Shown: in pieces, positions 1 through 64,000 of the stretch
How the letters are laid out: every line of letters starts with the position of its first letter
Numbering within the stretch: the stretch's first letter is position 1
Origin: an uncultured Chitinophagaceae bacterium
Lineage (GTDB): Bacteria > Bacteroidota > Bacteroidia > Chitinophagales > Chitinophagaceae
Reading direction: 5' to 3'
DNA length: 64,000 bases
Assembly (NCBI GenBank): GCA_937981995.1
Contig: CALJNC010000021.1
Coordinates: 1-64,000 of the forward strand
The notes under the pieces: generated by a model
Told to the model about the DNA's origin: nothing
The model's database searches: none
What the model saw: the letters and a program-made list of their open reading frames with translations, nothing else
Position numbers and translations under genes: made by a program

Positions 1-1349
1 GCACTGCCCATAAGGAAATCTTTAGCTATGCTGTTATCAGCAGTAACTATACTTCCAACCAAAGAACCTTTGCCGAGTTTGGCGAGGCCAATGGCATCGT
101 CTAAATCTTTGTACGGCATAATGGTAGAGATGGGCCCAAAGGCTTCAATATTATGACAAGCTAATTTTTTATAAGGCGCATCATTTAAAAAGATGAGTGG
201 TTTTAAGAAAGCACCTTTTTCAGCATCGCCATCCAGCACTTCAAAACTTTCGTTCACATTACCAATAATCAATTCATTTTCTGCTTGTAGTTTTTCTACG
301 GCTTCTAAAACATCCTCTCGTTGGTCTGTTCCGGCGAGTGGTCCCATGCGGGTATTTTCATTCGTTGGGTTTCCAATAATATTTTTTTCTAATCGTGCAC
401 CTAAAGCATTTTTTACATTTTCGATTTGTTCTTCTGGTACAATCACTCTTCGAATGGCGGTACATTTTTGTCCGGCTTTTACCGTAATTTCTCGGGCTAC
501 TTCTTTAATGAAAATATCAAACTCTGGCATGTCAGGAGTTACATCTTTTCCTAGTACACAACAATTTAAACTATCGGCTTCCATGGTAAAAGGAACGCCT
601 GCTTCAGCTAATTGCGGTGTTGCTTTAAGCATATTACCTGTGGCTCTACTTCCCGTAAAGGTTACTACATCACCAAGCTGTACATGATCTAAAATTCCTC
701 TTGCACTTCCACAAACTAATTGCAAACATCCTTCGGGTAAAATACCGGACGCAATAATTTCTTTCACCACCGCTTCTGTAAGGTAAGAAGTAATAGTGGC
801 TGGTTTTACGATGGCCGGAACGCCCGCTAATAAATTCACAGCAATTTTTTCGAGCATACCCCATACTGGGAAATTGAATGCATTAATATGAATGGCTACA
901 CCATCCTTAGGAGTCATAATATGATGGCCTATAAAAGTTCCTTCTTTAGATAGGTTAGCTACTTGTCCTTCTAAGAAAAATGGCTCATTGGGAAACTGAC
1001 GACGTAAACTAGCATAGGTAAATAAATTTCCAATGCCACCTTCAATATCTATCCAACTGTCTACTTTGGTGGCGCCCGTTTGAAAACTAATGGTATAAAA
1101 ATCTCTTTTTTTGCTTTGTAAATGCAAGGCGAGTTTCTTGAGCATTAAGCCACGATCGTGAAAACCCATTTTGGCTAATTTTTCTCTTCCTTTGGTTCTA
1201 CCATAGTGCATCATAGCACCAAAATCTAAGCCCGTACTATTGGCACTATAAAGTGCTTCGCCCGTAGAGGCATTGAATAATGTTTTACCTTCTCCCGTGC
1301 CTTTTACCCATTTGCCTTCTGCGTAGTTTTCTAGTATTTGTATTGCCAT
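1..1349 (-). CDS. paaZ: PaaZ-type bifunctional oxepin-CoA hydrolase / aldehyde dehydrogenase (3' part cut by window edge)
   Basis: This is the N-terminal 449 residues of a PaaZ protein, and the rest lies beyond the left edge. In aerobic phenylacetate degradation PaaZ opens the oxepin-CoA ring (C-terminal MaoC-like hydratase domain, not in the window) and oxidises the resulting semialdehyde with NADP (N-terminal ALDH domain, seen here). I read an ATG start at 1349. The ALDH catalytic residues are visible: Glu257 in TMEADSLNCC and Cys296 in AGQKCTAIRR. The stretches TGATKVDSWIDIEGGIG and INAFNFPVWGMLEKIA are close to E. coli PaaZ. No other paa gene is visible, so pathway membership rests on family likeness. 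The alternative is a stand-alone PaaZ-like ALDH without the hydratase domain. Confidence 0.9.
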   Translation of the reverse strand, partial: MAIQILENYAEGKWVKGTGEGKTLFNASTGEALYSANSTGLDFGAMMHYGRTKGREKLAKMGFHDRGLMLKKLALHLQSKKRDFYTISFQTGATKVDSWIDIEGGIGNLFTYASLRRQFPNEPFFLEGQVANLSKEGTFIGHHIMTPKDGVAIHINAFNFPVWGMLEKIAVNLLAGVPAIVKPATITSYLTEAVVKEIIASGILPEGCLQLVCGSARGILDHVQLGDVVTFTGSRATGNMLKATPQLAEAGVPFTMEADSLNCCVLGKDVTPDMPEFDIFIKEVAREITVKAGQKCTAIRRVIVPEEQIENVKNALGARLEKNIIGNPTNENTRMGPLAGTDQREDVLEAVEKLQAENELIIGNVNESFEVLDGDAEKGAFLKPLIFLNDAPYKKLACHNIEAFGPISTIMPYKDLDDAIGLAKLGKGSLVGSIVTADNSIAKDFLMGS

Positions 1350-1466
1350 ATTTATATTTAATTTATTGAAACCTGCCTATCGTTAAATAGGGAATGCTAA
1401 GTTAACTATCAAATGGGAAATGATTGTGCTTAATAAAAGGAGTAAAAGATTTATATTGCAGCCTGA

Positions 1467-2354
1467 ATGGAGCGAAGTCATTTTATGGAAGCAGTGCAAA
1501 GCGCTGATATTTTAAAAGCACAAGCCAATAAGGATTGGAATGAGCTTGCAAGTGAGTATCCTTATGCTACTGTTGTACAACTTCTTCATTCTCAAAAAAA
1601 AGAAACCTTAAGCCAAGCTGAGAAAAAAAAGCTTTTGCTTCATTTTGATAATCCATTACATCTTTCTATAAAATTAGGAAAGCGATCAAAGGCTGCCGTG
1701 GCTGAGCATCCTAAACAAGTTGAAACTGAAGCGGTAGCTCCTAAGAAAAAAATGCGCCTGCAACCTACTGAACATCCTATTGAAAAAAAGGAAGAAGTGG
1801 TCGCTGAAAAAACAAAAGTAGTTGCTGAACCTATTACTGAAGTTGTACAAACCGAAGAAACCGGTAAGGATTTAAATGAGGGGAAGGATGTACTGCAACT
1901 TATAAATGAGCTGCCAGAAGAAAACCCAATACCGGCTAGTACAAAAGAAGATATTACGGAAGTAAAAGAAAGCGAAGAAAAAACGAACGAAGACCCTGGC
2001 GATTTGATGGTGATGATGAGTTTTACGGATTGGCTGCAATATTTTAAGGCTAAAAAGGAAAACGAAGAAGAGGATAAAAAGGGTAGAGATGCCATACGAT
2101 CGGCCTGGCAAAAGGAAAAACTAGCCGAAGCTATGGACGATGAAGAGGACGTAGTACCAGACGAAATATTTGAAAAAGCAATGAAATCAGTGTCTTTTGG
2201 TGATGGATTGGTCACCGAACCCTTGGCTGAACTATATGTACAGCAAGGGAAAACTGAAAAAGCTATTGAATTATATAAGAAATTAAGTTTGCTCAATCCT
2301 GAAAAAAGAACTTATTTTGCAAGCCGAATTAAAGATTTACATCTTTTAAAATAA
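1467..2354 (+). CDS. TPR-containing acidic protein upstream of secG
   Basis: The function is unknown. This 295-residue protein has a short conserved-looking N-terminus, a long Lys/Glu-rich low-complexity middle (about residues 75-215, probably disordered), a FTDWLQYFK motif near residue 187, and one clear tetratricopeptide repeat at about residues 248-282 (AELYVQQGKTEKAIELYKKLSLLNPEK). It has no signal peptide. Its stop lies 7 bases before secG, so the two are probably co-transcribed. A TATATTG box at 1452-1458 sits only 8 bases before the first ATG, so the ATG at 1485 (residue 7) is an alternative start. A role with the Sec machinery is only suggested by position. Confidence 0.8.
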   Translation: MERSHFMEAVQSADILKAQANKDWNELASEYPYATVVQLLHSQKKETLSQAEKKKLLLHFDNPLHLSIKLGKRSKAAVAEHPKQVETEAVAPKKKMRLQPTEHPIEKKEEVVAEKTKVVAEPITEVVQTEETGKDLNEGKDVLQLINELPEENPIPASTKEDITEVKESEEKTNEDPGDLMVMMSFTDWLQYFKAKKENEEEDKKGRDAIRSAWQKEKLAEAMDDEEDVVPDEIFEKAMKSVSFGDGLVTEPLAELYVQQGKTEKAIELYKKLSLLNPEKRTYFASRIKDLHLLK

Positions 2355-2361
2355 GATTTAC

Positions 2362-2841
2362 ATGAGCGCGATACTTTTAATATTAATAATCCTTATTTGC
2401 CTAGTGCTATCTTTCTTTGTATTGATACAAAACCCTAAAGGTGGTGGAATGGCTGGAACGTTTGGTGGTTTTGGTAACCAAGTAATGGGAGCCAAGCAAA
2501 GTGCCGAAGGTGTAGAAAAAGTAACCTGGTGGACTATGGGTGCTTTGGCAGCTGTAGTGCTAATTTCTTTTGTATTGATGGAAAAACCCATGAATTCAAA
2601 AGTAGGTAGCGAAGTAATCAATCCATTAAAAGCGAGTTCGGCACCTGTACAGGCGCCACCTACTCCTGCCCCTGCACCAGCAAACACAGCACCTGCTCAA
2701 CAGGGTGCTCCTGCTAATACGGCACCAGCAACAAGTGCTCCTGCTAATGCGGCACCAGCAACAAGTGCTCCTGCCTCATCCACAACTCCTGAACCTTCTG
2801 CTAGCGGAGAAGCGCCATTGCCTGCACCAGCAGGTGAGTAG
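2362..2841 (+). CDS. secG: Preprotein translocase subunit SecG with Ala/Pro/Thr-rich tail
   Basis: SecG is the small inner-membrane subunit of the SecYEG translocon. The family pattern is clear: an N-terminal membrane helix (about residues 3-22), the LIQNPKGGGMAGTFGG loop with GNQVMGAKQSAEGVEKVTWW, and a second membrane helix at about 58-75. A usual SecG ends soon after the second helix. Here the 159-residue protein carries about 70 extra residues built of Ala, Pro, Thr and Ser in imperfect repeats (APANTAPA, ATSAPA). The tail probably faces the periplasm and may be an unstructured spacer. The start ATG is 7 bases after the upstream TPR gene. Confidence 0.93.
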   Translation: MSAILLILIILICLVLSFFVLIQNPKGGGMAGTFGGFGNQVMGAKQSAEGVEKVTWWTMGALAAVVLISFVLMEKPMNSKVGSEVINPLKASSAPVQAPPTPAPAPANTAPAQQGAPANTAPATSAPANAAPATSAPASSTTPEPSASGEAPLPAPAGE

Positions 2842-2985
2842 TATGGCTACTTAGCTATAGATATTTCTTTTAGTGTAGTTTAAGTGTATTTTAAGCAAGA
2901 ATTAAGGCTTGATTATACAATGTTTCTTATTTGTTATTATTTAATGTATATGTTACTTGTTAACTATTAGTAAGATATGATTATT

Positions 2986-2993
2986 TATATTTG
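2986..2993 (+). promoter_or_regulatory. Bacteroidota-type -7 box for the giant T9SS protein
   Basis: TATATTTG is an exact match to the TAnnTTTG consensus of Bacteroidota primary-sigma promoters and lies 18 bases before the ATG at 3012. No TTG at the usual 17-23 base spacing was found; the nearest, at 2957-2959, is 26 bases away. The box overlaps the upstream in-frame TTG at 2991, which argues against starting the protein there. Confidence 0.6.
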
Positions 2994-3011
2994 CATTTGA
3001 AAATTTTACAA

Positions 3012-6000
3012 ATGAAAAAAATATTAATATTACTATTAGTTATTGTAACTCCATTTATTACCAATGCCCAAGTGCAATGGTATGCGGCTTCTGGTCCTAC
3101 TACCGAGGTTGTTGATATGAATGTATGTGGAGATACAACATTTTCAATTTATATATTGAACCCAACTACTACCACTTTATTAAATACTATAGTGGATATA
3201 GACTTACCAACGGGTGTAGAATATATAAGTGGGAGTGTAATTGAAACTACTACAGGTACAGGTTTGAAAAATGTGATAGAAAGTAATGTTACCAATTTAA
3301 ACATGCCTTTCTTTAGTTTTGATTCTATACCAGCAAATGAGTGGGTTTCGTTTACCTATCGCGTGCATACGCAATGTGGTGTAAGCGGAAATTCAGTTCC
3401 AATACCTGTAAATCTTAGTTTTAATGGAGGTACTGCTAGTCCGTTTGGATTAAATGCTGTAAATATTAATACAGCTACAATCAATATTGTAGGTGCTACT
3501 AATCAAAATTTTACAGGAGGAATAGGAACTAGCTATCAGCAAACGGTTACGTTGCGAAATGCAGGTCTTGGTTATTTAGATAGCCTTACATCTGATTTGG
3601 AAATAAAATTATTATTGAATAGTACTTCCTGTTTGACTATCTCTGCACCAGATAAAGGGACCTTGAGCGGTGATACGCTGATTCTTCCAAAGTCTTTAAT
3701 TGCCACTATAGGTGATAATGATGGGCGTTGGGAGAATAATGAAGATTTACAGGTTACTTATACTGTTACAGTAAATTGTTGTACAAATCTTACCAGAAAC
3801 ATTGTTGCAAATTGGGGATGTGATGGAAATATTTGTGAAACAACCAGTGCGTTTCCGAGTAATGTAATTATTCCCAATAATGTTCCGAACTTAAATGTAG
3901 ATATGCCAACTGTTGATGAGGAATATTGCTTTAATGGTGTTGATGGTATTGGAGGAACTGATACGGTATTCCAAACAGTGAGAATTATTAACTCAGGTAG
4001 TGGTGATGCCATTAATTTTCAATTAACGCTTTCTTCTTATATACCAGGAAGTGGATTGGGTGGTAATGTTATCGATACCTCTGGTTGGGTAATGAAAGAT
4101 GTCAATGGTAATGTTATTGGCTCTTTTACAAACTATACTCCTGAATCTACTACTTATCAAATTAAAACAACTGCTTGTGGTAATTCTTCGAGACGATATA
4201 ATATAAGAGCCTCGGCTACGGGTTTAACCATACCTGCTGGTGATACAGTGTATATCGAATTTCCTACTTACGCTGAGAATGTAAGTTGTTTCACAACTTG
4301 TCAAGGGAATTACCCTTGGATAAAATTTGCTTCGGCCTTAGATTATCAAGGACCTTGTGGAGTGACGAATTATACTAGAGCGATAAAAAATATTTTTAAT
4401 AAACGAATTGTTCTTTTAGATAATACTTCTGAAATGCCTACGGATTTATTCCCTGGTCAAACATTCAATCTTAATGTAGATTATTCTAGATATTCTACAG
4501 GAATGAAGGATAGCATAGATGGTCGTGCTTATTGGTTCGTGCCTTTAGCAGGTAAAGGATTAGCTATAAATGGAACGCCAACATTGGAGCGTTTAGGTGT
4601 AGCCTCTACGCCGGTGGCTAATTTACCTTACTTCATAAATAATGATACTCTTTTTGTAAAATTAGTAGGTAATACAAGTTATGCTGGAACGCAAATGGTT
4701 ATTCCTATGATTGCCTCTTGTGATGATGGTGGTGGAACAAAGACTATTAATTTCGGTCATTATACATGGTATGATTCAACCTGTATGAACCCTTCTGTAT
4801 ATCCAAGTCATTGTAACAGTAATACCTATACAATTCACTGTCCTATGCCTTGCCCTACGGGTGGAGCAACACCTCGTAAGTTTAGTCTTAAAAGAATAAA
4901 TTTAGGATTGGGAGATGATAATAATAATGGTCGACCAAGCGGTGTTATTGATTCTTCAAGAATTAATGTACAGCATTCTTTAAATGGAGATACTTTATTA
5001 GGTCTTTGGGAAATTTACGTAAACCCGAATGTTGAGCCTGCCAATCCAAACGTTGGACTAGATTTCCCATATACATTTATTGAAATGGACTTAGGAACAC
5101 CAAGTGGTGGTTTTAATACAGCAACTACTGCTTTAACGGCCTTGCCAAATGCAGAAGTAATAATTTATCCAAACGGTTCTACAACACCTTTGGCGCCATG
5201 TACGGTATCACCAACTGTAATTGGTCAGATAGCAACTTACGATTTAAGTAGTTGTAAATCTGCTTGGGTTGGAGGCGATAGTATAATTGTTAGCGCATTA
5301 TATATCGCCAATGCTTCATTAGATAATGGAGGATTTAAAAATTATGTAACGGATAACGATGTGTACTCTAGTTATACAGCAACTCCAGCACAAACTTATG
5401 CAACTGTAGATAGTATTAATGGTGAGCGTCATACATGTGATAGTTATAACGATTATCAGCAGATATACAACATGTATAGTAGTCACTTTACTAGAAATCC
5501 TCAGCCAAAAGCCATAACTGGATGTGATAATGAATTACAGTTTAATTTCAGAAGATATACTAATGTGCAGGCAGGTAACGTTTGGTTTCCTTACGAGTAT
5601 CGTTGGGTTGATGTGGTAGATACATTCTTTGTAAGAATCGATCCTTCTCTTGAATATCGTCCTGGTAGTGCGAGATTAAATGATGGTACAACGGGTGGAG
5701 CTAGCGCGAATGGAACAGTGATTCCTGATGCTAATGTGACTCGAGTGGGTAATTATTTAATATTTAGTAATTTAAAAAGCTTGTATACTCCGTTTGGTGG
5801 TAGTATTGTTCCGCAGGATGAAACTGAAAGCACAGCGCAACTTGCATTTAGTGTTGATCCTACCTGTGATGCGATTCCAGGCACCACTATTGCAACTAGA
5901 TTCACTGTAGCTGTTGCTGGAAATGGGATAAACATACCTGCGACATATAATCATGGATTCAGTTATGGAAATACTTTTCCTGGTGGAAATGCGGATAGTT

Positions 6001-8312
6001 CAGCTTTGGTAAACTTCCCTTATTCTGCTCCTCTTCCATTTACCACTGGAGGTGGAACAATATCCTTGTTTAATGACAGTGCGAGTTGGAATGTAGTATT
6101 GAATAATGGTTCTTCTGATTTAGATGCCATTAATTCTTGGATGTTTATTGAAACATTATCAGGAGGTAGTTTGAGTAACCTTTCTGTTAAACTGAATGGA
6201 ACCACAAGTATTGCCCAACAGTTGAATGGTTTGTATCAATTAGGAACTAATCTAAGATCAAGTTCTACGCCTTTTGAAATTTCAGGTAATTTAACTAATT
6301 GTGATACGGTTAGGCTTTTAGTACATACAGGCTACGATTGCACGGGTTATCCTTCAGCATTTGATAGTACCTTATGTTACGAAACAGATACTTTAATAGC
6401 GTATAGTTTCCCTACGGGTACTGATGCAGATTTCCAAGTAAATTGGAATGGTGGAAATAACACCGTAGCCTTTTGCGATACGTTTGATGTAGAACTTACA
6501 TTAAATAGCACTCAGCTAGGAGATATTTCTAAATTGGATAACTTCTGGTTGATACCTTTTGGTTTTAATTTAGATGCATCCAATATTGAAATTGAATACC
6601 CTGTAGGTACTGGTTACCGAACACCAACAGACCCAAATACAATAAGTGTACTGGGGCAGTTAATGACGATAGATTATAATTTGTTAGATGATTCTTTGGC
6701 CAATGGCTTATCAGGATCGTACGATACAACAACCAAAGCCTTAAAAATAAAAGTGCCACTTAGTACTTCATGTGGTGCTTCAAGTGGAGATCAGATTACG
6801 GTTATTTATAATTCACGATCAGCTTGTGGAGATGTCTTGCCTACCTTGGTTAAAGAGTCGCCGCCAATCGTATTTACAGAAGCTTCTATTCCTGGTTATA
6901 CAACTACACCAATTGGTCGTATGGATACAATAGGAGATTGTGCAACCACTAGTGCTTTTAATTTCTATGTAGATCTTGCAATTAATCAAGTAACTCAGCA
7001 AACGCAAGTTGGAGATAGTATTTTTGTAGTGGTGCCTCCTGGGGTAACTTATAATAGTTATAGTCCTACGGCTCCTGGTCAAACAGATCAACCAACGGTT
7101 GGACCTTTTGGTCCGGTAGATGTAGGGAACGGACAATTGAGATATAGTTGGCCAATGACACCTGGGTTAACTACAGGAGATTCTATTAAGTTTTACTTTG
7201 ATGTAAACTTTGATTATGCAAGTTTCCAAGGTTGTAGTCAGGCCTTTAGTGATTTTGTAATCACAACAGGTAGTGGTAGCCAAGTAGTTTGTGATGGGGA
7301 TACTTGTAGTGTATTATCAATTAATGGACGTACAACAAAAGGCTTAGAAGTTGATTTGCCTAAGCTTACTGCTAATCTTGTCAATGGCTATTGTGGCGTA
7401 TCTGGCGAAGGTCAATATGGAGTAGGTGGAGATTTGCAAATATGTAATGCAAGTAATTCTGATGTTCCGGCAAGTACGCAAACGACTGTTGAGTTTTTTG
7501 TAGATAGAGATGAAAGTCTAGACTATAGTACGGGAGATTCTTTAATACATGTAGAAACTACTACAGCAACAATTCCTGCAAATGGATGTATCACTATCAC
7601 AGGTCTTGATGTAGACTTACCAGATAGTCTTTCAGCTCGTCAAGGTATTGTAACTGTTATTAGAAGAAATCCTGGTGGTGCAAATCCTGAGCAATGTGTT
7701 TGTGATACAGCAACATCAAATAACTTCATTTGTAACGTTGTTTTACCTGTACATATCATTGATTTCTTTGGTAGTAGTTTACCAGGTGGTTCTAATGAGT
7801 TAGTTTGGAAAGTAACTGCAGAAGAAGATTTAAAAGAGTATAAGATATACAAAAGTGAAGATCAGCAAATATGGAGTATAGTAGGCACAGTAGGTGCTGA
7901 AAACATAAGTGGTCAAGAGCGCAGATTAAGTATGATAGACGATGCTCCTTTTGCCTCTACTTATTACAGATTACAAGTGGTAGACTTGAATGGTTCACAA
8001 TCTATCCATGGTAAGGTTGTGCATATTTTAAAATCAGCAGAGAGTGATAATGTAGCAATGGTTTATCCTAACCCTACTACTTCGGAATTAAACTTTGTAT
8101 ATGATATTGAAAGTGATAATGGCGAGCATTTCTTGCAATTAGAAATAGTTGATTTGTCAGGCAGAGTACTTCAATCATATGAAGCTAGTTTAACTGAATC
8201 AAATAATCGTATGCTTATCAATACTAAACTATTGGCTAGTGGAACTTATATCTTGCGTTATACAGATGCGGATACTGGTTACAGTGGTTTTGTAAAGTTT
8301 ACAAAGCAGTAA
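3012..8312 (+). CDS. Giant secreted surface protein with T9SS type A sorting domain
   Basis: The exact function is unknown. This is a 1766-residue exported protein. The ATG at 3012 gives a textbook signal peptide (MKKILILLLVIVTPFITNAQ, cleavage after Ala19); the longer reading from a TTG at 2991 overlaps the promoter. The body is Thr/Ser/Asn/Gly-rich with paired cysteines and many DUF11-like beta-sandwich stretches (for example NPTTTTLLNTIVDIDLPTG and VTLRNAGLGYLDSL), typical of large adhesin or sheath-like proteins. The last ~80 residues form a T9SS C-terminal signal: VYPNPTTSELNFVYD, LSGRVLQSYE, LASGTYILRY and a lysine-ending strand. It should be exported by Sec, then moved across the outer membrane by the PorU/PorV system. 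It is monocistronic, ending at a strong terminator. Confidence 0.9.
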   Translation: MKKILILLLVIVTPFITNAQVQWYAASGPTTEVVDMNVCGDTTFSIYILNPTTTTLLNTIVDIDLPTGVEYISGSVIETTTGTGLKNVIESNVTNLNMPFFSFDSIPANEWVSFTYRVHTQCGVSGNSVPIPVNLSFNGGTASPFGLNAVNINTATINIVGATNQNFTGGIGTSYQQTVTLRNAGLGYLDSLTSDLEIKLLLNSTSCLTISAPDKGTLSGDTLILPKSLIATIGDNDGRWENNEDLQVTYTVTVNCCTNLTRNIVANWGCDGNICETTSAFPSNVIIPNNVPNLNVDMPTVDEEYCFNGVDGIGGTDTVFQTVRIINSGSGDAINFQLTLSSYIPGSGLGGNVIDTSGWVMKDVNGNVIGSFTNYTPESTTYQIKTTACGNSSRRYNIRASATGLTIPAGDTVYIEFPTYAENVSCFTTCQGNYPWIKFASALDYQGPCGVTNYTRAIKNIFNKRIVLLDNTSEMPTDLFPGQTFNLNVDYSRYSTGMKDSIDGRAYWFVPLAGKGLAINGTPTLERLGVASTPVANLPYFINNDTLFVKLVGNTSYAGTQMVIPMIASCDDGGGTKTINFGHYTWYDSTCMNPSVYPSHCNSNTYTIHCPMPCPTGGATPRKFSLKRINLGLGDDNNNGRPSGVIDSSRINVQHSLNGDTLLGLWEIYVNPNVEPANPNVGLDFPYTFIEMDLGTPSGGFNTATTALTALPNAEVIIYPNGSTTPLAPCTVSPTVIGQIATYDLSSCKSAWVGGDSIIVSALYIANASLDNGGFKNYVTDNDVYSSYTATPAQTYATVDSINGERHTCDSYNDYQQIYNMYSSHFTRNPQPKAITGCDNELQFNFRRYTNVQAGNVWFPYEYRWVDVVDTFFVRIDPSLEYRPGSARLNDGTTGGASANGTVIPDANVTRVGNYLIFSNLKSLYTPFGGSIVPQDETESTAQLAFSVDPTCDAIPGTTIATRFTVAVAGNGINIPATYNHGFSYGNTFPGGNADSSALVNFPYSAPLPFTTGGGTISLFNDSASWNVVLNNGSSDLDAINSWMFIETLSGGSLSNLSVKLNGTTSIAQQLNGLYQLGTNLRSSSTPFEISGNLTNCDTVRLLVHTGYDCTGYPSAFDSTLCYETDTLIAYSFPTGTDADFQVNWNGGNNTVAFCDTFDVELTLNSTQLGDISKLDNFWLIPFGFNLDASNIEIEYPVGTGYRTPTDPNTISVLGQLMTIDYNLLDDSLANGLSGSYDTTTKALKIKVPLSTSCGASSGDQITVIYNSRSACGDVLPTLVKESPPIVFTEASIPGYTTTPIGRMDTIGDCATTSAFNFYVDLAINQVTQQTQVGDSIFVVVPPGVTYNSYSPTAPGQTDQPTVGPFGPVDVGNGQLRYSWPMTPGLTTGDSIKFYFDVNFDYASFQGCSQAFSDFVITTGSGSQVVCDGDTCSVLSINGRTTKGLEVDLPKLTANLVNGYCGVSGEGQYGVGGDLQICNASNSDVPASTQTTVEFFVDRDESLDYSTGDSLIHVETTTATIPANGCITITGLDVDLPDSLSARQGIVTVIRRNPGGANPEQCVCDTATSNNFICNVVLPVHIIDFFGSSLPGGSNELVWKVTAEEDLKEYKIYKSEDQQIWSIVGTVGAENISGQERRLSMIDDAPFASTYYRLQVVDLNGSQSIHGKVVHILKSAESDNVAMVYPNPTTSELNFVYDIESDNGEHFLQLEIVDLSGRVLQSYEASLTESNNRMLINTKLLASGTYILRYTDADTGYSGFVKFTKQ

Positions 8313-8330
8313 ACTGATTTATTATATTTT

Positions 8331-8359
8331 AAAGCCCACCTTCATTCAAGGTGGGCTTT
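8331..8359 (+). terminator. Intrinsic terminator after the giant T9SS protein
   Basis: A 12-bp perfect stem (AAAGCCCACCTT paired with AAGGTGGGCTTT) with a 5-base loop CATTC starts 18 bases after the stop at 8312. The A-rich left arm and T-rich right arm could make it work on either strand. Confidence 0.9.
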
Positions 8360-8388
8360 GTTGTACATAAGGTTTACCTTAGCAACAC

Positions 8389-8913
8389 TTGTCAGAAATT
8401 AAGGTTCAATACTATAAGTCTCCGTTTGGAGAATTAATACTTGGTTCTTTTGAAAATAAACTTTGTCTGTGTGATTGGAAACATAGGAAAAGCAGAAGCT
8501 CAATAGATAAACGTATTTGTAAATTTTTTGACACTCAATATAAAGAAGCTACTAGCCGAGTAAGTGATAAAGCTAAAAAACAATTAGAAGAGTATTTTGA
8601 TAGTAAGAGAACTGATTTTGATATTCCTTTGACTTTGGCCGGCAGTGTTTTTCAAAAAAGTGTTTGGCAGGAGCTACTAAAGATTCCTTATGGTAAGACA
8701 ACCACCTATAAAAAACTGTCTGCAAAATTGCAAAATGAAGGTGCTATACGCGCTATAGCAAGTGCTAATGGGGCTAATGCCTTATCTATTATTATTCCTT
8801 GTCATAGGGTCATAGGTACTAATGGTAAACTGGTAGGATACGCTGGTGGCATACCAGCCAAAAGAAAGTTGCTTCAATTGGAAGGTTCTCACGCTCAACT
8901 CACACTTTTTTAG
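8389..8913 (+). CDS. ogt: Methylated-DNA--[protein]-cysteine S-methyltransferase
   Basis: A suicidal DNA repair protein that removes the alkyl group from O6-alkylguanine onto its own cysteine. Its 174 residues match the usual Ogt length. The active-site motif IIPCHRVIG places the acceptor at Cys138. The DNA-binding helix-turn-helix precedes it (SVWQELLKIPYGKTTTYKKL, RAIASANGAN), followed by GYAGGIPAKRKLLQLE. The start is a TTG at 8389; no in-frame ATG lies between it and the conserved N-terminal part, so TTG is the best choice. It sits just downstream of a terminator and is probably transcribed alone. There is no Ada-like regulatory domain. Confidence 0.93.
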   Translation: MSEIKVQYYKSPFGELILGSFENKLCLCDWKHRKSRSSIDKRICKFFDTQYKEATSRVSDKAKKQLEEYFDSKRTDFDIPLTLAGSVFQKSVWQELLKIPYGKTTTYKKLSAKLQNEGAIRAIASANGANALSIIIPCHRVIGTNGKLVGYAGGIPAKRKLLQLEGSHAQLTLF

Positions 8914-9103
8914 CAATGCAGCTTTTAAGCAGGTTTTGTTAAGAGTTTAGTGCGTTTTATCAACCCAATTAGCTCAATACTCACAAGAATATACACTAAT
9001 TAAGATAGTACTCACATCTTATGCACGATTTAGATTTTGGGTAGAATATGTGTCTTATTTAATGACGGCAAAGAAGTATTTTCACGCTAAATTAGGATAG
9101 AAC

Positions 9104-12100
9104 GTGCGACTGAAACAACTACACATAAAAGGGTTTAAAAGTTTTGCTGACAAAACTGTTGTAAACCTTGATAATCAAATAACTGGAATCGTAGGGCCCA
9201 ACGGCTGTGGTAAATCTAATATCGTAGATGCCATACGATGGGTAATAGGCGAGCATAAGATTAGAAACCTGCGTTCTCAATCTTTACAGGATTTAATATT
9301 TAATGGTTCTAAAGCAAGGAATAGTTCTGGTTTAGCAGAAGTTGCTTTAACCTTTGAGAATACAAAAAATCTTTTACCTACAGAGTTTAACACGGTAACC
9401 ATTGGAAGAAAGTTTTATAAAAATGGAGATAGCGAATATCGCCTAAATGATGTAAGCTGCAGATTAAAAGATATTAATAATCTGTTTTTAGATACTGGAG
9501 TAAGCTCAGATAGTTACGCAATTATTGAGTTAGGTATGGTAGATGAAATTATTAAGGATAAAGATAATAGCCGTCGAAGAATGCTTGAACAGGCTGCTGG
9601 GATTTCAATTTATAAAACAAGAAAAAGAGAAGCGCAAAATAAACTAAAAGCAACTGAGCAAGATTTAAATCGAATAGAAGATTTACTTTTTGAAATAAAA
9701 AATAATTTACGCACGCTTGAAAATCAAGCAAAGAAAGCTGAGAAATATCTTACCGTAAAAGAAGATTACAAAGCGGCTAGTGTGGAGTACGCAAAAGCGT
9801 CACTTGAAGATTTTAATACATCTTACCAAACCTTAAATGGGCAGCAGAAAGATGAATTGGATAAAATCCTTTCGTTAGACGGTAGTATAGCTACAGAAGA
9901 TGCCGACCTGGAAAAGAGAAAGTTGGAATTGGTTCAAAAAGAAAATCAATTGCAGGAGTTGCAAAAAAAGTTCAATGAATTGAAAGACGGCATTCGTTCT
10001 AAGGAGAGTGATAAAAGTTTGTCTTTACAACGCATTGATCATTTAAGTCAATTAGAGGAAAGTATAAAAAAGAATGTAGTTGAAGCTAATGTTCAAATTG
10101 AAAATTTAAAAAAATCGCTTGCCGAAAATGAAAGCAATACGAAAAAGCATAATGAAGGTTTAGAAGATTTTAAAGAAAAGATTGATGCGGTAAGAAAGCG
10201 CCTTGAAGAAAAAAGGGCAGTATATGATGAGCGTAAAAAAGAGGTAGATGATAAACAGGCTGAGCACCAACAATTACAGGTACAAGGCTTTGATGCCGAA
10301 AAAATGATGGCTATCTCAGAAAGTGAGATAACTAATTATAACAGAAGCATTGAGCAGCTAAAGCAAGATAATGCCCAAAAGGTTGAACAAATAGATAAAG
10401 CACAAGCTCAGCTCGAAATTATAGAAAAAGAGTTGGAGGCTGAGAAAGTACAATTGCAAGAATTGTTAGCCAAGCGTGAGCAAGCAGCTACTAATTTACT
10501 TTCGTCTCAAGAAAAGTTGGAAGACCAACGAAATGCTTGGATGAATGAAAATAGAAAGTTAGATGCCAAGCAAAACGAACATCAATTAATAAAAGACCTC
10601 GTTGAAAAATTAGAAGGTTTTCCTGAAAGTATTAAGTACTTAAAAAATAATCAGGATTGGGGTATTGATGCGCCTTTATTATCTGATGTATTTACAGTAG
10701 ACGATGCGTATGCATCTTGTATTGAAAGTTATTTAGATAAATACCTTAACTACTATGTAGTTGAAAATAGAGGAGCTGCTTTAAAAGCAATTGAATTATT
10801 AAAACAACATAAAAAGGGTAAAGTTGGATTCTTTATACTGTCGGAGATTCAAGAAGTAGCAAACACTAATTTAGGTGGAGATGCAGCCTTAAATAAAATT
10901 AATAGCGATGATAAATATCGTAAGCTGCTAAATAGCTTATTGGGTAAAGTTGAAATTAAAGAGGTAATTGTTGATCAGCCTAGTGGCGATCAAATTTACT
11001 TGCACAAGAACGGTGAGGTGTATGCTACCAAAGAAGCAATGGTCGGTGGTTTTAAGGGTGTATTTGAAAATAATAAAATTGGAAGAACAAAACGCTTAGA
11101 GTCATTGACGAATGAAATTGGCCTTTTGGAAACAACGGCTATTTCCTTAAAAGCTGCAATGGATACGCTGCAGGAAGAAATCCTTGGCTTTAATGCCGAT
11201 ATGAATGAGGAGCAAATAAAGAAGTATGAAGGTCAAATTAATCAAAAGCAAATTGAATTAGCTCGAATACACCAAGGGATAGAAAACTTTAATAAGCAAA
11301 GCGAATTGGCCAGCGAGCGTATTGCTCAACTTCAAAAAAATATCGTTGATAAAAATGATAAAATATCTTTATCAAAAAATACTTTCCAAGAGGCAAGGCA
11401 GCAATTAAACTTAGCCTTTGATTCATTACAAAGCAGTAAGCAAAAGTTTGAGGTAGCCGAAGCTGATTATAACAGAACACAAGAAGAATATAATACGCAA
11501 AATATTATTCTTACGAAGCAGCAGAGTAAATTAAATGAGCTAATGCACGAGCGTAAATTATCAGAGCAGCAGCTAGAAGATAATGAGCGAAAAATTAAAG
11601 ACTACGAAACGCAAGAAGCTGATACTAAAAAGCAATTAGCCGATACGCAAGAGCTACTAAAAGGCACGGAAGAAAAATTATACAACTTACTACAGGATAA
11701 GGATAAAGAAGAAAAGCAGCTGAATGAGAAAGATCAGGCTTTTTATAATTATCGTAATGAGTTGAATGAGTTTGAAAGTACGTTGAATAAAAAACGACGT
11801 CAAAAAGAGCAATCTGAAGGCTTATTAAATTCGATTAAGGATAAATTGAATGAAATGAAATTGCAATTGTCTTCCATGAAGGAGCGTTTGCATATTGAGT
11901 TTAAAGTAGATTTAGATTCTGTACTTTCAGAAGAACGAAGTGGTGAAGAATCATTAGACGTACTTACAGAACGCGTAGAGAAATTAAAGAAGCGAATCTT
12001 TAACCTTGGTGAGGTGAATCCAATGGCCGTAGAAGCTTTTCAAGAAATGAAATCAAGGTTTGATTTTATAGAAGAACAGCGCTCAGATTTATTGCAAGCA

Positions 12101-12625
12101 AAGGATAATTTATTGCAAACAATTTTGGAAGTAGAAGAAAGCGCCAATCAAAAATTCCTAGATACATTTAATGCAGTGCGTAAAAACTTTATTGACGTAT
12201 TTAAGGCTTTGTTTACTGAAGACGATCAGTGTGATATGAAGTTAACGGATCCTGATGATCCAGCTGAAACAGGTATTGAGATATATGCGCAGCCTAAGGG
12301 TAAAAATCCTAAAACGATTACTCAACTTTCAGGAGGAGAGAAGACATTGACTTCAACTGCCTTCTTGTTTGCCATATATTTAATCAAGCCAGCCCCGTTT
12401 TGTGTATTAGATGAGGTAGATGCACCACTTGATGATGCCAATGTAGGTAAATTTATGAAAATGATTCGTCAGTTCTCTGATAATTCTCAGTTTATCATAG
12501 TAACGCACAATAAGCAAACCATGAGCCAAGTAGATGTAATTTATGGCGTAACCATGCAAGAAGCTGGAGTGAGTAAATTAGTACCTGTAGACTTTAGAAG
12601 TTTGGAGGATAATATGTTTGCCTAG
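9104..12625 (+). CDS. smc: Chromosome segregation ATPase SMC
   Basis: A condensin subunit that organises and compacts the chromosome in the cytoplasm. At 1173 residues it has the normal SMC length. The order is Walker A (GPNGCGKSN, residues 31-39), Q-loop region, long coiled coil (about 170-495), hinge (about 505-660, starting LEGFPESIKYL), returning coiled coil (about 660-1000), ABC signature LSGGEK, and Walker B FCVLDEVDAPLDD. The start is a GTG at 9104, giving MRLKQLHIKGFKSF, which is the canonical SMC N-terminus. The stop overlaps that of the convergent hldD by 4 bases (CTAG). No scpA or scpB is in the window. Confidence 0.97.
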   Translation: MRLKQLHIKGFKSFADKTVVNLDNQITGIVGPNGCGKSNIVDAIRWVIGEHKIRNLRSQSLQDLIFNGSKARNSSGLAEVALTFENTKNLLPTEFNTVTIGRKFYKNGDSEYRLNDVSCRLKDINNLFLDTGVSSDSYAIIELGMVDEIIKDKDNSRRRMLEQAAGISIYKTRKREAQNKLKATEQDLNRIEDLLFEIKNNLRTLENQAKKAEKYLTVKEDYKAASVEYAKASLEDFNTSYQTLNGQQKDELDKILSLDGSIATEDADLEKRKLELVQKENQLQELQKKFNELKDGIRSKESDKSLSLQRIDHLSQLEESIKKNVVEANVQIENLKKSLAENESNTKKHNEGLEDFKEKIDAVRKRLEEKRAVYDERKKEVDDKQAEHQQLQVQGFDAEKMMAISESEITNYNRSIEQLKQDNAQKVEQIDKAQAQLEIIEKELEAEKVQLQELLAKREQAATNLLSSQEKLEDQRNAWMNENRKLDAKQNEHQLIKDLVEKLEGFPESIKYLKNNQDWGIDAPLLSDVFTVDDAYASCIESYLDKYLNYYVVENRGAALKAIELLKQHKKGKVGFFILSEIQEVANTNLGGDAALNKINSDDKYRKLLNSLLGKVEIKEVIVDQPSGDQIYLHKNGEVYATKEAMVGGFKGVFENNKIGRTKRLESLTNEIGLLETTAISLKAAMDTLQEEILGFNADMNEEQIKKYEGQINQKQIELARIHQGIENFNKQSELASERIAQLQKNIVDKNDKISLSKNTFQEARQQLNLAFDSLQSSKQKFEVAEADYNRTQEEYNTQNIILTKQQSKLNELMHERKLSEQQLEDNERKIKDYETQEADTKKQLADTQELLKGTEEKLYNLLQDKDKEEKQLNEKDQAFYNYRNELNEFESTLNKKRRQKEQSEGLLNSIKDKLNEMKLQLSSMKERLHIEFKVDLDSVLSEERSGEESLDVLTERVEKLKKRIFNLGEVNPMAVEAFQEMKSRFDFIEEQRSDLLQAKDNLLQTILEVEESANQKFLDTFNAVRKNFIDVFKALFTEDDQCDMKLTDPDDPAETGIEIYAQPKGKNPKTITQLSGGEKTLTSTAFLFAIYLIKPAPFCVLDEVDAPLDDANVGKFMKMIRQFSDNSQFIIVTHNKQTMSQVDVIYGVTMQEAGVSKLVPVDFRSLEDNMFA

Positions 12626-13599
12626 AAGTATTTAGAGTTTACCAAATATTCTGTTACGTATTCCTGTATAGCACCTTCTAATGAATAAAACGAATTAGAG
12701 TAACCTTGGGATAGTAGTTTGTCCATCTTAGCTTCTGTAAAGTATTGATATTTATCTCTTATATCAACCGGCGTATCAACAAAGGAAATATTTTCATCTA
12801 TTTGCAAGCTATTAAAAACACTTTCCACAAGATCCAAAAAGGTTCGTGCCTCACCGCTGCCTAAATTGTAAATGCCATTAGTCGCTGTATTATTCATGAG
12901 CCAATAAATGACGTGTAATACATCTTTTACATAAACAAAATCACGCATTTGTTCGCCATTTTTAAAGTCCGGATGGTGTGAGCGAAAAAGCTTCATTTCT
13001 CCTGTTTCCTTTATTTGATTATAGGCATGGAATATTACAGAAGCCATTCTTCCTTTATGATATTCATTTGGGCCAAATACATTGAAGAATTTTAATCCAT
13101 ACCATTGTGGTGGGCTAGCTTGTGTAGCTAGTACAAATTGGTCAAATTCTTGTTTTGAAACTCCATATGGGTTTAAGGGTTTGAGCTTTTCAACTGCTGC
13201 ATGGTCATCGTTGTATCCATGTTCTCCACCGCCATAGGTGGCAGCACTTGAGGCATATATAAGTCTCGTCTTATTTTTAGTGCAATGCTTCCAAATTGTT
13301 TTGGAATATTCTAAATTTAACACACGGTGCACTTCATAATTCATTTCGGTAGTGTCTGTTCTTGCTCCTAAGTGAATAATATAATGGGCAGGGTAGGCGG
13401 CAATATTATTAATATACTCATCTCGATCTACCATGGCATTCTTGTCGTAGTTTTTAAAATTTTCTTTTTTGCTCTCTTTAGAAAAATCGTCTACGAATAT
13501 GAGATTGGTAAATCCATTGTTTGTAAGGAATTGAGCTAAACAACTACCTATAAAGCCTGCGGCGCCTGTAATAATTATTTTAGAATCTTTTTGAAGCAC
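12622..13599 (-). CDS. hldD: ADP-L-glycero-D-manno-heptose-6-epimerase
   Basis: This NAD(P)-dependent short-chain epimerase makes the heptose precursor of the lipopolysaccharide inner core. The 325-residue protein has the Rossmann motif TGAAGFIGS (about residues 11-19), the family signature FFNVFGPNEYHKGRMASVIFH, the YASSAATYGGG stretch and the YGVSKxxFD catalytic Tyr/Lys. The start is a GTG 3 bases after the LytTR regulator stop, so it is probably co-transcribed with the sensor kinase and regulator upstream. A related NDP-sugar epimerase is the alternative, but the HKGxMASV signature favours HldD. Confidence 0.88.
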   Translation of the reverse strand: MLQKDSKIIITGAAGFIGSCLAQFLTNNGFTNLIFVDDFSKESKKENFKNYDKNAMVDRDEYINNIAAYPAHYIIHLGARTDTTEMNYEVHRVLNLEYSKTIWKHCTKNKTRLIYASSAATYGGGEHGYNDDHAAVEKLKPLNPYGVSKQEFDQFVLATQASPPQWYGLKFFNVFGPNEYHKGRMASVIFHAYNQIKETGEMKLFRSHHPDFKNGEQMRDFVYVKDVLHVIYWLMNNTATNGIYNLGSGEARTFLDLVESVFNSLQIDENISFVDTPVDIRDKYQYFTEAKMDKLLSQGYSNSFYSLEGAIQEYVTEYLVNSKYF

Positions 13600-13602
13600 G
13601 AG

Positions 13603-14364
13603 TTATATTTTTTTGAATAATTGTAAAATGTCATCCTTTCTCTGTCTACTTACAGGAATGTTGGTACCATTATTTAAGATAATATAGCCACCGTCCTTTT
13701 TACTATACTCTTTTAAGAACTCCTTATTCACAAGGTAAGATTGATGGGTTCTTATAAATCCAATAGGTTCAAGCATTTCCTCAAAATGTTTAATTGTTTT
13801 AGAGGCAGTAACTTTTTCGCCATTGGTTAAGTAAACGGTGGTGTAGTTGTCGCTACTTTGGCAGTAGGATATTTCGCTTGCGCTATAAAAAGATATTTTT
13901 TCCTGAAAAGAAATAGCAATTTTATCAGCAGTAGGTTCTTTTTTTTCAACAGGTTTTTGCATTTGGTTTAGCAATTGTTTTAGTTGTTGCTGCAAGTCAG
14001 TTTCTTTTAATTTTTTGAAACGTTCCAGGGTTTTTTCAAGCAAGTCATCGTCTATTGGTTTTAATAAATAGTCTAGCACGGATAGTTTAATAGCTTCAAT
14101 GGCATAGTGGTCAAATGCTGTGGTGAATATTACATAAAAGGCCGGATCCTCTATTTGTTTTAATACTTCAATGCCCGTAAGAAAAGGCATTTGAATATCC
14201 ATAAATACTAAGTCGATTGGATTACTTTGTAAAAAGGCTAGGGCTTCTTTTGAACTTGTAAATGTTTTTACAATTTCAATTTCGGGATGATCATTTTGAA
14301 GTAATATTTCTAATACTTCGATACAATTTTTTTCATCGTCTACGATAATGGTTCTGTAATTCAT
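13603..14364 (-). CDS. LytTR-family response regulator
   Basis: A DNA-binding response regulator of 253 residues. The N-terminal receiver domain (residues 1-120) has the acidic pair DD at 9-10, phospho-acceptor Asp56 in LVFMDIQMP, a Thr in FTTAFD and Lys in LLKPID. A linker follows, then a C-terminal LytTR domain (about 150-250: YCQSSDNYTTVYLTNGEKVTASKTI, GFIRTHQSYLVNKEFL). It lies 3 bases after the sensor kinase gene, its likely partner, and 3 bases before hldD. The regulon is unknown; the arrangement hints at envelope genes. Confidence 0.93.
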   Translation of the reverse strand: MNYRTIIVDDEKNCIEVLEILLQNDHPEIEIVKTFTSSKEALAFLQSNPIDLVFMDIQMPFLTGIEVLKQIEDPAFYVIFTTAFDHYAIEAIKLSVLDYLLKPIDDDLLEKTLERFKKLKETDLQQQLKQLLNQMQKPVEKKEPTADKIAISFQEKISFYSASEISYCQSSDNYTTVYLTNGEKVTASKTIKHFEEMLEPIGFIRTHQSYLVNKEFLKEYSKKDGGYIILNNGTNIPVSRQRKDDILQLFKKI

Positions 14365-14367
14365 AAG

Positions 14368-17300
14368 TTAGTTTGATTTTCGGGTGATGGTTTTATTTGG
14401 GTTTAACAAAGGTAATTTTATATTAATTAATGTGCCTGTGGCATTATCCTGATCATCGTATAAGTCTATCACATCTACTTCGCCGCGGCTTTGATTGTTA
14501 GGATTCATTAATTTGAGTCGGCTTTCGCCTAATTGCATGCCATATGATTTTCTTTTTGGCTGGTTGTCTAAGTATTCATTAGACTCTTGCGAAGCCCTAC
14601 GTCCAATCCCATTGTCTTGGATTTGAATATTTATATAGTCTCTTAAGGATTGCTTAATTCTTATATCAATATTTTTTTCGCCTTCTTTGTGCATTAGCCC
14701 ATGCCATATTGCATTCTCAATATAGGGTTGTAGTAGTAATGACGGGATGCTTATTTGAGTTTGATGAATGGTGTCTTCAATTTCAATTTTAAAATTAAAG
14801 TCGCTGTCAAATCGCATGCTTTCAATTTCTACATAAAGATTAATCGTATCTAGTTCTTCTTTTAAACTTACGTAAGGGTTGGTGCTGTTGTTCAAAATGT
14901 TTCGCACCAGTTGCGAGAATTTTACAAGGTATTTTCTGGCCTTTTTATTTTCATTTTTAAGGATGAAATTATTTATTGAATTTAACGAGTTAAATAGAAA
15001 GTGTGGATTGATTTGAGCTCGGAGTGCTTTCATTTCAACTTCTGCCAATTCCTTGGTGTAACTTACCTTAAGTGCTTCTTTTTCGTTGCGCTGTTTTCGT
15101 TTGAAATTAAGGAAGCTCCAAATAGTTGACCCCAAAAGAATAATGGATAATAAAATAAACCACCAGCGTTTATAAATCGGCGGGGCAATTCTTATTTCAA
15201 GGCTTGTGTACTCCTCTCCCCAAAAGCCATCATAGTTTGAAGCCTTTACCTGAAACTCATAGCTGCCCGGGTCAAGGTTGGTGTAGGAAACGTAGGTTCT
15301 AATGTCAGCGTTTATCCAATCTTCATGCAGTCCTTTCAGTCTATACTTATATTGTATTTTATCCTGTATTACATTTCCTAATGCAGTATAGTTAAATGAG
15401 AATGAATTTTGATTGTATTGTAATTTGATTTTATCAATGTAAGAGATCATTTTTTTATCACTTACATCTTTATCAAATACCGAGAATTTTATAATTGCAA
15501 CTGTGGGTGTTTTGGTTGAGTTTTTTATATCCTCTCCTTTAAAAATGTTTACGCCATCAATTCCACCAAATGCTAAGGAACCATCTTTTAATTTTAAATA
15601 CGAGTTGGTATTAAACTCATTACTTTGTAATCCACTTCGTTTTTCATAGTTATGAATTGTTATATCCATACTATCATTTATATTTTTCTGACTCCAAATT
15701 ATGTTACTTAATCCACCATTAGAGCTAACCCAAAAAGATCTGTCGTTTTGAGGTAGTATACCATAAATTACATTGTTACTTAGATTGTCAGTTGTGGTAA
15801 TTCTTTTTTTAATATTGAACTGTTTATCTAGAATTGTAATACCCGATCCATCACTGCCAAGCCATAGTTGCCCTAGATTGTCTTCAAATATTGATTTGAT
15901 TGAGGTTGCGTTTTTATCGGCTAGCTTTTTTTTAGGATATATTTTTTCAAAACGATCTCCTTGTCTGTTATAGCGTAAAACACCTTTGGTGGTGCCGGCA
16001 AGTAGTGTTCCTTTATTTGTCATATATAAGGAGCGCATTCGGTTATCTTGATATATTGGTTTTGATTCATCGTAGTAATTTTTAACCTCCTTAGTTTTAG
16101 AGTTTATTCTAAAAAAACCTTGTTGGGATGTGCCTACCCATACTTCTTCCTTTTGCTTATTGTAATAAAACGACCAAATACCACTTTGGCCCATTTCGTT
16201 CCAGGTTTTAGTGGAATTTACTTTTTGTTTTACACGTCTGTTTGTTATATCAAATATTAGAATTTCTCCACTATTCAAAGCTAGCCATAGTTCATTTTCT
16301 ACTTTTACCATTTCAATAATAAAAGTTTCAGCACCAGGCTTCAGTTCCTTTTTATTATGAAATGTATATTTTTTTGTTGAGCGGTCATATTCAATTAATC
16401 CACTGCCTGCCGTTCCAAACCAAAGAGTGCCTTTTTCGTCTTCAATTATTTTTCTTACAAATTTTAAATTATATGCTTCGTCATCCGATACGTTTAGTAA
16501 GGGTACGAATTTTTTAATATTAGGGTCAAGTACGTCAATTCCCTTCCCGTCATATCCTATCCAAGTTATATTATTTTGATCTTTTAAAATACTTAAAGGG
16601 TAATTTGAAGTAGTGGGCGCTATGTCACTTTCCTGATTTAGTTGTGTTACTTTTTTGCTTTCAATATTATATACAAAGCAACCCAATCCGTAGGTTGTCA
16701 TTAATAAATCATTGGAGGCAGAATCAAAATTCATTTGATTAATACCCAATATTTTATTTTCAAGTGAATTTAAGGGGCTAAAAATATACGCACCAGTTTT
16801 GGTATTAAACTCCATAATGTCATTAAACACAGAGCCTAAATAGATGGTGTGATTGTAGTCGAAAACGGTAGTATTAAAACTAGAATTTTCCGTTAGTAAA
16901 TCTGAATTATGTTTTATCCATTTTTTACTTTTTATCTTATACTCATGACAAATGCCGTTTTTTGAAATTATAAAAACGCTTTGATTTGTACTAAAGGCTC
17001 CAATAAAAGTGGCTTCAGGGCTAAGTTCTTTATTAATAGGACTCTCAGCTGTAATTTTTAAACTGTTTTTATTAAGTTTTAAAAGCTTGAATTTTGAACT
17101 AACGGCCCAAAGTTCTTTTTTATTAGCTAGGCATACAGCTTTGAAATTATGTTTATTGGATAATGCTTTTCCTGTTATCTTGCCAGTTTGGGTATTAAAT
17201 ATGGCAAGCTCATTGGGGGTAGTAATCCAAAGGTGATGACCCCGGTCATAAAACAACTTATTAATTTTAGATGAAGGAATACTTAATGAGTCGTCCGGTT

Positions 17301-17595
17301 GATATCTGAAAACTTTAAAAGTAGTACCGTCAAATCTATTCAATCCATCTTGAGTGCCTATCCAAATAAATCCTTTGTTGTCCTCCTTTATATCTGTAAC
17401 TACACATTGCGATATGCCAGATTCTAGATTAAGATTTGTAATATTTAGTTTGTATAATGCGTCTTGGGCAAATCCTGATGCTGCTATTAAAACAAATCCT
17501 ATGATATGTAATACGGTCTTTAAGATTTTATAAAGATAGTATGATTGAGTACATATTAAAATGCATAATTTATTAAATATAGCTCTTGTAAGCAA
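14368..17595 (-). CDS. Membrane sensor histidine kinase with beta-propeller and Y_Y_Y sensor (LytS-type kinase)
   Basis: A sensor kinase of 1075 residues. A hydrophobic export segment lies at about residues 24-43 (ending SGFAQ). A long periplasmic region contains repeated reg_prop beta-propeller blades (GFIWIGTQDGLNRFD, GTLWFGTAGSGLIEYD, GQLWLGSDGSGITILD) and a Y_Y_Y domain (about 730-805). One membrane helix follows (811-828), then the His_kinase domain with phospho-acceptor His865 in AQINPHFLFNSLN, the N-box around residue 961 (ENAIWHG) and the G-box near 994 (DNGIG). The sensor resembles hybrid two-component (HTCS) proteins, but the output is split into a separate LytTR regulator 3 bases downstream. 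The ligand is unknown and no polysaccharide-utilisation genes are nearby. Confidence 0.93.
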   Translation of the reverse strand: MLTRAIFNKLCILICTQSYYLYKILKTVLHIIGFVLIAASGFAQDALYKLNITNLNLESGISQCVVTDIKEDNKGFIWIGTQDGLNRFDGTTFKVFRYQPDDSLSIPSSKINKLFYDRGHHLWITTPNELAIFNTQTGKITGKALSNKHNFKAVCLANKKELWAVSSKFKLLKLNKNSLKITAESPINKELSPEATFIGAFSTNQSVFIISKNGICHEYKIKSKKWIKHNSDLLTENSSFNTTVFDYNHTIYLGSVFNDIMEFNTKTGAYIFSPLNSLENKILGINQMNFDSASNDLLMTTYGLGCFVYNIESKKVTQLNQESDIAPTTSNYPLSILKDQNNITWIGYDGKGIDVLDPNIKKFVPLLNVSDDEAYNLKFVRKIIEDEKGTLWFGTAGSGLIEYDRSTKKYTFHNKKELKPGAETFIIEMVKVENELWLALNSGEILIFDITNRRVKQKVNSTKTWNEMGQSGIWSFYYNKQKEEVWVGTSQQGFFRINSKTKEVKNYYDESKPIYQDNRMRSLYMTNKGTLLAGTTKGVLRYNRQGDRFEKIYPKKKLADKNATSIKSIFEDNLGQLWLGSDGSGITILDKQFNIKKRITTTDNLSNNVIYGILPQNDRSFWVSSNGGLSNIIWSQKNINDSMDITIHNYEKRSGLQSNEFNTNSYLKLKDGSLAFGGIDGVNIFKGEDIKNSTKTPTVAIIKFSVFDKDVSDKKMISYIDKIKLQYNQNSFSFNYTALGNVIQDKIQYKYRLKGLHEDWINADIRTYVSYTNLDPGSYEFQVKASNYDGFWGEEYTSLEIRIAPPIYKRWWFILLSIILLGSTIWSFLNFKRKQRNEKEALKVSYTKELAEVEMKALRAQINPHFLFNSLNSINNFILKNENKKARKYLVKFSQLVRNILNNSTNPYVSLKEELDTINLYVEIESMRFDSDFNFKIEIEDTIHQTQISIPSLLLQPYIENAIWHGLMHKEGEKNIDIRIKQSLRDYINIQIQDNGIGRRASQESNEYLDNQPKRKSYGMQLGESRLKLMNPNNQSRGEVDVIDLYDDQDNATGTLINIKLPLLNPNKTITRKSN

Positions 17596-17677
17596 AGCGT
17601 AATTTATGTACGTACGCGGCTAATTCAAAATGGTGATATATTCAACCTAAAGGATAGTATCGATTCATTCTTATCAC

Positions 17678-17685
17678 TATATTTG
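17678..17685 (+). promoter_or_regulatory. -7 box of fbp, only 5 bases before the ATG
   Basis: TATATTTG matches the TAnnTTTG consensus exactly. It ends 5 bases before the only plausible fbp start at 17691, so the transcript would begin at or almost at the start codon. No TTG at -33 was found. Confidence 0.6.
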
Positions 17686-17690
17686 CCGGA

Positions 17691-18692
17691 ATGAAGCCCT
17701 TTAATACGATTACTACTTTAGATGAGTTTACCATTCAGCAAACTAGATTATTTCCTAAAGCAACTGGAGGTTTATCTGGTATATTACGAGATATAGGTAT
17801 TGCTTGTAAGCTTATAAATAAAAAAGTAAATAAAGCTGGACTGGTTGGAATCTTGGGAGCTCGTGGTACTGAAAATGTGCAAGGCGAGGAGCAAATGAAG
17901 TTGGATGTTTATGCCGATGATATTATGATTCGTGTTTTAAAAAGCAGTGCGGATTGTGCAGGAATTGCTTCTGAGGAGAATGATGACTTTGTTGCCTTTG
18001 ATGATGAATATTCCAAGAACGCTAAGTACGTTGTATTATTTGACCCTTTAGATGGTTCTTCAAATATTGACGTGAACGCAAGTATAGGAACCATATTTGC
18101 GATTTATCGTCGTGAAAGTGAATTGGGCACAGCTGTGCAGGAGTCTGATTTTTTACAAAATGGTTCCAAGTTAATGGCAGCGGGTTATGTAATATATGGT
18201 TCAAGTACTATGATGGTGTATGGTACAAAAGGCGGCGTAAATGGATTTACGTTAGATCCTTCCATAGGCGAGTTTTGTTTATCGCACCCTGATATGATGG
18301 TGCCCGAAGATGGTAAAATATATTCAGTAAATCAAGGGAATACTGAAAAGTACACGGATGGTTTAAAAAATTATCTTCAACATTGTATGAGAAATGATGA
18401 TACGAAGAAGTCTTATACGCACCGTTATATAGGCAGTATGGTAGCCGATATGCATCGCACGCTTATTAAAGGCGGTATTTTCTTTTACCCAGCTGATAGT
18501 GCAAATGAAAATGGTAAGCTGCGTTTACAATACGAGTGTAACCCTATGTCCTTTTTGGTTGAGCATGCAGGTGGCTTAAGTTCTGACGGTGAGAAGTCAG
18601 TCCTTAAAATTGAGCCAACTGAGTTGCATCAGCGTGTGCCAATTTTTATTGGATCTAAAAATATGGTCACTGAGCTACTTAGTTATCTTTAA
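17691..18692 (+). CDS. fbp: Class I fructose-1,6-bisphosphatase
   Basis: This enzyme hydrolyses fructose-1,6-bisphosphate to fructose-6-phosphate, the committed step of gluconeogenesis. At 333 residues it has the standard class I length. The metal and substrate sites are visible: GLVGILGARGTENVQGEEQMKLD, ASEEND, LFDPLDGSSNIDVNASIGTIF, RYIGSMVADMHRTLIKGGIF and LRLQYECNPMSFLVEHAGG. The 3' end overlaps the convergent yigZ-like gene by 14 bases. pfkA, its glycolytic counterpart, lies about 9 kb away on the other strand. Confidence 0.97.
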   Translation: MKPFNTITTLDEFTIQQTRLFPKATGGLSGILRDIGIACKLINKKVNKAGLVGILGARGTENVQGEEQMKLDVYADDIMIRVLKSSADCAGIASEENDDFVAFDDEYSKNAKYVVLFDPLDGSSNIDVNASIGTIFAIYRRESELGTAVQESDFLQNGSKLMAAGYVIYGSSTMMVYGTKGGVNGFTLDPSIGEFCLSHPDMMVPEDGKIYSVNQGNTEKYTDGLKNYLQHCMRNDDTKKSYTHRYIGSMVADMHRTLIKGGIFFYPADSANENGKLRLQYECNPMSFLVEHAGGLSSDGEKSVLKIEPTELHQRVPIFIGSKNMVTELLSYL

Positions 18693-19278
18693 TTAATTCT
18701 ATGGTTCGATCTAGTGCAACTTTTTCAATAAATTGTTGCGCCTTGGATTTTGGTATTTCTAATTCGTATATACAGTAGCTAGTAAATGCTTTAGTTATAA
18801 TTTTTCCGCATACATTTTTTATTAAATGGTCTACAATTCCTTGCTTATCAAAAGGGAATTGAATTTTATGATAGGTTGGGATTTCTTTTATTATAATATT
18901 GTTTTCTTCTAATGCTAATTTAGCTGCCGCTTTATAAGCTGTTTGTAATCCTCCCACGCCAAGTTTTGTGCCGCCATAATAACGCACTACAACAATAAAT
19001 ACATTGCTTAAATCAAAACTATCTATTTGCCCAAGGATAGGCTTTCCTGCGCTGTTGCTGGGTTCGCCGTCGTCATTGGCTCGCGAAGTGCTATCCTCTA
19101 ATCCTACTTTATAGGCATAGCAATGGTGAGTTGCTTTAGGGTGTAGTTCTTTTATTTCCTTTAAATATTCTTCAACGTTTTTGAGGGAGTTTATAGGAAA
19201 TGCATATCCAATAAATTTACTTCCTTTCTCTTTAAAAATAGATTCGCTTTTGCGTTCTAATGTGTTATACGTATCCAT
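18679..19278 (-). CDS. YigZ/IMPACT family protein
   Basis: A 199-residue member of the UPF0029 (YigZ/IMPACT) family. The N-terminal domain signature is clear: EKGSKFIGYAFPI, HPKATHHCYAYKVG, RANDDGEPSNSAGKPILGQI and VVVRYYGGTKLGVGGLQTAYKAAA. A DUF1949-like C-terminal domain follows. The biochemical role is not settled; the eukaryotic relative IMPACT regulates translation. It begins immediately after the EamA transporter stop with no gap, so it is the third gene of a ribD-transporter-yigZ unit, and its tail overlaps fbp by 14 bases. Confidence 0.9.
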   Translation of the reverse strand: MDTYNTLERKSESIFKEKGSKFIGYAFPINSLKNVEEYLKEIKELHPKATHHCYAYKVGLEDSTSRANDDGEPSNSAGKPILGQIDSFDLSNVFIVVVRYYGGTKLGVGGLQTAYKAAAKLALEENNIIIKEIPTYHKIQFPFDKQGIVDHLIKNVCGKIITKAFTSYCIYELEIPKSKAQQFIEKVALDRTIELIKDN

Positions 19279-20151
19279 TTAGCTTCCGAGTATAAGTAAT
19301 AATATTGAACAGGCTGCTAGTCCTAATCCTAATTTATTACGCATGTTTAGTTTTTCTTTAAAAATAATAAAACCATAAATTGTAACGAGTATTAATATCC
19401 CAATATTATTAATTGGAATAATTGATGAGCTATTTAAATCTTTAAACTGTAATGCTTTTAAAAGAAAATAGATGGAGAAGTAATTTGGGATACCAAGCAA
19501 AATGCCGGCCAATAATGATTGGCTATTTAACTTTATGTTGCTCATCACTATTTGCTTAGCTAAATATAAACTACCCATTATGGCTGCTGCGGCAAAACAA
19601 TAGATCAAATAGTAATTTAAAGATTGATTATTTTTAATAAAGTTTGTTTCAACAAATTTCATAATAGTATCAATAGTACCGCTACCAATAAATAGTAATG
19701 GGAGTAGCCACCAGTTTTTATTATGATTTTTAGATTGTACTTTATCAGAAACGGTAATAAAATAAACACCTATCAAGGCACACAATAGACCTACAATTTT
19801 TATAAGGCCTAATCCTTCTTGATATAAATAAAAAGAAAAAAACACGGGTATAGCAAGTGACATTTTATTGGCAGCCTGTGTAAGTGTTACACCAATGCGC
19901 ACTGATGCCATAGACATTATATTAAACATGCTTATTAGCAAAATGCCAATTCCAATACTCCAGGGTAACCAATCACTTGTTATGTTGCTTTGGGTAAAGG
20001 GGTGTTCGCTTATGAAAAGACAACCTGTAACTACACAAACCCAGTAGTTTACAACGATAGCCGTTTGTGAGTCAATATTCCATTTGCCAAAGTATTTGAA
20101 AATGACTCCAACATATGCATTGAATAATATGGAAAGGATAATAAATATCAC
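19279..20151 (-). CDS. EamA/DMT-family transporter next to ribD
   Basis: An inner-membrane transporter of 290 residues with about ten hydrophobic helices in two repeat halves, as in the drug/metabolite transporter EamA family. Traits include GVIFKYFGKWN near the N-terminus, ALIGVYFI closing the first half and FIIFKEKLNMRNKLGLGLAACSILLL at the end. The start is a GTG whose bases overlap the ribD stop (GTGA). The substrate cannot be read from sequence. RibN riboflavin transporters belong to the same superfamily, so flavin transport is a context-based guess only. Confidence 0.85.
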   Translation of the reverse strand: MIFIILSILFNAYVGVIFKYFGKWNIDSQTAIVVNYWVCVVTGCLFISEHPFTQSNITSDWLPWSIGIGILLISMFNIMSMASVRIGVTLTQAANKMSLAIPVFFSFYLYQEGLGLIKIVGLLCALIGVYFITVSDKVQSKNHNKNWWLLPLLFIGSGTIDTIMKFVETNFIKNNQSLNYYLIYCFAAAAIMGSLYLAKQIVMSNIKLNSQSLLAGILLGIPNYFSIYFLLKALQFKDLNSSSIIPINNIGILILVTIYGFIIFKEKLNMRNKLGLGLAACSILLLILGS

Positions 20152-21194
20152 GTGAGGAATGGGGAATTACTGAATTGTTTTATTGTATCATCTAAAATAT
20201 TGTTTTCATGGATTGGAGTTGAAGAAGTAAGCTTGGGTGCTTTTACACTATTTGTTGTGTCTACTTCATTATTATTTGTAATTACAATAGCTTCATCCCA
20301 ACTATTTTCATTTATAAAAAATTGTAGCGTCTCAGCTCCACCTTCTATAAGTACCGAATATATATTATTTTGATACAAAGTTTCTGCGATTGATTTTGCC
20401 TTTTTTTCTACTTTTAAATAAGTTACTTCAGTGGTGCTTTCTATTGCTTTGGTTGTAAGTACAATATTGTTGTATCCTTTTTTGTAAATAATAGTGTGGG
20501 GGAGTGAACCATCCCAATCAATAAAAATGCGGCTAGGTTGTTTGCCCTGCCAATTACGAGCATTAAGAGAAGGTTTGTCAAGTAAGGCTGTATTATAACC
20601 TACTAATATTGCATCAACCCTTGTACGGTATTTATGGTTTATGATATTTGATTGCTCATTACTTATGGCAAGTTGCTTTAATTTATTACCAATGATACCA
20701 TTTAAACTTTGGGTCCATTTGAGTTTTATATACGAGCGTTGTTGTGCATGGTTAGTAAAAAACACTTTGTTTAATTTGTAGCATTCTTTTTTACATATGC
20801 CTGTAACTACTTCCACGCCTTTTTCTTTTAGCGCTTTAATGCCCTTGTTGTCTACTTCAGGGTTTAAATCTATTGTGCCTACAACTACTTTTTTAATATT
20901 TGCCTCCAGGATAGCTCTAGTGCAAGGTGGGGTTTTGCCTTTATGATTACAGGGCTCAAGCGTTACGTATAGGGTAGCTTTTGAAATATATTTTCGATTT
21001 TCTTTTGAAACACTGTTTAAGCAGTTTACCTCAGCATGTGCCTCGCCAAATTTTGCATGATATCCTTCGCCAATAATTTTATCATTATACACCAGTATGG
21101 AGCCTACCATTGGATTACTAGCTGTATTTCCAAGGCCTAGCTTGGCTAATTCAATACAGCGCAGCATGTATATATCTTCAGTTGTCTTGCTCAA
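20148..21194 (-). CDS. ribD: Bifunctional riboflavin biosynthesis deaminase/reductase RibD
   Basis: RibD carries out two consecutive steps of riboflavin synthesis: deamination of the pyrimidine intermediate, then NADPH reduction of its ribosyl side chain. The N-terminal deaminase domain (about 1-145) has the zinc site HAEVN and PCNHKGKTPPC. The reductase domain follows (about 150-348: SYIKLKWTQSLNGIIG, VGYNTALLDKPSLNAR, IEGGAETLQFFI). Its 348 residues fit the family. It is the first gene of a three-gene unit with the EamA transporter and the YigZ-like protein. No other rib gene is present. Confidence 0.95.
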   Translation of the reverse strand: MSKTTEDIYMLRCIELAKLGLGNTASNPMVGSILVYNDKIIGEGYHAKFGEAHAEVNCLNSVSKENRKYISKATLYVTLEPCNHKGKTPPCTRAILEANIKKVVVGTIDLNPEVDNKGIKALKEKGVEVVTGICKKECYKLNKVFFTNHAQQRSYIKLKWTQSLNGIIGNKLKQLAISNEQSNIINHKYRTRVDAILVGYNTALLDKPSLNARNWQGKQPSRIFIDWDGSLPHTIIYKKGYNNIVLTTKAIESTTEVTYLKVEKKAKSIAETLYQNNIYSVLIEGGAETLQFFINENSWDEAIVITNNNEVDTTNSVKAPKLTSSTPIHENNILDDTIKQFSNSPFLT

Positions 21195-21319
21195 TATGCT
21201 GTCAAAACTAACACATTATCAACGCTTAATCAGTCATTAACTTGAATTGAGTTGAATTAATAACTGATTAGCAATTGGTATTTTTATATTCCTAATCTTT
21301 GCGTTCAAATTTAGATACT

Positions 21320-24300
21320 ATGAAAAAGCTATTACTAATTTTAACTTTCTTTATTTCTTTTACCACAGCTAAGGCACAAGATTATTTGGGTTTAAGCACA
21401 GGGAACTATTCTGGGATACATGGGGTAATGTTACAGCCGGCTAATGTTGCTGATAACAGATACAAGTGGGAATTAAATTTAATCTCTACGAACATTGGTT
21501 TTCAAAATAATTACATTGGTCTATCAAGAAACTATTTTATAAACAATCGTTTTTCTTTTGATGATTATAATACTTATGATGAATTTAAAAGAAATGTGAT
21601 GACTGAGAATCAAGTATCAGGTAATAATGTTCAGTTTAATTTAAATAATAGATTGAATTTGCCTTCTTTGCTTCTTACTACAGGTAAAAAATCAGGTATT
21701 GCCTTAGGTATACAATCTCGTACTTCGATGGCAGTAGATAATATGAATCCTGCTTTTGCAAAACAATTATATGATGAATGGCAAAATGCTTCTACGTACA
21801 ATATGCCTTATAATATTAGTGGTTTAGATATGTCGGCCTTAAATTGGATTGAAGGTAGTTTAACCTATGGTCGTGTTTTAGTAGATAATGGCAAGCACTT
21901 TTTAAAGGCTGGTGTTACTGGTAAATATCTTGGTGGTGTTTCTTCGTGGTATCTACATGCAGAAGATATGAATGTAACTGCTAATAATGATTCAACACTT
22001 AGCCTACAGGGTAGCGAAGTGCGTTATGGTCATAGTGAAACAAATATCTCAGGTCAGATTGCTGATTACAGGCCTGATGCTAATGGTTTTGGTTTTGATG
22101 CAGGTTTGGTTTATGAGTTTAGAGGAAGAATTAATAAATTCAAATTCCTAAAATTAAATAAAGGAGGCGATGAGGTTTACACTTCTACACGTCGTGATAA
22201 AAATAAATATTCTTTTAAGTTAGGTGTTTCCTTAGTAGATGTAGGTCAGCTTACATTTAATTCTACACCACTTGCACGTGATTTTAGTGCGAATGTAAAC
22301 GGAATAAATATTAAAAATAATGGAATAAGAAATGTACAAACCTTAGATACATTCATTAGTAATAATGTAAATTATTTAAGTACAGAAACAGGTCAACCAT
22401 ACACAGTGGCAATGCCTACAGCTTTGAGCGGTCAGTTTGACTTACACTTAGTAAAAGGATTTTATGTAAATGCAATGGCCTATGTTCCTTTTAATGGTTT
22501 AAATAAGGATGCTGATTATAGAGTATTTACGCCTAACTACTATGCGGTTACTCCTCGTTGGGAAAGCAGAGCAGCTGGCTTATACGTTCCTATTGTTTAT
22601 AACAACAATCATAATGAAGCTAAAGATCTTACAATAGGAAGTACACTTCGTTTAGGGCCTTTATTTGTAGGAACTTCTAATATTCTAACCTTAGTAAAGA
22701 AAGATAATATACAATCTGCTGATTTACATGTTGGGTTTAAATTACCATTTGCGCATGGTAAGCCAAGTAAGGCAGCTAATATGTTTAAGAAGTTTACAAA
22801 TACTTTGGATAGCGAGATAGAAGATATAGAAGTTGTAGAAGAAAAAGAGCTAATTGTTGAGCCACAAATTGAGGAAGAAAGAATAATTGAAAAAGAAATT
22901 ATTAGAGAAGAAAAACAAGAGGTTAGACCAATTCAAATTATCATAAATAATTATAATACATCTTCTGGTGCAAAAAAGAATAACCAGCAAGTGATAGATG
23001 TGGATCCTCAATCAGGTGAAACCAATCAGCGTGAAGTAATAATTGATGATAATACAAGGTCAGAAGATTATAATAATGTAAACATTGAGCAACAAGAAAT
23101 GAGAAGTATGCAAGAGCAAATTGAATACTTAAAGTTTAAGTTGAAGCAAAAAGAGTTATTGTTGAATGAGCTTGAAAACGAACAGAATAGAATAAAAGAT
23201 AACTCTTCAACAGAAGAAAGTAAAAAAAAAATTGATTCGCTGACGAACGATTTTTTATATAACAACAATTACGTTTGGGACGGAGCTAGTGATTATAACA
23301 CAAGCTCCGTTTTTGACGTTGATGCCAAAATGTTTGAACTTAGAAAAGAACTTATGAGTTTGGATTCTAAGAATGTAGCATTAGATAGACAAGTAGCGCA
23401 GATAGCAAGAGTAAACGATCAAATAGAATCTAACTACAAAGATGGAGACCGTAAAGAATCTATCAGTGCTTTGGATTATGTAATAACTAACTTACAAACA
23501 AGTGAGTACCTAGCCTTAAAGCCAGCAAAAGTACGCTACCATAGTTCGCCAGTTTATAGCTACGAGTCAGATGTATTAAAAAATAATCAGCAACCAGCAC
23601 GAGTAGATATTGAACCAGCTAAAAACTATGACCTAGATAAGGGTAGCAGAAGTAGCACAAATAATTTATTAAAAAACTATAATACTAAATCTTATAGTGC
23701 AACTAATAATAATAGTAAGGAATATAATTTATTAAGAAGTGAGATTAAGTCATTACGAGCTGAATTGAAAGATTATAAAACGGAGGCTAAAAAAGCGAAC
23801 AAGCTAATTGACAACAGAGTACCTTTTGATAAAAATAGAAGGGAAAATAGCCAATTTGCTGTAACCAATAATCAAGTAACTATTTTACGTGATACGGTTT
23901 ATATGGATAAGCCGGTTGAAAAAATTGTAACTAAAATTGTAAGAGATACAATTACTAATACGATTGAGAAGAATAATATTATTACTAAAACAGAAACTAA
24001 GGAAAAATTAGTAGAAGTAGAGGTGGATAATACGGAGGCTCGTTTATTAGATATGCCTGCTTACTTCGTATTGTTTGATGTAAACTCAGCGTCTATTAAT
24101 TCTATTTATAGAAATAAATTGAACTACTATGCTTCGCAACTTAAAGCGTACCCTAATTTAAAAGTTAGATTAACGGGACATGCTGATGCAACTGGAAACG
24201 CGGCTGCTAACCTAGCATTATCAAAAAGGAGAGCACAGCAAGTAAGAAATTACTTAATCCTAAAAGGTGTAAGTAAAGACAGAATTTCTTCAGAATTTAA

Positions 24301-24385
24301 TGGAGATCAGGATCCTTTAGCTGATAATAAAACTAAAACAGGTAAAAGTCAGAATCGCAGGGTAGAGGTGCTTTACGTAAAGTAA
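21320..24385 (+). CDS. DUF5723-type outer-membrane barrel fused to a C-terminal OmpA peptidoglycan-binding domain
   Basis: An exported protein of 1021 residues. The ATG at 21320 gives a clean signal peptide (MKKLLLILTFFISFTTAKAQ); the longer reading starts in the probable promoter. Residues about 21-490 look like a DUF5723 beta-barrel (QDYLGLSTGNYSGIHGVMLQPANVADNRYKWELNL). About 500-890 is charged, coiled-coil and Asn-rich (EEERIIEKEIIREEKQ, QEQIEYLKFKLKQKELLLNE). The last ~110 residues are an OmpA domain: YFVLFDVNSASI, LTGHADATGNAAANLALSKRRAQQVRNYL, SQNRRVEV. It probably anchors the outer membrane to peptidoglycan through a long spacer. It appears monocistronic. Confidence 0.88.
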   Translation: MKKLLLILTFFISFTTAKAQDYLGLSTGNYSGIHGVMLQPANVADNRYKWELNLISTNIGFQNNYIGLSRNYFINNRFSFDDYNTYDEFKRNVMTENQVSGNNVQFNLNNRLNLPSLLLTTGKKSGIALGIQSRTSMAVDNMNPAFAKQLYDEWQNASTYNMPYNISGLDMSALNWIEGSLTYGRVLVDNGKHFLKAGVTGKYLGGVSSWYLHAEDMNVTANNDSTLSLQGSEVRYGHSETNISGQIADYRPDANGFGFDAGLVYEFRGRINKFKFLKLNKGGDEVYTSTRRDKNKYSFKLGVSLVDVGQLTFNSTPLARDFSANVNGINIKNNGIRNVQTLDTFISNNVNYLSTETGQPYTVAMPTALSGQFDLHLVKGFYVNAMAYVPFNGLNKDADYRVFTPNYYAVTPRWESRAAGLYVPIVYNNNHNEAKDLTIGSTLRLGPLFVGTSNILTLVKKDNIQSADLHVGFKLPFAHGKPSKAANMFKKFTNTLDSEIEDIEVVEEKELIVEPQIEEERIIEKEIIREEKQEVRPIQIIINNYNTSSGAKKNNQQVIDVDPQSGETNQREVIIDDNTRSEDYNNVNIEQQEMRSMQEQIEYLKFKLKQKELLLNELENEQNRIKDNSSTEESKKKIDSLTNDFLYNNNYVWDGASDYNTSSVFDVDAKMFELRKELMSLDSKNVALDRQVAQIARVNDQIESNYKDGDRKESISALDYVITNLQTSEYLALKPAKVRYHSSPVYSYESDVLKNNQQPARVDIEPAKNYDLDKGSRSSTNNLLKNYNTKSYSATNNNSKEYNLLRSEIKSLRAELKDYKTEAKKANKLIDNRVPFDKNRRENSQFAVTNNQVTILRDTVYMDKPVEKIVTKIVRDTITNTIEKNNIITKTETKEKLVEVEVDNTEARLLDMPAYFVLFDVNSASINSIYRNKLNYYASQLKAYPNLKVRLTGHADATGNAAANLALSKRRAQQVRNYLILKGVSKDRISSEFNGDQDPLADNKTKTGKSQNRRVEVLYVK

Positions 24386-24397
24386 TCGTACTTAGTT

Positions 24398-26248
24398 TTA
24401 CTTAATATCTTTTCCTGATAAAGCTGCTGAAACTGCTTTGTCCATTACACGCTCAGCATATGGCCGGCTTATATCGTTAAGCTTTTCCTGCTCTAGTTGG
24501 ATTTTATCTTTATCTTTTGATTCAATAGCCTTTTGTACTTGTTGCATTTGACTACGGCTAGCTTCTTTTTCATCTTTTGTAATAAGCTCAGCATGTTTTT
24601 CAAGGAATTTTTCGCTTTGATCTATTAAGTGTTCCGCTTCTGTTTTAGCTTCTATAAAAGCTCGGTGAGCAATATCCTCTTTGGCATGTTGCATGGAGTC
24701 CATGAGCATTTGTTCTACCTTATCGTCGTCTAGGCCGTATTGAGGCTTTATTTCAATTTCTTGTTTTGTATTGCTTCGAACTTCAGTAGCGCTTACTGTT
24801 AATATTCCATCAGCATTTAGCTGAAATTTAATTTGCACTTTAGGCAAACCTGCCGGCATGGAAGGAATATTTTTCAATGTAAAAGCACCAAGTTTTCTAT
24901 TATCACCTACTAAATCTCTTTCACCTTGGTACACGTTTATTTCAATACCTGATTGGCCATCTTTTTGTGTAGTATACTCACGCGAAGCCTGTGATGGGAC
25001 TTTAGAATTACGAGGAATTATTACATCCATTAAGCCTCCCATAGTTTCTAAGCCTAATGACAAAGGAGTTACATCTAGTAATAATATATCACTAGTATTA
25101 CCGGCTAATATATCAGCCTGTATAGCAGCACCAAGAGAAACTATTTCATCGGGATTTACTTCGCAGCTTACTTCCTGCTCAAAATAGTCTGAAACCATTT
25201 TCTGCACAGCAGGAGTTCTTGTGGAACCACCTACCATAACTACCTTGTCTATTTCTTTTTTTGTAAGGGTGCTATCAGCTAATGCTTTAGTACAGGCCGC
25301 TATTGTGCGTTCAATTAAAGGTGTAATGAGCGTATCAAATTCTTCTTTGGTTATATGCACATTACTGTCTTGGAAAGTAGATTCAAACTTATCTTTTGTG
25401 CTTAAAGTCTTTTTAGCTTCTTCGCTCAATAGTCGCAAGCTTTGTACTGCTTCTTTATTGTTATAAAAAGTAGCATCAAGTTTCAATAAACTTATAAAAT
25501 GATCAAATATTACTTTGTCAAAATCATCGCCACCTAAGTACGTATCTCCATTGGTGCTCAGTACATCAAATACGCCATCCGATAGTTTAAGAATAGAAAT
25601 GTCAAAGGTGCCTCCTCCTAAGTCATATACAGCTATGTTTTGTTCTTCTTGCGTAGTAGTACCCATACCGTAAGCGAGGCTTGCGGCAGTAGGTTCATTT
25701 ATAATGCGTAGTACTTCAAGTCCTGCTAATTTCCCAGCATCTCTTGTTGCTTGTCTTTGGCTATCATTAAAATAAGCAGGTACTGTAATTACGCATTTGC
25801 TTACATCTGTTTTTAAAATATGCTCAGCTCTATTTTTTAATTCTTTCAGTATTAGTGAGGATAATTCAATTGGGCTATAGAATTTTTCTTCTACTTGTAT
25901 TTTTACTAGTTCTGATTCCTCGTTATCAATTATCTTATACGAGAAGAAGTCTTTACGGGCTTTAATGTCGTCAAATGATCTACCTAATAACCTTTTGATA
26001 CTATAAATCGTATTGGTTGCATCTGTTTCCAAGTATTCTTTTGCATCATTTCCTACCGAGATAGTTTCACCAAAATGTATAATAGATGGCACCATGGATT
26101 GCTGGTCAATTTCCTTAAGTGCAATTGGTTTTTTTGTGTCGGGATGAATAGCAGCAACTAAACTGTTTGTTGTGCCTAAATCAATACCTACTATTATTTC
26201 ATCCTGTTGTATGCTACCTGTAGCAATGTTGATTGGAATTTTTGCCAT
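24398..26248 (-). CDS. hscA: Hsp70-type chaperone HscA
   Basis: A 616-residue Hsp70 of the HscA branch, which elsewhere helps transfer Fe-S clusters from the IscU scaffold. The nucleotide-binding domain is complete: [12 protein letters not shown] (after an ~20-residue N-terminal extension typical of HscA), [46 protein letters not shown] and [12 protein letters not shown]. The substrate-binding domain begins near [17 protein letters not shown]. The length equals that of E. coli HscA. iscU, hscB and fdx are absent from the window. The gene follows the DUF6089 barrel gene by 9 bases, so they share a transcript. A second DnaK paralogue is the alternative. Confidence 0.87.
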
Positions 26249-26257
26249 AAATAAAAA

Positions 26258-27103
26258 TTAATTAGAGTCTGGGCAACGATAAGTTGGTAACCTGAAACTG
26301 ATGAATAAGTGAGCAGTTAAAAACTGATCACGTGTAGAATTAATACCTCTTTGTCTGCCTTCGATCCCAATGGCTTCGTCTCTAACCTCCGTAGATCTAT
26401 CTTGAAGTTGTGATGCAAAAGTTGGATAAGGTGAGTTAGGATTATTAGGGAATAAATTAGCACCCACATAGGTTGTGCTTACGTCATCTAAGTAATCAGT
26501 GGTTGTCATTCGATTTATTGCTTCAAATCCAATGGTAACCCCTTTAGAAAGCCAAAACTTTACACCGGCGCCAATTGGGAAGCTTACTGCCCCTTTGCCA
26601 TACTTTCTGTCGCTATATTGTGGGTAGGATTGTCCTTCGGTCCCAAGTGGTCTTAGTTTTACTTTGGTGTCTTCAATTTCGGCATAAGGGTCATACTGAA
26701 AATAGCCAACTCCTAATGTGATGTAAGGCGTAATTCTATTTTCAAAATCACCGATGTCGTATTTAAAAAAGTGAAAATCAGCCATAACAGAGGCTTCATA
26801 TATATCTGATTTAAAACTAAGATTACGCTGTTGCTGAAAAAAATTATTTGTATAACTATCAGCAAAGCCTACATGTGCGTAATTGCCTGCCAATCGCAAT
26901 GCGATATAAGGGCTAAAGTTTATTTTCATGAAGGCTCCACCGCTTTGCCTAAAATAGTCAAAACCATACTGCTGATTTAAATCACCAAAATAATTAGAAC
27001 CACCAGCGCTTATTCCAAACTCTGATTTTCTATAGTACACTTGACCATATGACCCATAGGTAATACAGCAAAGAATAATGATGATAAGTGCTTTTAAGCG
27101 CAT
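26258..27103 (-). CDS. DUF6089 family outer-membrane beta-barrel protein
   Basis: A predicted eight-strand-like outer-membrane barrel of 281 residues and unknown function. The start at 27103 gives MRLKALIIIILCCITYGSYGQ, a signal peptide; a longer reading from 27118 would begin inside the -7 box at 27108-27115. Family features include SEFGISAGGSNYFGDLNQ, NYAHVGFADSY, ITPYITLGVGYFQYDPYAE and FPIGAGVKFWLSKGVTIGFE, and the C-terminal strand AHLFISFRL. Alternating hydrophobic strands are seen throughout. It lies upstream of hscA with a 9-base gap. Confidence 0.88.
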   Translation of the reverse strand: MRLKALIIIILCCITYGSYGQVYYRKSEFGISAGGSNYFGDLNQQYGFDYFRQSGGAFMKINFSPYIALRLAGNYAHVGFADSYTNNFFQQQRNLSFKSDIYEASVMADFHFFKYDIGDFENRITPYITLGVGYFQYDPYAEIEDTKVKLRPLGTEGQSYPQYSDRKYGKGAVSFPIGAGVKFWLSKGVTIGFEAINRMTTTDYLDDVSTTYVGANLFPNNPNSPYPTFASQLQDRSTEVRDEAIGIEGRQRGINSTRDQFLTAHLFISFRLPTYRCPDSN

Positions 27104-27107
27104 ATTA

Positions 27108-27115
27108 CAAAGGTA
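27108..27115 (-). promoter_or_regulatory. -7 box of the DUF6089/hscA unit, 4 bases before the ATG
   Basis: On the minus strand TACCTTTG matches TAnnTTTG exactly and is separated from the ATG at 27103 by 4 bases, so the message may be leaderless. No convincing -33 TTG was found. Confidence 0.55.
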
Positions 27116-27165
27116 CAACCAAAAGAGTCTAGCCTATTTCTATATTGTTATATAAAATTAAAAAA

Positions 27166-28137
27166 TTACTTAGAAATGATCATGGCCATTTCTGATAAGT
27201 CTAAAGGGTTCTCTTTTTTTCTATCCTTCATTTGATCAAAAGGCAGTACTTTAATTTCTCCACCTTGAATGCCTATCATATGCCCGCTTATGCCATCAAG
27301 TAGTGAATTTACAGCTGAGTACCCCATTCTACTAGCAAGTATCCTATCCGTGGCCGAAGGCGAGCCTCCACGTTGTATGTGTCCAAGAATTGTCACTCGG
27401 CTTTGTATGTTAGGTATTTGCTCTATAAGATATTCGTTTAATTTTTGAGCACCTCCAAATTCATCTCCTTCCGCTACAATAATTAAATTGGTTTGTTTCT
27501 TTCTTTTTCTGTCATCGGTAACCTCATTTACAAAGGACTCAATATTCTCTTGCAGTTCAGGAATAAAAATATGTTGTGCCCCACAAGAAATGCCACTATT
27601 GAGTGCCAGGTAACCTGCATCTCTTCCCATTACTTCTACAATAAATATTCTGTCATGCGCCTCAGCAGTTTCTCTAATTTTGTCTATCGCAGATACTGCC
27701 GTATTTAAAGCAGTATCATAGCCAATGGTTAAATCCGTACCTAGTATATCGTTATCAATTGTACCCGGCACACCAATAACCTTGATGTTGTGTTCTTTAA
27801 ACAGCTTTTGTGCTCCTTTAAAGCTACCATCACCACCTATTACCACCAATGAATCGATACCCTGTTCTTTAAGGTTTTTAGCCGCTTGTGCACGACCTTC
27901 TTTATCAAAAAACGCTTTACTTCTTGCTGTTTTGAGTATCGTACCACCACGTTGTAAAATATTGGCTACTGCTGTTGTATCAAGTTGTTTTACTTCATTT
28001 TCAATTAGTCCTTGATAACCACGCATTATACCATAGCATTCAGCACCATGGTGCAAGCTTGTTCTGCATACAGCACGTATGGCTGCATTCATTCCAGGCG
28101 CATCGCCTCCGCTTGTAAGAACTCCTATTTTATTCAT
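27166..28137 (-). CDS. pfkA: ATP-dependent 6-phosphofructokinase
   Basis: Phosphorylates fructose-6-phosphate to fructose-1,6-bisphosphate, the committed step of glycolysis. The 323 residues match bacterial PfkA. Visible motifs are GVLTSGGDAPGMNAAIRAV (ATP site), IGGDGSFKGA, PGTIDNDILGTDLTIGYDTA with the catalytic Asp of GTIDND, EVMGRDAGYLAL and LGHIQRGGSPSATDRILASRMG. The Gly-Gly-Asp-Gly at the ATP site fits ATP use rather than pyrophosphate use. The start overlaps the end of the M1 peptidase gene by 8 bases. Confidence 0.97.
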   Translation of the reverse strand: MNKIGVLTSGGDAPGMNAAIRAVCRTSLHHGAECYGIMRGYQGLIENEVKQLDTTAVANILQRGGTILKTARSKAFFDKEGRAQAAKNLKEQGIDSLVVIGGDGSFKGAQKLFKEHNIKVIGVPGTIDNDILGTDLTIGYDTALNTAVSAIDKIRETAEAHDRIFIVEVMGRDAGYLALNSGISCGAQHIFIPELQENIESFVNEVTDDRKRKKQTNLIIVAEGDEFGGAQKLNEYLIEQIPNIQSRVTILGHIQRGGSPSATDRILASRMGYSAVNSLLDGISGHMIGIQGGEIKVLPFDQMKDRKKENPLDLSEMAMIISK

Positions 28138-30667
28138 CGTTTAATTTTTCGGTGGGTAATATTTTTTGAATTTGTAATTGTCTTTTTATTGAACCTTCTT
28201 TTTCATTTTTCATAATAGCTAAAAGTTCATTACGTTGCGACTCAGTAAAATTAGAATTTTTATTTGCTAATTGATGTAGACTTTTCATTGCATTAAAACG
28301 AGTCCATTTATTTTCATCTGCGGTAGCTCGCTCTTTTATAATATTCCAAAATTCAATTTGCTTGTCTGCACTTTGTCTTTTAACCCATTCTTTATATGTA
28401 TTTATAAGATGGTTTCGTTCTGAGCCAAAACGCTTCATGAGTTGCTCATTAAAATAGGTACATGTAGAATCTCCATGCTGAGCATAAGAGGTTGCTACTT
28501 GCTTAAATAATTGTGCCTCTGCATCATTTTCTAATTCCTTAACTGCTTGTATTACTTTTTGCGGTTTTACTTTATTTATTCCATATAAACCAGCCGCTGC
28601 AACTTTATACGAGGAGTCCTTACTCCAGGTGCTAAATTGATTATATTGTAGTGGATCATCAAATCCCGCCAATATGTAAATTGCTTGCGATTTTTGACTT
28701 GAATTAGTACTTAGGGTTGCAATTCGTTTAATGTCTGCCTTTGTTGCAATCATATTTGTTGCGTCTTTCCAATTTGTTTTACGCATAGCATGATAAGAGA
28801 TGTCCGCGTTTGGGTCATTGATAGCAAAGTGTAATAAGTTGTCTTTATTTATTGAGTAATCTTCCTTATCGCCTAAGCTATCCAGGATTCGCATTTTTTC
28901 AATATAATTATCAGCCGCCTTGTAATAGTCTAGAAGTTGATTTTGAGAATACAGCTTGTTTTTTATTTCACCTATAAAAATACAATTAGGGTCAGGGTAT
29001 ATAAAGTTTGCTAAATCTTCCTTGCTTAATGGAATTTTTGTTTTCCTTTTAGAGCATAAAACAGTTTTAGTTTCGTTATTAATCCTGTATTGAAATGGAA
29101 ATTTAAAAATTGTTTTCTTTTGAGTTTGGTTAAGCACGATGGAGCTACTATCATCAGCAATTTTTACTTCAATAATTGGGTGGCCTCCAGTGTGAAACCA
29201 TTGTTTGAAAAAATAGCGTAAATCTTTTCCTGAGACGTCTTCTAGTTCATTTCGTAGATTTTCTATTTGAGCTGTTTTAAATTCATATTTCCTTAAATAA
29301 TTTTCTACACCTCGAAAAAAATGTTTTTCTCCTAAAGTAAATTTTAAAAGGTTTAATACTCGGGCCCCTTTTTGATATGTGATCGGGTTGAAAAGTTCTT
29401 CCTTATCATTATAATGAAATCTTATAATGGGTTTGTCATTTCGTTTGGAGTACCTCAGGTAAGAGTTCATACTTTTATACACTCGCTTTAACTCAGCGGT
29501 ATTGCCATATTTATGCCCAAACCATAATTGCTCACCAAAGGTTGCAAAGCCTTCGTTCAAAGTGAGGTGCGACCAAGAAGCACAGGTAACCAAATCTCCA
29601 AACCAATGATGAAACAATTCATGCGCCACAATTCCATCGTTTTTACTGTCTAAAAGTTCTCTGCTATTTTTTTGTACAAAGTCGCCGTGCAATGTTGCAC
29701 TTGTGTTTTCCATTGCTCCAGATACAAAGTCACGTACTACTACTTGAGCATATTTTTGCCAAGGGTAGGGGTAGCCCATTTTAGATGAGAAAAACTCAAT
29801 CATTTCTGGAGTATGTTTAAATATGCTTTTGGCGTATTTGTGATAAGCATCTTCCAAGTAATAACTTATTTCCTTCTCTTGCCAGCTTTTGTCAATTGTT
29901 TTATTAAACTTACCTACGGCCATCATAACTAAATATGCACTCATAGGTTTTTTTACTACCCATCTGTCAGTGCGCAATCCTGTAATAGATGTTCTATTGG
30001 GACTTGTATTGGGTTGCAATAATCCATTGCTTAAAGTGGTAAGAGAGTCAGGTACGGTAATGCTTATACCAAATGTCATTTTTTCAAATGGTTTGTCTGT
30101 AGTTACAAACCAGTTAGAGTTAGATTCTGTTTCACCCTGCGTCCATAATTGCATGGGTTTATTGGGTTCGCTTTTATTTGTATTAATGAAGTATAAACCT
30201 TTGTCTGAGGTAATAGCTTTGCTGCCACCGCCTATATTTTTATCTGGGAATGCTTTATAGGTAAGCGTAAGTACCAATGTATCTTCCGTACTTACACTTT
30301 CACTAAGATAAATGCTTAGTTGTTTTTTATCATATCGTTTTCTGAAGGCAAATGGTTTTTTATTCTTAAGAAGTAATACGTTTTTAATTTCAAAATTTTT
30401 AGCATCTAATTTAAAAGAGTCTACATCGTAGCTATAAGGAGTAAGTGTAATATGTTCCTTGCCCATGCATATATGTTTATCCCAGTCAAATTGTACGCTC
30501 AACTCTGTGTGAATAATATCCATCACCTTAGGTGGGTTCTCTCTGAAAATTTTATTCTTACCACTTATTTTTAATGGCTTTAATAAAATAGGATTTGGTT
30601 CACTTTTTTTTACTGCACAGCTACTTAATATGAGTAAAATGAGCAAACAAGAATATCTTTCAAACAT
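28130..30667 (-). CDS. M1-family zinc aminopeptidase lipoprotein
   Basis: A predicted lipid-anchored aminopeptidase of 845 residues, related to aminopeptidase N. The N-terminus has a lipobox (LSSC, lipidated Cys17). The M1 catalytic domain shows the exopeptidase motif GAMEN (residues 317-321), zinc site HELFHH (349-354) and the downstream third ligand in NEGFATFGEQLW. The C-terminal ~300 residues are helical repeats as in other M1 enzymes. It probably trims peptides in the periplasm or at the outer membrane. It heads a unit with pfkA (8-base overlap). The start ATG is 4 bases after an exact TAnnTTTG box. Confidence 0.93.
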   Translation of the reverse strand: MFERYSCLLILLILSSCAVKKSEPNPILLKPLKISGKNKIFRENPPKVMDIIHTELSVQFDWDKHICMGKEHITLTPYSYDVDSFKLDAKNFEIKNVLLLKNKKPFAFRKRYDKKQLSIYLSESVSTEDTLVLTLTYKAFPDKNIGGGSKAITSDKGLYFINTNKSEPNKPMQLWTQGETESNSNWFVTTDKPFEKMTFGISITVPDSLTTLSNGLLQPNTSPNRTSITGLRTDRWVVKKPMSAYLVMMAVGKFNKTIDKSWQEKEISYYLEDAYHKYAKSIFKHTPEMIEFFSSKMGYPYPWQKYAQVVVRDFVSGAMENTSATLHGDFVQKNSRELLDSKNDGIVAHELFHHWFGDLVTCASWSHLTLNEGFATFGEQLWFGHKYGNTAELKRVYKSMNSYLRYSKRNDKPIIRFHYNDKEELFNPITYQKGARVLNLLKFTLGEKHFFRGVENYLRKYEFKTAQIENLRNELEDVSGKDLRYFFKQWFHTGGHPIIEVKIADDSSSIVLNQTQKKTIFKFPFQYRINNETKTVLCSKRKTKIPLSKEDLANFIYPDPNCIFIGEIKNKLYSQNQLLDYYKAADNYIEKMRILDSLGDKEDYSINKDNLLHFAINDPNADISYHAMRKTNWKDATNMIATKADIKRIATLSTNSSQKSQAIYILAGFDDPLQYNQFSTWSKDSSYKVAAAGLYGINKVKPQKVIQAVKELENDAEAQLFKQVATSYAQHGDSTCTYFNEQLMKRFGSERNHLINTYKEWVKRQSADKQIEFWNIIKERATADENKWTRFNAMKSLHQLANKNSNFTESQRNELLAIMKNEKEGSIKRQLQIQKILPTEKLNDE

Positions 30668-30671
30668 TGAG

Positions 30672-30679
30672 CAAAAGTA
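30672..30679 (-). promoter_or_regulatory. -7 box of the M1 peptidase gene, 4 bases before the ATG
   Basis: TACTTTTG on the minus strand, an exact TAnnTTTG match ending 4 bases before the start at 30667. It lies back to back with the EVE-gene promoter 16 bases away. Confidence 0.55.
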
Positions 30680-30695
30680 GGAGAAAAAATGGTTG

Positions 30696-30703
30696 TAAAT
30701 TTG
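30696..30703 (+). promoter_or_regulatory. -7 box of the EVE-domain gene
   Basis: TAAATTTG on the plus strand matches TAnnTTTG and lies 14 bases before the ATG at 30718. No -33 TTG at normal spacing was seen. Confidence 0.45.
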
Positions 30704-30717
30704 AAAAAAAATAAGGA

Positions 30718-31131
30718 ATGCAATATTGGTTAATGAAATCAGAGCCCTTTAAGTATAGTTGGGATGAATTGAAAAAAGACAAAAAAACATTTTGGGATGG
30801 AGTACGGAATTATGCTGCCCGTAATAATATGAAAGCAATGAAAAAAGGTGATCTTGTTTTCTTTTATCATTCAAATGAAGGACTGGAAATAGTGGGAATT
30901 GCAGAAGTGGTAAAAGAGTTTTATCAAGACCCTACGACAGATGATGATCGTTGGATTGCAGTAGATATAAAGCCAGTAAAGGATATGGTAGATCCTGTAT
31001 CGCTTAAAGCAGTAAAAGCTGAGCCAAAGCTGGCAGATATGGACCTAGTGCGCTTAATGCGTTTATCTGTAGGTAAAGTAAAAAAGAAGGAATTTAACCT
31101 AGTATTGAAAATGGGAAATACTAAACTTTAG
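30718..31131 (+). CDS. EVE domain-containing protein
   Basis: A small cytoplasmic protein of 137 residues made of a single EVE (PUA-like) domain. Diagnostic stretches are YWLMKSEPFKYSWDELKKD, WDGVRNYAARNNMKAMKKGDLVFFYHSN, GIAEVVKEFYQDP and RWIAVDIKPVK. EVE domains form an aromatic pocket and are thought to read modified bases in RNA or DNA; the physiological ligand here is unknown. It is divergent from the M1 peptidase gene, and its stop overlaps the convergent kinase gene by 4 bases (TTAG). Confidence 0.93.
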   Translation: MQYWLMKSEPFKYSWDELKKDKKTFWDGVRNYAARNNMKAMKKGDLVFFYHSNEGLEIVGIAEVVKEFYQDPTTDDDRWIAVDIKPVKDMVDPVSLKAVKAEPKLADMDLVRLMRLSVGKVKKKEFNLVLKMGNTKL

Positions 31132-34100
31132 GTTTCGTAGTCTTCTTCTTCTTCTAAAAATATGGGTAGGAGTATATGAAATGTACTTCCTTCACCTTCC
31201 GTACTTTCAAAAAAGATATTTCCTCCTGTCTTGGTTAAAATATCCTTACACATTGCTAAGCCTAGACCTGAGCCTTTAGATTTGGTTGTAAAATTTGGTT
31301 GGAATATTTTATCTTTTAAGTCGTCTGATATTCCTTCGCCATTATCTTTAATTGTTATATCTATAAAATTATTGGATTGCTTTGAAGCCATTAATATGAT
31401 TTGGCCAACTCTATTTCTGGGAATAGATTGAATTGCATTTTGAATAATATTAGTAAGTACCCTAATAATTTTTACTTTATCTACTTTTACATGTACGTCT
31501 AATTTCGGAAATACGAATAAGAATTCAATTTCGTCATTATCAGAATATATACCGGTTGTAGAATCTAATATTTCAAGTAATGATTCTTTTTTGGCGTCGA
31601 TATCAGTCAAGGTAGCAAACTCAGAGAAGTTGGTAGCTGTTCTTGTAAGTACTTTAATTTGTTCAAGTACGGTTGTTGTCATTTTATTAGTAAGCTCTGG
31701 TACATTAGGGTCATTTCTTTTAATGGCTGCTTGTAATGATTGTAATGAAAGACTCATAGGAGTTAAAGGGTTTTTTATTTCATGCGCAATCTGCCTTGCC
31801 ATTTCTCGCCAGGCAAATTCCCTTTCTGATTTAGCCAGCAATGCTGTACTGTTTTCAAGTTTTACTAGTGTTCTATTATACTCTTTAATTAAAAGTCCTA
31901 TTTCATCACTATAAGGCCATTGTAATGGAACATTCGTTTGTGTAAGATTAATTTTAGAGAATTGGGTTACAATTTTTGAAAATGATTTTGTCAATTTTTT
32001 TGTGATATAAAATGCTAATAGTGAAGATAAAAGAAATACAAAGGCATAGATATTAATAAGCATTGTAATAATATTTGCTCTACTTTGTTTAATGGTTAAT
32101 CTAGACGAATAGTTAGGAATTTCAACAATAACGCTTGGTATACCTGCTTTGTTTTTAAATGCAAAATATATAGTATAGAAGTCGAGATTGCCAATAGTTT
32201 CACTTTGTAATGAGGGCACATCGCTTTTTAATCTAAGCTCTTCATAAGCTTGAGGGTTAATTAGGTTAGGAAGTATGTTGTTTATTTTATTTGTAGTAGT
32301 TGTAAATATTTTTCTGCCATTTACATTAAATAAATTTAAATCTGCATTATGCTTTTTTAGATAAGGACTAACAATTTTATTAAAAGCTACTAAGTTTACT
32401 GCCTCATTAGGTTCAAAATGTAATTCGTTATTTAATTCGGCCTTGTGTAACGCGTTTTTTATTTCGTTGGAGGCATTAGTTGCACTACTGTAGGCTTCGG
32501 ATTTTGCGTTGTGAGCAAATACCAAAATAGTGATTATACCAATAATCGTAAGTGACACCAACTCTACCAGTAAAATAGATAAGTGGATGCGCATACGTAA
32601 GGTTAATCCTAGGAGATTAATAAACCGTTTACGCCGCAAGTTTGATCGGGCAATAATATTACCTAAAATATAAAGAGAGATTAAAAGGAATAAACTCGTA
32701 AATATATACGCGTAGGTGGTGCTTATTTTGTACAGTGTATTTTTTTTCTTTCTTACGACTATTGATTTACGCTTATTGTCTCTAGTTGAATGTGCAATGA
32801 CTTCACTGAACCTGCGATTTTTAGTCAAGTTTACTTTAGCCGTTTTGTTATCAATATTTTGGGGCAATACCCTCGGAAAATTATCTAATCCAGTTTGTTT
32901 TACTAGCACGTTACTATCATAATATGCATAGCTATACGATGCGTTATCATATTTATTTTTAACCTTAAGGGTATTAAAAAGTTTATACCGTTCAGTTGAT
33001 GCTAAAATTGAATTTAATGGAGCAAGCGAAAACCTAATTACATATTGCCCTACTCTTGTGGTTAAATTATAAAGCTCTTGTCCAGTCTCATTGGATAGTA
33101 TTATTCGTGTAGTTGAGTCGCTTATAACTCTGCTATTTTTAGCAATAAAGCTTTCTTTATTCGACTCAGTCGGTGTAGAATTTGAAACTCTATTTACAAT
33201 GCAATGCGTATTATAATTTGAGTCAAATTTGGCAAAGTGATTGTCGTATAAATAGTCAAAAACTTTAGTGGCGGATGGTGTTTTAACGATTGAAGAATCT
33301 TTAGAAATAGACTTACCTATTGAAATTAAATCTTCTTCTATTTGTTTGTTTTCAAAATTCATTAAACTTTCAGCAAAATATTTCCGTGATTTTATTTCAT
33401 TGTTCGTATCAAAGTAATGAATAAGAAATACACAACTTGCTGATAAAAAAATTAGCCAATAAATTAGTTTATAAGAGTTAAAGTCAAACTTCGTAGCAAA
33501 AAATTTGCTGTTTAAGAGAAAAATTAATCCACTTGTCCATAGCCCTATAATTACTATTGTGGTAAGATGCTCATGACCGAAAAACAAATAAGCAAGGAGG
33601 CAGGCAATAGTCGGCACCAAATATTTATAGAAAGTAGTCTTTAAATAAAACTTTAAATATTTATTAAAGATTATTATAAAAAGAACGTAATTCATGAAAA
33701 GTACAATGAGCGTTCCCAATCCTATTATTAATAATGGGTTTAAATTTTCATAAATTGTTAAATCAAAGTTGAGTTGCTCAGCGGCTACAATTGTTTGGAA
33801 ATTATAAAGTAGTAGATAGGCCGAATTAAACAATGCTAAGCTTAAAATGATAAACAGAAAAATTTTGCCGAGGATATGAGTAACCTTAATTATCTTCAGC
33901 TGTACGTTCATAATGAAGAAGAACAAGACCCAGAACAACAGAATTGAATTAATGAATAAATCGCCTAAAGAAATGCTTAGGCCTTTAATGGAGTACAGTT
34001 GTGTATTGAATAGTTGAAAATCAGAAAAATTATCAGGAAGATCCCAATAGTAGCCGATGAATTTCATTATAACAATAGTAAGCAGTAATAAACCAAAATA

Positions 34101-34877
34101 TAAAGGTGGATTTCTAGTAACTGAAACTTTAAAAAAAGTATGAATTGAAACGCCAAAAAGAATAAAAGGAATAGCAGATAAGAAAAAACGCCAAAAGCTT
34201 TTATCGGATCCGTTTTTTGTATTCGTTTCATGAACAATCTTAAACTTTGGAGTGTTTCTTATTTTGATTATCTCAGAATTTGCAGAAGTGAATGGCAAAT
34301 TGTGTAAGCGATATCCAAAATTATCTGGTTTAGCTTTTTGATTTTTTAAGAAGCTAAAATTAGATTTAAAGTATTCGTTTTCTATTTTATACTGCGTGTA
34401 TATTGGAAATTTTCCGATAACGGTAAACTGCTCATTTGTTATTTTTAGTTTTTGTTTTATAATAATACCTAGCTCTCCGTATTCATTATACGTCTCAAGA
34501 GAATCTACAGAAATATTCTTAAATGAGTTATCTACTTTTATCGCTTTACTCCAAAATACTTTAGAATCATTATGATAAATAAATAAAGACCAACTTTTGT
34601 TTTTAAATTTTTCAAGGTTAGCTGGGGCACTATTCCTAAAGTTTATTTTATCTGATCTAAATTCTTTTATTGTTTTCTGAAAGTCTACATATTGCTTTTC
34701 AAAATCTTGGTTTATTTTTTTCTCAATAAATTTAGCATTGTAACGCGGAAATATAAAGGTGTTTATTGGTTTAATAGCTAGGATAAAAAAGATAGCTGCT
34801 AAAACTAAAAACAACCTTCGATCTATATCAAAAGGGAACCTAAAGGTGCGTCCGGTGTCTATTCTTAGCTTATTCAC
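31128..34877 (-). CDS. Very large multi-pass sensor histidine kinase, NtrY-like
   Basis: An orphan sensor kinase of 1249 residues. After a first membrane helix (about 24-44) comes a ~190-residue extracytoplasmic domain, then a block of about eight hydrophobic helices (about 230-490), a second extracytoplasmic region, another helix pair with a periplasmic loop, a HAMP-like segment, HisKA with His1032 in ARQIAHEIKNPLTPMSLSL, and a HATPase domain (N-box NIIQNAIQS, DNGEGISDDL, GSGLGLAMCKDI). The kinase core is NtrY-like. The tail is acidic (EEEED). The start is a GTG overlapping mazG by 8 bases. No response regulator is adjacent. Confidence 0.9.
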   Translation of the reverse strand: MNKLRIDTGRTFRFPFDIDRRLFLVLAAIFFILAIKPINTFIFPRYNAKFIEKKINQDFEKQYVDFQKTIKEFRSDKINFRNSAPANLEKFKNKSWSLFIYHNDSKVFWSKAIKVDNSFKNISVDSLETYNEYGELGIIIKQKLKITNEQFTVIGKFPIYTQYKIENEYFKSNFSFLKNQKAKPDNFGYRLHNLPFTSANSEIIKIRNTPKFKIVHETNTKNGSDKSFWRFFLSAIPFILFGVSIHTFFKVSVTRNPPLYFGLLLLTIVIMKFIGYYWDLPDNFSDFQLFNTQLYSIKGLSISLGDLFINSILLFWVLFFFIMNVQLKIIKVTHILGKIFLFIILSLALFNSAYLLLYNFQTIVAAEQLNFDLTIYENLNPLLIIGLGTLIVLFMNYVLFIIIFNKYLKFYLKTTFYKYLVPTIACLLAYLFFGHEHLTTIVIIGLWTSGLIFLLNSKFFATKFDFNSYKLIYWLIFLSASCVFLIHYFDTNNEIKSRKYFAESLMNFENKQIEEDLISIGKSISKDSSIVKTPSATKVFDYLYDNHFAKFDSNYNTHCIVNRVSNSTPTESNKESFIAKNSRVISDSTTRIILSNETGQELYNLTTRVGQYVIRFSLAPLNSILASTERYKLFNTLKVKNKYDNASYSYAYYDSNVLVKQTGLDNFPRVLPQNIDNKTAKVNLTKNRRFSEVIAHSTRDNKRKSIVVRKKKNTLYKISTTYAYIFTSLFLLISLYILGNIIARSNLRRKRFINLLGLTLRMRIHLSILLVELVSLTIIGIITILVFAHNAKSEAYSSATNASNEIKNALHKAELNNELHFEPNEAVNLVAFNKIVSPYLKKHNADLNLFNVNGRKIFTTTTNKINNILPNLINPQAYEELRLKSDVPSLQSETIGNLDFYTIYFAFKNKAGIPSVIVEIPNYSSRLTIKQSRANIITMLINIYAFVFLLSSLLAFYITKKLTKSFSKIVTQFSKINLTQTNVPLQWPYSDEIGLLIKEYNRTLVKLENSTALLAKSEREFAWREMARQIAHEIKNPLTPMSLSLQSLQAAIKRNDPNVPELTNKMTTTVLEQIKVLTRTATNFSEFATLTDIDAKKESLLEILDSTTGIYSDNDEIEFLFVFPKLDVHVKVDKVKIIRVLTNIIQNAIQSIPRNRVGQIILMASKQSNNFIDITIKDNGEGISDDLKDKIFQPNFTTKSKGSGLGLAMCKDILTKTGGNIFFESTEGEGSTFHILLPIFLEEEEDYET

Positions 34878-35640
34878 TTAATTTTACTTTATTCCAAATG
34901 TTGTCTAATTCTGTTAAGGATAATTCAGTCAATGAGTCTACAGATTGCAAAGCTTCGGATTCCATTTTATTAAATCGGCTAATGAATTTTTTGTTGGTTT
35001 TTTCTAAGGCTGCTTCAGGGTCAATATCCATAAAACGAGCATAATTTATTATTGAAAAGAGAACATCGCCAAACTCTGCTTCCATTTCTGCTTTATTGTT
35101 ATCCTCAAGCGCTTCTTCAAATTCTGCCCATTCTTCATCAATTTTATCTTTTACTTGACTTGCTTTTTCCCATTCAAAACCAACCTGCTTTGCTTTCTCT
35201 TGAAGCCTAAAAGCTTTAACTATTGCGGGTAGCGATGCTGGCACGCCGCTAAGTACTCCTTTTTTGCCTTCTTTTAGTTTGAGATTTTCCCAGTTTTGTT
35301 TTACATCTTCTTCATTTTCAATAATCGTTGATTCATAAATATGAGGATGTCTATTTACTAGTTTTTTGCACACTGCTTGTATTACATCTTGTCTCGTAAA
35401 AGCATTTTTTTCGTTACCTAATCTTATATAAAATATAATGTGTAATAGCAGGTCACCAAGCTCTTCTTTTAATCCTGACCAATCTTCATTATCAATAGCA
35501 TCAGCTAATTCATAGGTCTCTTCAATCGTAAGTTTTCTAAGCGATTGTATGGTCTGTTTTTTATCCCAAGGACATTTTAGCCTTAGCTCCCGAAGTATAT
35601 CTTCCAACCTCTCATAAGAACCTGAATAGGATTCGCTCAT
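34870..35640 (-). CDS. mazG: Nucleoside triphosphate pyrophosphohydrolase MazG
   Basis: Hydrolyses (d)NTPs to monophosphates and pyrophosphate, cleaning the nucleotide pool. The 256-residue protein carries two MazG domains: CPWDKKQTIQSLRKLTIEETYELADAID...LKEELGDLLLHI in the first half, and IDEEWAEFEEAL...EMEAEFGDVLFSIINYAR in the second. Each has the acidic metal-binding helix. The length and tandem arrangement match E. coli MazG. It is followed, with an 8-base overlap, by the large kinase gene. No mazEF toxin-antitoxin pair is present. Confidence 0.95.
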   Translation of the reverse strand: MSESYSGSYERLEDILRELRLKCPWDKKQTIQSLRKLTIEETYELADAIDNEDWSGLKEELGDLLLHIIFYIRLGNEKNAFTRQDVIQAVCKKLVNRHPHIYESTIIENEEDVKQNWENLKLKEGKKGVLSGVPASLPAIVKAFRLQEKAKQVGFEWEKASQVKDKIDEEWAEFEEALEDNNKAEMEAEFGDVLFSIINYARFMDIDPEAALEKTNKKFISRFNKMESEALQSVDSLTELSLTELDNIWNKVKLSE

Positions 35641-35734
35641 TAGACCTTAAATCTACAAATAACGAGCCAAAATGTATGTCAATAAGTGGCATTTTATATT
35701 TCGTACACTATTCTTATATTCACCATTCTTTACA

Positions 35735-37006
35735 ATGGAAAAGTTTCAAGGTGTATTAGGCATTTTATTTATTCTTGGTTTAGCTTACTTGCTTAGTAAT
35801 AATAGGAGTTCAATTAAAAAACAAATTGTATTTACTGGTTTGGGGCTTCAGATTTTATTGGGGGTTTTAATCCTTAAAGTACCTTTTGTAAAAAGCTTTT
35901 TTGAGTTGATTGGTAAAGTTGTGGAAAAGATTGATGCTGCAGCCTTCAAAGGTGCAGCCTTTGTGTATGGAGGAATTTCAGTTTTTGATCCTTCTACGGG
36001 TAATACCATGTTGTACCGAGCAGGAGAAAATCTTACCTCTACGGCACGTCCATTTATTTTTGCGTTCAATGTGTTAGCAACCATAATTATTATATGCATT
36101 TTAGTGGCCTTATTATATCATTTTGGTATCATGCAGCGCATTGTTGGTTTTCTTGCTAAATGGATGAATAAAATCCTAAAAGTATCAGGTGTAGAAAGTT
36201 TAAGCAATGTGGGTAGTGCATTTGTAGGACAGGTAGAAGCCCAGGTAATGATACAACCATTTATAAAAAACATGACGCGCAGCGAAATTATGGCAAGTAT
36301 GGCTGGAAGTTTTGCTTGTATTTCTGGCTCAGTAATGGCAATTTATGCATCCTTTGGTATCGAAATGAAATTTTTACTTACCGCTAGTTTAATGGCTGCT
36401 CCCGGAGCTTTAGTGATCGCAAAAATTCTTTATCCCGAAACGGAAACGTCTCAAACCATGGGAGAAGTAAAAATTAGTACGAAAAGCCAATACGATAGTG
36501 CAATAGATGCTATTACACATGGAGCTTCAGACGGGATGAAAATTTCGTTAAATGTATTTGCTATGCTTATTGGTTTTATTGCTCTGATAGCACTTATAGA
36601 TACAGGATTATCTTATTTACCATTTGAGCAAACCATTCAATTAAAAACAATTTTTGGTTGGATTTTTTATCCAATTGCTTGGTTGTTAGGCGTCCCAACA
36701 GCTGATCTACAATCTGTAGGGCAGTTAATGGGTACCAAACTTTCTATTAATGAATTTGTAGCTTATTTAGATATGAAAGAGATGATGGCAGCAGGCGCCT
36801 TAAGCGAAAAGTCACAATGGATTGCAAGTTTTGCTTTATGTGGTTTTGCAAATTTTGCTTCTGTAGGAATACAAATTGGTGGCATATCTGCCTTGTGTCC
36901 TGAAAGACGTAAGGATATTGCTAGTTTGGCTTTAAAAGCTATGCTAGCAGGTACTATGGCATCCTATATTTCGGCCGCCATAGCCGGTATAATTTTAAGT
37001 ATTTAG
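35735..37006 (+). CDS. nupC: Concentrative nucleoside transporter (NupC/CNT family)
   Basis: An inner-membrane importer of nucleosides, driven by H+ or Na+. I place the start at ATG 35735 (423 residues, MEKFQGVLGILFILGLAYLLS); a reading from 35672 adds 21 residues that overlap the probable promoter (TATATTTC at 35695-35702). CNT signatures are GAAFVYGGISVFDP, VGQVEAQVMIQPFIKNMTRSEIMASMAGSFACISGSVMAIYASFG and CGFANFASVGIQIGGISALCPERRKDIA. About ten helices are visible. It lies with the nucleotide-pool genes mazG and, further off, the deoxynucleoside kinase. Confidence 0.93.
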   Translation: MEKFQGVLGILFILGLAYLLSNNRSSIKKQIVFTGLGLQILLGVLILKVPFVKSFFELIGKVVEKIDAAAFKGAAFVYGGISVFDPSTGNTMLYRAGENLTSTARPFIFAFNVLATIIIICILVALLYHFGIMQRIVGFLAKWMNKILKVSGVESLSNVGSAFVGQVEAQVMIQPFIKNMTRSEIMASMAGSFACISGSVMAIYASFGIEMKFLLTASLMAAPGALVIAKILYPETETSQTMGEVKISTKSQYDSAIDAITHGASDGMKISLNVFAMLIGFIALIALIDTGLSYLPFEQTIQLKTIFGWIFYPIAWLLGVPTADLQSVGQLMGTKLSINEFVAYLDMKEMMAAGALSEKSQWIASFALCGFANFASVGIQIGGISALCPERRKDIASLALKAMLAGTMASYISAAIAGIILSI

Positions 37007-37048
37007 GAAATAAAATTTATTCAATAGTATAACTTCGCAGTTAAGATT

Positions 37049-37888
37049 ATGATCTATTACAAAACAGATGAGGAGGTTGAGCTTTTGCGTGCGGCAAACA
37101 TGCTGGTGGCAAATACGCATGCTCATTTGGCCAAAGAAATTAAGCCTGGTGTAACTAGTAGTTTTTTAAATGAACTAGCGGAGACTTTTATTTATGATCA
37201 CAAAGCTTTGCCTGCTTTTAAAGGATATAATGATTTTCCTGCTGGTTGTTGCATGAGTATAAATGATGCAGTTGTACATGGTTTTCCTACCGATTATGAG
37301 CTACAGGAAGGAGATATTATAAGTGTAGATATAGGTACGGTACTCAATGGTTTTGTAGGTGATAGTGCATACACCTATGCACTTGGTGAGCAAAAGCAAG
37401 AAACACTTGAATTATTAGCTCGCACAAAAGACTCCTTATACTTGGGTATAGAGCAAGCTATAGTAGGCAAGCGGGTAGGGGATATTGCTTTTGCAGTGCA
37501 AAATGCAACCGAGAAAAAATATGGCTATGGCGTTGTAAGGGAGCTTACAGGGCACGGCGTAGGTAAATTATTACATGAAGAACCTGAGGTGCCTAATTAT
37601 GGCAAACGAGGGCAGGGTGTTAAGTTACAAAATGGACTAACGATTGCAATAGAGCCTATGATTACTCTGGGGAATCGAGCAATTTACTGCGAAGAAGATG
37701 GTTGGACTATTCGTACAAAAGATGGGTCGTATGCGGCGCATTATGAGCACTCAATTGTTGTAAGAAAAGGAGCGGCTGATATTTTATCATCCTTTCTACC
37801 TATAGAAAAAGCTGAACTTGCAAACACAAATTTAAACTCTTCTTATAATGATTTGCGTTTGGTTAAAGCACCTACTCAATCCGATTAG
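37049..37888 (+). CDS. map: Type I methionine aminopeptidase
   Basis: Removes the initiator methionine from nascent proteins. Five metal ligands are in place: Asp in SVDIGTVLNGF and VGDSAYTYAL, His in LTGHGVGKLLHEEP, Glu in IAIEPMI, and Glu in YEHSIVV. It is 279 residues, about 20-25 longer than many bacterial enzymes because of a C-terminal tail after VRKGAADIL. A TAACTTCG box at 37030-37037 (one mismatch) is a possible promoter. The stop overlaps the convergent truA by 4 bases (TTAG). Confidence 0.96.
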   Translation: MIYYKTDEEVELLRAANMLVANTHAHLAKEIKPGVTSSFLNELAETFIYDHKALPAFKGYNDFPAGCCMSINDAVVHGFPTDYELQEGDIISVDIGTVLNGFVGDSAYTYALGEQKQETLELLARTKDSLYLGIEQAIVGKRVGDIAFAVQNATEKKYGYGVVRELTGHGVGKLLHEEPEVPNYGKRGQGVKLQNGLTIAIEPMITLGNRAIYCEEDGWTIRTKDGSYAAHYEHSIVVRKGAADILSSFLPIEKAELANTNLNSSYNDLRLVKAPTQSD

Positions 37889-38631
37889 GAAATAAATATT
37901 TCTTTAGGGTATTCTACGTTTACTAAGGTTAGCCCTTTTGCATCGGCGCTAAAATCTACCTGCTGGCAATCATTAGAATCTATAATTGCTTGTAAGTTCT
38001 CAAGTTTTATTTTACCTCTGGCAATTTGCAGGCTTGTACCTACTAGTGCACGTACCATACCGCGTAAAAAGCGATTTCCTTTCACACTAAATTTTAAATA
38101 ATTCTCTTCCTCTTTCCATTCAATATGTAATATGTCACAATAATAATGTGTTACTTCTACATGGCGTTTACAAAAACTTTGAAAATTAGTATTCTCTTTA
38201 AATAGCTGCGCACTTTTGTGTAGAACATCTATATCCAATGGGAAAGGGTAGAAGTAGCCTGTTTCTTGTAAAAAAGGATTTTTGTTTTGATAAATAATGT
38301 ACTCGTACGTTCTGCTTAACGCATTAAATCTTGAATGGGCTTCAGGCTTTACTTTTCGAATATTTTTTATAACAATATCTTTATGTAGGATAGCATTTGC
38401 GTTATACACTAATGTTTCGGGGATATCAATTTCAGTATCAAAGTGCAAGTAGTTTTGCAAAGAATGTACACCGCTATCCGTACGACTACTCGTTGTAGTT
38501 TCTATTGTAGATCTAAGAATGGTACTAAACGCTTCATCCACACAACCTTGTACTCCTATTGCATTTGGTTGTTTCTGAAAACCTGCAAAATGACTTCCTT
38601 TATACGCTAACTCAATAAAATAACGTGACAT
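37885..38631 (-). CDS. truA: tRNA pseudouridine(38-40) synthase TruA
   Basis: Converts uridines 38-40 of the anticodon arm of many tRNAs to pseudouridine. The ATG at 38631 yields 248 residues beginning MSRYFIELAYKGSHFAGFQKQPN, the canonical TruA start. A longer reading from 38664 would overlap the upstream transglycosylase gene. The catalytic Asp lies in TSSRTDSGVHSLQN, followed by ARSRTYEYIIY-like SRTYEYIIYQNKNPF and the RFLRGMVRALVG motif. It follows the transglycosylase gene by 4 bases. Confidence 0.95.
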   Translation of the reverse strand: MSRYFIELAYKGSHFAGFQKQPNAIGVQGCVDEAFSTILRSTIETTTSSRTDSGVHSLQNYLHFDTEIDIPETLVYNANAILHKDIVIKNIRKVKPEAHSRFNALSRTYEYIIYQNKNPFLQETGYFYPFPLDIDVLHKSAQLFKENTNFQSFCKRHVEVTHYYCDILHIEWKEEENYLKFSVKGNRFLRGMVRALVGTSLQIARGKIKLENLQAIIDSNDCQQVDFSADAKGLTLVNVEYPKEIFIS

Positions 38632-38635
38632 AGTA

Positions 38636-39850
38636 TTATTGCTTGGGGGCAATATTTTTATCAATGTATAATCTTGATTCTCTTACAATCTTATTTTTTT
38701 TAAGAATGAAAAGCTCCAGCTTATCAGCCGGTATTCTCAAGTAAATCGGCTTCTCCGCCGAAAGGATATCCGTATCAAAAGTAGGGTTCCAACGAGTTAA
38801 TGTGGTTTGATCAAATCCAATTTGTTTACTTATAACTCCTATGGTATAAGCACCTTTTACTTTTAGTATAGCAATATTGTCAAGCTCAGAAGGTGCTATT
38901 TTAGTTTGTCCTTTTTTAAAAGCAATTGTATTGTTTTCAACCGTAGGTACATCATCATAAGCAGATGCAAAAGATCCAAAGTTTGGTCGAGGAGCTTTGG
39001 TTCCACCCGGTGCTCTTCCTAACCTTAAAGCTACTGAACTTTGATCTAAATAAGTTGAGGTAGCTATAAATGCCATTACGTGATTTCTAGTTTCACGAGG
39101 TAATTTATTTTTTATATCCCAGTAGGTTTTTCCTTTGGAGCGGTTTAAAGCTTTAGTAATGTTTCCTGGCCCCCAATTGTAACCAGCAACGGTTAGTAAC
39201 CAATCGCCTTTAAACATTTTATTGAGTCTTGTAAGGTATTTAGCAGCAGCTTTTGTGCTTTTATAAAAATCTACTCGTTCATCTACGCGGCTATCAACTC
39301 GTAAGCCTAACAATCTACCAGTTTCTGGCATAAATTGCCAAGGGCCTCTTGCACCAACCGAAGAGATTGCCTGAAAATTCATTGCACTCTCAATAACCGC
39401 TAGAGCTTTTAATTCTTTAGGTACTTTGTATTTTCTAAAAACATTTTCAATAAACGAAAAGTGAGAACGATGTTGACGCTTAATTCGCGTTAACTTCTTG
39501 GCGTAGTTTTTATGATAATTAGAAAGATAGTTTACAATAAAATCTGTATGCTTTCCGTATATCGCAGGATCCACTCTTACATGTGACGCGCGCTTAGGTC
39601 TTACTCTTTCGTCTTTTACTGCAATTTTTCTTTTTATAAAGCGTGAACTATCTATTAGTTGCTTTGATTTTTTAGCTCGAATAATTTTTGCTCCTTTTGG
39701 TATAAGCGTTGTATCCTTAATAGCAATCGTTACTACTTTGGTTTTGGCTTTCTTTTTACCGTCAGATATAGCCGTAGCTTGGGCAGATGCTTTTTGAGCA
39801 CTACCTAATACTAGTAGTAATAATATTGAAACTATAAAATTAAAATTCAC
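38636..39850 (-). CDS. Lytic transglycosylase (MltD-like) with LysM-like tail
   Basis: A periplasmic murein-cleaving enzyme of 404 residues. A signal peptide covers residues 1-24 (ending AQKASAQA). The N-terminal third is basic. The SLT domain spans about 125-275, with catalytic Glu in LAVIESAMN, GARGPWQFMPETGRLLGL, AAKYLTRLNK and VAGYNWGPGNITKAL. The C-terminal ~70 residues include a weak LysM-like segment (KGAYTIGVISKQIGFDQTTLTRWNP). The order is tatA, this gene, then truA with short gaps, so they may be co-transcribed. Confidence 0.92.
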   Translation of the reverse strand: MNFNFIVSILLLLVLGSAQKASAQATAISDGKKKAKTKVVTIAIKDTTLIPKGAKIIRAKKSKQLIDSSRFIKRKIAVKDERVRPKRASHVRVDPAIYGKHTDFIVNYLSNYHKNYAKKLTRIKRQHRSHFSFIENVFRKYKVPKELKALAVIESAMNFQAISSVGARGPWQFMPETGRLLGLRVDSRVDERVDFYKSTKAAAKYLTRLNKMFKGDWLLTVAGYNWGPGNITKALNRSKGKTYWDIKNKLPRETRNHVMAFIATSTYLDQSSVALRLGRAPGGTKAPRPNFGSFASAYDDVPTVENNTIAFKKGQTKIAPSELDNIAILKVKGAYTIGVISKQIGFDQTTLTRWNPTFDTDILSAEKPIYLRIPADKLELFILKKNKIVRESRLYIDKNIAPKQ

Positions 39851-39880
39851 CTTCGTTTATTTACTCTTTGACTACGAAGT

Positions 39881-40081
39881 CTAGCCCTCGGTTTCATTCA
39901 TGCCTGCCTCAATCTCACTTTTAACATTGTCTTTGGCATCTTTGAATTCCTTAACTCCTTTACCTACGCCACGCATAAATTCAGGTATTTTTTTAGCGCC
40001 AAATAGTACTAAAACGGCAAGAACGATAATAATCCATTCTGCGCCCGCTGGCATTCCTAAAAGAAAAATTGAATGTAACAT
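39881..40081 (-). CDS. tatA: Twin-arginine translocase subunit TatA/TatE
   Basis: A 66-residue pore-forming subunit of the Tat system, which exports folded proteins. It has one N-terminal membrane helix (EWIIIVLAVLVLFGAKKIPEF), the conserved FGxKKIPEFMRGVGKGVKEFK amphipathic helix, and an acidic tail. tatC is not in the window. It lies between the rplS terminator and the transglycosylase gene. Confidence 0.92.
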   Translation of the reverse strand: MLHSIFLLGMPAGAEWIIIVLAVLVLFGAKKIPEFMRGVGKGVKEFKDAKDNVKSEIEAGMNETEG

Positions 40082-40169
40082 ATTTGGTTTTTTTATTGCT
40101 TTGCGTAAAAATAACTTTGATTGTGCTTTTTGCCTAAAAATTAGAGTTAATAGTCGATGTTTTAACGAA

Positions 40170-40198
40170 AAAAAGCTGCACTTAGTGTGCAGCTTTTT
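40170..40198 (-). terminator. Intrinsic terminator after rplS
   Basis: A 12-bp stem (AAAAAGCTGCAC paired with GTGCAGCTTTTT) with loop TTAGT on the minus-strand path between rplS (stop at 40218) and tatA. The right arm ends in a T run on either strand. Confidence 0.88.
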
Positions 40199-40217
40199 AT
40201 ATATTTATTTTTCTTAT

Positions 40218-40574
40218 TTAAGAAATAACACGTTTCTCTTTAATACGAGCTGATTTACCTTGACGCTCTCTAAGATAGAATAGCTTAGCACGACGTACTT
40301 TACCTACTTTATTAACCTTTACGCTCTCAATAAAAGGAGAGAATACAGGAAATACACGCTCAACACCAATACCATCACTAATTTTACGCACTGTAAATGT
40401 TTTTGTGGCACCAGTACCTTGACGCTTAATACAACTTCCTTTAAAGGATTGGATACGTTCTTTGTTTCCTTCACGGATTCTATAGTTTACAGTTAAGTTA
40501 TCACCAGCTTTAAAGTTGGGTAACTCATTCTCAATTTTTAACTGATCCTGTACAAATTTTACTGCTTCTTGCAT
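40218..40574 (-). CDS. rplS: 50S ribosomal protein L19
   Basis: Ribosomal protein L19, at the interface of the two subunits. Its 118 residues match the family. Recognisable stretches are FKAGDNLTVNYRIREGNKERIQSFKGSCIKRQGTGATKTFTVRKIS (read in parts), GVGVERVFP-like GIGVERVFPVFSPFIESV and KVGKVRRAKLFYLRERQGKSARIKEKR. It has its own promoter and terminator, so it is expressed alone. Confidence 0.98.
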   Translation of the reverse strand: MQEAVKFVQDQLKIENELPNFKAGDNLTVNYRIREGNKERIQSFKGSCIKRQGTGATKTFTVRKISDGIGVERVFPVFSPFIESVKVNKVGKVRRAKLFYLRERQGKSARIKEKRVIS

Positions 40575-40596
40575 TTCTTTGCTTTTTAAGGGAGTG

Positions 40597-40625
40597 CAAA
40601 AGTATGATTTTTATTAATAAAACAA
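40597..40625 (-). promoter_or_regulatory. rplS promoter (-33 TTG and -7 TACTTTTG)
   Basis: On the minus strand TTG at 40625-40623 is followed, after 18 bases, by TACTTTTG at 40604-40597, an exact fit to the Bacteroidota TTG-N17-23-TAnnTTTG pattern. The ATG at 40574 follows 22 bases later. Confidence 0.75.
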
Positions 40626-40632
40626 GTATTTT

Positions 40633-42045
40633 TTATGGGAAAATACCTAATTCCATATAAGAAAGACCCACTTTATTGATAGAAGCTACAAATGCTGCCG
40701 TACGCATATCCTCAATACGTTTGCTGCGCATCCATATACTTCTGATTTCATCATAGCTACTAATCATTGTATCCTCTAAACCTGAATAGACCAAGTCGGC
40801 CTCCTCAGGTCCTTGAATTAACCTAGATTTTTGCTTGGCAGAGAATTTCTGACCTGTCATTTTTTCAATACTTGCTACAAACTTAGAGTTTGTACTTTCA
40901 CTGTATCGTTTTTCCATACGGCCATAGCGTACATGACTTAGATTCTTTAACCACTCAAAATAACTTACCGTTACACCGCCAGCATTTAAAAACATATCAG
41001 GTACAACGCAAATTCCTTTTTTATTTAAAATTACATCGGCTTCAGGAGTAATAGGACCATTAGCCGCCTCTCCTATAATTTTGGCTTTAATTCTTTTTGC
41101 ATTCTTTTTATCAATTACATTTTCAAGTGCTGCAGGGATCAAAATATCACATGGCAACTCCAGTGCTGCAGTATTATCTTTTAATTTATTTGTACCTTTA
41201 AAACCAACTATACTTCCGTTCTTTTTGCGGTAAGCCATTAGTTTGTCAATATTAATGCCACTCGCATCTGCAATGGAACCTTCATACTCAGCTACACCTA
41301 CTATAAGTGCGCCAGCATCTTGGAAAAATTTTGCTGCATTATATCCTACATTACCTAAACCTTGAATTACAACTTTTTTGCCATCAAGCCCGGCTTCCAT
41401 ACCTAGCATTTTCATTACGTCGGCATCGTTACACATTTCTTTAATGCCATAAAAAACTCCAAGGCCTGTAGCCTCTGTTCTTCCACGCACACCTCCTTGT
41501 GTTACAGGTTTACCTGTTACACAGCCCATAGCGTCCACCTCACCTGGTCTTAATGAATTATATGTATCTACAATCCAACTCATTTCACGTGCGCCGGTTC
41601 CGTAATCAGGAGCAGGTACGTCAATACCAGGACCAATAAAATTTTTCTTAACTAACTCAGCAGTATAACGACGAGTAATTTTTTCTAAATCATACTCTGA
41701 GTATTTTCTTGGATCAATTTTGATACCACCCTTGGCACCGCCAAATGGTACGTTTACAATCGCACACTTAAATGTCATTAGAGATGCTAATGCCATTACC
41801 TCATCTTGGTTTACATCCATGCTGTAACGAATGCCACCTTTTACCGGTAATTTATGATGTGAGTGTTGCACACGGTATGCTTCAATTACTTCAATTTTTC
41901 CGTTCACACGAACAGGAAATTTCATTCTGTAAACTGAGTTACATGCTTTGATTTGGTTAAGGATTCCTTTTTCTATTTTAGTAAAAGGTGCTGCCTTGTC
42001 AAAATTGCGTTCTACGCTTTCAAAGAAACTATAATGTGATGCCAT
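40633..42045 (-). CDS. gdhA: Glu/Leu/Phe/Val dehydrogenase (probable glutamate dehydrogenase)
   Basis: An NAD(P)-dependent amino-acid dehydrogenase of 470 residues that interconverts glutamate and 2-oxoglutarate. Family features are LPVKGGIRYSMDVNQDEVMALASLMTFKCAIVNVPFGGAKGGI with the catalytic Lys region, GPGIDVPAPDYGTGAREMSWI, and a Rossmann fold VVIQGLGNVGYNAAKFF. It is the last gene of a run starting with pruA, whose product is glutamate, which supports glutamate as substrate. Leucine or valine use cannot be excluded from sequence alone. Confidence 0.92.
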   Translation of the reverse strand: MASHYSFFESVERNFDKAAPFTKIEKGILNQIKACNSVYRMKFPVRVNGKIEVIEAYRVQHSHHKLPVKGGIRYSMDVNQDEVMALASLMTFKCAIVNVPFGGAKGGIKIDPRKYSEYDLEKITRRYTAELVKKNFIGPGIDVPAPDYGTGAREMSWIVDTYNSLRPGEVDAMGCVTGKPVTQGGVRGRTEATGLGVFYGIKEMCNDADVMKMLGMEAGLDGKKVVIQGLGNVGYNAAKFFQDAGALIVGVAEYEGSIADASGINIDKLMAYRKKNGSIVGFKGTNKLKDNTAALELPCDILIPAALENVIDKKNAKRIKAKIIGEAANGPITPEADVILNKKGICVVPDMFLNAGGVTVSYFEWLKNLSHVRYGRMEKRYSESTNSKFVASIEKMTGQKFSAKQKSRLIQGPEEADLVYSGLEDTMISSYDEIRSIWMRSKRIEDMRTAAFVASINKVGLSYMELGIFP

Positions 42046-42070
42046 AAGTACGTCTTTAAATAAGTAAAGT

Positions 42071-42313
42071 TTAGTGTTTGTTTTTTTCTAGTTTATTTAA
42101 TTTTCGCTCAATGCGAATAAGGTATAAAATAATTCCGGTAAAGATAGTTGCTAGTACGAATACAACAAGATAAATCTTACCATTCTGATATAAGATTTCA
42201 GCCATCTCAGTTTTATCTGCATAGTTCTCCTGAGCTATGCTTGCCAATGGGCAGACAAGTAGGGTTAAAATAAAAAAAGCTAAGCGATTTAGTAATCGTT
42301 TTAATCGGTCCAT
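42071..42313 (-). CDS. CcmD family protein
   Basis: An 80-residue protein with two hydrophobic segments: a signal-like N-terminus (FFILTLLVCPLASIAQ) and a membrane helix at about 45-65 (IYLVVFVLATIFTGIILYLIRIERKL). It matches small CcmD-like proteins that assist haem export by CcmC in cytochrome c maturation. The start overlaps the end of ccmC by 13 bases, indicating translational coupling. Confidence 0.85.
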   Translation of the reverse strand: MDRLKRLLNRLAFFILTLLVCPLASIAQENYADKTEMAEILYQNGKIYLVVFVLATIFTGIILYLIRIERKLNKLEKNKH

Positions 42314-42978
42314 TTTTTCGAAAGTTCTAATTTTTTAATTCTAATTCTAATATCGTAAATCCAAATACCAAGTAAGACCCAGCCAAACATTGCGGGTAGG
42401 CTTACTTTTCTAAAATCTGCCGCTTGTGAGTATAAGGCTTCCAAAGGATTGCTTTCTCCTGAGGCCGGATGCAATGATTCAAACCTGGCAGGAATAATAA
42501 ATAATAATGGCACAATAAGTGCAAATGCAAATACATTATAGATTGCTGATATTGTTGCAACATTCTTTTTGTTTTGAATTGAATTGCGCAATACAACATA
42601 GGCCAAATAGGTTAGAAGGCATAAGCCAGCTCCGATTTGTTTTGGATCATTGCTCCATAGTTCGCCCCAGGTACCTGAGGCCCAAATCATACCTGTAATC
42701 ATTCCTAGCCAGCCAAATACTAAACCAACATTTACAAACTCCACAGACATATGATCGTAGAGCTTATCTTTTTTTGATAAAAAACGCAAGGCATTAATTG
42801 CAGAAAGCAAAAAACAAATAATCATTACATACCACATGGGCACGTGATAAAAGAGATTGCGAGCTGACTCACTTAGTTTTGGAATAGCAGGAATATCTAT
42901 AAGCATACCGCCAATAAGTACCCAACTCATAATGAGTACGGTTAATACTTTCCACCAATATTTTTTTACAAATATCAT
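42301..42978 (-). CDS. ccmC: Cytochrome c biogenesis protein CcmC/CcsA family
   Basis: A 225-residue inner-membrane haem handling protein with six predicted helices. The tryptophan-rich haem motif is present as GMIWASGTWGELWSNDPKQIGA, with flanking histidine candidates in NLFYHVPMWYVM and SLHPASGESNP. It presents haem to the apocytochrome ligation machinery in the periplasm. It lies 5 bases downstream of pruA and overlaps the CcmD-like gene. Other ccm genes are not in the window. Confidence 0.9.
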   Translation of the reverse strand: MIFVKKYWWKVLTVLIMSWVLIGGMLIDIPAIPKLSESARNLFYHVPMWYVMIICFLLSAINALRFLSKKDKLYDHMSVEFVNVGLVFGWLGMITGMIWASGTWGELWSNDPKQIGAGLCLLTYLAYVVLRNSIQNKKNVATISAIYNVFAFALIVPLLFIIPARFESLHPASGESNPLEALYSQAADFRKVSLPAMFGWVLLGIWIYDIRIRIKKLELSKKWTD

Positions 42979-42983
42979 TTAGT

Positions 42984-44615
42984 TTATTTCTCAGCTAAGA
43001 ACGGATAGCCATAATCTGAAGGTGCATTAAATGTCTCTTTGATTGTACGTGGGCTTAACCAACGGTATAAATTAATCATACTGCCCGCTTTGTCATTTGT
43101 TCCACTTGCACGTCCGCCTCCAAATGGTTGCTGACCTACAACGGCTCCGGTTGGCTTATCGTTTATATAAAAATTACCCGCACTGTTTTCCAACTTTTCA
43201 ATGGCTTCTTTTACAGCGTAACGATCTGTTGCAAATATTGAACCAGTCAATGCATAAGGAGAAGTAGTATCTACAATTTTTAGCGTTTTGCTAAAGTCCT
43301 TATCCTCGTATACAAATATAGTAAGCACGGGGCCAAATATTTCCTCGCACATTGTTGTTGCGCTTGGGTTTTTAGTTTCAATTAAAGTAGGCTCAATAAA
43401 GTACCCTTTGCTTTTATCGTATCCTCCACCTGCTGTGATTTTTGTTCCTTTTTCTTTTTTAACGCTGTCAATGTAAGCGGCAATACTATCAAAAGCACGC
43501 TCATCTATCACGGCATTTATAAAGTTTCTAAAGTCTTCAGTAGTTCCCATTTTTAGCTCTGCCATATCAGCTTTCAACTTAGTCAATATTTGCTTAGCTA
43601 AACTTTTAGGCAAATAAGCTCTTGATGCTGCGCTACATTTTTGGCCTTGAAATTCAAATGAACCTCTAAGCAAAGCGGTAGCAACTTGATCAGGTTGTGA
43701 GCTTGGGTGTACCATTACAAAATCCTTACCACCCGTTTCTCCTACGATACGTGGGTAGGACTTAAACTTATGAATGTTTTCTCCAATAGACTTCCACATG
43801 GTTTGGAATACACCAGTAGATCCTGTAAAGTGTACACCTGCAAAATCCTTATGAGAGAAACATACATCGCCAACCTCAGGTCCACGACAGAAGATCATAT
43901 TAATAACACCATCAGGAAGACCTGCTTCTTTCAAAATTTTCATAGTAAGGTTCGCAGAATAAATTTGAGTTTCAGCTGGTTTCCAAACCACTACATTGCC
44001 ACACATAGCAGCAGAGGTAGGTAGATTGCCACCAATTGCCGTAAAGTTAAATGGAGTAACGGCCAATACAAATCCTTCTAACGGACGGTACTGCACTCTA
44101 TTATATAATCCCTCAGCAGAGATAGGTTGTTGTGTATATATGTCACTTAAAAAATGTACATTAAAACGTAAGAAATCAATAAACTCACATGTGCTATCAA
44201 TTTCTGCTTGGTAAGCATTTTTACTTTGACCAAGCATGGTAGCCGCTAGCATATCGTAGCGATATTTTCCTGCTATTAAGTCAGCAGCTTTTAAGAAAAT
44301 AGAAGCGCGCTGCTCCCAAGGCATAGCCGCCCATTTTGCTTTTGCTTTTTGCGAAGCTGCAATTGCTTGAGTTATATGTTTTCTTTCACCTTTATGAAAA
44401 ACACCCAAGGAATGTTTTATTTCATGCGGCGGGTGAATCGATTGGGTATTACCAGTTCTTACTTCTTCGCTACCTATATACATAGGTACATCTACCTTTG
44501 TTTTTTTTGCTCTTGCAAGGGCTTCTTTCAATTTTTTCTTATCAACGCTCCCTTTTTCAAATTGTCTAATAGGTTCGTTTTTTGGTTTAGGGAAATAAAA
44601 ATATCCATTGCTCAT
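42984..44615 (-). CDS. pruA: L-glutamate gamma-semialdehyde dehydrogenase (P5C dehydrogenase)
   Basis: Oxidises glutamate semialdehyde, from proline breakdown, to glutamate with NAD. The 543-residue ALDH has the P5CDH type 1 features: NGYFYFPKPKNEPI at the start, VTPFNFTAIGGNLPTSAAMCGNVVVWKPAETQ, the catalytic Glu in IVGETGGKDFVMVH and Cys in FEFQGQKCSAASRAYLP, and the C-terminal GAVVGQQPFGGGRASGTNDKAG. It is a single-function form without a PutA proline dehydrogenase domain. It heads a unit with ccmC, ccmD and gdh. Confidence 0.95.
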   Translation of the reverse strand: MSNGYFYFPKPKNEPIRQFEKGSVDKKKLKEALARAKKTKVDVPMYIGSEEVRTGNTQSIHPPHEIKHSLGVFHKGERKHITQAIAASQKAKAKWAAMPWEQRASIFLKAADLIAGKYRYDMLAATMLGQSKNAYQAEIDSTCEFIDFLRFNVHFLSDIYTQQPISAEGLYNRVQYRPLEGFVLAVTPFNFTAIGGNLPTSAAMCGNVVVWKPAETQIYSANLTMKILKEAGLPDGVINMIFCRGPEVGDVCFSHKDFAGVHFTGSTGVFQTMWKSIGENIHKFKSYPRIVGETGGKDFVMVHPSSQPDQVATALLRGSFEFQGQKCSAASRAYLPKSLAKQILTKLKADMAELKMGTTEDFRNFINAVIDERAFDSIAAYIDSVKKEKGTKITAGGGYDKSKGYFIEPTLIETKNPSATTMCEEIFGPVLTIFVYEDKDFSKTLKIVDTTSPYALTGSIFATDRYAVKEAIEKLENSAGNFYINDKPTGAVVGQQPFGGGRASGTNDKAGSMINLYRWLSPRTIKETFNAPSDYGYPFLAEK

Positions 44616-44642
44616 AGTATACGTTGTTTAAAAAATGAGGTA

Positions 44643-44650
44643 CAAAGATA
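44643..44650 (-). promoter_or_regulatory. -7 box of the pruA unit
   Basis: TATCTTTG on the minus strand matches TAnnTTTG exactly, 27 bases before the pruA ATG at 44615. No TTG -33 element at normal spacing. Confidence 0.5.
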
Positions 44651-44764
44651 GCTTTTGGTTTTAAAGTAAGGAGTGTTTGTTGAGTTTTGTTTTAGCTCAT
44701 TTTAGGTAAAATTTATCAACGAAACTAAAGCTGCCAATCCCTTTAAACCCGTTAAACATTTCTT

Positions 44765-44772
44765 TACTTTTG
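44765..44772 (+). promoter_or_regulatory. -7 box of the small membrane protein/lpxB unit, 5 bases before the ATG
   Basis: TACTTTTG, an exact TAnnTTTG match ending 5 bases before the ATG at 44778. It overlaps the alternative GTG start at 44772, so the ATG is preferred. Confidence 0.5.
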
Positions 44773-44777
44773 TGCTC

Positions 44778-45077
44778 ATGCAGCGTAACAATTATTTCTT
44801 TGGTTTCTCGTTAGGGATTGTTATTCCACTTTTTGGAGTTTTGCTAGTGTATATGCTTAAGTATATGGGTAGGGATATTGGTCTAGGTCAGTTTTTGCAG
44901 CTAATGCAAGATAATCCTCGGACGATTTCTTCCACGCTATCTCTTGGATTAATAGCCTGTATTCCTTTGTTTACTTACTTCAGAAATCGAAAATTGTATA
45001 AGACGCTGTACGGTTCTTTTATAGCTGTAGCTATTTATGCGGTTATTATTATAATTTATAGATTTGGCTTAATATAA
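44778..45077 (+). CDS. Small three-helix membrane protein upstream of lpxB
   Basis: I do not recognise this 99-residue protein. Three hydrophobic helices are visible: GFSLGIVIPLFGVLLVYMLKY, TLSLGLIACIPLFTYF and YGSFIAVAIYAVIIIIYRF. There is no catalytic signature. The ATG at 44778 is chosen over a GTG at 44772 that falls in the -7 box. lpxB starts 5 bases after its stop, so the two are co-transcribed and it may serve the lipid A pathway or the inner membrane generally. Confidence 0.75.
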   Translation: MQRNNYFFGFSLGIVIPLFGVLLVYMLKYMGRDIGLGQFLQLMQDNPRTISSTLSLGLIACIPLFTYFRNRKLYKTLYGSFIAVAIYAVIIIIYRFGLI

Positions 45078-45082
45078 CTAAA

Positions 45083-46162
45083 GTGAAGTACTTTATAGTA
45101 AGCGGAGAAGCGAGTGGTGATATGCATGCAGCCAATTTAGTGCAAGAAATAAGGGCCTTGGATGCGAATGCATCCTTTGATGGTTGGGGTGGTGATCAAT
45201 TGGATGCGCAAGGAGTAAATATAAAAAAGCACATAAAAGACCTAGCATTCATGGGCTTTAAGCAAGTAATTTTAAACTTGCGCACCATACTTGGTAATTT
45301 CAAATTAATTAAAAACCAAATAACCGAGGCTGAGCCTGATGCGATTATACTTGTTGATTATCCTGGTTTTAATTTGCGCTTAGCTAAATGGGCCAAGGCT
45401 GAAGGGTTTAGCGTAATTTATTATATAGCCCCACAGGCATGGGCTTGGAAAGAAAACAGAGTTGAGAAACTAAAAGCCTACACGGATAAATTGCTTTGTA
45501 TACTTCCATTTGAAAAGAAATTTTTTGAAGATAAAGGATTGGCTGTAGATTATGTAGGACATCCTTTGCTCGAGCAAATTAGTAAGCAGGATATACCTAC
45601 GCAAGACGTAATAGCTTTACTGCCTGGTAGTAGGAGAGAAGAAGTACAAGCTATGTTGCCGTGCATGTTAGAAGTAATAGAGGATTTTCCTGATTATAAG
45701 TTTAAGATTGCCCAATCGCCCAATTTATCATTGGCTGAATATGCTTACTTTGTTTCTCATGAAAGAGTGCAGCTACATACCACAGGAATGAGTACTTTAT
45801 TAAGCGAAGCAAAAGCCGCATTGGTAACCTCCGGAACCGCTACTTTAGAAACTGCATTGTACAATGTACCACAGATTGTTTGTTATAAAAGTGGCTTTCT
45901 TTCTTATCAAATAGCCAAGCGAATTATTAAAATTCCTTACATCTCATTAGTTAATTTGATTTTGAAAAAAGAAGTAGTTAGAGAGTTGATTCAGAGTGAG
46001 TTAAATAAGTTTAACTTAAGTATAGAGTTATCTTTATTGCTTGGCGAGAAGCGCCATGAGATTCAACAAAATTATAAACAACTTCAGGAAGTATTAGGAG
46101 ATGGGGATGCCTCTTCAAAAGCAGCTTTAATTATAAGTGACTACTTAAAGAAAACTCGATAA
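45083..46162 (+). CDS. lpxB: Lipid-A-disaccharide synthase
   Basis: Condenses UDP-2,3-diacylglucosamine with lipid X to form the lipid A disaccharide on the inner face of the cytoplasmic membrane. The 359-residue glycosyltransferase (family GT19) begins at a GTG (YFIVSGEASGDMHAANLV). Further signatures are DGWGGDQLDAQGV, LAFMGFKQV, IILVDYPGFNLRLAKWAK, YYIAPQAWAWKENRV, LLPGSRREEV and LVTSGTATLETAL. The 3' end overlaps a small opposite-strand ORF by 22 bases. Confidence 0.97.
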   Translation: MKYFIVSGEASGDMHAANLVQEIRALDANASFDGWGGDQLDAQGVNIKKHIKDLAFMGFKQVILNLRTILGNFKLIKNQITEAEPDAIILVDYPGFNLRLAKWAKAEGFSVIYYIAPQAWAWKENRVEKLKAYTDKLLCILPFEKKFFEDKGLAVDYVGHPLLEQISKQDIPTQDVIALLPGSRREEVQAMLPCMLEVIEDFPDYKFKIAQSPNLSLAEYAYFVSHERVQLHTTGMSTLLSEAKAALVTSGTATLETALYNVPQIVCYKSGFLSYQIAKRIIKIPYISLVNLILKKEVVRELIQSELNKFNLSIELSLLLGEKRHEIQQNYKQLQEVLGDGDASSKAALIISDYLKKTR

Positions 46163-46311
46163 AGTAGCAAAATCATGGCGCCCAAAAAAATAAGAATTGA
46201 TATGCGATTCATTCCATGCATAAGCTTTACGTTAATGCCTTTATTTGCCTCAGGGTCCTTTTTTTTGAGATAGAGATACTCTGATATTTGTTGCCAAAAA
46301 GTACGTTTCAT
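46141..46311 (-). CDS. Small membrane protein resembling DUF6728
   Basis: A 56-residue ORF. It begins at ATG 46311 with a basic N-terminus (KRTFWQQISEYLYLKKKDP), the stretch KLMHGMNRISI and a single membrane helix near the C-terminus (ILIFLGAMILLLYRVFF). This pattern resembles the Bacteroidota DUF6728 family, recalled rather than searched. Its last 22 bases overlap the 3' end of lpxB, in opposite orientation. The gap between lpxB and the lipoprotein gene would otherwise be about 260 bases without a gene. Function unknown. Confidence 0.65.
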   Translation of the reverse strand: MKRTFWQQISEYLYLKKKDPEANKGINVKLMHGMNRISILIFLGAMILLLYRVFFK

Positions 46312-46420
46312 TATTTACAAAAATACAATAATCTAACAGAGTAAGTCATGTAAATTGTAAAGGAACATTTTGGCCTTATTGGCAACTTTTTATTTTTAAA
46401 ATAAGTAGTAGTTTTATACA

Positions 46421-46876
46421 ATGAGAACTCTTATAAATGCTCCTCTTTTACTTTTAGTAGTTGGATTGACGTTGATTGTAACTAGTTGTGCAAAAAAAGG
46501 TTGTATTGATGAAGATGCAACAACTTATAGTTCAAGTGCCAAAAAGGATGATGGAACTTGTCGTTATGAAGGGTCAAAAGTATTTTGGATAAGTGATTCC
46601 TCAGCGCAGCAGATGCTCAATGATGGTATTCAAAGTCTTACTTTATATATAGAAGATGATATTGAAGCCCAAATCCAACTGACCAGTCAAACCTTCACTG
46701 TGTCGCCAGACTGTGGCGATGCCAATGCCACTACTGTTGTACGCAATTTATTAAGTGCAAGAACCAGGGCTTTTTCGTATAGGGTATTAGATGACCAAAG
46801 CGTAAAACGTTGGGCTGGTGCTTTTACCATGAATGGAAACCAGTGTGAACCATTTGAGCTAGTATATTTTCCATAA
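46421..46876 (+). CDS. Small secreted lipoprotein with a GC-x-D-x-A-T...DDGTC motif
   Basis: A predicted lipoprotein of 151 residues and unknown function. The signal has a lipobox VTSC (lipidated Cys23). Right after it is the motif GCIDEDATTYSSSAKKDDGTC, close to the GCTDPxAxNYNxxAxxDDGSC repeat common in Bacteroidota surface proteins; only one copy is present. The rest is a small beta-rich domain with a Cys pair (SPDCGDAN, NGNQCEPF). A TAGTTTTA box (46409-46416, one mismatch) lies 4 bases before the ATG. Confidence 0.8.
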   Translation: MRTLINAPLLLLVVGLTLIVTSCAKKGCIDEDATTYSSSAKKDDGTCRYEGSKVFWISDSSAQQMLNDGIQSLTLYIEDDIEAQIQLTSQTFTVSPDCGDANATTVVRNLLSARTRAFSYRVLDDQSVKRWAGAFTMNGNQCEPFELVYFP

Positions 46877-46969
46877 TCTGCTGCTTTATTTAATACTTTT
46901 TGTTGATCCTTTCTATTTTAAAATGAAAGTCTAATATTAAACGGATACCCTTACTTTTACACCTCGGGT

Positions 46970-47875
46970 ATGCAAAACAAGAGCGCTTCTAATCTTAATG
47001 ACTTCAATCGATTTGATACAGATCTGGGTGGCTTAGATTCTTTTCTGAATTTTCAGATTATTCATATTCGCAATTTTGCGCTTACGCCAGGTACAATTAT
47101 TCTGATGTTATTGGTTTTTGCTGTTGCATGGTTTGCGTTGCGTGTAATGCGCCGCGTGATTATAGGCAGTCGTACTGAGGAAAATGTAGAGTACGGGCGA
47201 CGGTCTAGCATTTTCATGATTGCTAAATATTTATTGTATGTGCTCACTTTTGTGCTGTTGCTTGAAGTCAATGGAATTGGATTGAATGCTCTATTAGTGA
47301 GTTCGGCGGCACTTCTTGTAGGCATTGGAATGGGGTTACAGAATATATTTTCTGATTTAGTTTCTGGCTTGTTTTTATTATTTGAACGCCCAATTGAACT
47401 TGGCGATATAATTGAGGTAGACGATATCGTAGGAAAAATTCAAGTGATTAAGTTGCGTCATACAGTAGTGGTGGACAGGGATGGGGTAAATTTGATTGTA
47501 CCTAATCATAAGTTTGTAACCGAAAAAGTAATCAACTGGAGCTTAAATAAAGATGAGCGCAGGTTTATACTCCATGTTGGTGTTGATTATAATTCTGATC
47601 CGCAGCAAGTATCGTCCATCTTAAAAGCAGTTGCAAGATCAAACTCATTTGTAATTAAGGATAACCCTTTATACTCAGTTATGGTTCGTTTTAGTGATTT
47701 TGGGGAATCTTCCTTAGATTTTGAATTAATTTTCTGGACACGCCATTCATTCATAGTAGAAAATATTATGAGCGACATGCGTTTTCAAATATTTGCTGAG
47801 TTTAAGAAAGAAGGGATTCAAATACCTTTTCCGCAACGAGATTTGCATATCAAAAGTGGTAGGCTAAATAATTAA
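46970..47875 (+). CDS. mscS: MscS-family mechanosensitive channel
   Basis: A small-conductance mechanosensitive channel of 301 residues that releases solutes under osmotic downshock. The N-terminal membrane helices (about 27-52 and 75-100) are followed by the pore helix SSAALLVGIGMGLQNIFSDLVSGLFLLFERPIELGDIIEV, the MscS signature, and a cytoplasmic alpha/beta domain (VPNHKFVTEKVINWS). There is an upstream TACTTTTA box at 46952-46959. It appears to be transcribed alone. Confidence 0.94.
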   Translation: MQNKSASNLNDFNRFDTDLGGLDSFLNFQIIHIRNFALTPGTIILMLLVFAVAWFALRVMRRVIIGSRTEENVEYGRRSSIFMIAKYLLYVLTFVLLLEVNGIGLNALLVSSAALLVGIGMGLQNIFSDLVSGLFLLFERPIELGDIIEVDDIVGKIQVIKLRHTVVVDRDGVNLIVPNHKFVTEKVINWSLNKDERRFILHVGVDYNSDPQQVSSILKAVARSNSFVIKDNPLYSVMVRFSDFGESSLDFELIFWTRHSFIVENIMSDMRFQIFAEFKKEGIQIPFPQRDLHIKSGRLNN

Positions 47876-47953
47876 TGTAGGTACGGCTTACTTGCAATAG
47901 GAGCTAATCAAAAAACAAAACTAGCTACACGCAACTAACTTCTCACGACTTCC

Positions 47954-47961
47954 TATATTTG
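47954..47961 (+). promoter_or_regulatory. -7 box of ychF
   Basis: TATATTTG, an exact TAnnTTTG match, 22 bases before the ychF ATG at 47984. Confidence 0.6.
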
Positions 47962-47983
47962 TGCCCAATTAAATCTAAAAGTT

Positions 47984-49084
47984 ATGGCTTTAAAAGTTGG
48001 AATCGTTGGTTTGCCAAATGTTGGAAAATCAACTTTATTTAATGCAGTAAATCAGCAAGCTCAAGCGCAGGCGAGTAATTATCGTTTCTGTACTATTGAT
48101 CCCAATGTAGGTCAGGTTGATGTGCCCGATGCGCGTATTGATAAATTAGCTGAATTGGTAAGCCCAGAAAGAGTGATGCCTACTAGTATTGAATTTGTAG
48201 ATATTGCAGGATTGGTAAAAGGAGCTAGTAAAGGAGAAGGTCTTGGAAATAAGTTTTTAGCAAATATTAGAGAGGTGGATGCTATAACGCATGTAATACG
48301 ATGTTTTGAAGATGAAAATATTTTGCGCGAAGAAGGTGAAATTAACCCTGTAGGTGATATGGAAATTATTGATACTGAGTTGCAGCTTAAAGATTTAGAA
48401 AGCGTAGACAAGCAATTAGAGCGTAATAATAAAATTGCCAAGAATGGAGATGCAAAAGCTAAAGAGACGGTTGCTATTCTTGAAAAGTGTAAAGCGCACT
48501 TGATAGAAGGTAACAGTATTCGCACCATGGATTTGGTAGATGAAGAATGGGCAATGGTCAATGAGTTGTTTTTATTAACGTCTAAGCCAGTGCTTTACGT
48601 TGCTAATGTAGACGAGGCATCTATGCTTACAGGGAATAAATATTCTGAAGCTTTAATTGCCGCAGTTGCTGCTGAAGGGAATGAAGTAATTGTAATGAAT
48701 AATAATATTGAAGCGGAAATTAGTGTAATGGAGGATGCGGATGACCGTGCCATGTTTTTGGAAGAATATAAGTTAGAAGAACCTGGTTTAAGCAGATTAA
48801 TACGAAGTGCATATACTTTATTAAACTTGATTACGTATTTCACAGCTGGTGTTCAGGAGGTAAGAGCTTGGACCGTATTAAAAGGGTGGAAAGCACCAAA
48901 AGCTGCTGGTGTAATTCATACTGATTTTGAAAAAGGTTTTATTAAAGCGGAGGTAATTGGTTATAATGATTATGTAAGCCTAGGCTCAGAAGCGGCCGCA
49001 AAGGAAGCTGGTAAGCTACGTATTGAAGGTAAAGAATATGTGGTATGTGATGGAGATGTAATGCACTTTAGATTTAATGTTTAA
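47984..49084 (+). CDS. ychF: Ribosome-associated ATPase YchF
   Basis: A universally conserved P-loop protein of 366 residues that binds ATP rather than GTP and acts on the ribosome and in the oxidative-stress response. Motifs are the P-loop GLPNVGKSTLF (residues 7-17), FVDIAGLVKGASKGEGLGNKFL, the altered G4 region YVANVDE in place of NKxD, and a C-terminal TGS domain (ITYFTAGVQEVRAWTVLKGWKAPKAAGVIHTDFEKGF, read in parts). It ends at an intrinsic terminator. Confidence 0.97.
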   Translation: MALKVGIVGLPNVGKSTLFNAVNQQAQAQASNYRFCTIDPNVGQVDVPDARIDKLAELVSPERVMPTSIEFVDIAGLVKGASKGEGLGNKFLANIREVDAITHVIRCFEDENILREEGEINPVGDMEIIDTELQLKDLESVDKQLERNNKIAKNGDAKAKETVAILEKCKAHLIEGNSIRTMDLVDEEWAMVNELFLLTSKPVLYVANVDEASMLTGNKYSEALIAAVAAEGNEVIVMNNNIEAEISVMEDADDRAMFLEEYKLEEPGLSRLIRSAYTLLNLITYFTAGVQEVRAWTVLKGWKAPKAAGVIHTDFEKGFIKAEVIGYNDYVSLGSEAAAKEAGKLRIEGKEYVVCDGDVMHFRFNV

Positions 49085-49104
49085 TTAATTAAAAATGATA
49101 ATAA

Positions 49105-49133
49105 AAAGGGAGCGCTTCAATAGCGCTCCTTTT
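49105..49133 (+). terminator. Intrinsic terminator between ychF and the convergent T9SS gene
   Basis: Stem GGAGCGCT/AGCGCTCC with flanking A/T pairs, loop TCAAT, followed by a T run. It lies between two convergent genes and, with A/T flanks on both sides, may serve both. Confidence 0.85.
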
Positions 49134-49153
49134 ATAATTATAGGGTTGTCTTT

Positions 49154-50155
49154 TTATTTGATAAATACTTTTTCAAATTTTAAAATGTCATTCTTAGAAC
49201 TAATTGTAGCAATGTAATTGCCTGATAAAATTGCAGGAATACTTATTTCATTGTTAGTAATATCAGAAGAAAATACTTTGCTTCCTTTAAGATCAAATAA
49301 TGCAAATTCTAAATCAGAATTAAAGTCAACACCGCTAATTTTAATTGTTTGATCAATAAGGGTAGGGTAAATTTTAATAGTTGTAGTGTTTATACTTGTA
49401 CTAGTGCGTACAATTTTTGAATAGAATTTTTCGCCATCATTACTTACTTCTTTGATTCTGTAGTAAGTTTCATTTGAATTTTCAATATCCTTAAAGCTAT
49501 AGCTGTCGCTTCCAATGGTATAAATTGTCGTAAGTAGTTTAAAGTCATTTCCGTTAGCGCTTCTTTCGATTTCAAAATGGTTTACGTTTTCTTCTCTTTC
49601 GGTTTCAAAAGTTACCAATACATGATCAGCAAATTTTTGAGCTTTTACATTCGTAAAGTTTACAGGTAAAGCTACATTGGTTGCAGCTGCTGAATTCCAC
49701 ATGTCTCCTCCAGTGCCTGATCCATTTACTGCATTTCCCACAGCATTGAAAGTTGCGGCAGTGCCACCTGTAGCAGGTGCTGTCCATGTTAAATTAAAAG
49801 TTGCGGTATTGCTTACCATGCTTTTTCTTTTGTTGTGACCCGCACTCATATTGCCTGATTGAATGGTTACATCTGCATCAGTTGTGGTAAGCGTTCCAAT
49901 ATTTGTTTGAACCTGAAAACCGGCTTGATTATTCATGGTATTGGTTATAGTAACTGTAATTGGGTAAGCTGCACTAGGCGTATAAAAAGTTGGAAGACCA
50001 TTTACAGCAACTGTAGTAGCGGCATTTGCGCCACCGTGGCATCCGCAACTAGATGTATAGCCAGAAAAGCCTGAGCTATAGGAGGTATTCAATGCAGTAT
50101 ATGCACCCAATCCAAGTATTAATAATAATGAGGTGAGTAAAGATTTTTGTTTCAT
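49154..50155 (-). CDS. Choice-of-anchor V domain protein with T9SS tail, copy A
   Basis: A secreted protein of 333 residues: signal-like N-terminus (SLLTSLLLILGLGAYTALN), then a choice-of-anchor V domain (GLPTFYTPSAAYPITVTITN, AGFQVQTNIGTLTTTDAD, SAGHNKRKSMVSNTATFNLTWTAPA), a linker and a C-terminal T9SS sorting domain (KIYPTLIDQTIKISGVDF, LKGSKVFSSD, LSGNYIATIS). Just after the signal it has SSCGCHGG, a CxCH in place of the CxxCH found in the neighbouring copy. It is the downstream member of a tandem pair, probably a duplication. Confidence 0.88.
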   Translation of the reverse strand: MKQKSLLTSLLLILGLGAYTALNTSYSSGFSGYTSSCGCHGGANAATTVAVNGLPTFYTPSAAYPITVTITNTMNNQAGFQVQTNIGTLTTTDADVTIQSGNMSAGHNKRKSMVSNTATFNLTWTAPATGGTAATFNAVGNAVNGSGTGGDMWNSAAATNVALPVNFTNVKAQKFADHVLVTFETEREENVNHFEIERSANGNDFKLLTTIYTIGSDSYSFKDIENSNETYYRIKEVSNDGEKFYSKIVRTSTSINTTTIKIYPTLIDQTIKISGVDFNSDLEFALFDLKGSKVFSSDITNNEISIPAILSGNYIATISSKNDILKFEKVFIK

Positions 50156-50266
50156 AGTTGAGATTTTATTTCAACTAAGGTACAAACTATATTTTTAAAA
50201 AGAAATATGACTTTTAAATCCATCTCAGTAAGCGATGGATAGAAGAAAGCAACAATAGCAGATTAT

Positions 50267-51286
50267 TTATTTCATAATAACTTTCTTAATAAGTACAGAT
50301 TCCTTATTATCAATAAGTTGAATAATATAGTTTCCATGTGGAAGTTGTTTCTCAATAGAAAATATTCCATTATTTACCAAGGAGGAAACTACAGGTGCTC
50401 CAAGCATATTGTAAAGAACTGCTTTAACGTTGGTGTACTCATTTAGACCTTTGATTGTAAAAGTTTGATTGTTACTTATGGTAGGGTAAATGTTCAAATC
50501 GTTCTCTCCGGAAATTTTTGCAGAAACAATTTCAGAATAGGTTGTTTTATTATCAAGGTCAGTTTCTTTGATTCTGTAATAGTAATTAGTGTTCTTTTCA
50601 ATTTCGAAATCATTGCTTATATAATTTCCGTTGCCTTTTGGTTGTATTAATTGTATTGATTTAAAATCTGTATTTTCTTTTCTTCTTTCTATTTCAAATG
50701 ACTGAATGTTTTTTTCCTCAGCAGTTTCAAAATTTAATTGGATATGATCTTCTCTTGCAATGGCATTTACATTCACAAAAAGTACCGGTAGTGCAATATT
50801 ACTTATTGTTATAAAAGCTCCACTATCACCATTTGTATTGCCCGTGCCATTTGCGCCAATTCCTTGCGCGCCAAAATTGGCAATGGTACTGCCCGTTGCA
50901 GGTGCCGTCCACATTACGTTGAAAGTTGAAACGCCGCTTATCATTCCTTTAGGCGTATTATGTCCCGCGCTTCTGCCATCAGGGTAATTTGAAATGCCTG
51001 GATCTGAATTGGTAATAGTGCCTATGTTTGATCGTATTTGAAAACCTGCAACTAGTTTGGAGCTATTTGTAACAGTTACACTTAAGGGGTAAGATTGACC
51101 ATGCGTGTAATAGGTAGGTAAGCCATTGATAGCAATAGCAGTAGTTGGAGCACTTCCGCTATGGCATGTTACACAAGTTGTATTGGAGTAAGAGCCAAAG
51201 CCGCTACTATAGGAAGTGTTTAATACAGTATAAGAACCTAGTCCTATGATTAATAGTAAACTAGTAAGTAAAGATTTTTTTTTCAT
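50267..51286 (-). CDS. Choice-of-anchor V domain protein with T9SS tail, copy B (CxxCH)
   Basis: The 339-residue paralogue of copy A, with nearly the same signal region (SLLTSLLLIIGLGSYTVLN). It has TTCVTCHSGS, a canonical CxxCH c-type haem attachment motif, at about residues 38-42. The choice-of-anchor V domain follows (GLPTYYTHGQSYPLSVTVTN, AGFQIRSNIGTITNSD, SAGHNTPKGMISG), then a T9SS tail (NIYPTISNNQTFTIKG, MLGAPVVSSL, LPHGNYIIQL). Haem binding would fit the cytochrome-maturation genes nearby but is inferred only. A weak 7-bp hairpin (50218-50240) follows its stop. Confidence 0.88.
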   Translation of the reverse strand: MKKKSLLTSLLLIIGLGSYTVLNTSYSSGFGSYSNTTCVTCHSGSAPTTAIAINGLPTYYTHGQSYPLSVTVTNSSKLVAGFQIRSNIGTITNSDPGISNYPDGRSAGHNTPKGMISGVSTFNVMWTAPATGSTIANFGAQGIGANGTGNTNGDSGAFITISNIALPVLFVNVNAIAREDHIQLNFETAEEKNIQSFEIERRKENTDFKSIQLIQPKGNGNYISNDFEIEKNTNYYYRIKETDLDNKTTYSEIVSAKISGENDLNIYPTISNNQTFTIKGLNEYTNVKAVLYNMLGAPVVSSLVNNGIFSIEKQLPHGNYIIQLIDNKESVLIKKVIMK

Positions 51287-51327
51287 AACAAGTATATATT
51301 TAGGGTAACAAAAATTAGACCAAAACC

Positions 51328-51966
51328 TTAAAACAATCCATTGACCTCAGCATTTACCATACTAATTACTTTGGCTGTATCCTCTTTATTCTCCGCGAAG
51401 TTTATTTTATCTATATCAATAATCAAAACTTTACCTGCTTTGTAATTCTTAATCCAGGTATTGTAATATTCATTTAGTCTTTTTAAGTAATCGAGACGAA
51501 TGTTCTCTTCATACTCTCTGCCACGTTTTTGAATTTGACCTACCAAGGCTGGTACACTTGCACGTAAGTAAATTAATAAATCGGGTGGATTTACCATTTC
51601 GGTTAAGGTGCCAAAGAAGTTACTGTAGTTTTCAAAATCGCGTTTACTCATTAGGCCCATCTCATGTAAGTTAGGAGCAAAGATATTTGCATCTTCATAA
51701 ATTGTTCTATCCTGTATTACTACTTGATCTCCTTTTTGTATGTCTACTAATTGCTTTAATCGACTATTTAAAAAGAAAATCTGAAGATTGAAACTCCAGC
51801 GAGGCATATCCTTATAGAAGTCATCTAAATAAGGATTGTTTTCAACGTCCTCATAATTAGGAGACCAGTTGAAATGTTTCGCTAATATTTTAGTAAGTGT
51901 AGTTTTACCAGCGCCTATATTTCCGGCTACTGCTACGTGCTTTATCTTCTTTTTCTTCTTGGCCAT
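51328..51966 (-). CDS. Deoxynucleoside kinase
   Basis: A cytoplasmic salvage kinase of 212 residues that phosphorylates deoxynucleosides. The P-loop is GNIGAGKTTL (residues 15-24), followed by the substrate-site stretch YEDVENNPYLDDFYKDM, SFNLQIFFLNSR, the DRTIYED (Asp-Arg) motif and a LID region KRGREYEENIRLDYLKRLNEYY. It matches the deoxyadenosine/deoxyguanosine kinase family; base preference cannot be told from sequence. It follows trpS and fits functionally with the nucleoside transporter. Confidence 0.93.
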   Translation of the reverse strand: MAKKKKKIKHVAVAGNIGAGKTTLTKILAKHFNWSPNYEDVENNPYLDDFYKDMPRWSFNLQIFFLNSRLKQLVDIQKGDQVVIQDRTIYEDANIFAPNLHEMGLMSKRDFENYSNFFGTLTEMVNPPDLLIYLRASVPALVGQIQKRGREYEENIRLDYLKRLNEYYNTWIKNYKAGKVLIIDIDKINFAENKEDTAKVISMVNAEVNGLF

Positions 51967-52013
51967 AAATTCAGTGCTAATCTAGTCAATTATATTTTAA
52001 AATGCCAAATGGC

Positions 52014-53009
52014 TTAATAATTAATTCCAATTAATTTTCTAGCATTGGCAAGGGTTTCGCTTGCACTTGCTCTTGCTTTCTCTTTTCCTGCTTGCATAAT
52101 TTTTTGTAACATAGGAATATCGTTTTGCAAATTCGCTGCCTTTTCCCTAATCGGACTTACAAATGCTATCATATCCTCCGCTAGTTGCTTTTTCATATCG
52201 CCATAGCGGATTTCACATTTATTAAAGTCGGCTAAAAATTTATCGTAATTTTCTTCTGAGCTTACTAGTTTCATTAGCATGAAAATATTTTCAATGTAAT
52301 CAGGCATTTCAGAATTTTGCTCAGTAGGTCCGCCATCAGTTTTGGCCTTCATTATTTTCTTTCTGATTTTGTCATCTTCATCTGCTAAGTAAATCGTTGC
52401 GTTTTCATTTTCGCTTTTACTCATTTTTCCTTTGCCGTCTAGGCTTGGTATTTTAATTAGTTGCTCACCAAAATTAAAAGCTGTTGGCTCTGGGAATAAT
52501 TCGCCATATCTATGATTAAATCGTCCTGCAAAGTTTCTTGTCATTTCAAGATGTTGTTCTTGATCTTTTCCTACCGGTACCTTGTGCGCTCGATGTATAA
52601 TAATGTCGGCTGCCATAAGGCTAGGGTAGGTGAGTAAGCCAGCATTAATATTATCTGGCTGTGATCTTGCTTTTTCTTTAAATGAAGCCGTTTTTTCAAG
52701 CTCGCCTTTATAAGCAAGCATATTAAGCATGAGGTACAATTCGGGAATTTCGGGTACGTCACTTTGTACGTACAGGGCTACTTTTTCTGGGTTTAAACCA
52801 CTAGCAATATTTTCGGCTATTACACGGTATACATTGGGTTTTAACTCTTTGGGGTCTGGTAGCGTAGTGAGTGCGTGATAATCCGCGACAAAAAAATAGC
52901 AGTTATAATCATCTTGCATTTTTACATAATTCTGTATCGCGCCAAAGTAATTGCCTAAATGCAAATATCCTGTGCTTCTAATGCCGCTTACTACTACTTC
53001 CTTGCTCAT
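52014..53009 (-). CDS. trpS: Tryptophan--tRNA ligase
   Basis: A class I aminoacyl-tRNA synthetase that charges tRNA-Trp. The 331-residue length is standard. The HIGH-equivalent is TGYLHLGNYFGA (about residues 13-24), KMSKS is GKMSKSENENA, and ADYHALTTL plus GKDQEQHLEMTRNFAGRFN are typical. A TAAATTCG box (one mismatch) lies just upstream on the minus strand. It heads a likely unit with the deoxynucleoside kinase. Confidence 0.97.
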   Translation of the reverse strand: MSKEVVVSGIRSTGYLHLGNYFGAIQNYVKMQDDYNCYFFVADYHALTTLPDPKELKPNVYRVIAENIASGLNPEKVALYVQSDVPEIPELYLMLNMLAYKGELEKTASFKEKARSQPDNINAGLLTYPSLMAADIIIHRAHKVPVGKDQEQHLEMTRNFAGRFNHRYGELFPEPTAFNFGEQLIKIPSLDGKGKMSKSENENATIYLADEDDKIRKKIMKAKTDGGPTEQNSEMPDYIENIFMLMKLVSSEENYDKFLADFNKCEIRYGDMKKQLAEDMIAFVSPIREKAANLQNDIPMLQKIMQAGKEKARASASETLANARKLIGINY

Positions 53010-53071
53010 AAGGCTGCGAATTTACATTGTAGTTTTTTTTTATGTCTTCTTTTGACCTAAATGCTTTACAT

Positions 53072-53101
53072 TTGTATAAAAGTTAGGCTAGACTAACTTT
53101 T
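53072..53101 (+). promoter_or_regulatory. Promoter of the metal ABC operon (-33 TTG, -7 TAACTTTT)
   Basis: TTG at 53072-53074 and TAACTTTT at 53094-53101 are spaced exactly 19 bases, as in the Bacteroidota consensus; the -7 box has one mismatch (T for G at the end). The ATG at 53115 follows 13 bases later. The spacer and -7 box are covered by the palindromic operator. Confidence 0.7.
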
Positions 53102-53102
53102 A
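53077..53102 (+). promoter_or_regulatory. 26-bp near-perfect palindrome, predicted DtxR/MntR-type operator
   Basis: Ten-base arms TAAAAGTTAG and CTAACTTTTA are perfectly inverted around a six-base centre GCTAGA, which itself holds CTAG; only one of 13 pairs fails. TTAGGCTA...CTAA resembles the DtxR/IdeR/MntR box pattern. It lies across the promoter spacer and -7 box of an operon that encodes its own DtxR-like domain, so binding would block RNA polymerase. Confidence 0.8.
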
Positions 53103-53114
53103 CGAATAGAAATT

Positions 53115-54038
53115 ATGAAACAAATATTAGTATTCCTTCTTTGTGCGACAATTTTACTTTGCAGTTGTGACCAAGGTGGAAGTAAGGTCGACGGAGATAA
53201 GTTATATATAGTAACCACTACGCAAATGATAGCAGATGCTGTACGGAATATTGCTGGAGATAAAGCTGAAGTAATTAGTCTGATGGGTCCTGGTGTAGAT
53301 CCGCATTACTATAAAGCCACACAAGGTGATTTAGAAAAACTGACCAAAGCGGATATTATTTTTTATAATGGTTTGCATCTTGAAGGTAAAATGCAAGATG
53401 TGTTTGAAAAATTTGCAAAGAAAAAGTCTGTGGTAGCTGTTACAAAAGATATTCCTAAAGAGGAATTAATTATATCAAGCGACCAAGGGGAAGAAACTAT
53501 TTATGATCCACATGTTTGGCATAGTGTTCTTCTTTGGAAACAAACATTATCAGTAATCTCTAAGACGCTTGCTAAAAAAGATAAAGTAAACTCTAATTCT
53601 TATGAATTGAATTCTTCTACATTATTTGAAGAAATGAAAATGCTGGATATTAATACGAAAGCTACTATCTCGCAGATACCTCAAGAGCAAAGACTTTTAA
53701 TAACCTCGCATGACGCCTTTAATTATTACGGTAAAACCTACGAAATAGAAGTACAAGGCTTACAAGGGATATCTACAGTTAGCGAAATTGGTATTAAAGA
53801 CATTACCGAAATGGTAGACTTAATTATTAAAAGAAAAGTAAAAGCCGTATTTGTAGAATCTTCGGTAAATGAAAGAAACTTAAAAGCTGTAATAGAAGGC
53901 TGTAAAAAGAAAGGATGGGAAGTAAAAATAGGAGGCACTTTATTTTCCGATGCTATGGGAGATGATGATACACCTGAAGGAACTTATGCAGGTATGATAA
54001 AACATAATACAGCTTCCATCGTAAATGCACTTAAGTAG
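53115..54038 (+). CDS. Metal ABC transporter substrate-binding lipoprotein (TroA/ZnuA/YtgA type)
   Basis: The lipid-anchored metal-binding protein of an ABC importer, 307 residues. The lipobox gives lipidated Cys18 (LLCSC). The cluster A-I ligand set is intact: His64 (GVDPHYY), His133 (DPHVWHS), His199 (TSHDAFNYYG) and Asp279 (LFSDAMGD), the His/His/His/Asp set of TroA-like proteins. There is no His-rich loop of the kind seen in dedicated zinc binders. The sequence alone cannot separate Mn, Zn and Fe; the downstream repressor fusion favours Mn or Fe. It is the first gene of the operon, with the operator directly upstream. Confidence 0.92.
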   Translation: MKQILVFLLCATILLCSCDQGGSKVDGDKLYIVTTTQMIADAVRNIAGDKAEVISLMGPGVDPHYYKATQGDLEKLTKADIIFYNGLHLEGKMQDVFEKFAKKKSVVAVTKDIPKEELIISSDQGEETIYDPHVWHSVLLWKQTLSVISKTLAKKDKVNSNSYELNSSTLFEEMKMLDINTKATISQIPQEQRLLITSHDAFNYYGKTYEIEVQGLQGISTVSEIGIKDITEMVDLIIKRKVKAVFVESSVNERNLKAVIEGCKKKGWEVKIGGTLFSDAMGDDDTPEGTYAGMIKHNTASIVNALK

Positions 54039-54046
54039 GCACACCC

Positions 54047-54070
54047 CTAGCCCCTCTCAAGAGGGGAGCT
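54047..54070. repeat. Intergenic hairpin (REP-like) between binding-protein and ATPase genes
   Basis: CCCCTCT and AGAGGGG form a 7-bp G/C-rich stem with a 2-base loop at 54051-54066, set in CCCCTAG...GAGCTGTGG. It is the most G/C-rich spot of the region and lacks a T run, so it is not a classical terminator. It resembles the short palindromic intergenic repeats scattered in Bacteroidota genomes, recalled rather than searched. It could stabilise the upstream message or dampen read-through. Confidence 0.5.
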
Positions 54071-54119
54071 GTGGTTGTGAGAATTTAAGAATGACTTTTC
54101 AACAGCAAGAAACTTTGTT

Positions 54120-54166
54120 TTATTAACCATTTAAACATTAAAAACTAAGCATTAAACATTAAATCA
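54120..54166 (+). repeat. AT-rich leader with short direct repeats before the ATPase gene
   Basis: The 47 bases before the ATG at 54167 contain AAACATTAAA twice and related CATTAAA units, with almost no G or C. Such unstructured A/T-rich leaders favour translation starts in Bacteroidota that lack a Shine-Dalgarno sequence. No exact -7 box was seen. Confidence 0.4.
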
Positions 54167-54952
54167 ATGATCGTTCAAGTAGAAAATCCAGTCCTAGAAG
54201 TTCATGATCTTACAGTGAGTTATGATAAAAATCCAGTACTCTGGAATGTCGATTTTAGTATACCCAAAGGAAAATTGGTTGGTATCATTGGCCCCAATGG
54301 AGCAGGTAAATCTACTATGCTAAAATCCGTAATGGGATTAGTAGATAAGCAAAGTGGTTATGTGAAAGTTTTTAATAAAGATTTAGATGAAGTACGAGAG
54401 CAAATTAGTTATGTACCACAGCGCGAATCAGTAGATTGGGATTTTCCGGCAAGTGTATTAGATGTAGTGCTTATGGGGCGTTATGGCAGGAGAGGTTTGT
54501 TTAAAAGAATAACCAAAGAAGATAAGGCAATTGCAATGGCTAGCTTGGAAAAAGTAAATATGCAGGACTATGCCAAGCGTCAAATTGCACAACTTTCAGG
54601 TGGGCAACAACAGCGTGTTTTTATTGCTCGTTCATTAGCGCAGCAGGCCAATTTATATTTAATGGATGAGCCTTTTGCGGGTGTAGATGCTTCGGCGGAG
54701 AGTTCAATTTTAAATCTCCTACAAGAAATGCGCGCAGAAGAAAAAACAATTATGGTGGTGCACCATGATTTACAATCAGCGTATGAATATTTTGATTGGG
54801 TGATATTACTTAATATGCGCTTAGTTGCTTCTGGTCCCAAAGAGGAAGTTTTTACACCAGAATTATTACAAGAAACCTACGGAGGAAAATTAACCTTGCT
54901 TGATAGTCTTTCTAATTTTATAAGACAAAAAGAATTTCCAATTAAAGGATAA
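54167..54952 (+). CDS. Metal ABC transporter ATP-binding protein (TroB/YtgB type)
   Basis: The ATPase of the importer, 261 residues. Walker A GPNGAGKST (about residues 43-51), Q-loop YVPQRESVDWDFP with the family-typical tryptophan, signature LSGGQQQRVFIARSL, Walker B LYLMDEPFAGVD and H-loop VVHHDL are all intact. The VDWDFP stretch is characteristic of Mn/Zn/Fe chelate-family ATPases. The last base of its stop is the first base of the next gene's ATG (TAATG), so translation is coupled to the permease-repressor fusion. Confidence 0.95.
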   Translation: MIVQVENPVLEVHDLTVSYDKNPVLWNVDFSIPKGKLVGIIGPNGAGKSTMLKSVMGLVDKQSGYVKVFNKDLDEVREQISYVPQRESVDWDFPASVLDVVLMGRYGRRGLFKRITKEDKAIAMASLEKVNMQDYAKRQIAQLSGGQQQRVFIARSLAQQANLYLMDEPFAGVDASAESSILNLLQEMRAEEKTIMVVHHDLQSAYEYFDWVILLNMRLVASGPKEEVFTPELLQETYGGKLTLLDSLSNFIRQKEFPIKG

Positions 54953-56256
54953 TGAGAGAGCTCCTAGAATTCTTGAGTTTATCCAATGCCAACGTTCGAT
55001 ACGTTGTACTAGGTGTTATGCTTTTAGGAGCGAGTACGGCCGTTGTTGGTACGTTTACTTTTCTTAGAAAAAAATCTTTGGTGGGAGATGCTGTAGCGCA
55101 CTCCGTTTTGCCAGGTATTTGTTTAGCGTTTATTTTCTCCCAGGTTAGGCATCCTTTGGTGTTGCTTTCGGGTGCATTTATAAGTGGTTGGTTAAGTATT
55201 TTAAGTATTGATTTTATAACAAAACAATCGCGCATAAAAGCCGATGCTGCTATTGCTATTGTACTTACTGTTTTCTTTGGGGTGGGTATTATGTTATTGA
55301 GTTATATTCAGTCTACAGGCAATGCAGCACAATCTGGCATTGATCATTTTTTGTTTGGTCAAGCTGCTGCTTTAGTAGGCAATGATGTAATCATGCTTGC
55401 TATTGTTTGTGCAGTTTTGGTGGTGGTAGTTTGGTTATTATTTAAGGAGTTTTCTATTCTAAGTTTTGATGCTGACTATGCACAGTCTCTTGGTTTGCCA
55501 GTAAGAAGTATTGAATTTGTTTTATCTACTTTAACCGTAATTGCCATTGCAGTAGGAATCCAAGCTGTGGGTGTAGTACTTATGGCAGCTATGCTTATAA
55601 CGCCCGCTGCGGCTGCTAGGTATTGGACCAATAGATTGTCTGTCATGCTTTTACTGGCAGCAATGTTTGGAGCTTTGTCCGGTTTTTTTGGAAGTTATAT
55701 TTCTTATTCAGCACCCAAAATGCCTACAGGGCCTTGGGTCATTATTGCAGTTACATTCATTGCTTTTATATCAATGACGTTTGCTCCTGAGCGTGGTTTC
55801 TTTTTTAAATGGTTGAGTAAAAAAAGAAAGGTAAATACAACAATGGATGAAAATATTTTGAAAATATTTTTTCACCTCGGAGAGAAAGAAGGAGATGCCT
55901 TGACATCAAGAAAAATTGCACAATTGCAAGCGCGTAGATATTTTGAAGAATCAAAAATGCAAGCAAGTTTAAAACGATTGTGCCGTGATGGTAAAGTAGA
56001 AGAAGATGAGCATGGTTGGAAGCTTACAAAAGTTGGAGTGATAGAATCAAAGCGTATTGCCAAGTTGCATAGATTGTGGGAGATGTATATGAGTAAATTC
56101 CTTAAAATTCCTGCAGATCATGTGCATGAAGGAGCCGAGAGTTTGGAGCATTTTTTTACACCTGAGTTAGAAGAAATGCTTGAGCAAGAACTTGATTTCC
56201 CTGAAACGGACCCACACGATAAACCAATCCCTTACACTAAAACTTCAGTCTCATGA
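54952..56256 (+). CDS. Metal ABC permease fused to a DtxR/MntR-type repressor (YtgCR-like)
   Basis: A two-part protein of 434 residues. Residues 1-285 are an ABC-3 family permease with about eight helices (KKSLVGDAVAHSVLPGICLAF, DADYAQSLGLPVRSIEF, GVVLMAAMLITPAAAARYW). After a basic linker (about 286-297), residues 298-434 form a complete DtxR/MntR-like unit: winged helix (about 300-362) and metal/dimerisation domain with His373, Glu377, His392, Glu396, Glu399 and His400. Glu at the position of DtxR Cys102 is as in Mn-type MntR. The layout equals chlamydial YtgCR, whose repressor half is released by cleavage. An in-frame ATG at 55843 begins exactly at the repressor domain. It overlaps the next permease gene by 4 bases (ATGA). 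Confidence 0.9.
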   Translation: MRELLEFLSLSNANVRYVVLGVMLLGASTAVVGTFTFLRKKSLVGDAVAHSVLPGICLAFIFSQVRHPLVLLSGAFISGWLSILSIDFITKQSRIKADAAIAIVLTVFFGVGIMLLSYIQSTGNAAQSGIDHFLFGQAAALVGNDVIMLAIVCAVLVVVVWLLFKEFSILSFDADYAQSLGLPVRSIEFVLSTLTVIAIAVGIQAVGVVLMAAMLITPAAAARYWTNRLSVMLLLAAMFGALSGFFGSYISYSAPKMPTGPWVIIAVTFIAFISMTFAPERGFFFKWLSKKRKVNTTMDENILKIFFHLGEKEGDALTSRKIAQLQARRYFEESKMQASLKRLCRDGKVEEDEHGWKLTKVGVIESKRIAKLHRLWEMYMSKFLKIPADHVHEGAESLEHFFTPELEEMLEQELDFPETDPHDKPIPYTKTSVS

Positions 56257-57128
56257 GTTATTCATTCTGGATAATATTGACGGGTGCGTTGGTAGCAAGT
56301 TCGTGCGCATTGCTCGGCTGTTTTTTAGTACTACGCAAAATGTCTATGATAGGAGATGCTATTTCTCATGCAGTATTGCCAGGCATAGTTATTGCTTTTT
56401 TAATTAGCGGATCGCGTAGTTCATTGCCTATGCTTATAGGTGCAGCTTTAGTAGGAGTGTTCACTACCTTTTTGATTGAGTTTATAAGTAAAAAGGCTAA
56501 GATGCAAAACGACGCGGCTATTGGTTTAGTTTTTACATTTCTATTTGCTGTAGGAATTATTATGCTCACATTATTTGCCGATAAAATGGATCTTGATGCC
56601 GATTGTGTATTGCATGGTGAGATTTTGTTTATTCCATTGGATATTTTGACTACAGGTACATTTGTAGATATTGTACCCCGCAAAATTTGGATTTTATTTA
56701 TCGTATTTATAATAGTAATCATTGCGTTACGTATAGGGTACAAAGGGTTTTTAATAACCACTTTTGATCCTTCGTATGCGGTTTCGGTAGGTATATCTGC
56801 TGTGTTATGGCATTATGTTTTAATGACCTTAGTATCCTTGGTAACGGTAGTTTCATTTGAATCGGTAGGAGCAATTTTAGTGGTTGCTTTTTTGGTTGTG
56901 CCAGCAGCCTCAGCTTATTTGCTGACGGATAATTTGGTGCGCATGCTTTTAATTGCGGTTGGTGTTGGAGTGTTATCTTCTATATTAGGATACTTTTTAG
57001 CTAAGTGGTTGGATAGCTCAATCCCTGGTTCTATGACAGCCACGCTGGGTATATTGTTTTTGATTTCGTTTTTGCTAGCGCCAAAGTATGGTTTGCTGCC
57101 AAGGAAGTTACTACGTAAGAAAGCTTAG
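56253..57128 (+). CDS. Second metal ABC transporter permease (TroD/YtgD type)
   Basis: An ABC-3 family permease of 291 residues without any fused domain. About eight helices are visible; family motifs include LRKMSMIGDAISHAVLPGIVIAFL, AKMQNDAAIGLVFTFLFAVGII, DADCVLHGEILF, DPSYAVSVGISAVLWHYVLM and VVAFLVVPAASAYLLTD. It pairs with the permease half of the fusion to form the membrane channel. Its start overlaps the fusion gene and its stop overlaps the convergent aquaporin gene by 4 bases (TTAG). Confidence 0.94.
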   Translation: MSYSFWIILTGALVASSCALLGCFLVLRKMSMIGDAISHAVLPGIVIAFLISGSRSSLPMLIGAALVGVFTTFLIEFISKKAKMQNDAAIGLVFTFLFAVGIIMLTLFADKMDLDADCVLHGEILFIPLDILTTGTFVDIVPRKIWILFIVFIIVIIALRIGYKGFLITTFDPSYAVSVGISAVLWHYVLMTLVSLVTVVSFESVGAILVVAFLVVPAASAYLLTDNLVRMLLIAVGVGVLSSILGYFLAKWLDSSIPGSMTATLGILFLISFLLAPKYGLLPRKLLRKKA

Positions 57129-57772
57129 GATTTCTTCTTCTTATTAAAATAAATCCAAAGACTAGTAGCTAACATCATTCCTAAAATTGTAGAAACAATA
57201 TAGGCCCAAAGATGAGTGATATTTCCAGAGATTATGGCAGGTCCTATTGATCGAGCAGGATTCATAGAAGCGCCACAAATTGGTCCTGCAAAAAAAGCTT
57301 CTAAACCAACTACGGCTCCTACTACAAGTGCTGTAAGCTTTTTAGTTTTTTCATTTTGACTTATTAAAAGTATAGCAAGCATTAGCATGAAACTTAGAAA
57401 AAATTCTAAGACAAAACTTTCTTGCCAGGATCCTGAAGGTAAACTTGCGCCAAGTTTTTTACTTGAAGGAAATATTAGTTGCAATACAACAGAAGCTAGT
57501 ATGGCACCAACTAATTGTGCCAGTATATAAGGTATAAGTAATTTTTTATTAAATAAATTGGTCATTGAAAATCCAATACTAACTGCAGGATTTATATGCG
57601 CACCAGACGTGCTGCCAAATGCATAAATCATAGCTGTTACAATTAAGCCCCAAGTTGCAGCAATACTAGCATGACTTATTGAACCAGGAGCTACTTCGCC
57701 TATAATCATAGCCCCCGTACCAAAAAAAACAAGAGCAAACGTGCCAATGAATTCAGCTAAAAATTTTTTCAT
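57125..57772 (-). CDS. Aquaporin family channel (MIP)
   Basis: A six-helix channel of 215 residues. Both NPA boxes are present: GAHINPAVSIGF and GASMNPARSIGPAI. The N-terminus is AEFIGTFALVFFGTGAMI. Residues around the pore filter (FAGPICGASMNPARS with its conserved Arg) fit a water channel at least as well as a glycerol facilitator, and no glycerol genes are near. Its tail overlaps the metal permease gene by 4 bases. Confidence 0.94.
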   Translation of the reverse strand: MKKFLAEFIGTFALVFFGTGAMIIGEVAPGSISHASIAATWGLIVTAMIYAFGSTSGAHINPAVSIGFSMTNLFNKKLLIPYILAQLVGAILASVVLQLIFPSSKKLGASLPSGSWQESFVLEFFLSFMLMLAILLISQNEKTKKLTALVVGAVVGLEAFFAGPICGASMNPARSIGPAIISGNITHLWAYIVSTILGMMLATSLWIYFNKKKKS

Positions 57773-57812
57773 TTAATAATAAATGTGTCTAAACGAAATA
57801 ACTTCTAACGGA

Positions 57813-58151
57813 TTAATACATTAATTGCTTCTTAGACTTGTTTCTCCATCCAGCCTGAGATTCGTATTTTACAAAGAATATTTTAAGATCGGCTTGTGAC
57901 TCATAGTCTACAAAGTAGATTTTCTTGTTAGCCTGAGATTCGTATTTTACGAAGAACCAATCACCATTATTTCCTCTAGCGTTAGATTCATATTTCTGTT
58001 TGTGTACTTTTAAATCTGCTTGAGATTCATATTTAACTACATACACTTTTACATCGGCCTGGGATTGATATTTTACGGAATATACCTTTTGTGCGTTCGC
58101 GCTAAAACAAAACAAAAATGAAAGAGTAAGAAGAATAACAAGACGTTTCAT
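57813..58151 (-). CDS. Secreted DUF6150 protein made of KYESQA repeats
   Basis: A 112-residue exported protein: signal peptide of 20-21 residues (LLTLSFLFCFSANAQ) followed almost entirely by tandem ~13-residue repeats, six copies of K-(I/V)-(Y/F)-x-V-(K/D)-Y-(E/Q)-S-(Q/N)-A. The third repeat has an insertion (RGNNGDW). The alternating pattern predicts a beta-strand per repeat, perhaps a short solenoid. The family is known only as DUF6150; function unknown. It is 40 bases upstream of the aquaporin gene on the same strand. Confidence 0.88.
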   Translation of the reverse strand: MKRLVILLTLSFLFCFSANAQKVYSVKYQSQADVKVYVVKYESQADLKVHKQKYESNARGNNGDWFFVKYESQANKKIYFVDYESQADLKIFFVKYESQAGWRNKSKKQLMY

Positions 58152-58251
58152 GCATTAAATATAAAGTTTTATTAGATATTGTTTGGTTTCGGTGTTCAAT
58201 TCTCATGTAATATCTTACGAAAATTTACCCATGGCTAATTGCTTTGTGCAA

Positions 58252-58259
58252 TACCTTTG
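58252..58259 (+). promoter_or_regulatory. -7 box of the YdjM-like hydrolase gene
   Basis: TACCTTTG, an exact TAnnTTTG match ending 9 bases before the ATG at 58269. It lies inside the longer reading that begins at 58239, which argues for the shorter start. Confidence 0.5.
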
Positions 58260-58268
58260 CGCCCTGAT

Positions 58269-59480
58269 ATGGATTCATTAGCTCAAATTGTTTTAGGTGC
58301 TGCAGTAGGTGAGGCGGTCTTAGGTAAAAAGATTGGTAATCGTGCCATGCTTTGGGGTGCCATTGGCGGTACGATTCCTGATTTAGATGTTTTGGGCGGA
58401 ATGTTTTTAAACGATTTGGATAATTTGGCTTTTCATAGAGGTTTTAGTCATTCAATATTTTTTGGAATTATTGGAGCATTTGTTTTTGGTTGGCTGGTTC
58501 ACTGGCAATATAAAAGTAAGTATCATAAAGAGATTGCTGTTGTTAGTAAAGTTTTTGGATTTGGATTAGTTGTTGCCGCATTAAATTTTATGCTTCGCAT
58601 TTTCTTTCCGGGCAACTATATACCATTAATTATAATTTCGATCGTTTTGCTTGCATTGCTAATTTTACATTTTAAAGTTCGTTATTACTCAGGTAGATGG
58701 ACAGCGCCCGATGCTACTGCAAAAAATTGGAGTTGGCTCATGTTTTGGTCATTGTTTACGCATCCATTGTTAGACTGTTTTACTACTTATGGTACCCAAC
58801 TTTTTAATCCAATCTCTGATTATCGGGTGGCATTTAATACGGTTTCAGTTATGGATTTTACATATACCTTGCCCTTTCTGATTTGTGTTGTAGTAGCTGC
58901 TTGCCTTATAAGAGGTAGTAGGATTAGAAGGAATTGGAATGTAGCAGGGCTAATTATAAGTTGCGCGTTTTTGTTATTTACAGTTTTTAATAAATTTTAT
59001 ATTGATAATCAATTTGAAAAGGCATTTACTAAGCAAGAGATTCCAGTTGAGCGTTTTACTTCTAGTCCTACGATATTAAATAACGTATTGTGGAGTGCCA
59101 CTTTGGAAACAGATAGTTTATTTTACTTAGGTCAATACTCTTGGTTTGATGAAGTGCCTATTGCTTTTAATCCGGTTCAAAAAGGCCATGACTTAATTGA
59201 TAATTTGGACTCCGATCCTACATTAAAAACATTGCGTTGGTTTAGTAAAGATTATTTCTGTCTTATGGATATTGATAGTGCCATTCAATACAATGATTTA
59301 CGCTTTGGAACTTTTTATGGGAAGGGCGATACGCCAGATGATTATATTTTTAATTTTCATTTAAGAAAACTAGCCATTGGGATTTATGAAATGAAAAATG
59401 GCAGACAAGGGCCAAAGAAAGGAGGAGCTAGTAGTTTATTTGGAGATTTAATGGGTCGTATAGCTGGGCTTAAAAAATAA
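58269..59480 (+). CDS. Membrane-bound metal-dependent hydrolase (YdjM/YfhO-like)
   Basis: An inner-membrane protein of 403 residues from ATG 58269. The N-terminal half carries the family motifs GAAVGEAVLGKKIGNRAMLWGAIGGTIPDLDVLG (read in parts), NLAFHRGFSHSIFFG and FTHPLLDCFTTYGTQLFNP, whose His and Asp residues probably bind metal, among about five helices. The C-terminal half (about 245-395) is a soluble extracytoplasmic domain. The substrate is unknown; relatives are annotated as LexA-binding inner-membrane hydrolases. Confidence 0.88.
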   Translation: MDSLAQIVLGAAVGEAVLGKKIGNRAMLWGAIGGTIPDLDVLGGMFLNDLDNLAFHRGFSHSIFFGIIGAFVFGWLVHWQYKSKYHKEIAVVSKVFGFGLVVAALNFMLRIFFPGNYIPLIIISIVLLALLILHFKVRYYSGRWTAPDATAKNWSWLMFWSLFTHPLLDCFTTYGTQLFNPISDYRVAFNTVSVMDFTYTLPFLICVVVAACLIRGSRIRRNWNVAGLIISCAFLLFTVFNKFYIDNQFEKAFTKQEIPVERFTSSPTILNNVLWSATLETDSLFYLGQYSWFDEVPIAFNPVQKGHDLIDNLDSDPTLKTLRWFSKDYFCLMDIDSAIQYNDLRFGTFYGKGDTPDDYIFNFHLRKLAIGIYEMKNGRQGPKKGGASSLFGDLMGRIAGLKK

Positions 59481-59515
59481 TTTTTAATTCGGCTAATGTA
59501 ATTTATCTTAGGGCT

Positions 59516-59755
59516 ATGGATAAAGCTAAATGTGCTGCTAAAGAGCCTAAATGTTTAAAGGCTGTAAAAGATAAAAACTATGCTTATTGTACTTGTGGTT
59601 TAAGTGCAAATCAACCGCTTTGTGACGGGGCTCATAAGGGTACGGAATTTTCACCTAAGATTTTTAAATTAGAAGAGGATAAGGATGTGTGGCTTTGCCA
59701 ATGTAAGCAAACCAAAAATCCACCTTACTGCGATGGCAGTCATAAAAGTCTGTAA
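59516..59755 (+). CDS. Tandem CDGSH iron-sulfur protein
   Basis: A 79-residue protein with two CDGSH motifs: CTCGLSANQPLCDGAH (about residues 29-44) and CQCKQTKNPPYCDGSH (about 61-76). Each Cys3-His set would bind one redox-active, labile 2Fe-2S cluster. There is no membrane anchor, so it is likely cytoplasmic. It follows the hydrolase gene by 35 bases and converges on the alpha/beta hydrolase with a 4-base gap. Its partner is unknown, but two neighbouring proteins are redox or iron proteins. Confidence 0.95.
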   Translation: MDKAKCAAKEPKCLKAVKDKNYAYCTCGLSANQPLCDGAHKGTEFSPKIFKLEEDKDVWLCQCKQTKNPPYCDGSHKSL

Positions 59756-59759
59756 ATAA

Positions 59760-60584
59760 TTATTTGCTTTTTAAGGAAATGAATTGTTTGATGAATTCAG
59801 CAGTTTTTATTGGTTGTGTTAATCCTAGCCAATGGCTAGCGCCTTCCATTTTTTGAAGCTGAGCTGTTTTTACAAGATCAAGTAATCGGTGGGCGTGGTC
59901 AATGTCAAAGTGCTTATTTTCTTTGGACCAAATAATTAAAACCGGACAGGTAATTTGCGCGTAATACTTAGGTAGTTTGGGTAGTTGTGCTTGGTAACCA
60001 AAGCACATTCTTGAAATGTATTCTCTTACTTTTTTCTTTTTAAAATCTGCCCAAAAAACTTTTTTTATCTCAGGGTTCAATGGATTCTTTTTAGCTAAAA
60101 AAGTTCCTAATGCTCGTTTAAATACTATGCGAGGTAGGTAGTTAAGAAAAAAACGATTCAGCTTTAAGTTTCTAAGGTATTTTATTTCCCAAGATGTTTT
60201 CGCATCATGAATTAATAATGAATTCATTACAGTTGCAGATACTATTCTTTTTGGGTAGGATGCAGCACAAACAAGTGCAGGTTGGCCTCCCATATCATGG
60301 CCTACAAGATGAGCTTTTTTTATTTTAAAAGCATCCATGATTTTTACTATTCTATCGGCCATTACTTTTGGTGTGGAGCCTCCTTTCCAAACTTGACTGC
60401 CGCCCATGCCGGGCCAATCAAAAGTCAATACTTTAAATTGTTTAGACATAGCTTGCATTAATGGAATCCATACCAAATGATTCTCAGGATAACCATGTAA
60501 GAAAATAATGCAGTCTCCTGATCCAAAATGAGTGTATCTCAATTCATTCCCATTAGGCAATATTTTAGTTTGTACATTATCCAT
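59760..60584 (-). CDS. Alpha/beta hydrolase with Asp nucleophile (epoxide hydrolase/dehalogenase-like)
   Basis: A 274-residue alpha/beta hydrolase: oxyanion motif LHGYPENHLVW (residues 29-39), DWPGMGGS, nucleophile elbow VGHDMGGQPA with Asp97 in place of serine, and the C-terminal catalytic His in EGASHWLGL. An Asp nucleophile points to epoxide hydrolases or haloalkane/haloacetate dehalogenases rather than esterases. A cap domain lies between (about 125-195). It overlaps the upstream CrtI-like gene by 8 bases, so both probably act in one pathway. Confidence 0.9.
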   Translation of the reverse strand: MDNVQTKILPNGNELRYTHFGSGDCIIFLHGYPENHLVWIPLMQAMSKQFKVLTFDWPGMGGSQVWKGGSTPKVMADRIVKIMDAFKIKKAHLVGHDMGGQPALVCAASYPKRIVSATVMNSLLIHDAKTSWEIKYLRNLKLNRFFLNYLPRIVFKRALGTFLAKKNPLNPEIKKVFWADFKKKKVREYISRMCFGYQAQLPKLPKYYAQITCPVLIIWSKENKHFDIDHAHRLLDLVKTAQLQKMEGASHWLGLTQPIKTAEFIKQFISLKSK

Positions 60585-61968
60585 GGTATTTATCTATCAA
60601 GTTAGATGATAAGACACCTGATATTGCAGCAAAGCTAACCCATTGCCCAGGGTGAGTAGAGCTACCACAGAAGTATAAATTATCCATATACTTGCTTTTG
60701 TGTGGCATACGTCCTTTGCGCATAAATTCTGCCGTCATTACTGGGTTCATACTATTGTTATGCAAATGAAATTTGCTACCCCAATCGTACGTAGTGCGTT
60801 TATGAATTATTTTAAAGTCATCAATATTTTCTTGCCACCATGGAGAGTCTATTTGTTCATTTATAAGTGCAAGTTGTTCTGACTCGCTCATTTTTTTTGC
60901 CTGCTCATAATCAAGCGGAGCAACCAATCTTGCTTGATGAAAACCGTTGATTGTTTCAATATTTCCAGGATTGGCAAAAGCAATTGTGCTTAATGATTTA
61001 TGCGTGGTGCAAAATTTTAAATAAGGCGCCGGTGCTTTCTTTTTTGATTTTACCTGAAGGTAGGCTGCAATACCTGGAGATTGAAGCGGTAATTTTTTGA
61101 TGTATCGCTTATACGAGGCAGGGATTGTATCTTCCATTAGTTGATAGGCTGCAATCGCACTCATGTTGCACAGAAGTATATCGCAACTTATGTTTTCTTT
61201 TTTATCGGTAGATACACCTACTATCTTTTTATTTGTTTTTTTGATTCCTGTAAGACGTGTGTTATACAAGATAGGAATGTCCATTGCGCTAACTTTATCG
61301 GCCAATGCTTTTGGTACGGCTCCCATTCCTTCTTTTGGGTAATAAGCACCTTGACCGTGTATAAGTGATGGTACTAATGACATAGGAGCTGGCGCCTTTT
61401 TCATTGTTTGGGCGGCTACTTGTGTCCAAATTCCAATTGCTTTTCCTAGCTCAGTATTGATATCATATTTTTTTAAAACTCCTGCTAAATTGTTAAGCAT
61501 AAAAGGAATAAGGCTAAAGTTTCCTTTTTTAATAATGTCTAATGGTCCGGGTTTGGATTTGTACGTATGAGGTGTAAGCTTTTGATGGGTGTTTGTGGTA
61601 GCCTTGACAAAATTAATATATTTCTTTCCTTGTCCAGTCCATTGATTTTCAAATTGAGCTGCTGTTGTTTTTAAGTCATGCGAAAAATTTATTTTATCAT
61701 CAACCGTATATACATTTTGTAGTTTTAGTAAAGGAACGTTTTCTTGCAAGGGAAGGTTTAGTTTTTCAAAAGCCCAGGCAAGTCCGGGTTGATCAAGTAA
61801 AATATAAGGTCCTGCATCAAAATGGTGTCCGTTAATTACTTCAGTACGGGCTAGGCCACCTAGCTTGCTGCTTGCCTCTATTATAGTTACATCGTATCCT
61901 TTTTGTTTTAAATTAATAGCTGCTGCTAAACCGCCCATTCCTGCTCCCGCAATAATTATATGCTTCAT
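60577..61968 (-). CDS. FAD-dependent oxidoreductase of the phytoene desaturase (CrtI/CrtISO) family
   Basis: A 463-residue flavoprotein. The FAD-binding N-terminus is IIIAGAGMGGLAAAINLKQKGYDVTIIEASSKLGGLARTE (read in parts), followed by FDAGPYILLDQPG. The C-terminal FAD motif is NLYFCGSSTHPGQWVSFAAISGVLSS, matching the GTHPGxG motif of carotenoid desaturases and isomerases. No phytoene synthase or other carotenoid gene is in the window, so the substrate is unknown. It is translationally coupled to the alpha/beta hydrolase and divergent from the diiron/DUF362 gene with only 35 bases between. Confidence 0.9.
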   Translation of the reverse strand: MKHIIIAGAGMGGLAAAINLKQKGYDVTIIEASSKLGGLARTEVINGHHFDAGPYILLDQPGLAWAFEKLNLPLQENVPLLKLQNVYTVDDKINFSHDLKTTAAQFENQWTGQGKKYINFVKATTNTHQKLTPHTYKSKPGPLDIIKKGNFSLIPFMLNNLAGVLKKYDINTELGKAIGIWTQVAAQTMKKAPAPMSLVPSLIHGQGAYYPKEGMGAVPKALADKVSAMDIPILYNTRLTGIKKTNKKIVGVSTDKKENISCDILLCNMSAIAAYQLMEDTIPASYKRYIKKLPLQSPGIAAYLQVKSKKKAPAPYLKFCTTHKSLSTIAFANPGNIETINGFHQARLVAPLDYEQAKKMSESEQLALINEQIDSPWWQENIDDFKIIHKRTTYDWGSKFHLHNNSMNPVMTAEFMRKGRMPHKSKYMDNLYFCGSSTHPGQWVSFAAISGVLSSNLIDKYHG

Positions 61969-62003
61969 AGTGTATCTTTAGGCCTTATAAATAAATACTA
62001 ATC

Positions 62004-63839
62004 GTGGGTGAAATATACAATCAATTTTTGAGGGAGTTACAAGCCTTACAAAAAAAGCATTCAAATAATCCGCAGGAAGAATTAAATCAACTTTTGATAC
62101 TTGCCTTAGAGCGTGAGGAATTGGTTGCTACTTCTTACCAAGAGTCTATCCTACGAAAAAGTATTGAAAATTTACAAGCCTCTGATGCATTCAAAAGAAT
62201 TTTTAGGCATGGTTTTATTTGGATCTGGAAAGATGAAGAAATGCACACCGATTATGTAAGAAGTGGCTTGCTTACAACGAATAAGCGCTTTACTAGATTC
62301 AATGTTTTCTTTTCGCAATTTCAAGGTTTTGTAGGTGGTTGGTCGGGTTCTATTTTACAATTGTCATCGTTTAAAAAATCTCCGGTTTCATATCTACTGG
62401 CAAAAATATTTATGGCAATTGGTACACTTGGCGGTAAAATACCAAAGGAAATACGAGAGCGATTAAATGCAGGCTCATTGAAAGATTTTTGTTCTTTTAA
62501 TATAGATGCAGAGCGTACAGCATGGGCTTGTTGGGATCGTATTGTAGTACTTGCGAAAGACGATGTACGGTTTAATGAAAATCAACTCAAAGATTTCAGT
62601 CGCATTGTGCTAGACGAGAGTAATCACGGCAAAGTGTTTAAGATTTTTTATGAAGCACTAGAACATGATGGAACGTTAAAGCCGGGAGTAACGATTGAAA
62701 GCTTAGTGGAAAAAGTAGGAGCGGTAAGTGATTATTTTTTGCCAAGAGAATATCGACTTAGCATGTTGCGTAATCCAATAGGTCAGGATAGGAAAGTGTA
62801 TTGCGAAAAAGATGAACAGAAGGTAGGGCGAGATGTTACCTTGGAAAAAACACTTGCGAATGCGAAACTTAAAGAAGAGCTAACGATTAAAGCTGCTGCT
62901 TTGAATAAATCAATTGCTGACATAGAGGTGGTTATAAAATTGACAATTACCATGGGTTATGCGCAGTATGATATTAGCCCCATTATAGATAAGGAGAGTA
63001 TAGAAAGTTTATTGGCTGCGCTTGCCAAAGTAGGGGTCAAAAAGGTAAAGCTACTAGACGTTCAATCAATTTATGCCAAGTTTTATAATAACCGAAGTAT
63101 TAAAGAAGTGGCAGCTTATTTTAATTACCCTGATATTGAAATTATTGATGCAACTTCTGATTTGATTTCGCATGAATATGAGCGTGGAATTGGAATATAT
63201 CATTTAAGCAAAACTTGGAAAGATGCTGAATTTAGATTGAGCCTTGGTAAGCTGCGCAGTCACCCAACAGAAATGGCCATGATGTCAATTGCCAACTTGG
63301 AATGGTTGGTTGGGAATATTGAAGACTTTGTTTTTGTAGATAAAATTGTAGATCGTTGTGCTACAACTATGGTACTTTTAGATGAGTATCCGCCTGATTT
63401 TTCTATAGTGGATGCCTATCAAAATGTACCAGATGGTTTGGTAGGAGTTATGGGTGGCAAAAATGTAATTCACCCTTTACGATATTATGCTTCTAAGGAT
63501 TGTGTATCTCTTGATATTGCTATTTTAAAGCACTTGAAAATTTCAAAACTAGCTGATGATTCATTATTCAAAACGATTGAGTATTGGTTTGGAGGCTCAA
63601 ATAATGATATTACAGTTATTGGAAATGATACTGTAATGAAATCATGGCGTGGTCCAACTCGAAATTTCTTTTGGTCTTTTTTGAATTTCCTTTCTTATCC
63701 AGTTTATAAATTTAGTAGTCAACGCGGCTCGTTGTTTTTACCCAAAATGGATATTAGCGTCTTTCCTGAAAAAAAGAAGGCTGGTTTTTTAATTCGAATG
63801 GCTCGACGTTTTAATCAATATTTGATTGGCTTATCTTAA
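62004..63839 (+). CDS. Ferritin-like (diiron) domain fused to a DUF362 domain
   Basis: A 611-residue protein with GTG start and unknown function. The N-terminal half (about 1-255) is helical and carries a spaced E...ExxH...E...ExxH set: Glu38/39 (ALEREEL), Glu78-His81 (WKDEEMHTDY), Glu170 (IDAERTAW) and Glu205-His208 (LDESNHGKVF), the pattern of diiron ferritin-like oxygenases. The C-terminal half (about 300-565) looks like DUF362: SKTWKDAEFRLSLGKLRSHPTEMAMMSIANLEWLVG, PDFSIVDAYQNVPDG, YYASKDCVSLDIAILKHL. There is no signal peptide. It diverges from the CrtI-like gene across 35 bases that contain a TATCTTTA box (61973-61980). Confidence 0.75.
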   Translation: MGEIYNQFLRELQALQKKHSNNPQEELNQLLILALEREELVATSYQESILRKSIENLQASDAFKRIFRHGFIWIWKDEEMHTDYVRSGLLTTNKRFTRFNVFFSQFQGFVGGWSGSILQLSSFKKSPVSYLLAKIFMAIGTLGGKIPKEIRERLNAGSLKDFCSFNIDAERTAWACWDRIVVLAKDDVRFNENQLKDFSRIVLDESNHGKVFKIFYEALEHDGTLKPGVTIESLVEKVGAVSDYFLPREYRLSMLRNPIGQDRKVYCEKDEQKVGRDVTLEKTLANAKLKEELTIKAAALNKSIADIEVVIKLTITMGYAQYDISPIIDKESIESLLAALAKVGVKKVKLLDVQSIYAKFYNNRSIKEVAAYFNYPDIEIIDATSDLISHEYERGIGIYHLSKTWKDAEFRLSLGKLRSHPTEMAMMSIANLEWLVGNIEDFVFVDKIVDRCATTMVLLDEYPPDFSIVDAYQNVPDGLVGVMGGKNVIHPLRYYASKDCVSLDIAILKHLKISKLADDSLFKTIEYWFGGSNNDITVIGNDTVMKSWRGPTRNFFWSFLNFLSYPVYKFSSQRGSLFLPKMDISVFPEKKKAGFLIRMARRFNQYLIGLS

Positions 63840-63877
63840 AGAGTAAATCAATGGTAGTTTGTAGTGACAACTTGGTA

Positions 63878-64000
63878 TTACGCATCTTCATTCTCCGGTC
63901 TTGCGTAAGCTAATCTTTCTAAGAAATTAGTTTTATAGTAAGCATCACATCCGCTGCCGGTAATTGTATCAGCCTTATCTAGTTGTATGAAACCTTTTTC
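63878..64000 (-). CDS. C-terminal end of an unidentified protein (cut by window edge)
   Basis: The last 40 residues of a minus-strand ORF enter from the right edge and end at TAA 63878-63880. The visible part includes KADTITGSGCDAYYKTNFLERLAYARPENEDA. It is open to the edge and the frame is free of stops, and the ending pattern (hydrophilic, acidic tail) looks like a real C-terminus. The family is not recognised. It converges on the diiron/DUF362 gene with 38 bases between. Confidence 0.55.
   Translation of the reverse strand, partial: EKGFIQLDKADTITGSGCDAYYKTNFLERLAYARPENEDA

Follow-up and report, generated by a model that had tools for sequence, protein, structure and literature searches.

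The closest described relative of the protein reported here is YtgCR of Chlamydia trachomatis (CT069/CTL0325), which is encoded in the ytgABCD operon and joins an ABC permease to a DtxR-type regulator. According to the accessible parts of the original reports, the regulatory moiety YtgR binds DNA and is released from YtgC (PMC5599777, PMC6504234, PMC7755916), depends on either Fe2+ or Zn2+ (PMC5599777), and is the sole iron-dependent regulator identified in Chlamydia (PMC6504234); a WWW motif has also been described for YtgCR (PMC7755916). How a permease-borne repressor can work is an open question for this protein. Metal transporter operons with their own DtxR-type regulator are described, in the accessible text of the papers, for Treponema (troABCDR) and Porphyromonas gingivalis (the FB2-mntR operon) (PMC2628430, PMC4805248), and the fusion of small regulatory domains is an established theme of transporter control, MetNI and ModABC being trans-inhibited importers (PMC10710835, as excerpted). 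In the open-access literature, judged mostly from listings, we found no description of Bacteroidota permease-DtxR fusions or of trans-inhibition by a DtxR-type domain.

The window analysed here, a stretch of 64,000 nucleotides from an uncultured Chitinophagaceae bacterium, contains an operon that encodes such a fusion. The features of the locus are:

53077..53102, no strand: DtxR/MntR-type palindrome TAAAAGTTAG-GCTAGA-CTAACTTTTA, a perfect palindrome just before the binding-protein gene
53115..54038, + strand: ZnuA/TroA-like periplasmic metal-binding protein (PF01297, E 4.7e-74; best PDB match TroA, E 3.7e-72)
54167..54952, + strand: ABC ATPase (PF00005, E 7.9e-32)
54952..56256, + strand: permease-sensor fusion protein of 434 amino acids, a single open frame with an ATG start and no internal stop
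54952..55806, + strand: ABC-3 permease part, residues 1-285 (PF00950 at residues 15-277, E 1e-65)
55807..55842, + strand: residues 286-297, a short basic linker that follows the final transmembrane helix (read from the sequence)
55843..56025, + strand: decayed winged-helix part, residues 298-358, with its recognition sequence lost (PF01325 absent at E 0.1; alignment with free regulators; HMM scores)
56026..56232, + strand: metal-binding and dimerisation domain, residues 359-427 (PF02742, Fe_dep_repr_C, E 3.7e-19; near-invariant ligands)
56253..57128, + strand: second ABC-3 permease, devoid of a C-terminal domain and overlapping the end of the fusion gene (PF00950, E 6.4e-53)

Open reading frames and Pfam matches bear out the operon order given by the first-pass annotation of this DNA (ZnuA-like binding protein, ATPase, permease-fusion, permease), as well as its view that an ABC-3 permease continues in frame into a DtxR/MntR-type metal-binding domain, both Pfam domains being present in the one 434-residue frame. 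The fusion scores 222 bits against PF00950 (curated cut-off 20.1), which places it among the ABC-3 (MntB/ZnuB/TroC) permeases; its permease part matches the manganese ABC permease 7kyp in the PDB (E 1.7e-36), and the two ABC-3 matches of the source genome both lie within the operon. The ATPase matches the NCBIfam manganese/iron ABC ATP-binding protein model with an E-value of 7.8e-69, under the cut-off of that model, and the ligands of the binding protein are, by alignment, H64, H133, H199 and D279. A congener encodes a protein with 75% identity over residues 1-430.

The PDB relatives of residues ~299-428 are SloR, ScaR and other MntR/DtxR proteins, and a structure prediction of the domain alone, made with no alignment supplied (mean pLDDT 57.7), gave MntR DR2539, SloR and ScaR at the top ranks of a Foldseek search; this model is insufficient to decide whether the helix-turn-helix persists, and that of the full-length fusion (pLDDT 49.4) is unusable. 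A Pfam scan detected no FeoA domain in the fusion protein. The linker segment (23 residues) carries a mean net charge of +5.1 in the group of fusions termed class A below, and because it is basic, the positive-inside rule would place the C-terminal domain in the cytoplasm.

Full-length fusions are sporadic among 59 nearby genomes, that of the source organism included; within the 36 genomes of the family, only the source and one congener possess one. An even sample of 395 genomes across the phylum contained 27 full fusions, of which 17 (our own included) belong to class A, four to class D and six to class C, which is more distant. These classes were set by the extent of the match and by similarity and were then fixed for all later comparisons; the 24 class A loci were drawn from the nearby genomes and the phylum sample together, and one genome with a fusion-type permease fragment at a contig end (G049, 57% complete) was not counted. 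In class B (18 loci), both permeases are extended by a short winged-helix domain that lacks PF02742, and none of the 15 first permeases scanned had a match to it. In class C, the DtxR domain is attached to the other type of permease.

The metal-binding domain has been kept throughout. PF02742 is present in all 35 Bacteroidota fusions (24 of class A, four of class D and seven of class C, the source protein among them) and in 39 of 39 chlamydial fusions; in our protein it occupies residues 359-427, so that a DtxR-type domain does lie within residues 298-434, as had been proposed. The six ligands named by the first-pass annotation are also present: across the 35 aligned Bacteroidota fusions, H373, E377, H392, E399 and H400 never vary and E396 hardly does, and two further ligand columns, H422 (invariant) and D420 (nearly invariant), can be added. 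The ligand pattern occurs in 24/24 class A, 4/4 class D, 7/7 class C, 38/39 chlamydial and 31/32 free regulator sequences; the single chlamydial miss is a difference in spacing, and the alignment shows all ligands to be invariant in the chlamydial set. When scored with HMMs built from the free regulators of Bacteroidota, the metal part reaches medians of 68 (A), 76 (C), 73 (D) and 71 bits (chlamydial), compared with a cross-validated median of 107 bits for the free regulators. In 23 of the 24 class A genomes (G216 was left out, its free gene not being included), where fused and free proteins can be compared side by side, the metal part is at least equally conserved in the fused protein (mean identity 0.633 versus 0.610).

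The DNA-reading part has fared differently, and the "full DtxR/MntR repressor" of the first-pass annotation must be given up. The domain search that it proposed recovers ABC-3 and Fe_dep_repr_C; the DNA-binding domain PF01325 was not found in the protein at E 0.1. At the same threshold, PF01325 is detected in 2 of 35 Bacteroidota fusions (best E 0.038) and in none of 39 chlamydial ones, compared with all 32 free regulators, each of which has both PF01325 and PF02742. The winged-helix HMM, built and cross-validated in the same way, gives medians of 106 bits for free regulators, 13 for each of classes A and C, 2 for class D and 7 for the chlamydial set. Class A thus retains a residual winged-helix-like signal (no score below 6.1 bits, with shuffled controls reaching 1.6 at the highest), one without the recognition sequence, while the lowest scores of class C, class D and the chlamydial fusions fall to the level of shuffled sequences. 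The recognition motif [SA][VA][ST]xM is found in 32/32 free regulators, 1/24 class A, 0/4 class D, 2/7 class C and 0/39 chlamydial sequences; class C shows the same loss of DNA-binding features by Pfam and HMM. Where the two proteins are taken from the same 23 genomes, winged-helix identity divided by metal-part identity gives 0.51 for the fused protein and 0.79 for the free one; the jackknife difference, calculated from ratios of mean identities, is -0.26 (s.e. 0.04), and the fused value is the lower one in 239 of 253 pairs. These four tests agree: the fused DtxR domain looks like a sensor without a reader, its metal site kept and its DNA-recognition sequence lost. Winged-helix charge, considered as a further sign of lost DNA binding, went the other way (fused +4.9, free +4.0, chlamydial +6.9).

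A separate, intact DtxR-type regulator is also encoded in these genomes. The source genome has two PF02742 matches, namely the fusion and a free regulator of 219 amino acids on another contig (G000:C9:271-930) that possesses the PF01325, PF02742 and FeoA domains. The trait of YtgCR that the fusion itself supplies the DtxR-type regulator of the cell is not shared by class A, since free regulators exist in the source genome and in 23/23 other class A genomes. The free gene is located upstream of the operon on the same strand in 15 of the 24 genomes, adjacent in the opposite orientation in four and elsewhere in five, the source genome being one of these five; the usual class A operon therefore reads free regulator, binding protein, ATPase, fusion, permease.

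The palindrome at 53077-53102, which resembles the DtxR/IdeR box, has a score that was not reached in 300 mononucleotide shuffles of that upstream region, and the congener has a similar palindrome at the same place. Its core, TTAG-N6-CTAA, precedes the first operon gene at 22 of the 24 class A loci (source included); 300 shuffles were made per region, and the chance of a core ranged from 0 to 0.043 per region for the 22 positives. Only 1 of the 29 chlamydial loci scanned (out of 39) has the full core (L278), and in a second (L305) the two half-sites are present with a spacing of 4. Among eight regions upstream of free regulator genes that are located elsewhere or oriented the other way, two have the full core (L073, L074); no core was found in the internal region before the binding-protein gene of L087. 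The core pattern matches 61 times genome-wide, compared with 49 times for a backward control, so that most of these matches are due to chance; a copy outside frames of at least 70 amino acids occurs at two of the 18 loci derived from them, the operon itself and L320. The free regulator would be the obvious reader of the operon palindrome. Since no palindrome core is found upstream of the source genome's own free regulator gene, this putative tie is one of family resemblance only. A promoter and terminator scan gave nothing beyond what shuffled sequences give. A candidate -7 element of the Bacteroidota type, TACATTTG at 53067-53074, was spotted by eye; it has no well-spaced upstream element and is not claimed.

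For comparison, chlamydial genomes were located with a Chlamydiales 16S pattern, and the kinship with ytgABCD that had been proposed for our operon is well founded: the complete gene order with the fusion is present in 37 of 40 chlamydial loci, and the permeases group together. Two of the exceptions have no detected binding protein, and one (L309) has no domain and was dropped, leaving 39 loci. Of 20 genomes from the 16S scan, the fusion is present in 16; in 13 of these it appears as a single match that extends to at least residue 427, and in three as two pieces in one frame. PF02742 occurs in 136 of 151 chlamydial genomes, and the match, or the best one where there are two, lies in a frame of 313-493 amino acids, the length of a fusion except for the shortest frame (G540), which lies at a contig end. 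The match is the only one in 123 of the 136 genomes, in a long fusion-type frame (one of them cut by a contig end); the other 13 have a second, weaker match in short frames of 140-182 amino acids.

In seven chlamydial fusions, the core of the helix-turn-helix is deleted and all metal ligands are kept, a number that is not a rate (7/39) because these members were partly chosen for their split matches. The distance from helix 1 to the metal domain is 48-57 residues in the five of them in which the anchor was found, compared with 68-72 in free regulators (F_L058, whose motif falls outside the regular expression, was skipped), and no other PF02742 match was detected in the genomes of the seven. 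The picture differs for the Chlamydiaceae-like sequences, defined as loci L271-L287 (n=17) by small genomes and high similarity; the WWW motif, by which C. trachomatis-like sequences were recognised, is present in 13 of these 17. Their ratio of winged-helix to metal-part identity is 0.83 (n=17), compared with 0.45 in the other undeleted chlamydial sequences (n=15), 0.53 in class A and 0.72 in free regulators. Hence, among chlamydial sequences the winged helix, although unusual, looks constrained only in the Chlamydiaceae-like set. This agrees with the DNA binding reported for YtgR and limits how far a transport-side reading can be extended.

The permease tree splits into two groups, each with an SH-aLRT of 100: the first is made up of the class A, class D, chlamydial and B1 permeases, and class C falls into the second together with B2 and the second permeases; the chlamydial fusions are sister to class B1 (SH-aLRT 96). 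Support in this tree is SH-aLRT only, and one row (p2A_L075) is a copy of another (A_L075). The tree of the DtxR part, which has few columns, an unsettled bootstrap and no F_L058, unites the free regulators (98/99) and places class C nearer to them (99/93) than it places class A and the chlamydial fusions. Because of this position and the other permease type, class C is most simply explained as a second, independent fusion; one permease gene was present at each class C locus, as judged from the fetched loci, so that these transporters may carry two sensors. Class B1 has probably lost its metal domain.

The identity of the metal was addressed by the first-pass annotation, which favoured Mn2+ as co-repressor because a Glu occupies the position of DtxR Cys102. 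This argument does not hold: the same Glu is found in all 39 chlamydial sequences, YtgR is reported to depend on Fe2+ or Zn2+, and the residue is hence no marker of manganese. The H-H-H-D ligand set of the binding protein, found in 24/24 class A and 38/38 aligned chlamydial proteins, is common to our operon and the chlamydial ones and was rejected as a discriminator.

We consider it slightly more probable than an even chance that the free MntR represses transcription and that the fused domain senses metal on the cytoplasmic side and acts on the transporter, most likely by trans-inhibition. The operon would encode a heteromeric ABC importer whose substrate is one of the first-row transition metals Mn, Fe and Zn, and a separate, intact MntR-like protein would presumably control its transcription via the palindrome at 53077-53102. 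On the first permease, the domain derived from DtxR would have given up its role as a DNA-binding repressor and been kept for its metal site; occupied by metal, it would signal to the transporter how much metal the cell contains and, when metal is plentiful, slow import. We favour this reading because the ligands have long been kept in a domain that has no DNA reader, next to either an intact repressor or no other DtxR-type protein at all. Substrate sensing by the transporter from the cytoplasmic side, which the first-pass annotation raised as a possibility, is, as a suggestion, sound.

It had also been proposed that the strategy of YtgCR operates here, with the C-terminal domain being released and its metal-loaded form repressing its own operon. 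The homologous fusion within the gene order of chlamydial ytgABCD, the DNA binding and cleavage described in the accessible YtgR reports (PMC5599777, PMC6504234, PMC7755916), the retained basic charge of the winged helix and its residual signal in class A are all in accord with this proposal. We nevertheless judge it unlikely, because the DNA-binding domain is unrecognisable in our protein and poorly conserved among the class A genomes, all 24 of which have a free DtxR-type gene, and a DtxR-type palindrome precedes 22 of their 24 operons. That free gene, and the fact that PF02742 is a dimerisation as well as a metal-binding domain, would permit another arrangement, in which the fused domain forms mixed dimers with free MntR that do not bind DNA and so couples repression to the state of the transporter. 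Such a membrane trap is not general, as the domain is kept in the 123 chlamydial genomes whose fusion-type PF02742 match stands alone and in three class D genomes (G258, G368, G274) that likewise have the fusion only, and we regard it as quite improbable for our operon.

The fused domain might, alternatively, accept or buffer metal where it leaves the channel on the cytoplasmic side, handing it on with the rate of transport unaffected. Ligands conserved without DNA reading are what one would expect of such an acceptor, and one domain per transporter would suffice; however, it would need neither the DtxR fold, nor a winged-helix remnant, nor all the ligands of the regulatory site. We know of no precedent for this and consider the idea rather unlikely. 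An assembly or frameshift artefact that joins two genes, the refuting circumstance named by the first-pass annotation itself, has practically no probability left, given the continuous frame and the full-length fusions in many independent assemblies. Several observations stand against the preferred explanation, in which the domain senses metal for the transporter. YtgR of C. trachomatis is reported to bind DNA and to be released from YtgC, and the winged helix of the Chlamydiaceae-like sequences looks constrained. In the fused proteins, the winged-helix part has kept a net positive charge similar to that of free regulators, and class A retains 13 bits. The full palindrome core precedes only two of the eight separately placed free regulator genes, and not that of the source genome. 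Furthermore, a class A transporter would have one sensor on one of two permeases, compared with the paired, ATPase-borne sensors of MetNI and ModC.

The surprise lies less in the occurrence of a YtgCR-like fusion in Bacteroidota than in the prospect that the whole family consists of pumps with a metal sensor attached, and not of leashed repressors. We put forward tentatively, at somewhat less than even confidence, that metal-gated import is the basic function of permease-DtxR fusions, YtgCR among them, the metal sensor of a transcription factor having been recruited at least twice as a cytoplasmic brake and its DNA reader mostly lost, with DNA binding in Chlamydiaceae being a lineage-specific retention or re-acquisition. 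The Bacteroidota relatives separate two roles, a free MntR-like protein and a palindrome for the DNA and a fused domain for the metal site, and they supply proteins of non-chlamydial origin for testing whether the role lies purely on the transport side. They predict that Chlamydiota outside the Chlamydiaceae may behave likewise. If true, a sensor derived from a transcription factor and mounted on a permease would join the known ways of gating an ABC importer.

With YtgCR, our protein shares the fusion itself, the permease group (SH-aLRT 100), the gene order and the ligands, including the Glu at the Cys102 position. It differs in being accompanied by an intact free regulator and a palindrome, whereas the chlamydial fusion is the sole PF02742 protein in 123 of 136 genomes and the palindrome core is present at 1 of 29 loci, and in its decayed winged helix, which is constrained in the Chlamydiaceae-like sequences. 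With the free MntR/DtxR/SloR/ScaR regulators it has the metal-binding and dimerisation domain in common, and it is related to MntR DR2539, SloR and ScaR in sequence and fold; unlike them, it is membrane-tethered and lacks PF01325, the recognition sequence and FeoA. The troABCDR and FB2-mntR operons resemble ours as metal transporter operons with their own DtxR-type regulator, and the accessible portions of those reports mention no fused sensor (PMC2628430, PMC4805248). To MetNI and ModABC, as described in the excerpted source, the likeness is that of an extra ligand-binding domain on a transporter subunit, presumably on the cytoplasmic side in our case (PMC10710835); their domains are paired and reside on the ATPase, whereas ours is on one permease, derives from a transcription factor, and would exert an inhibition that is still putative.

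Besides the fusions in which a DtxR/MntR-type metal-binding domain (PF02742) is attached to a permease, there is a group of operons, here termed class B (loci L049-L061, L064, L067 and L103-L105), in which each of the two permeases possesses a short winged-helix extension that contains conserved His residues and lacks the metal-binding domain. Sequence comparison of these extensions revealed two conserved His residues in all of the first permeases (18/18), while three His residues and one Glu are present in every second permease (18/18), 15 of which contain an additional His. The class B extensions are possibly another cytoplasmic metal sensor, one that is divided between two permease subunits.

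In class C (L062, L063, L065, L066, L068, L076 and L077), it is the other of the two permease types that bears the DtxR domain, and the fusion event was apparently an independent one. FeoA was matched in four of the 35 fusions scanned from the Bacteroidota, a number that agrees with class C having four long proteins, of 494-497 amino acids. At L077, the class C permease-DtxR fusion is adjoined by a single frame of 592 amino acids (L077:3205-4983), in which the binding protein and the ATPase are apparently fused.

The palindrome TTAG-N6-CTAA has a second intergenic copy in the genome from which the window derives (L320:1501-1514; G000:C14:3017). It is flanked by a divergent gene for an MgtC-like membrane protein and by a gene for an outer-membrane-like protein (both named by eye), and is a possible further target of MntR. 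The window itself additionally contains the following genes:

49154-51286, minus strand: a tandem pair of paralogous proteins, each with a signal-like N-terminus (by eye)
57813-58151, minus strand: DUF6150 protein with repeated KYESQAD-like units

As judged by eye, CVTCH, a haem-like motif of the form CxxCH, occurs in one of the paralogues, and CGCH in the other.

Among the chlamydial relatives, the first permease of one ytg-like operon (L309, genome G535) comprises 332 amino acids and is devoid of the DtxR domain. In the YtgCR-like proteins of L300-L305 and L310, the helix-turn-helix core is deleted, and the metal ligands are all retained.
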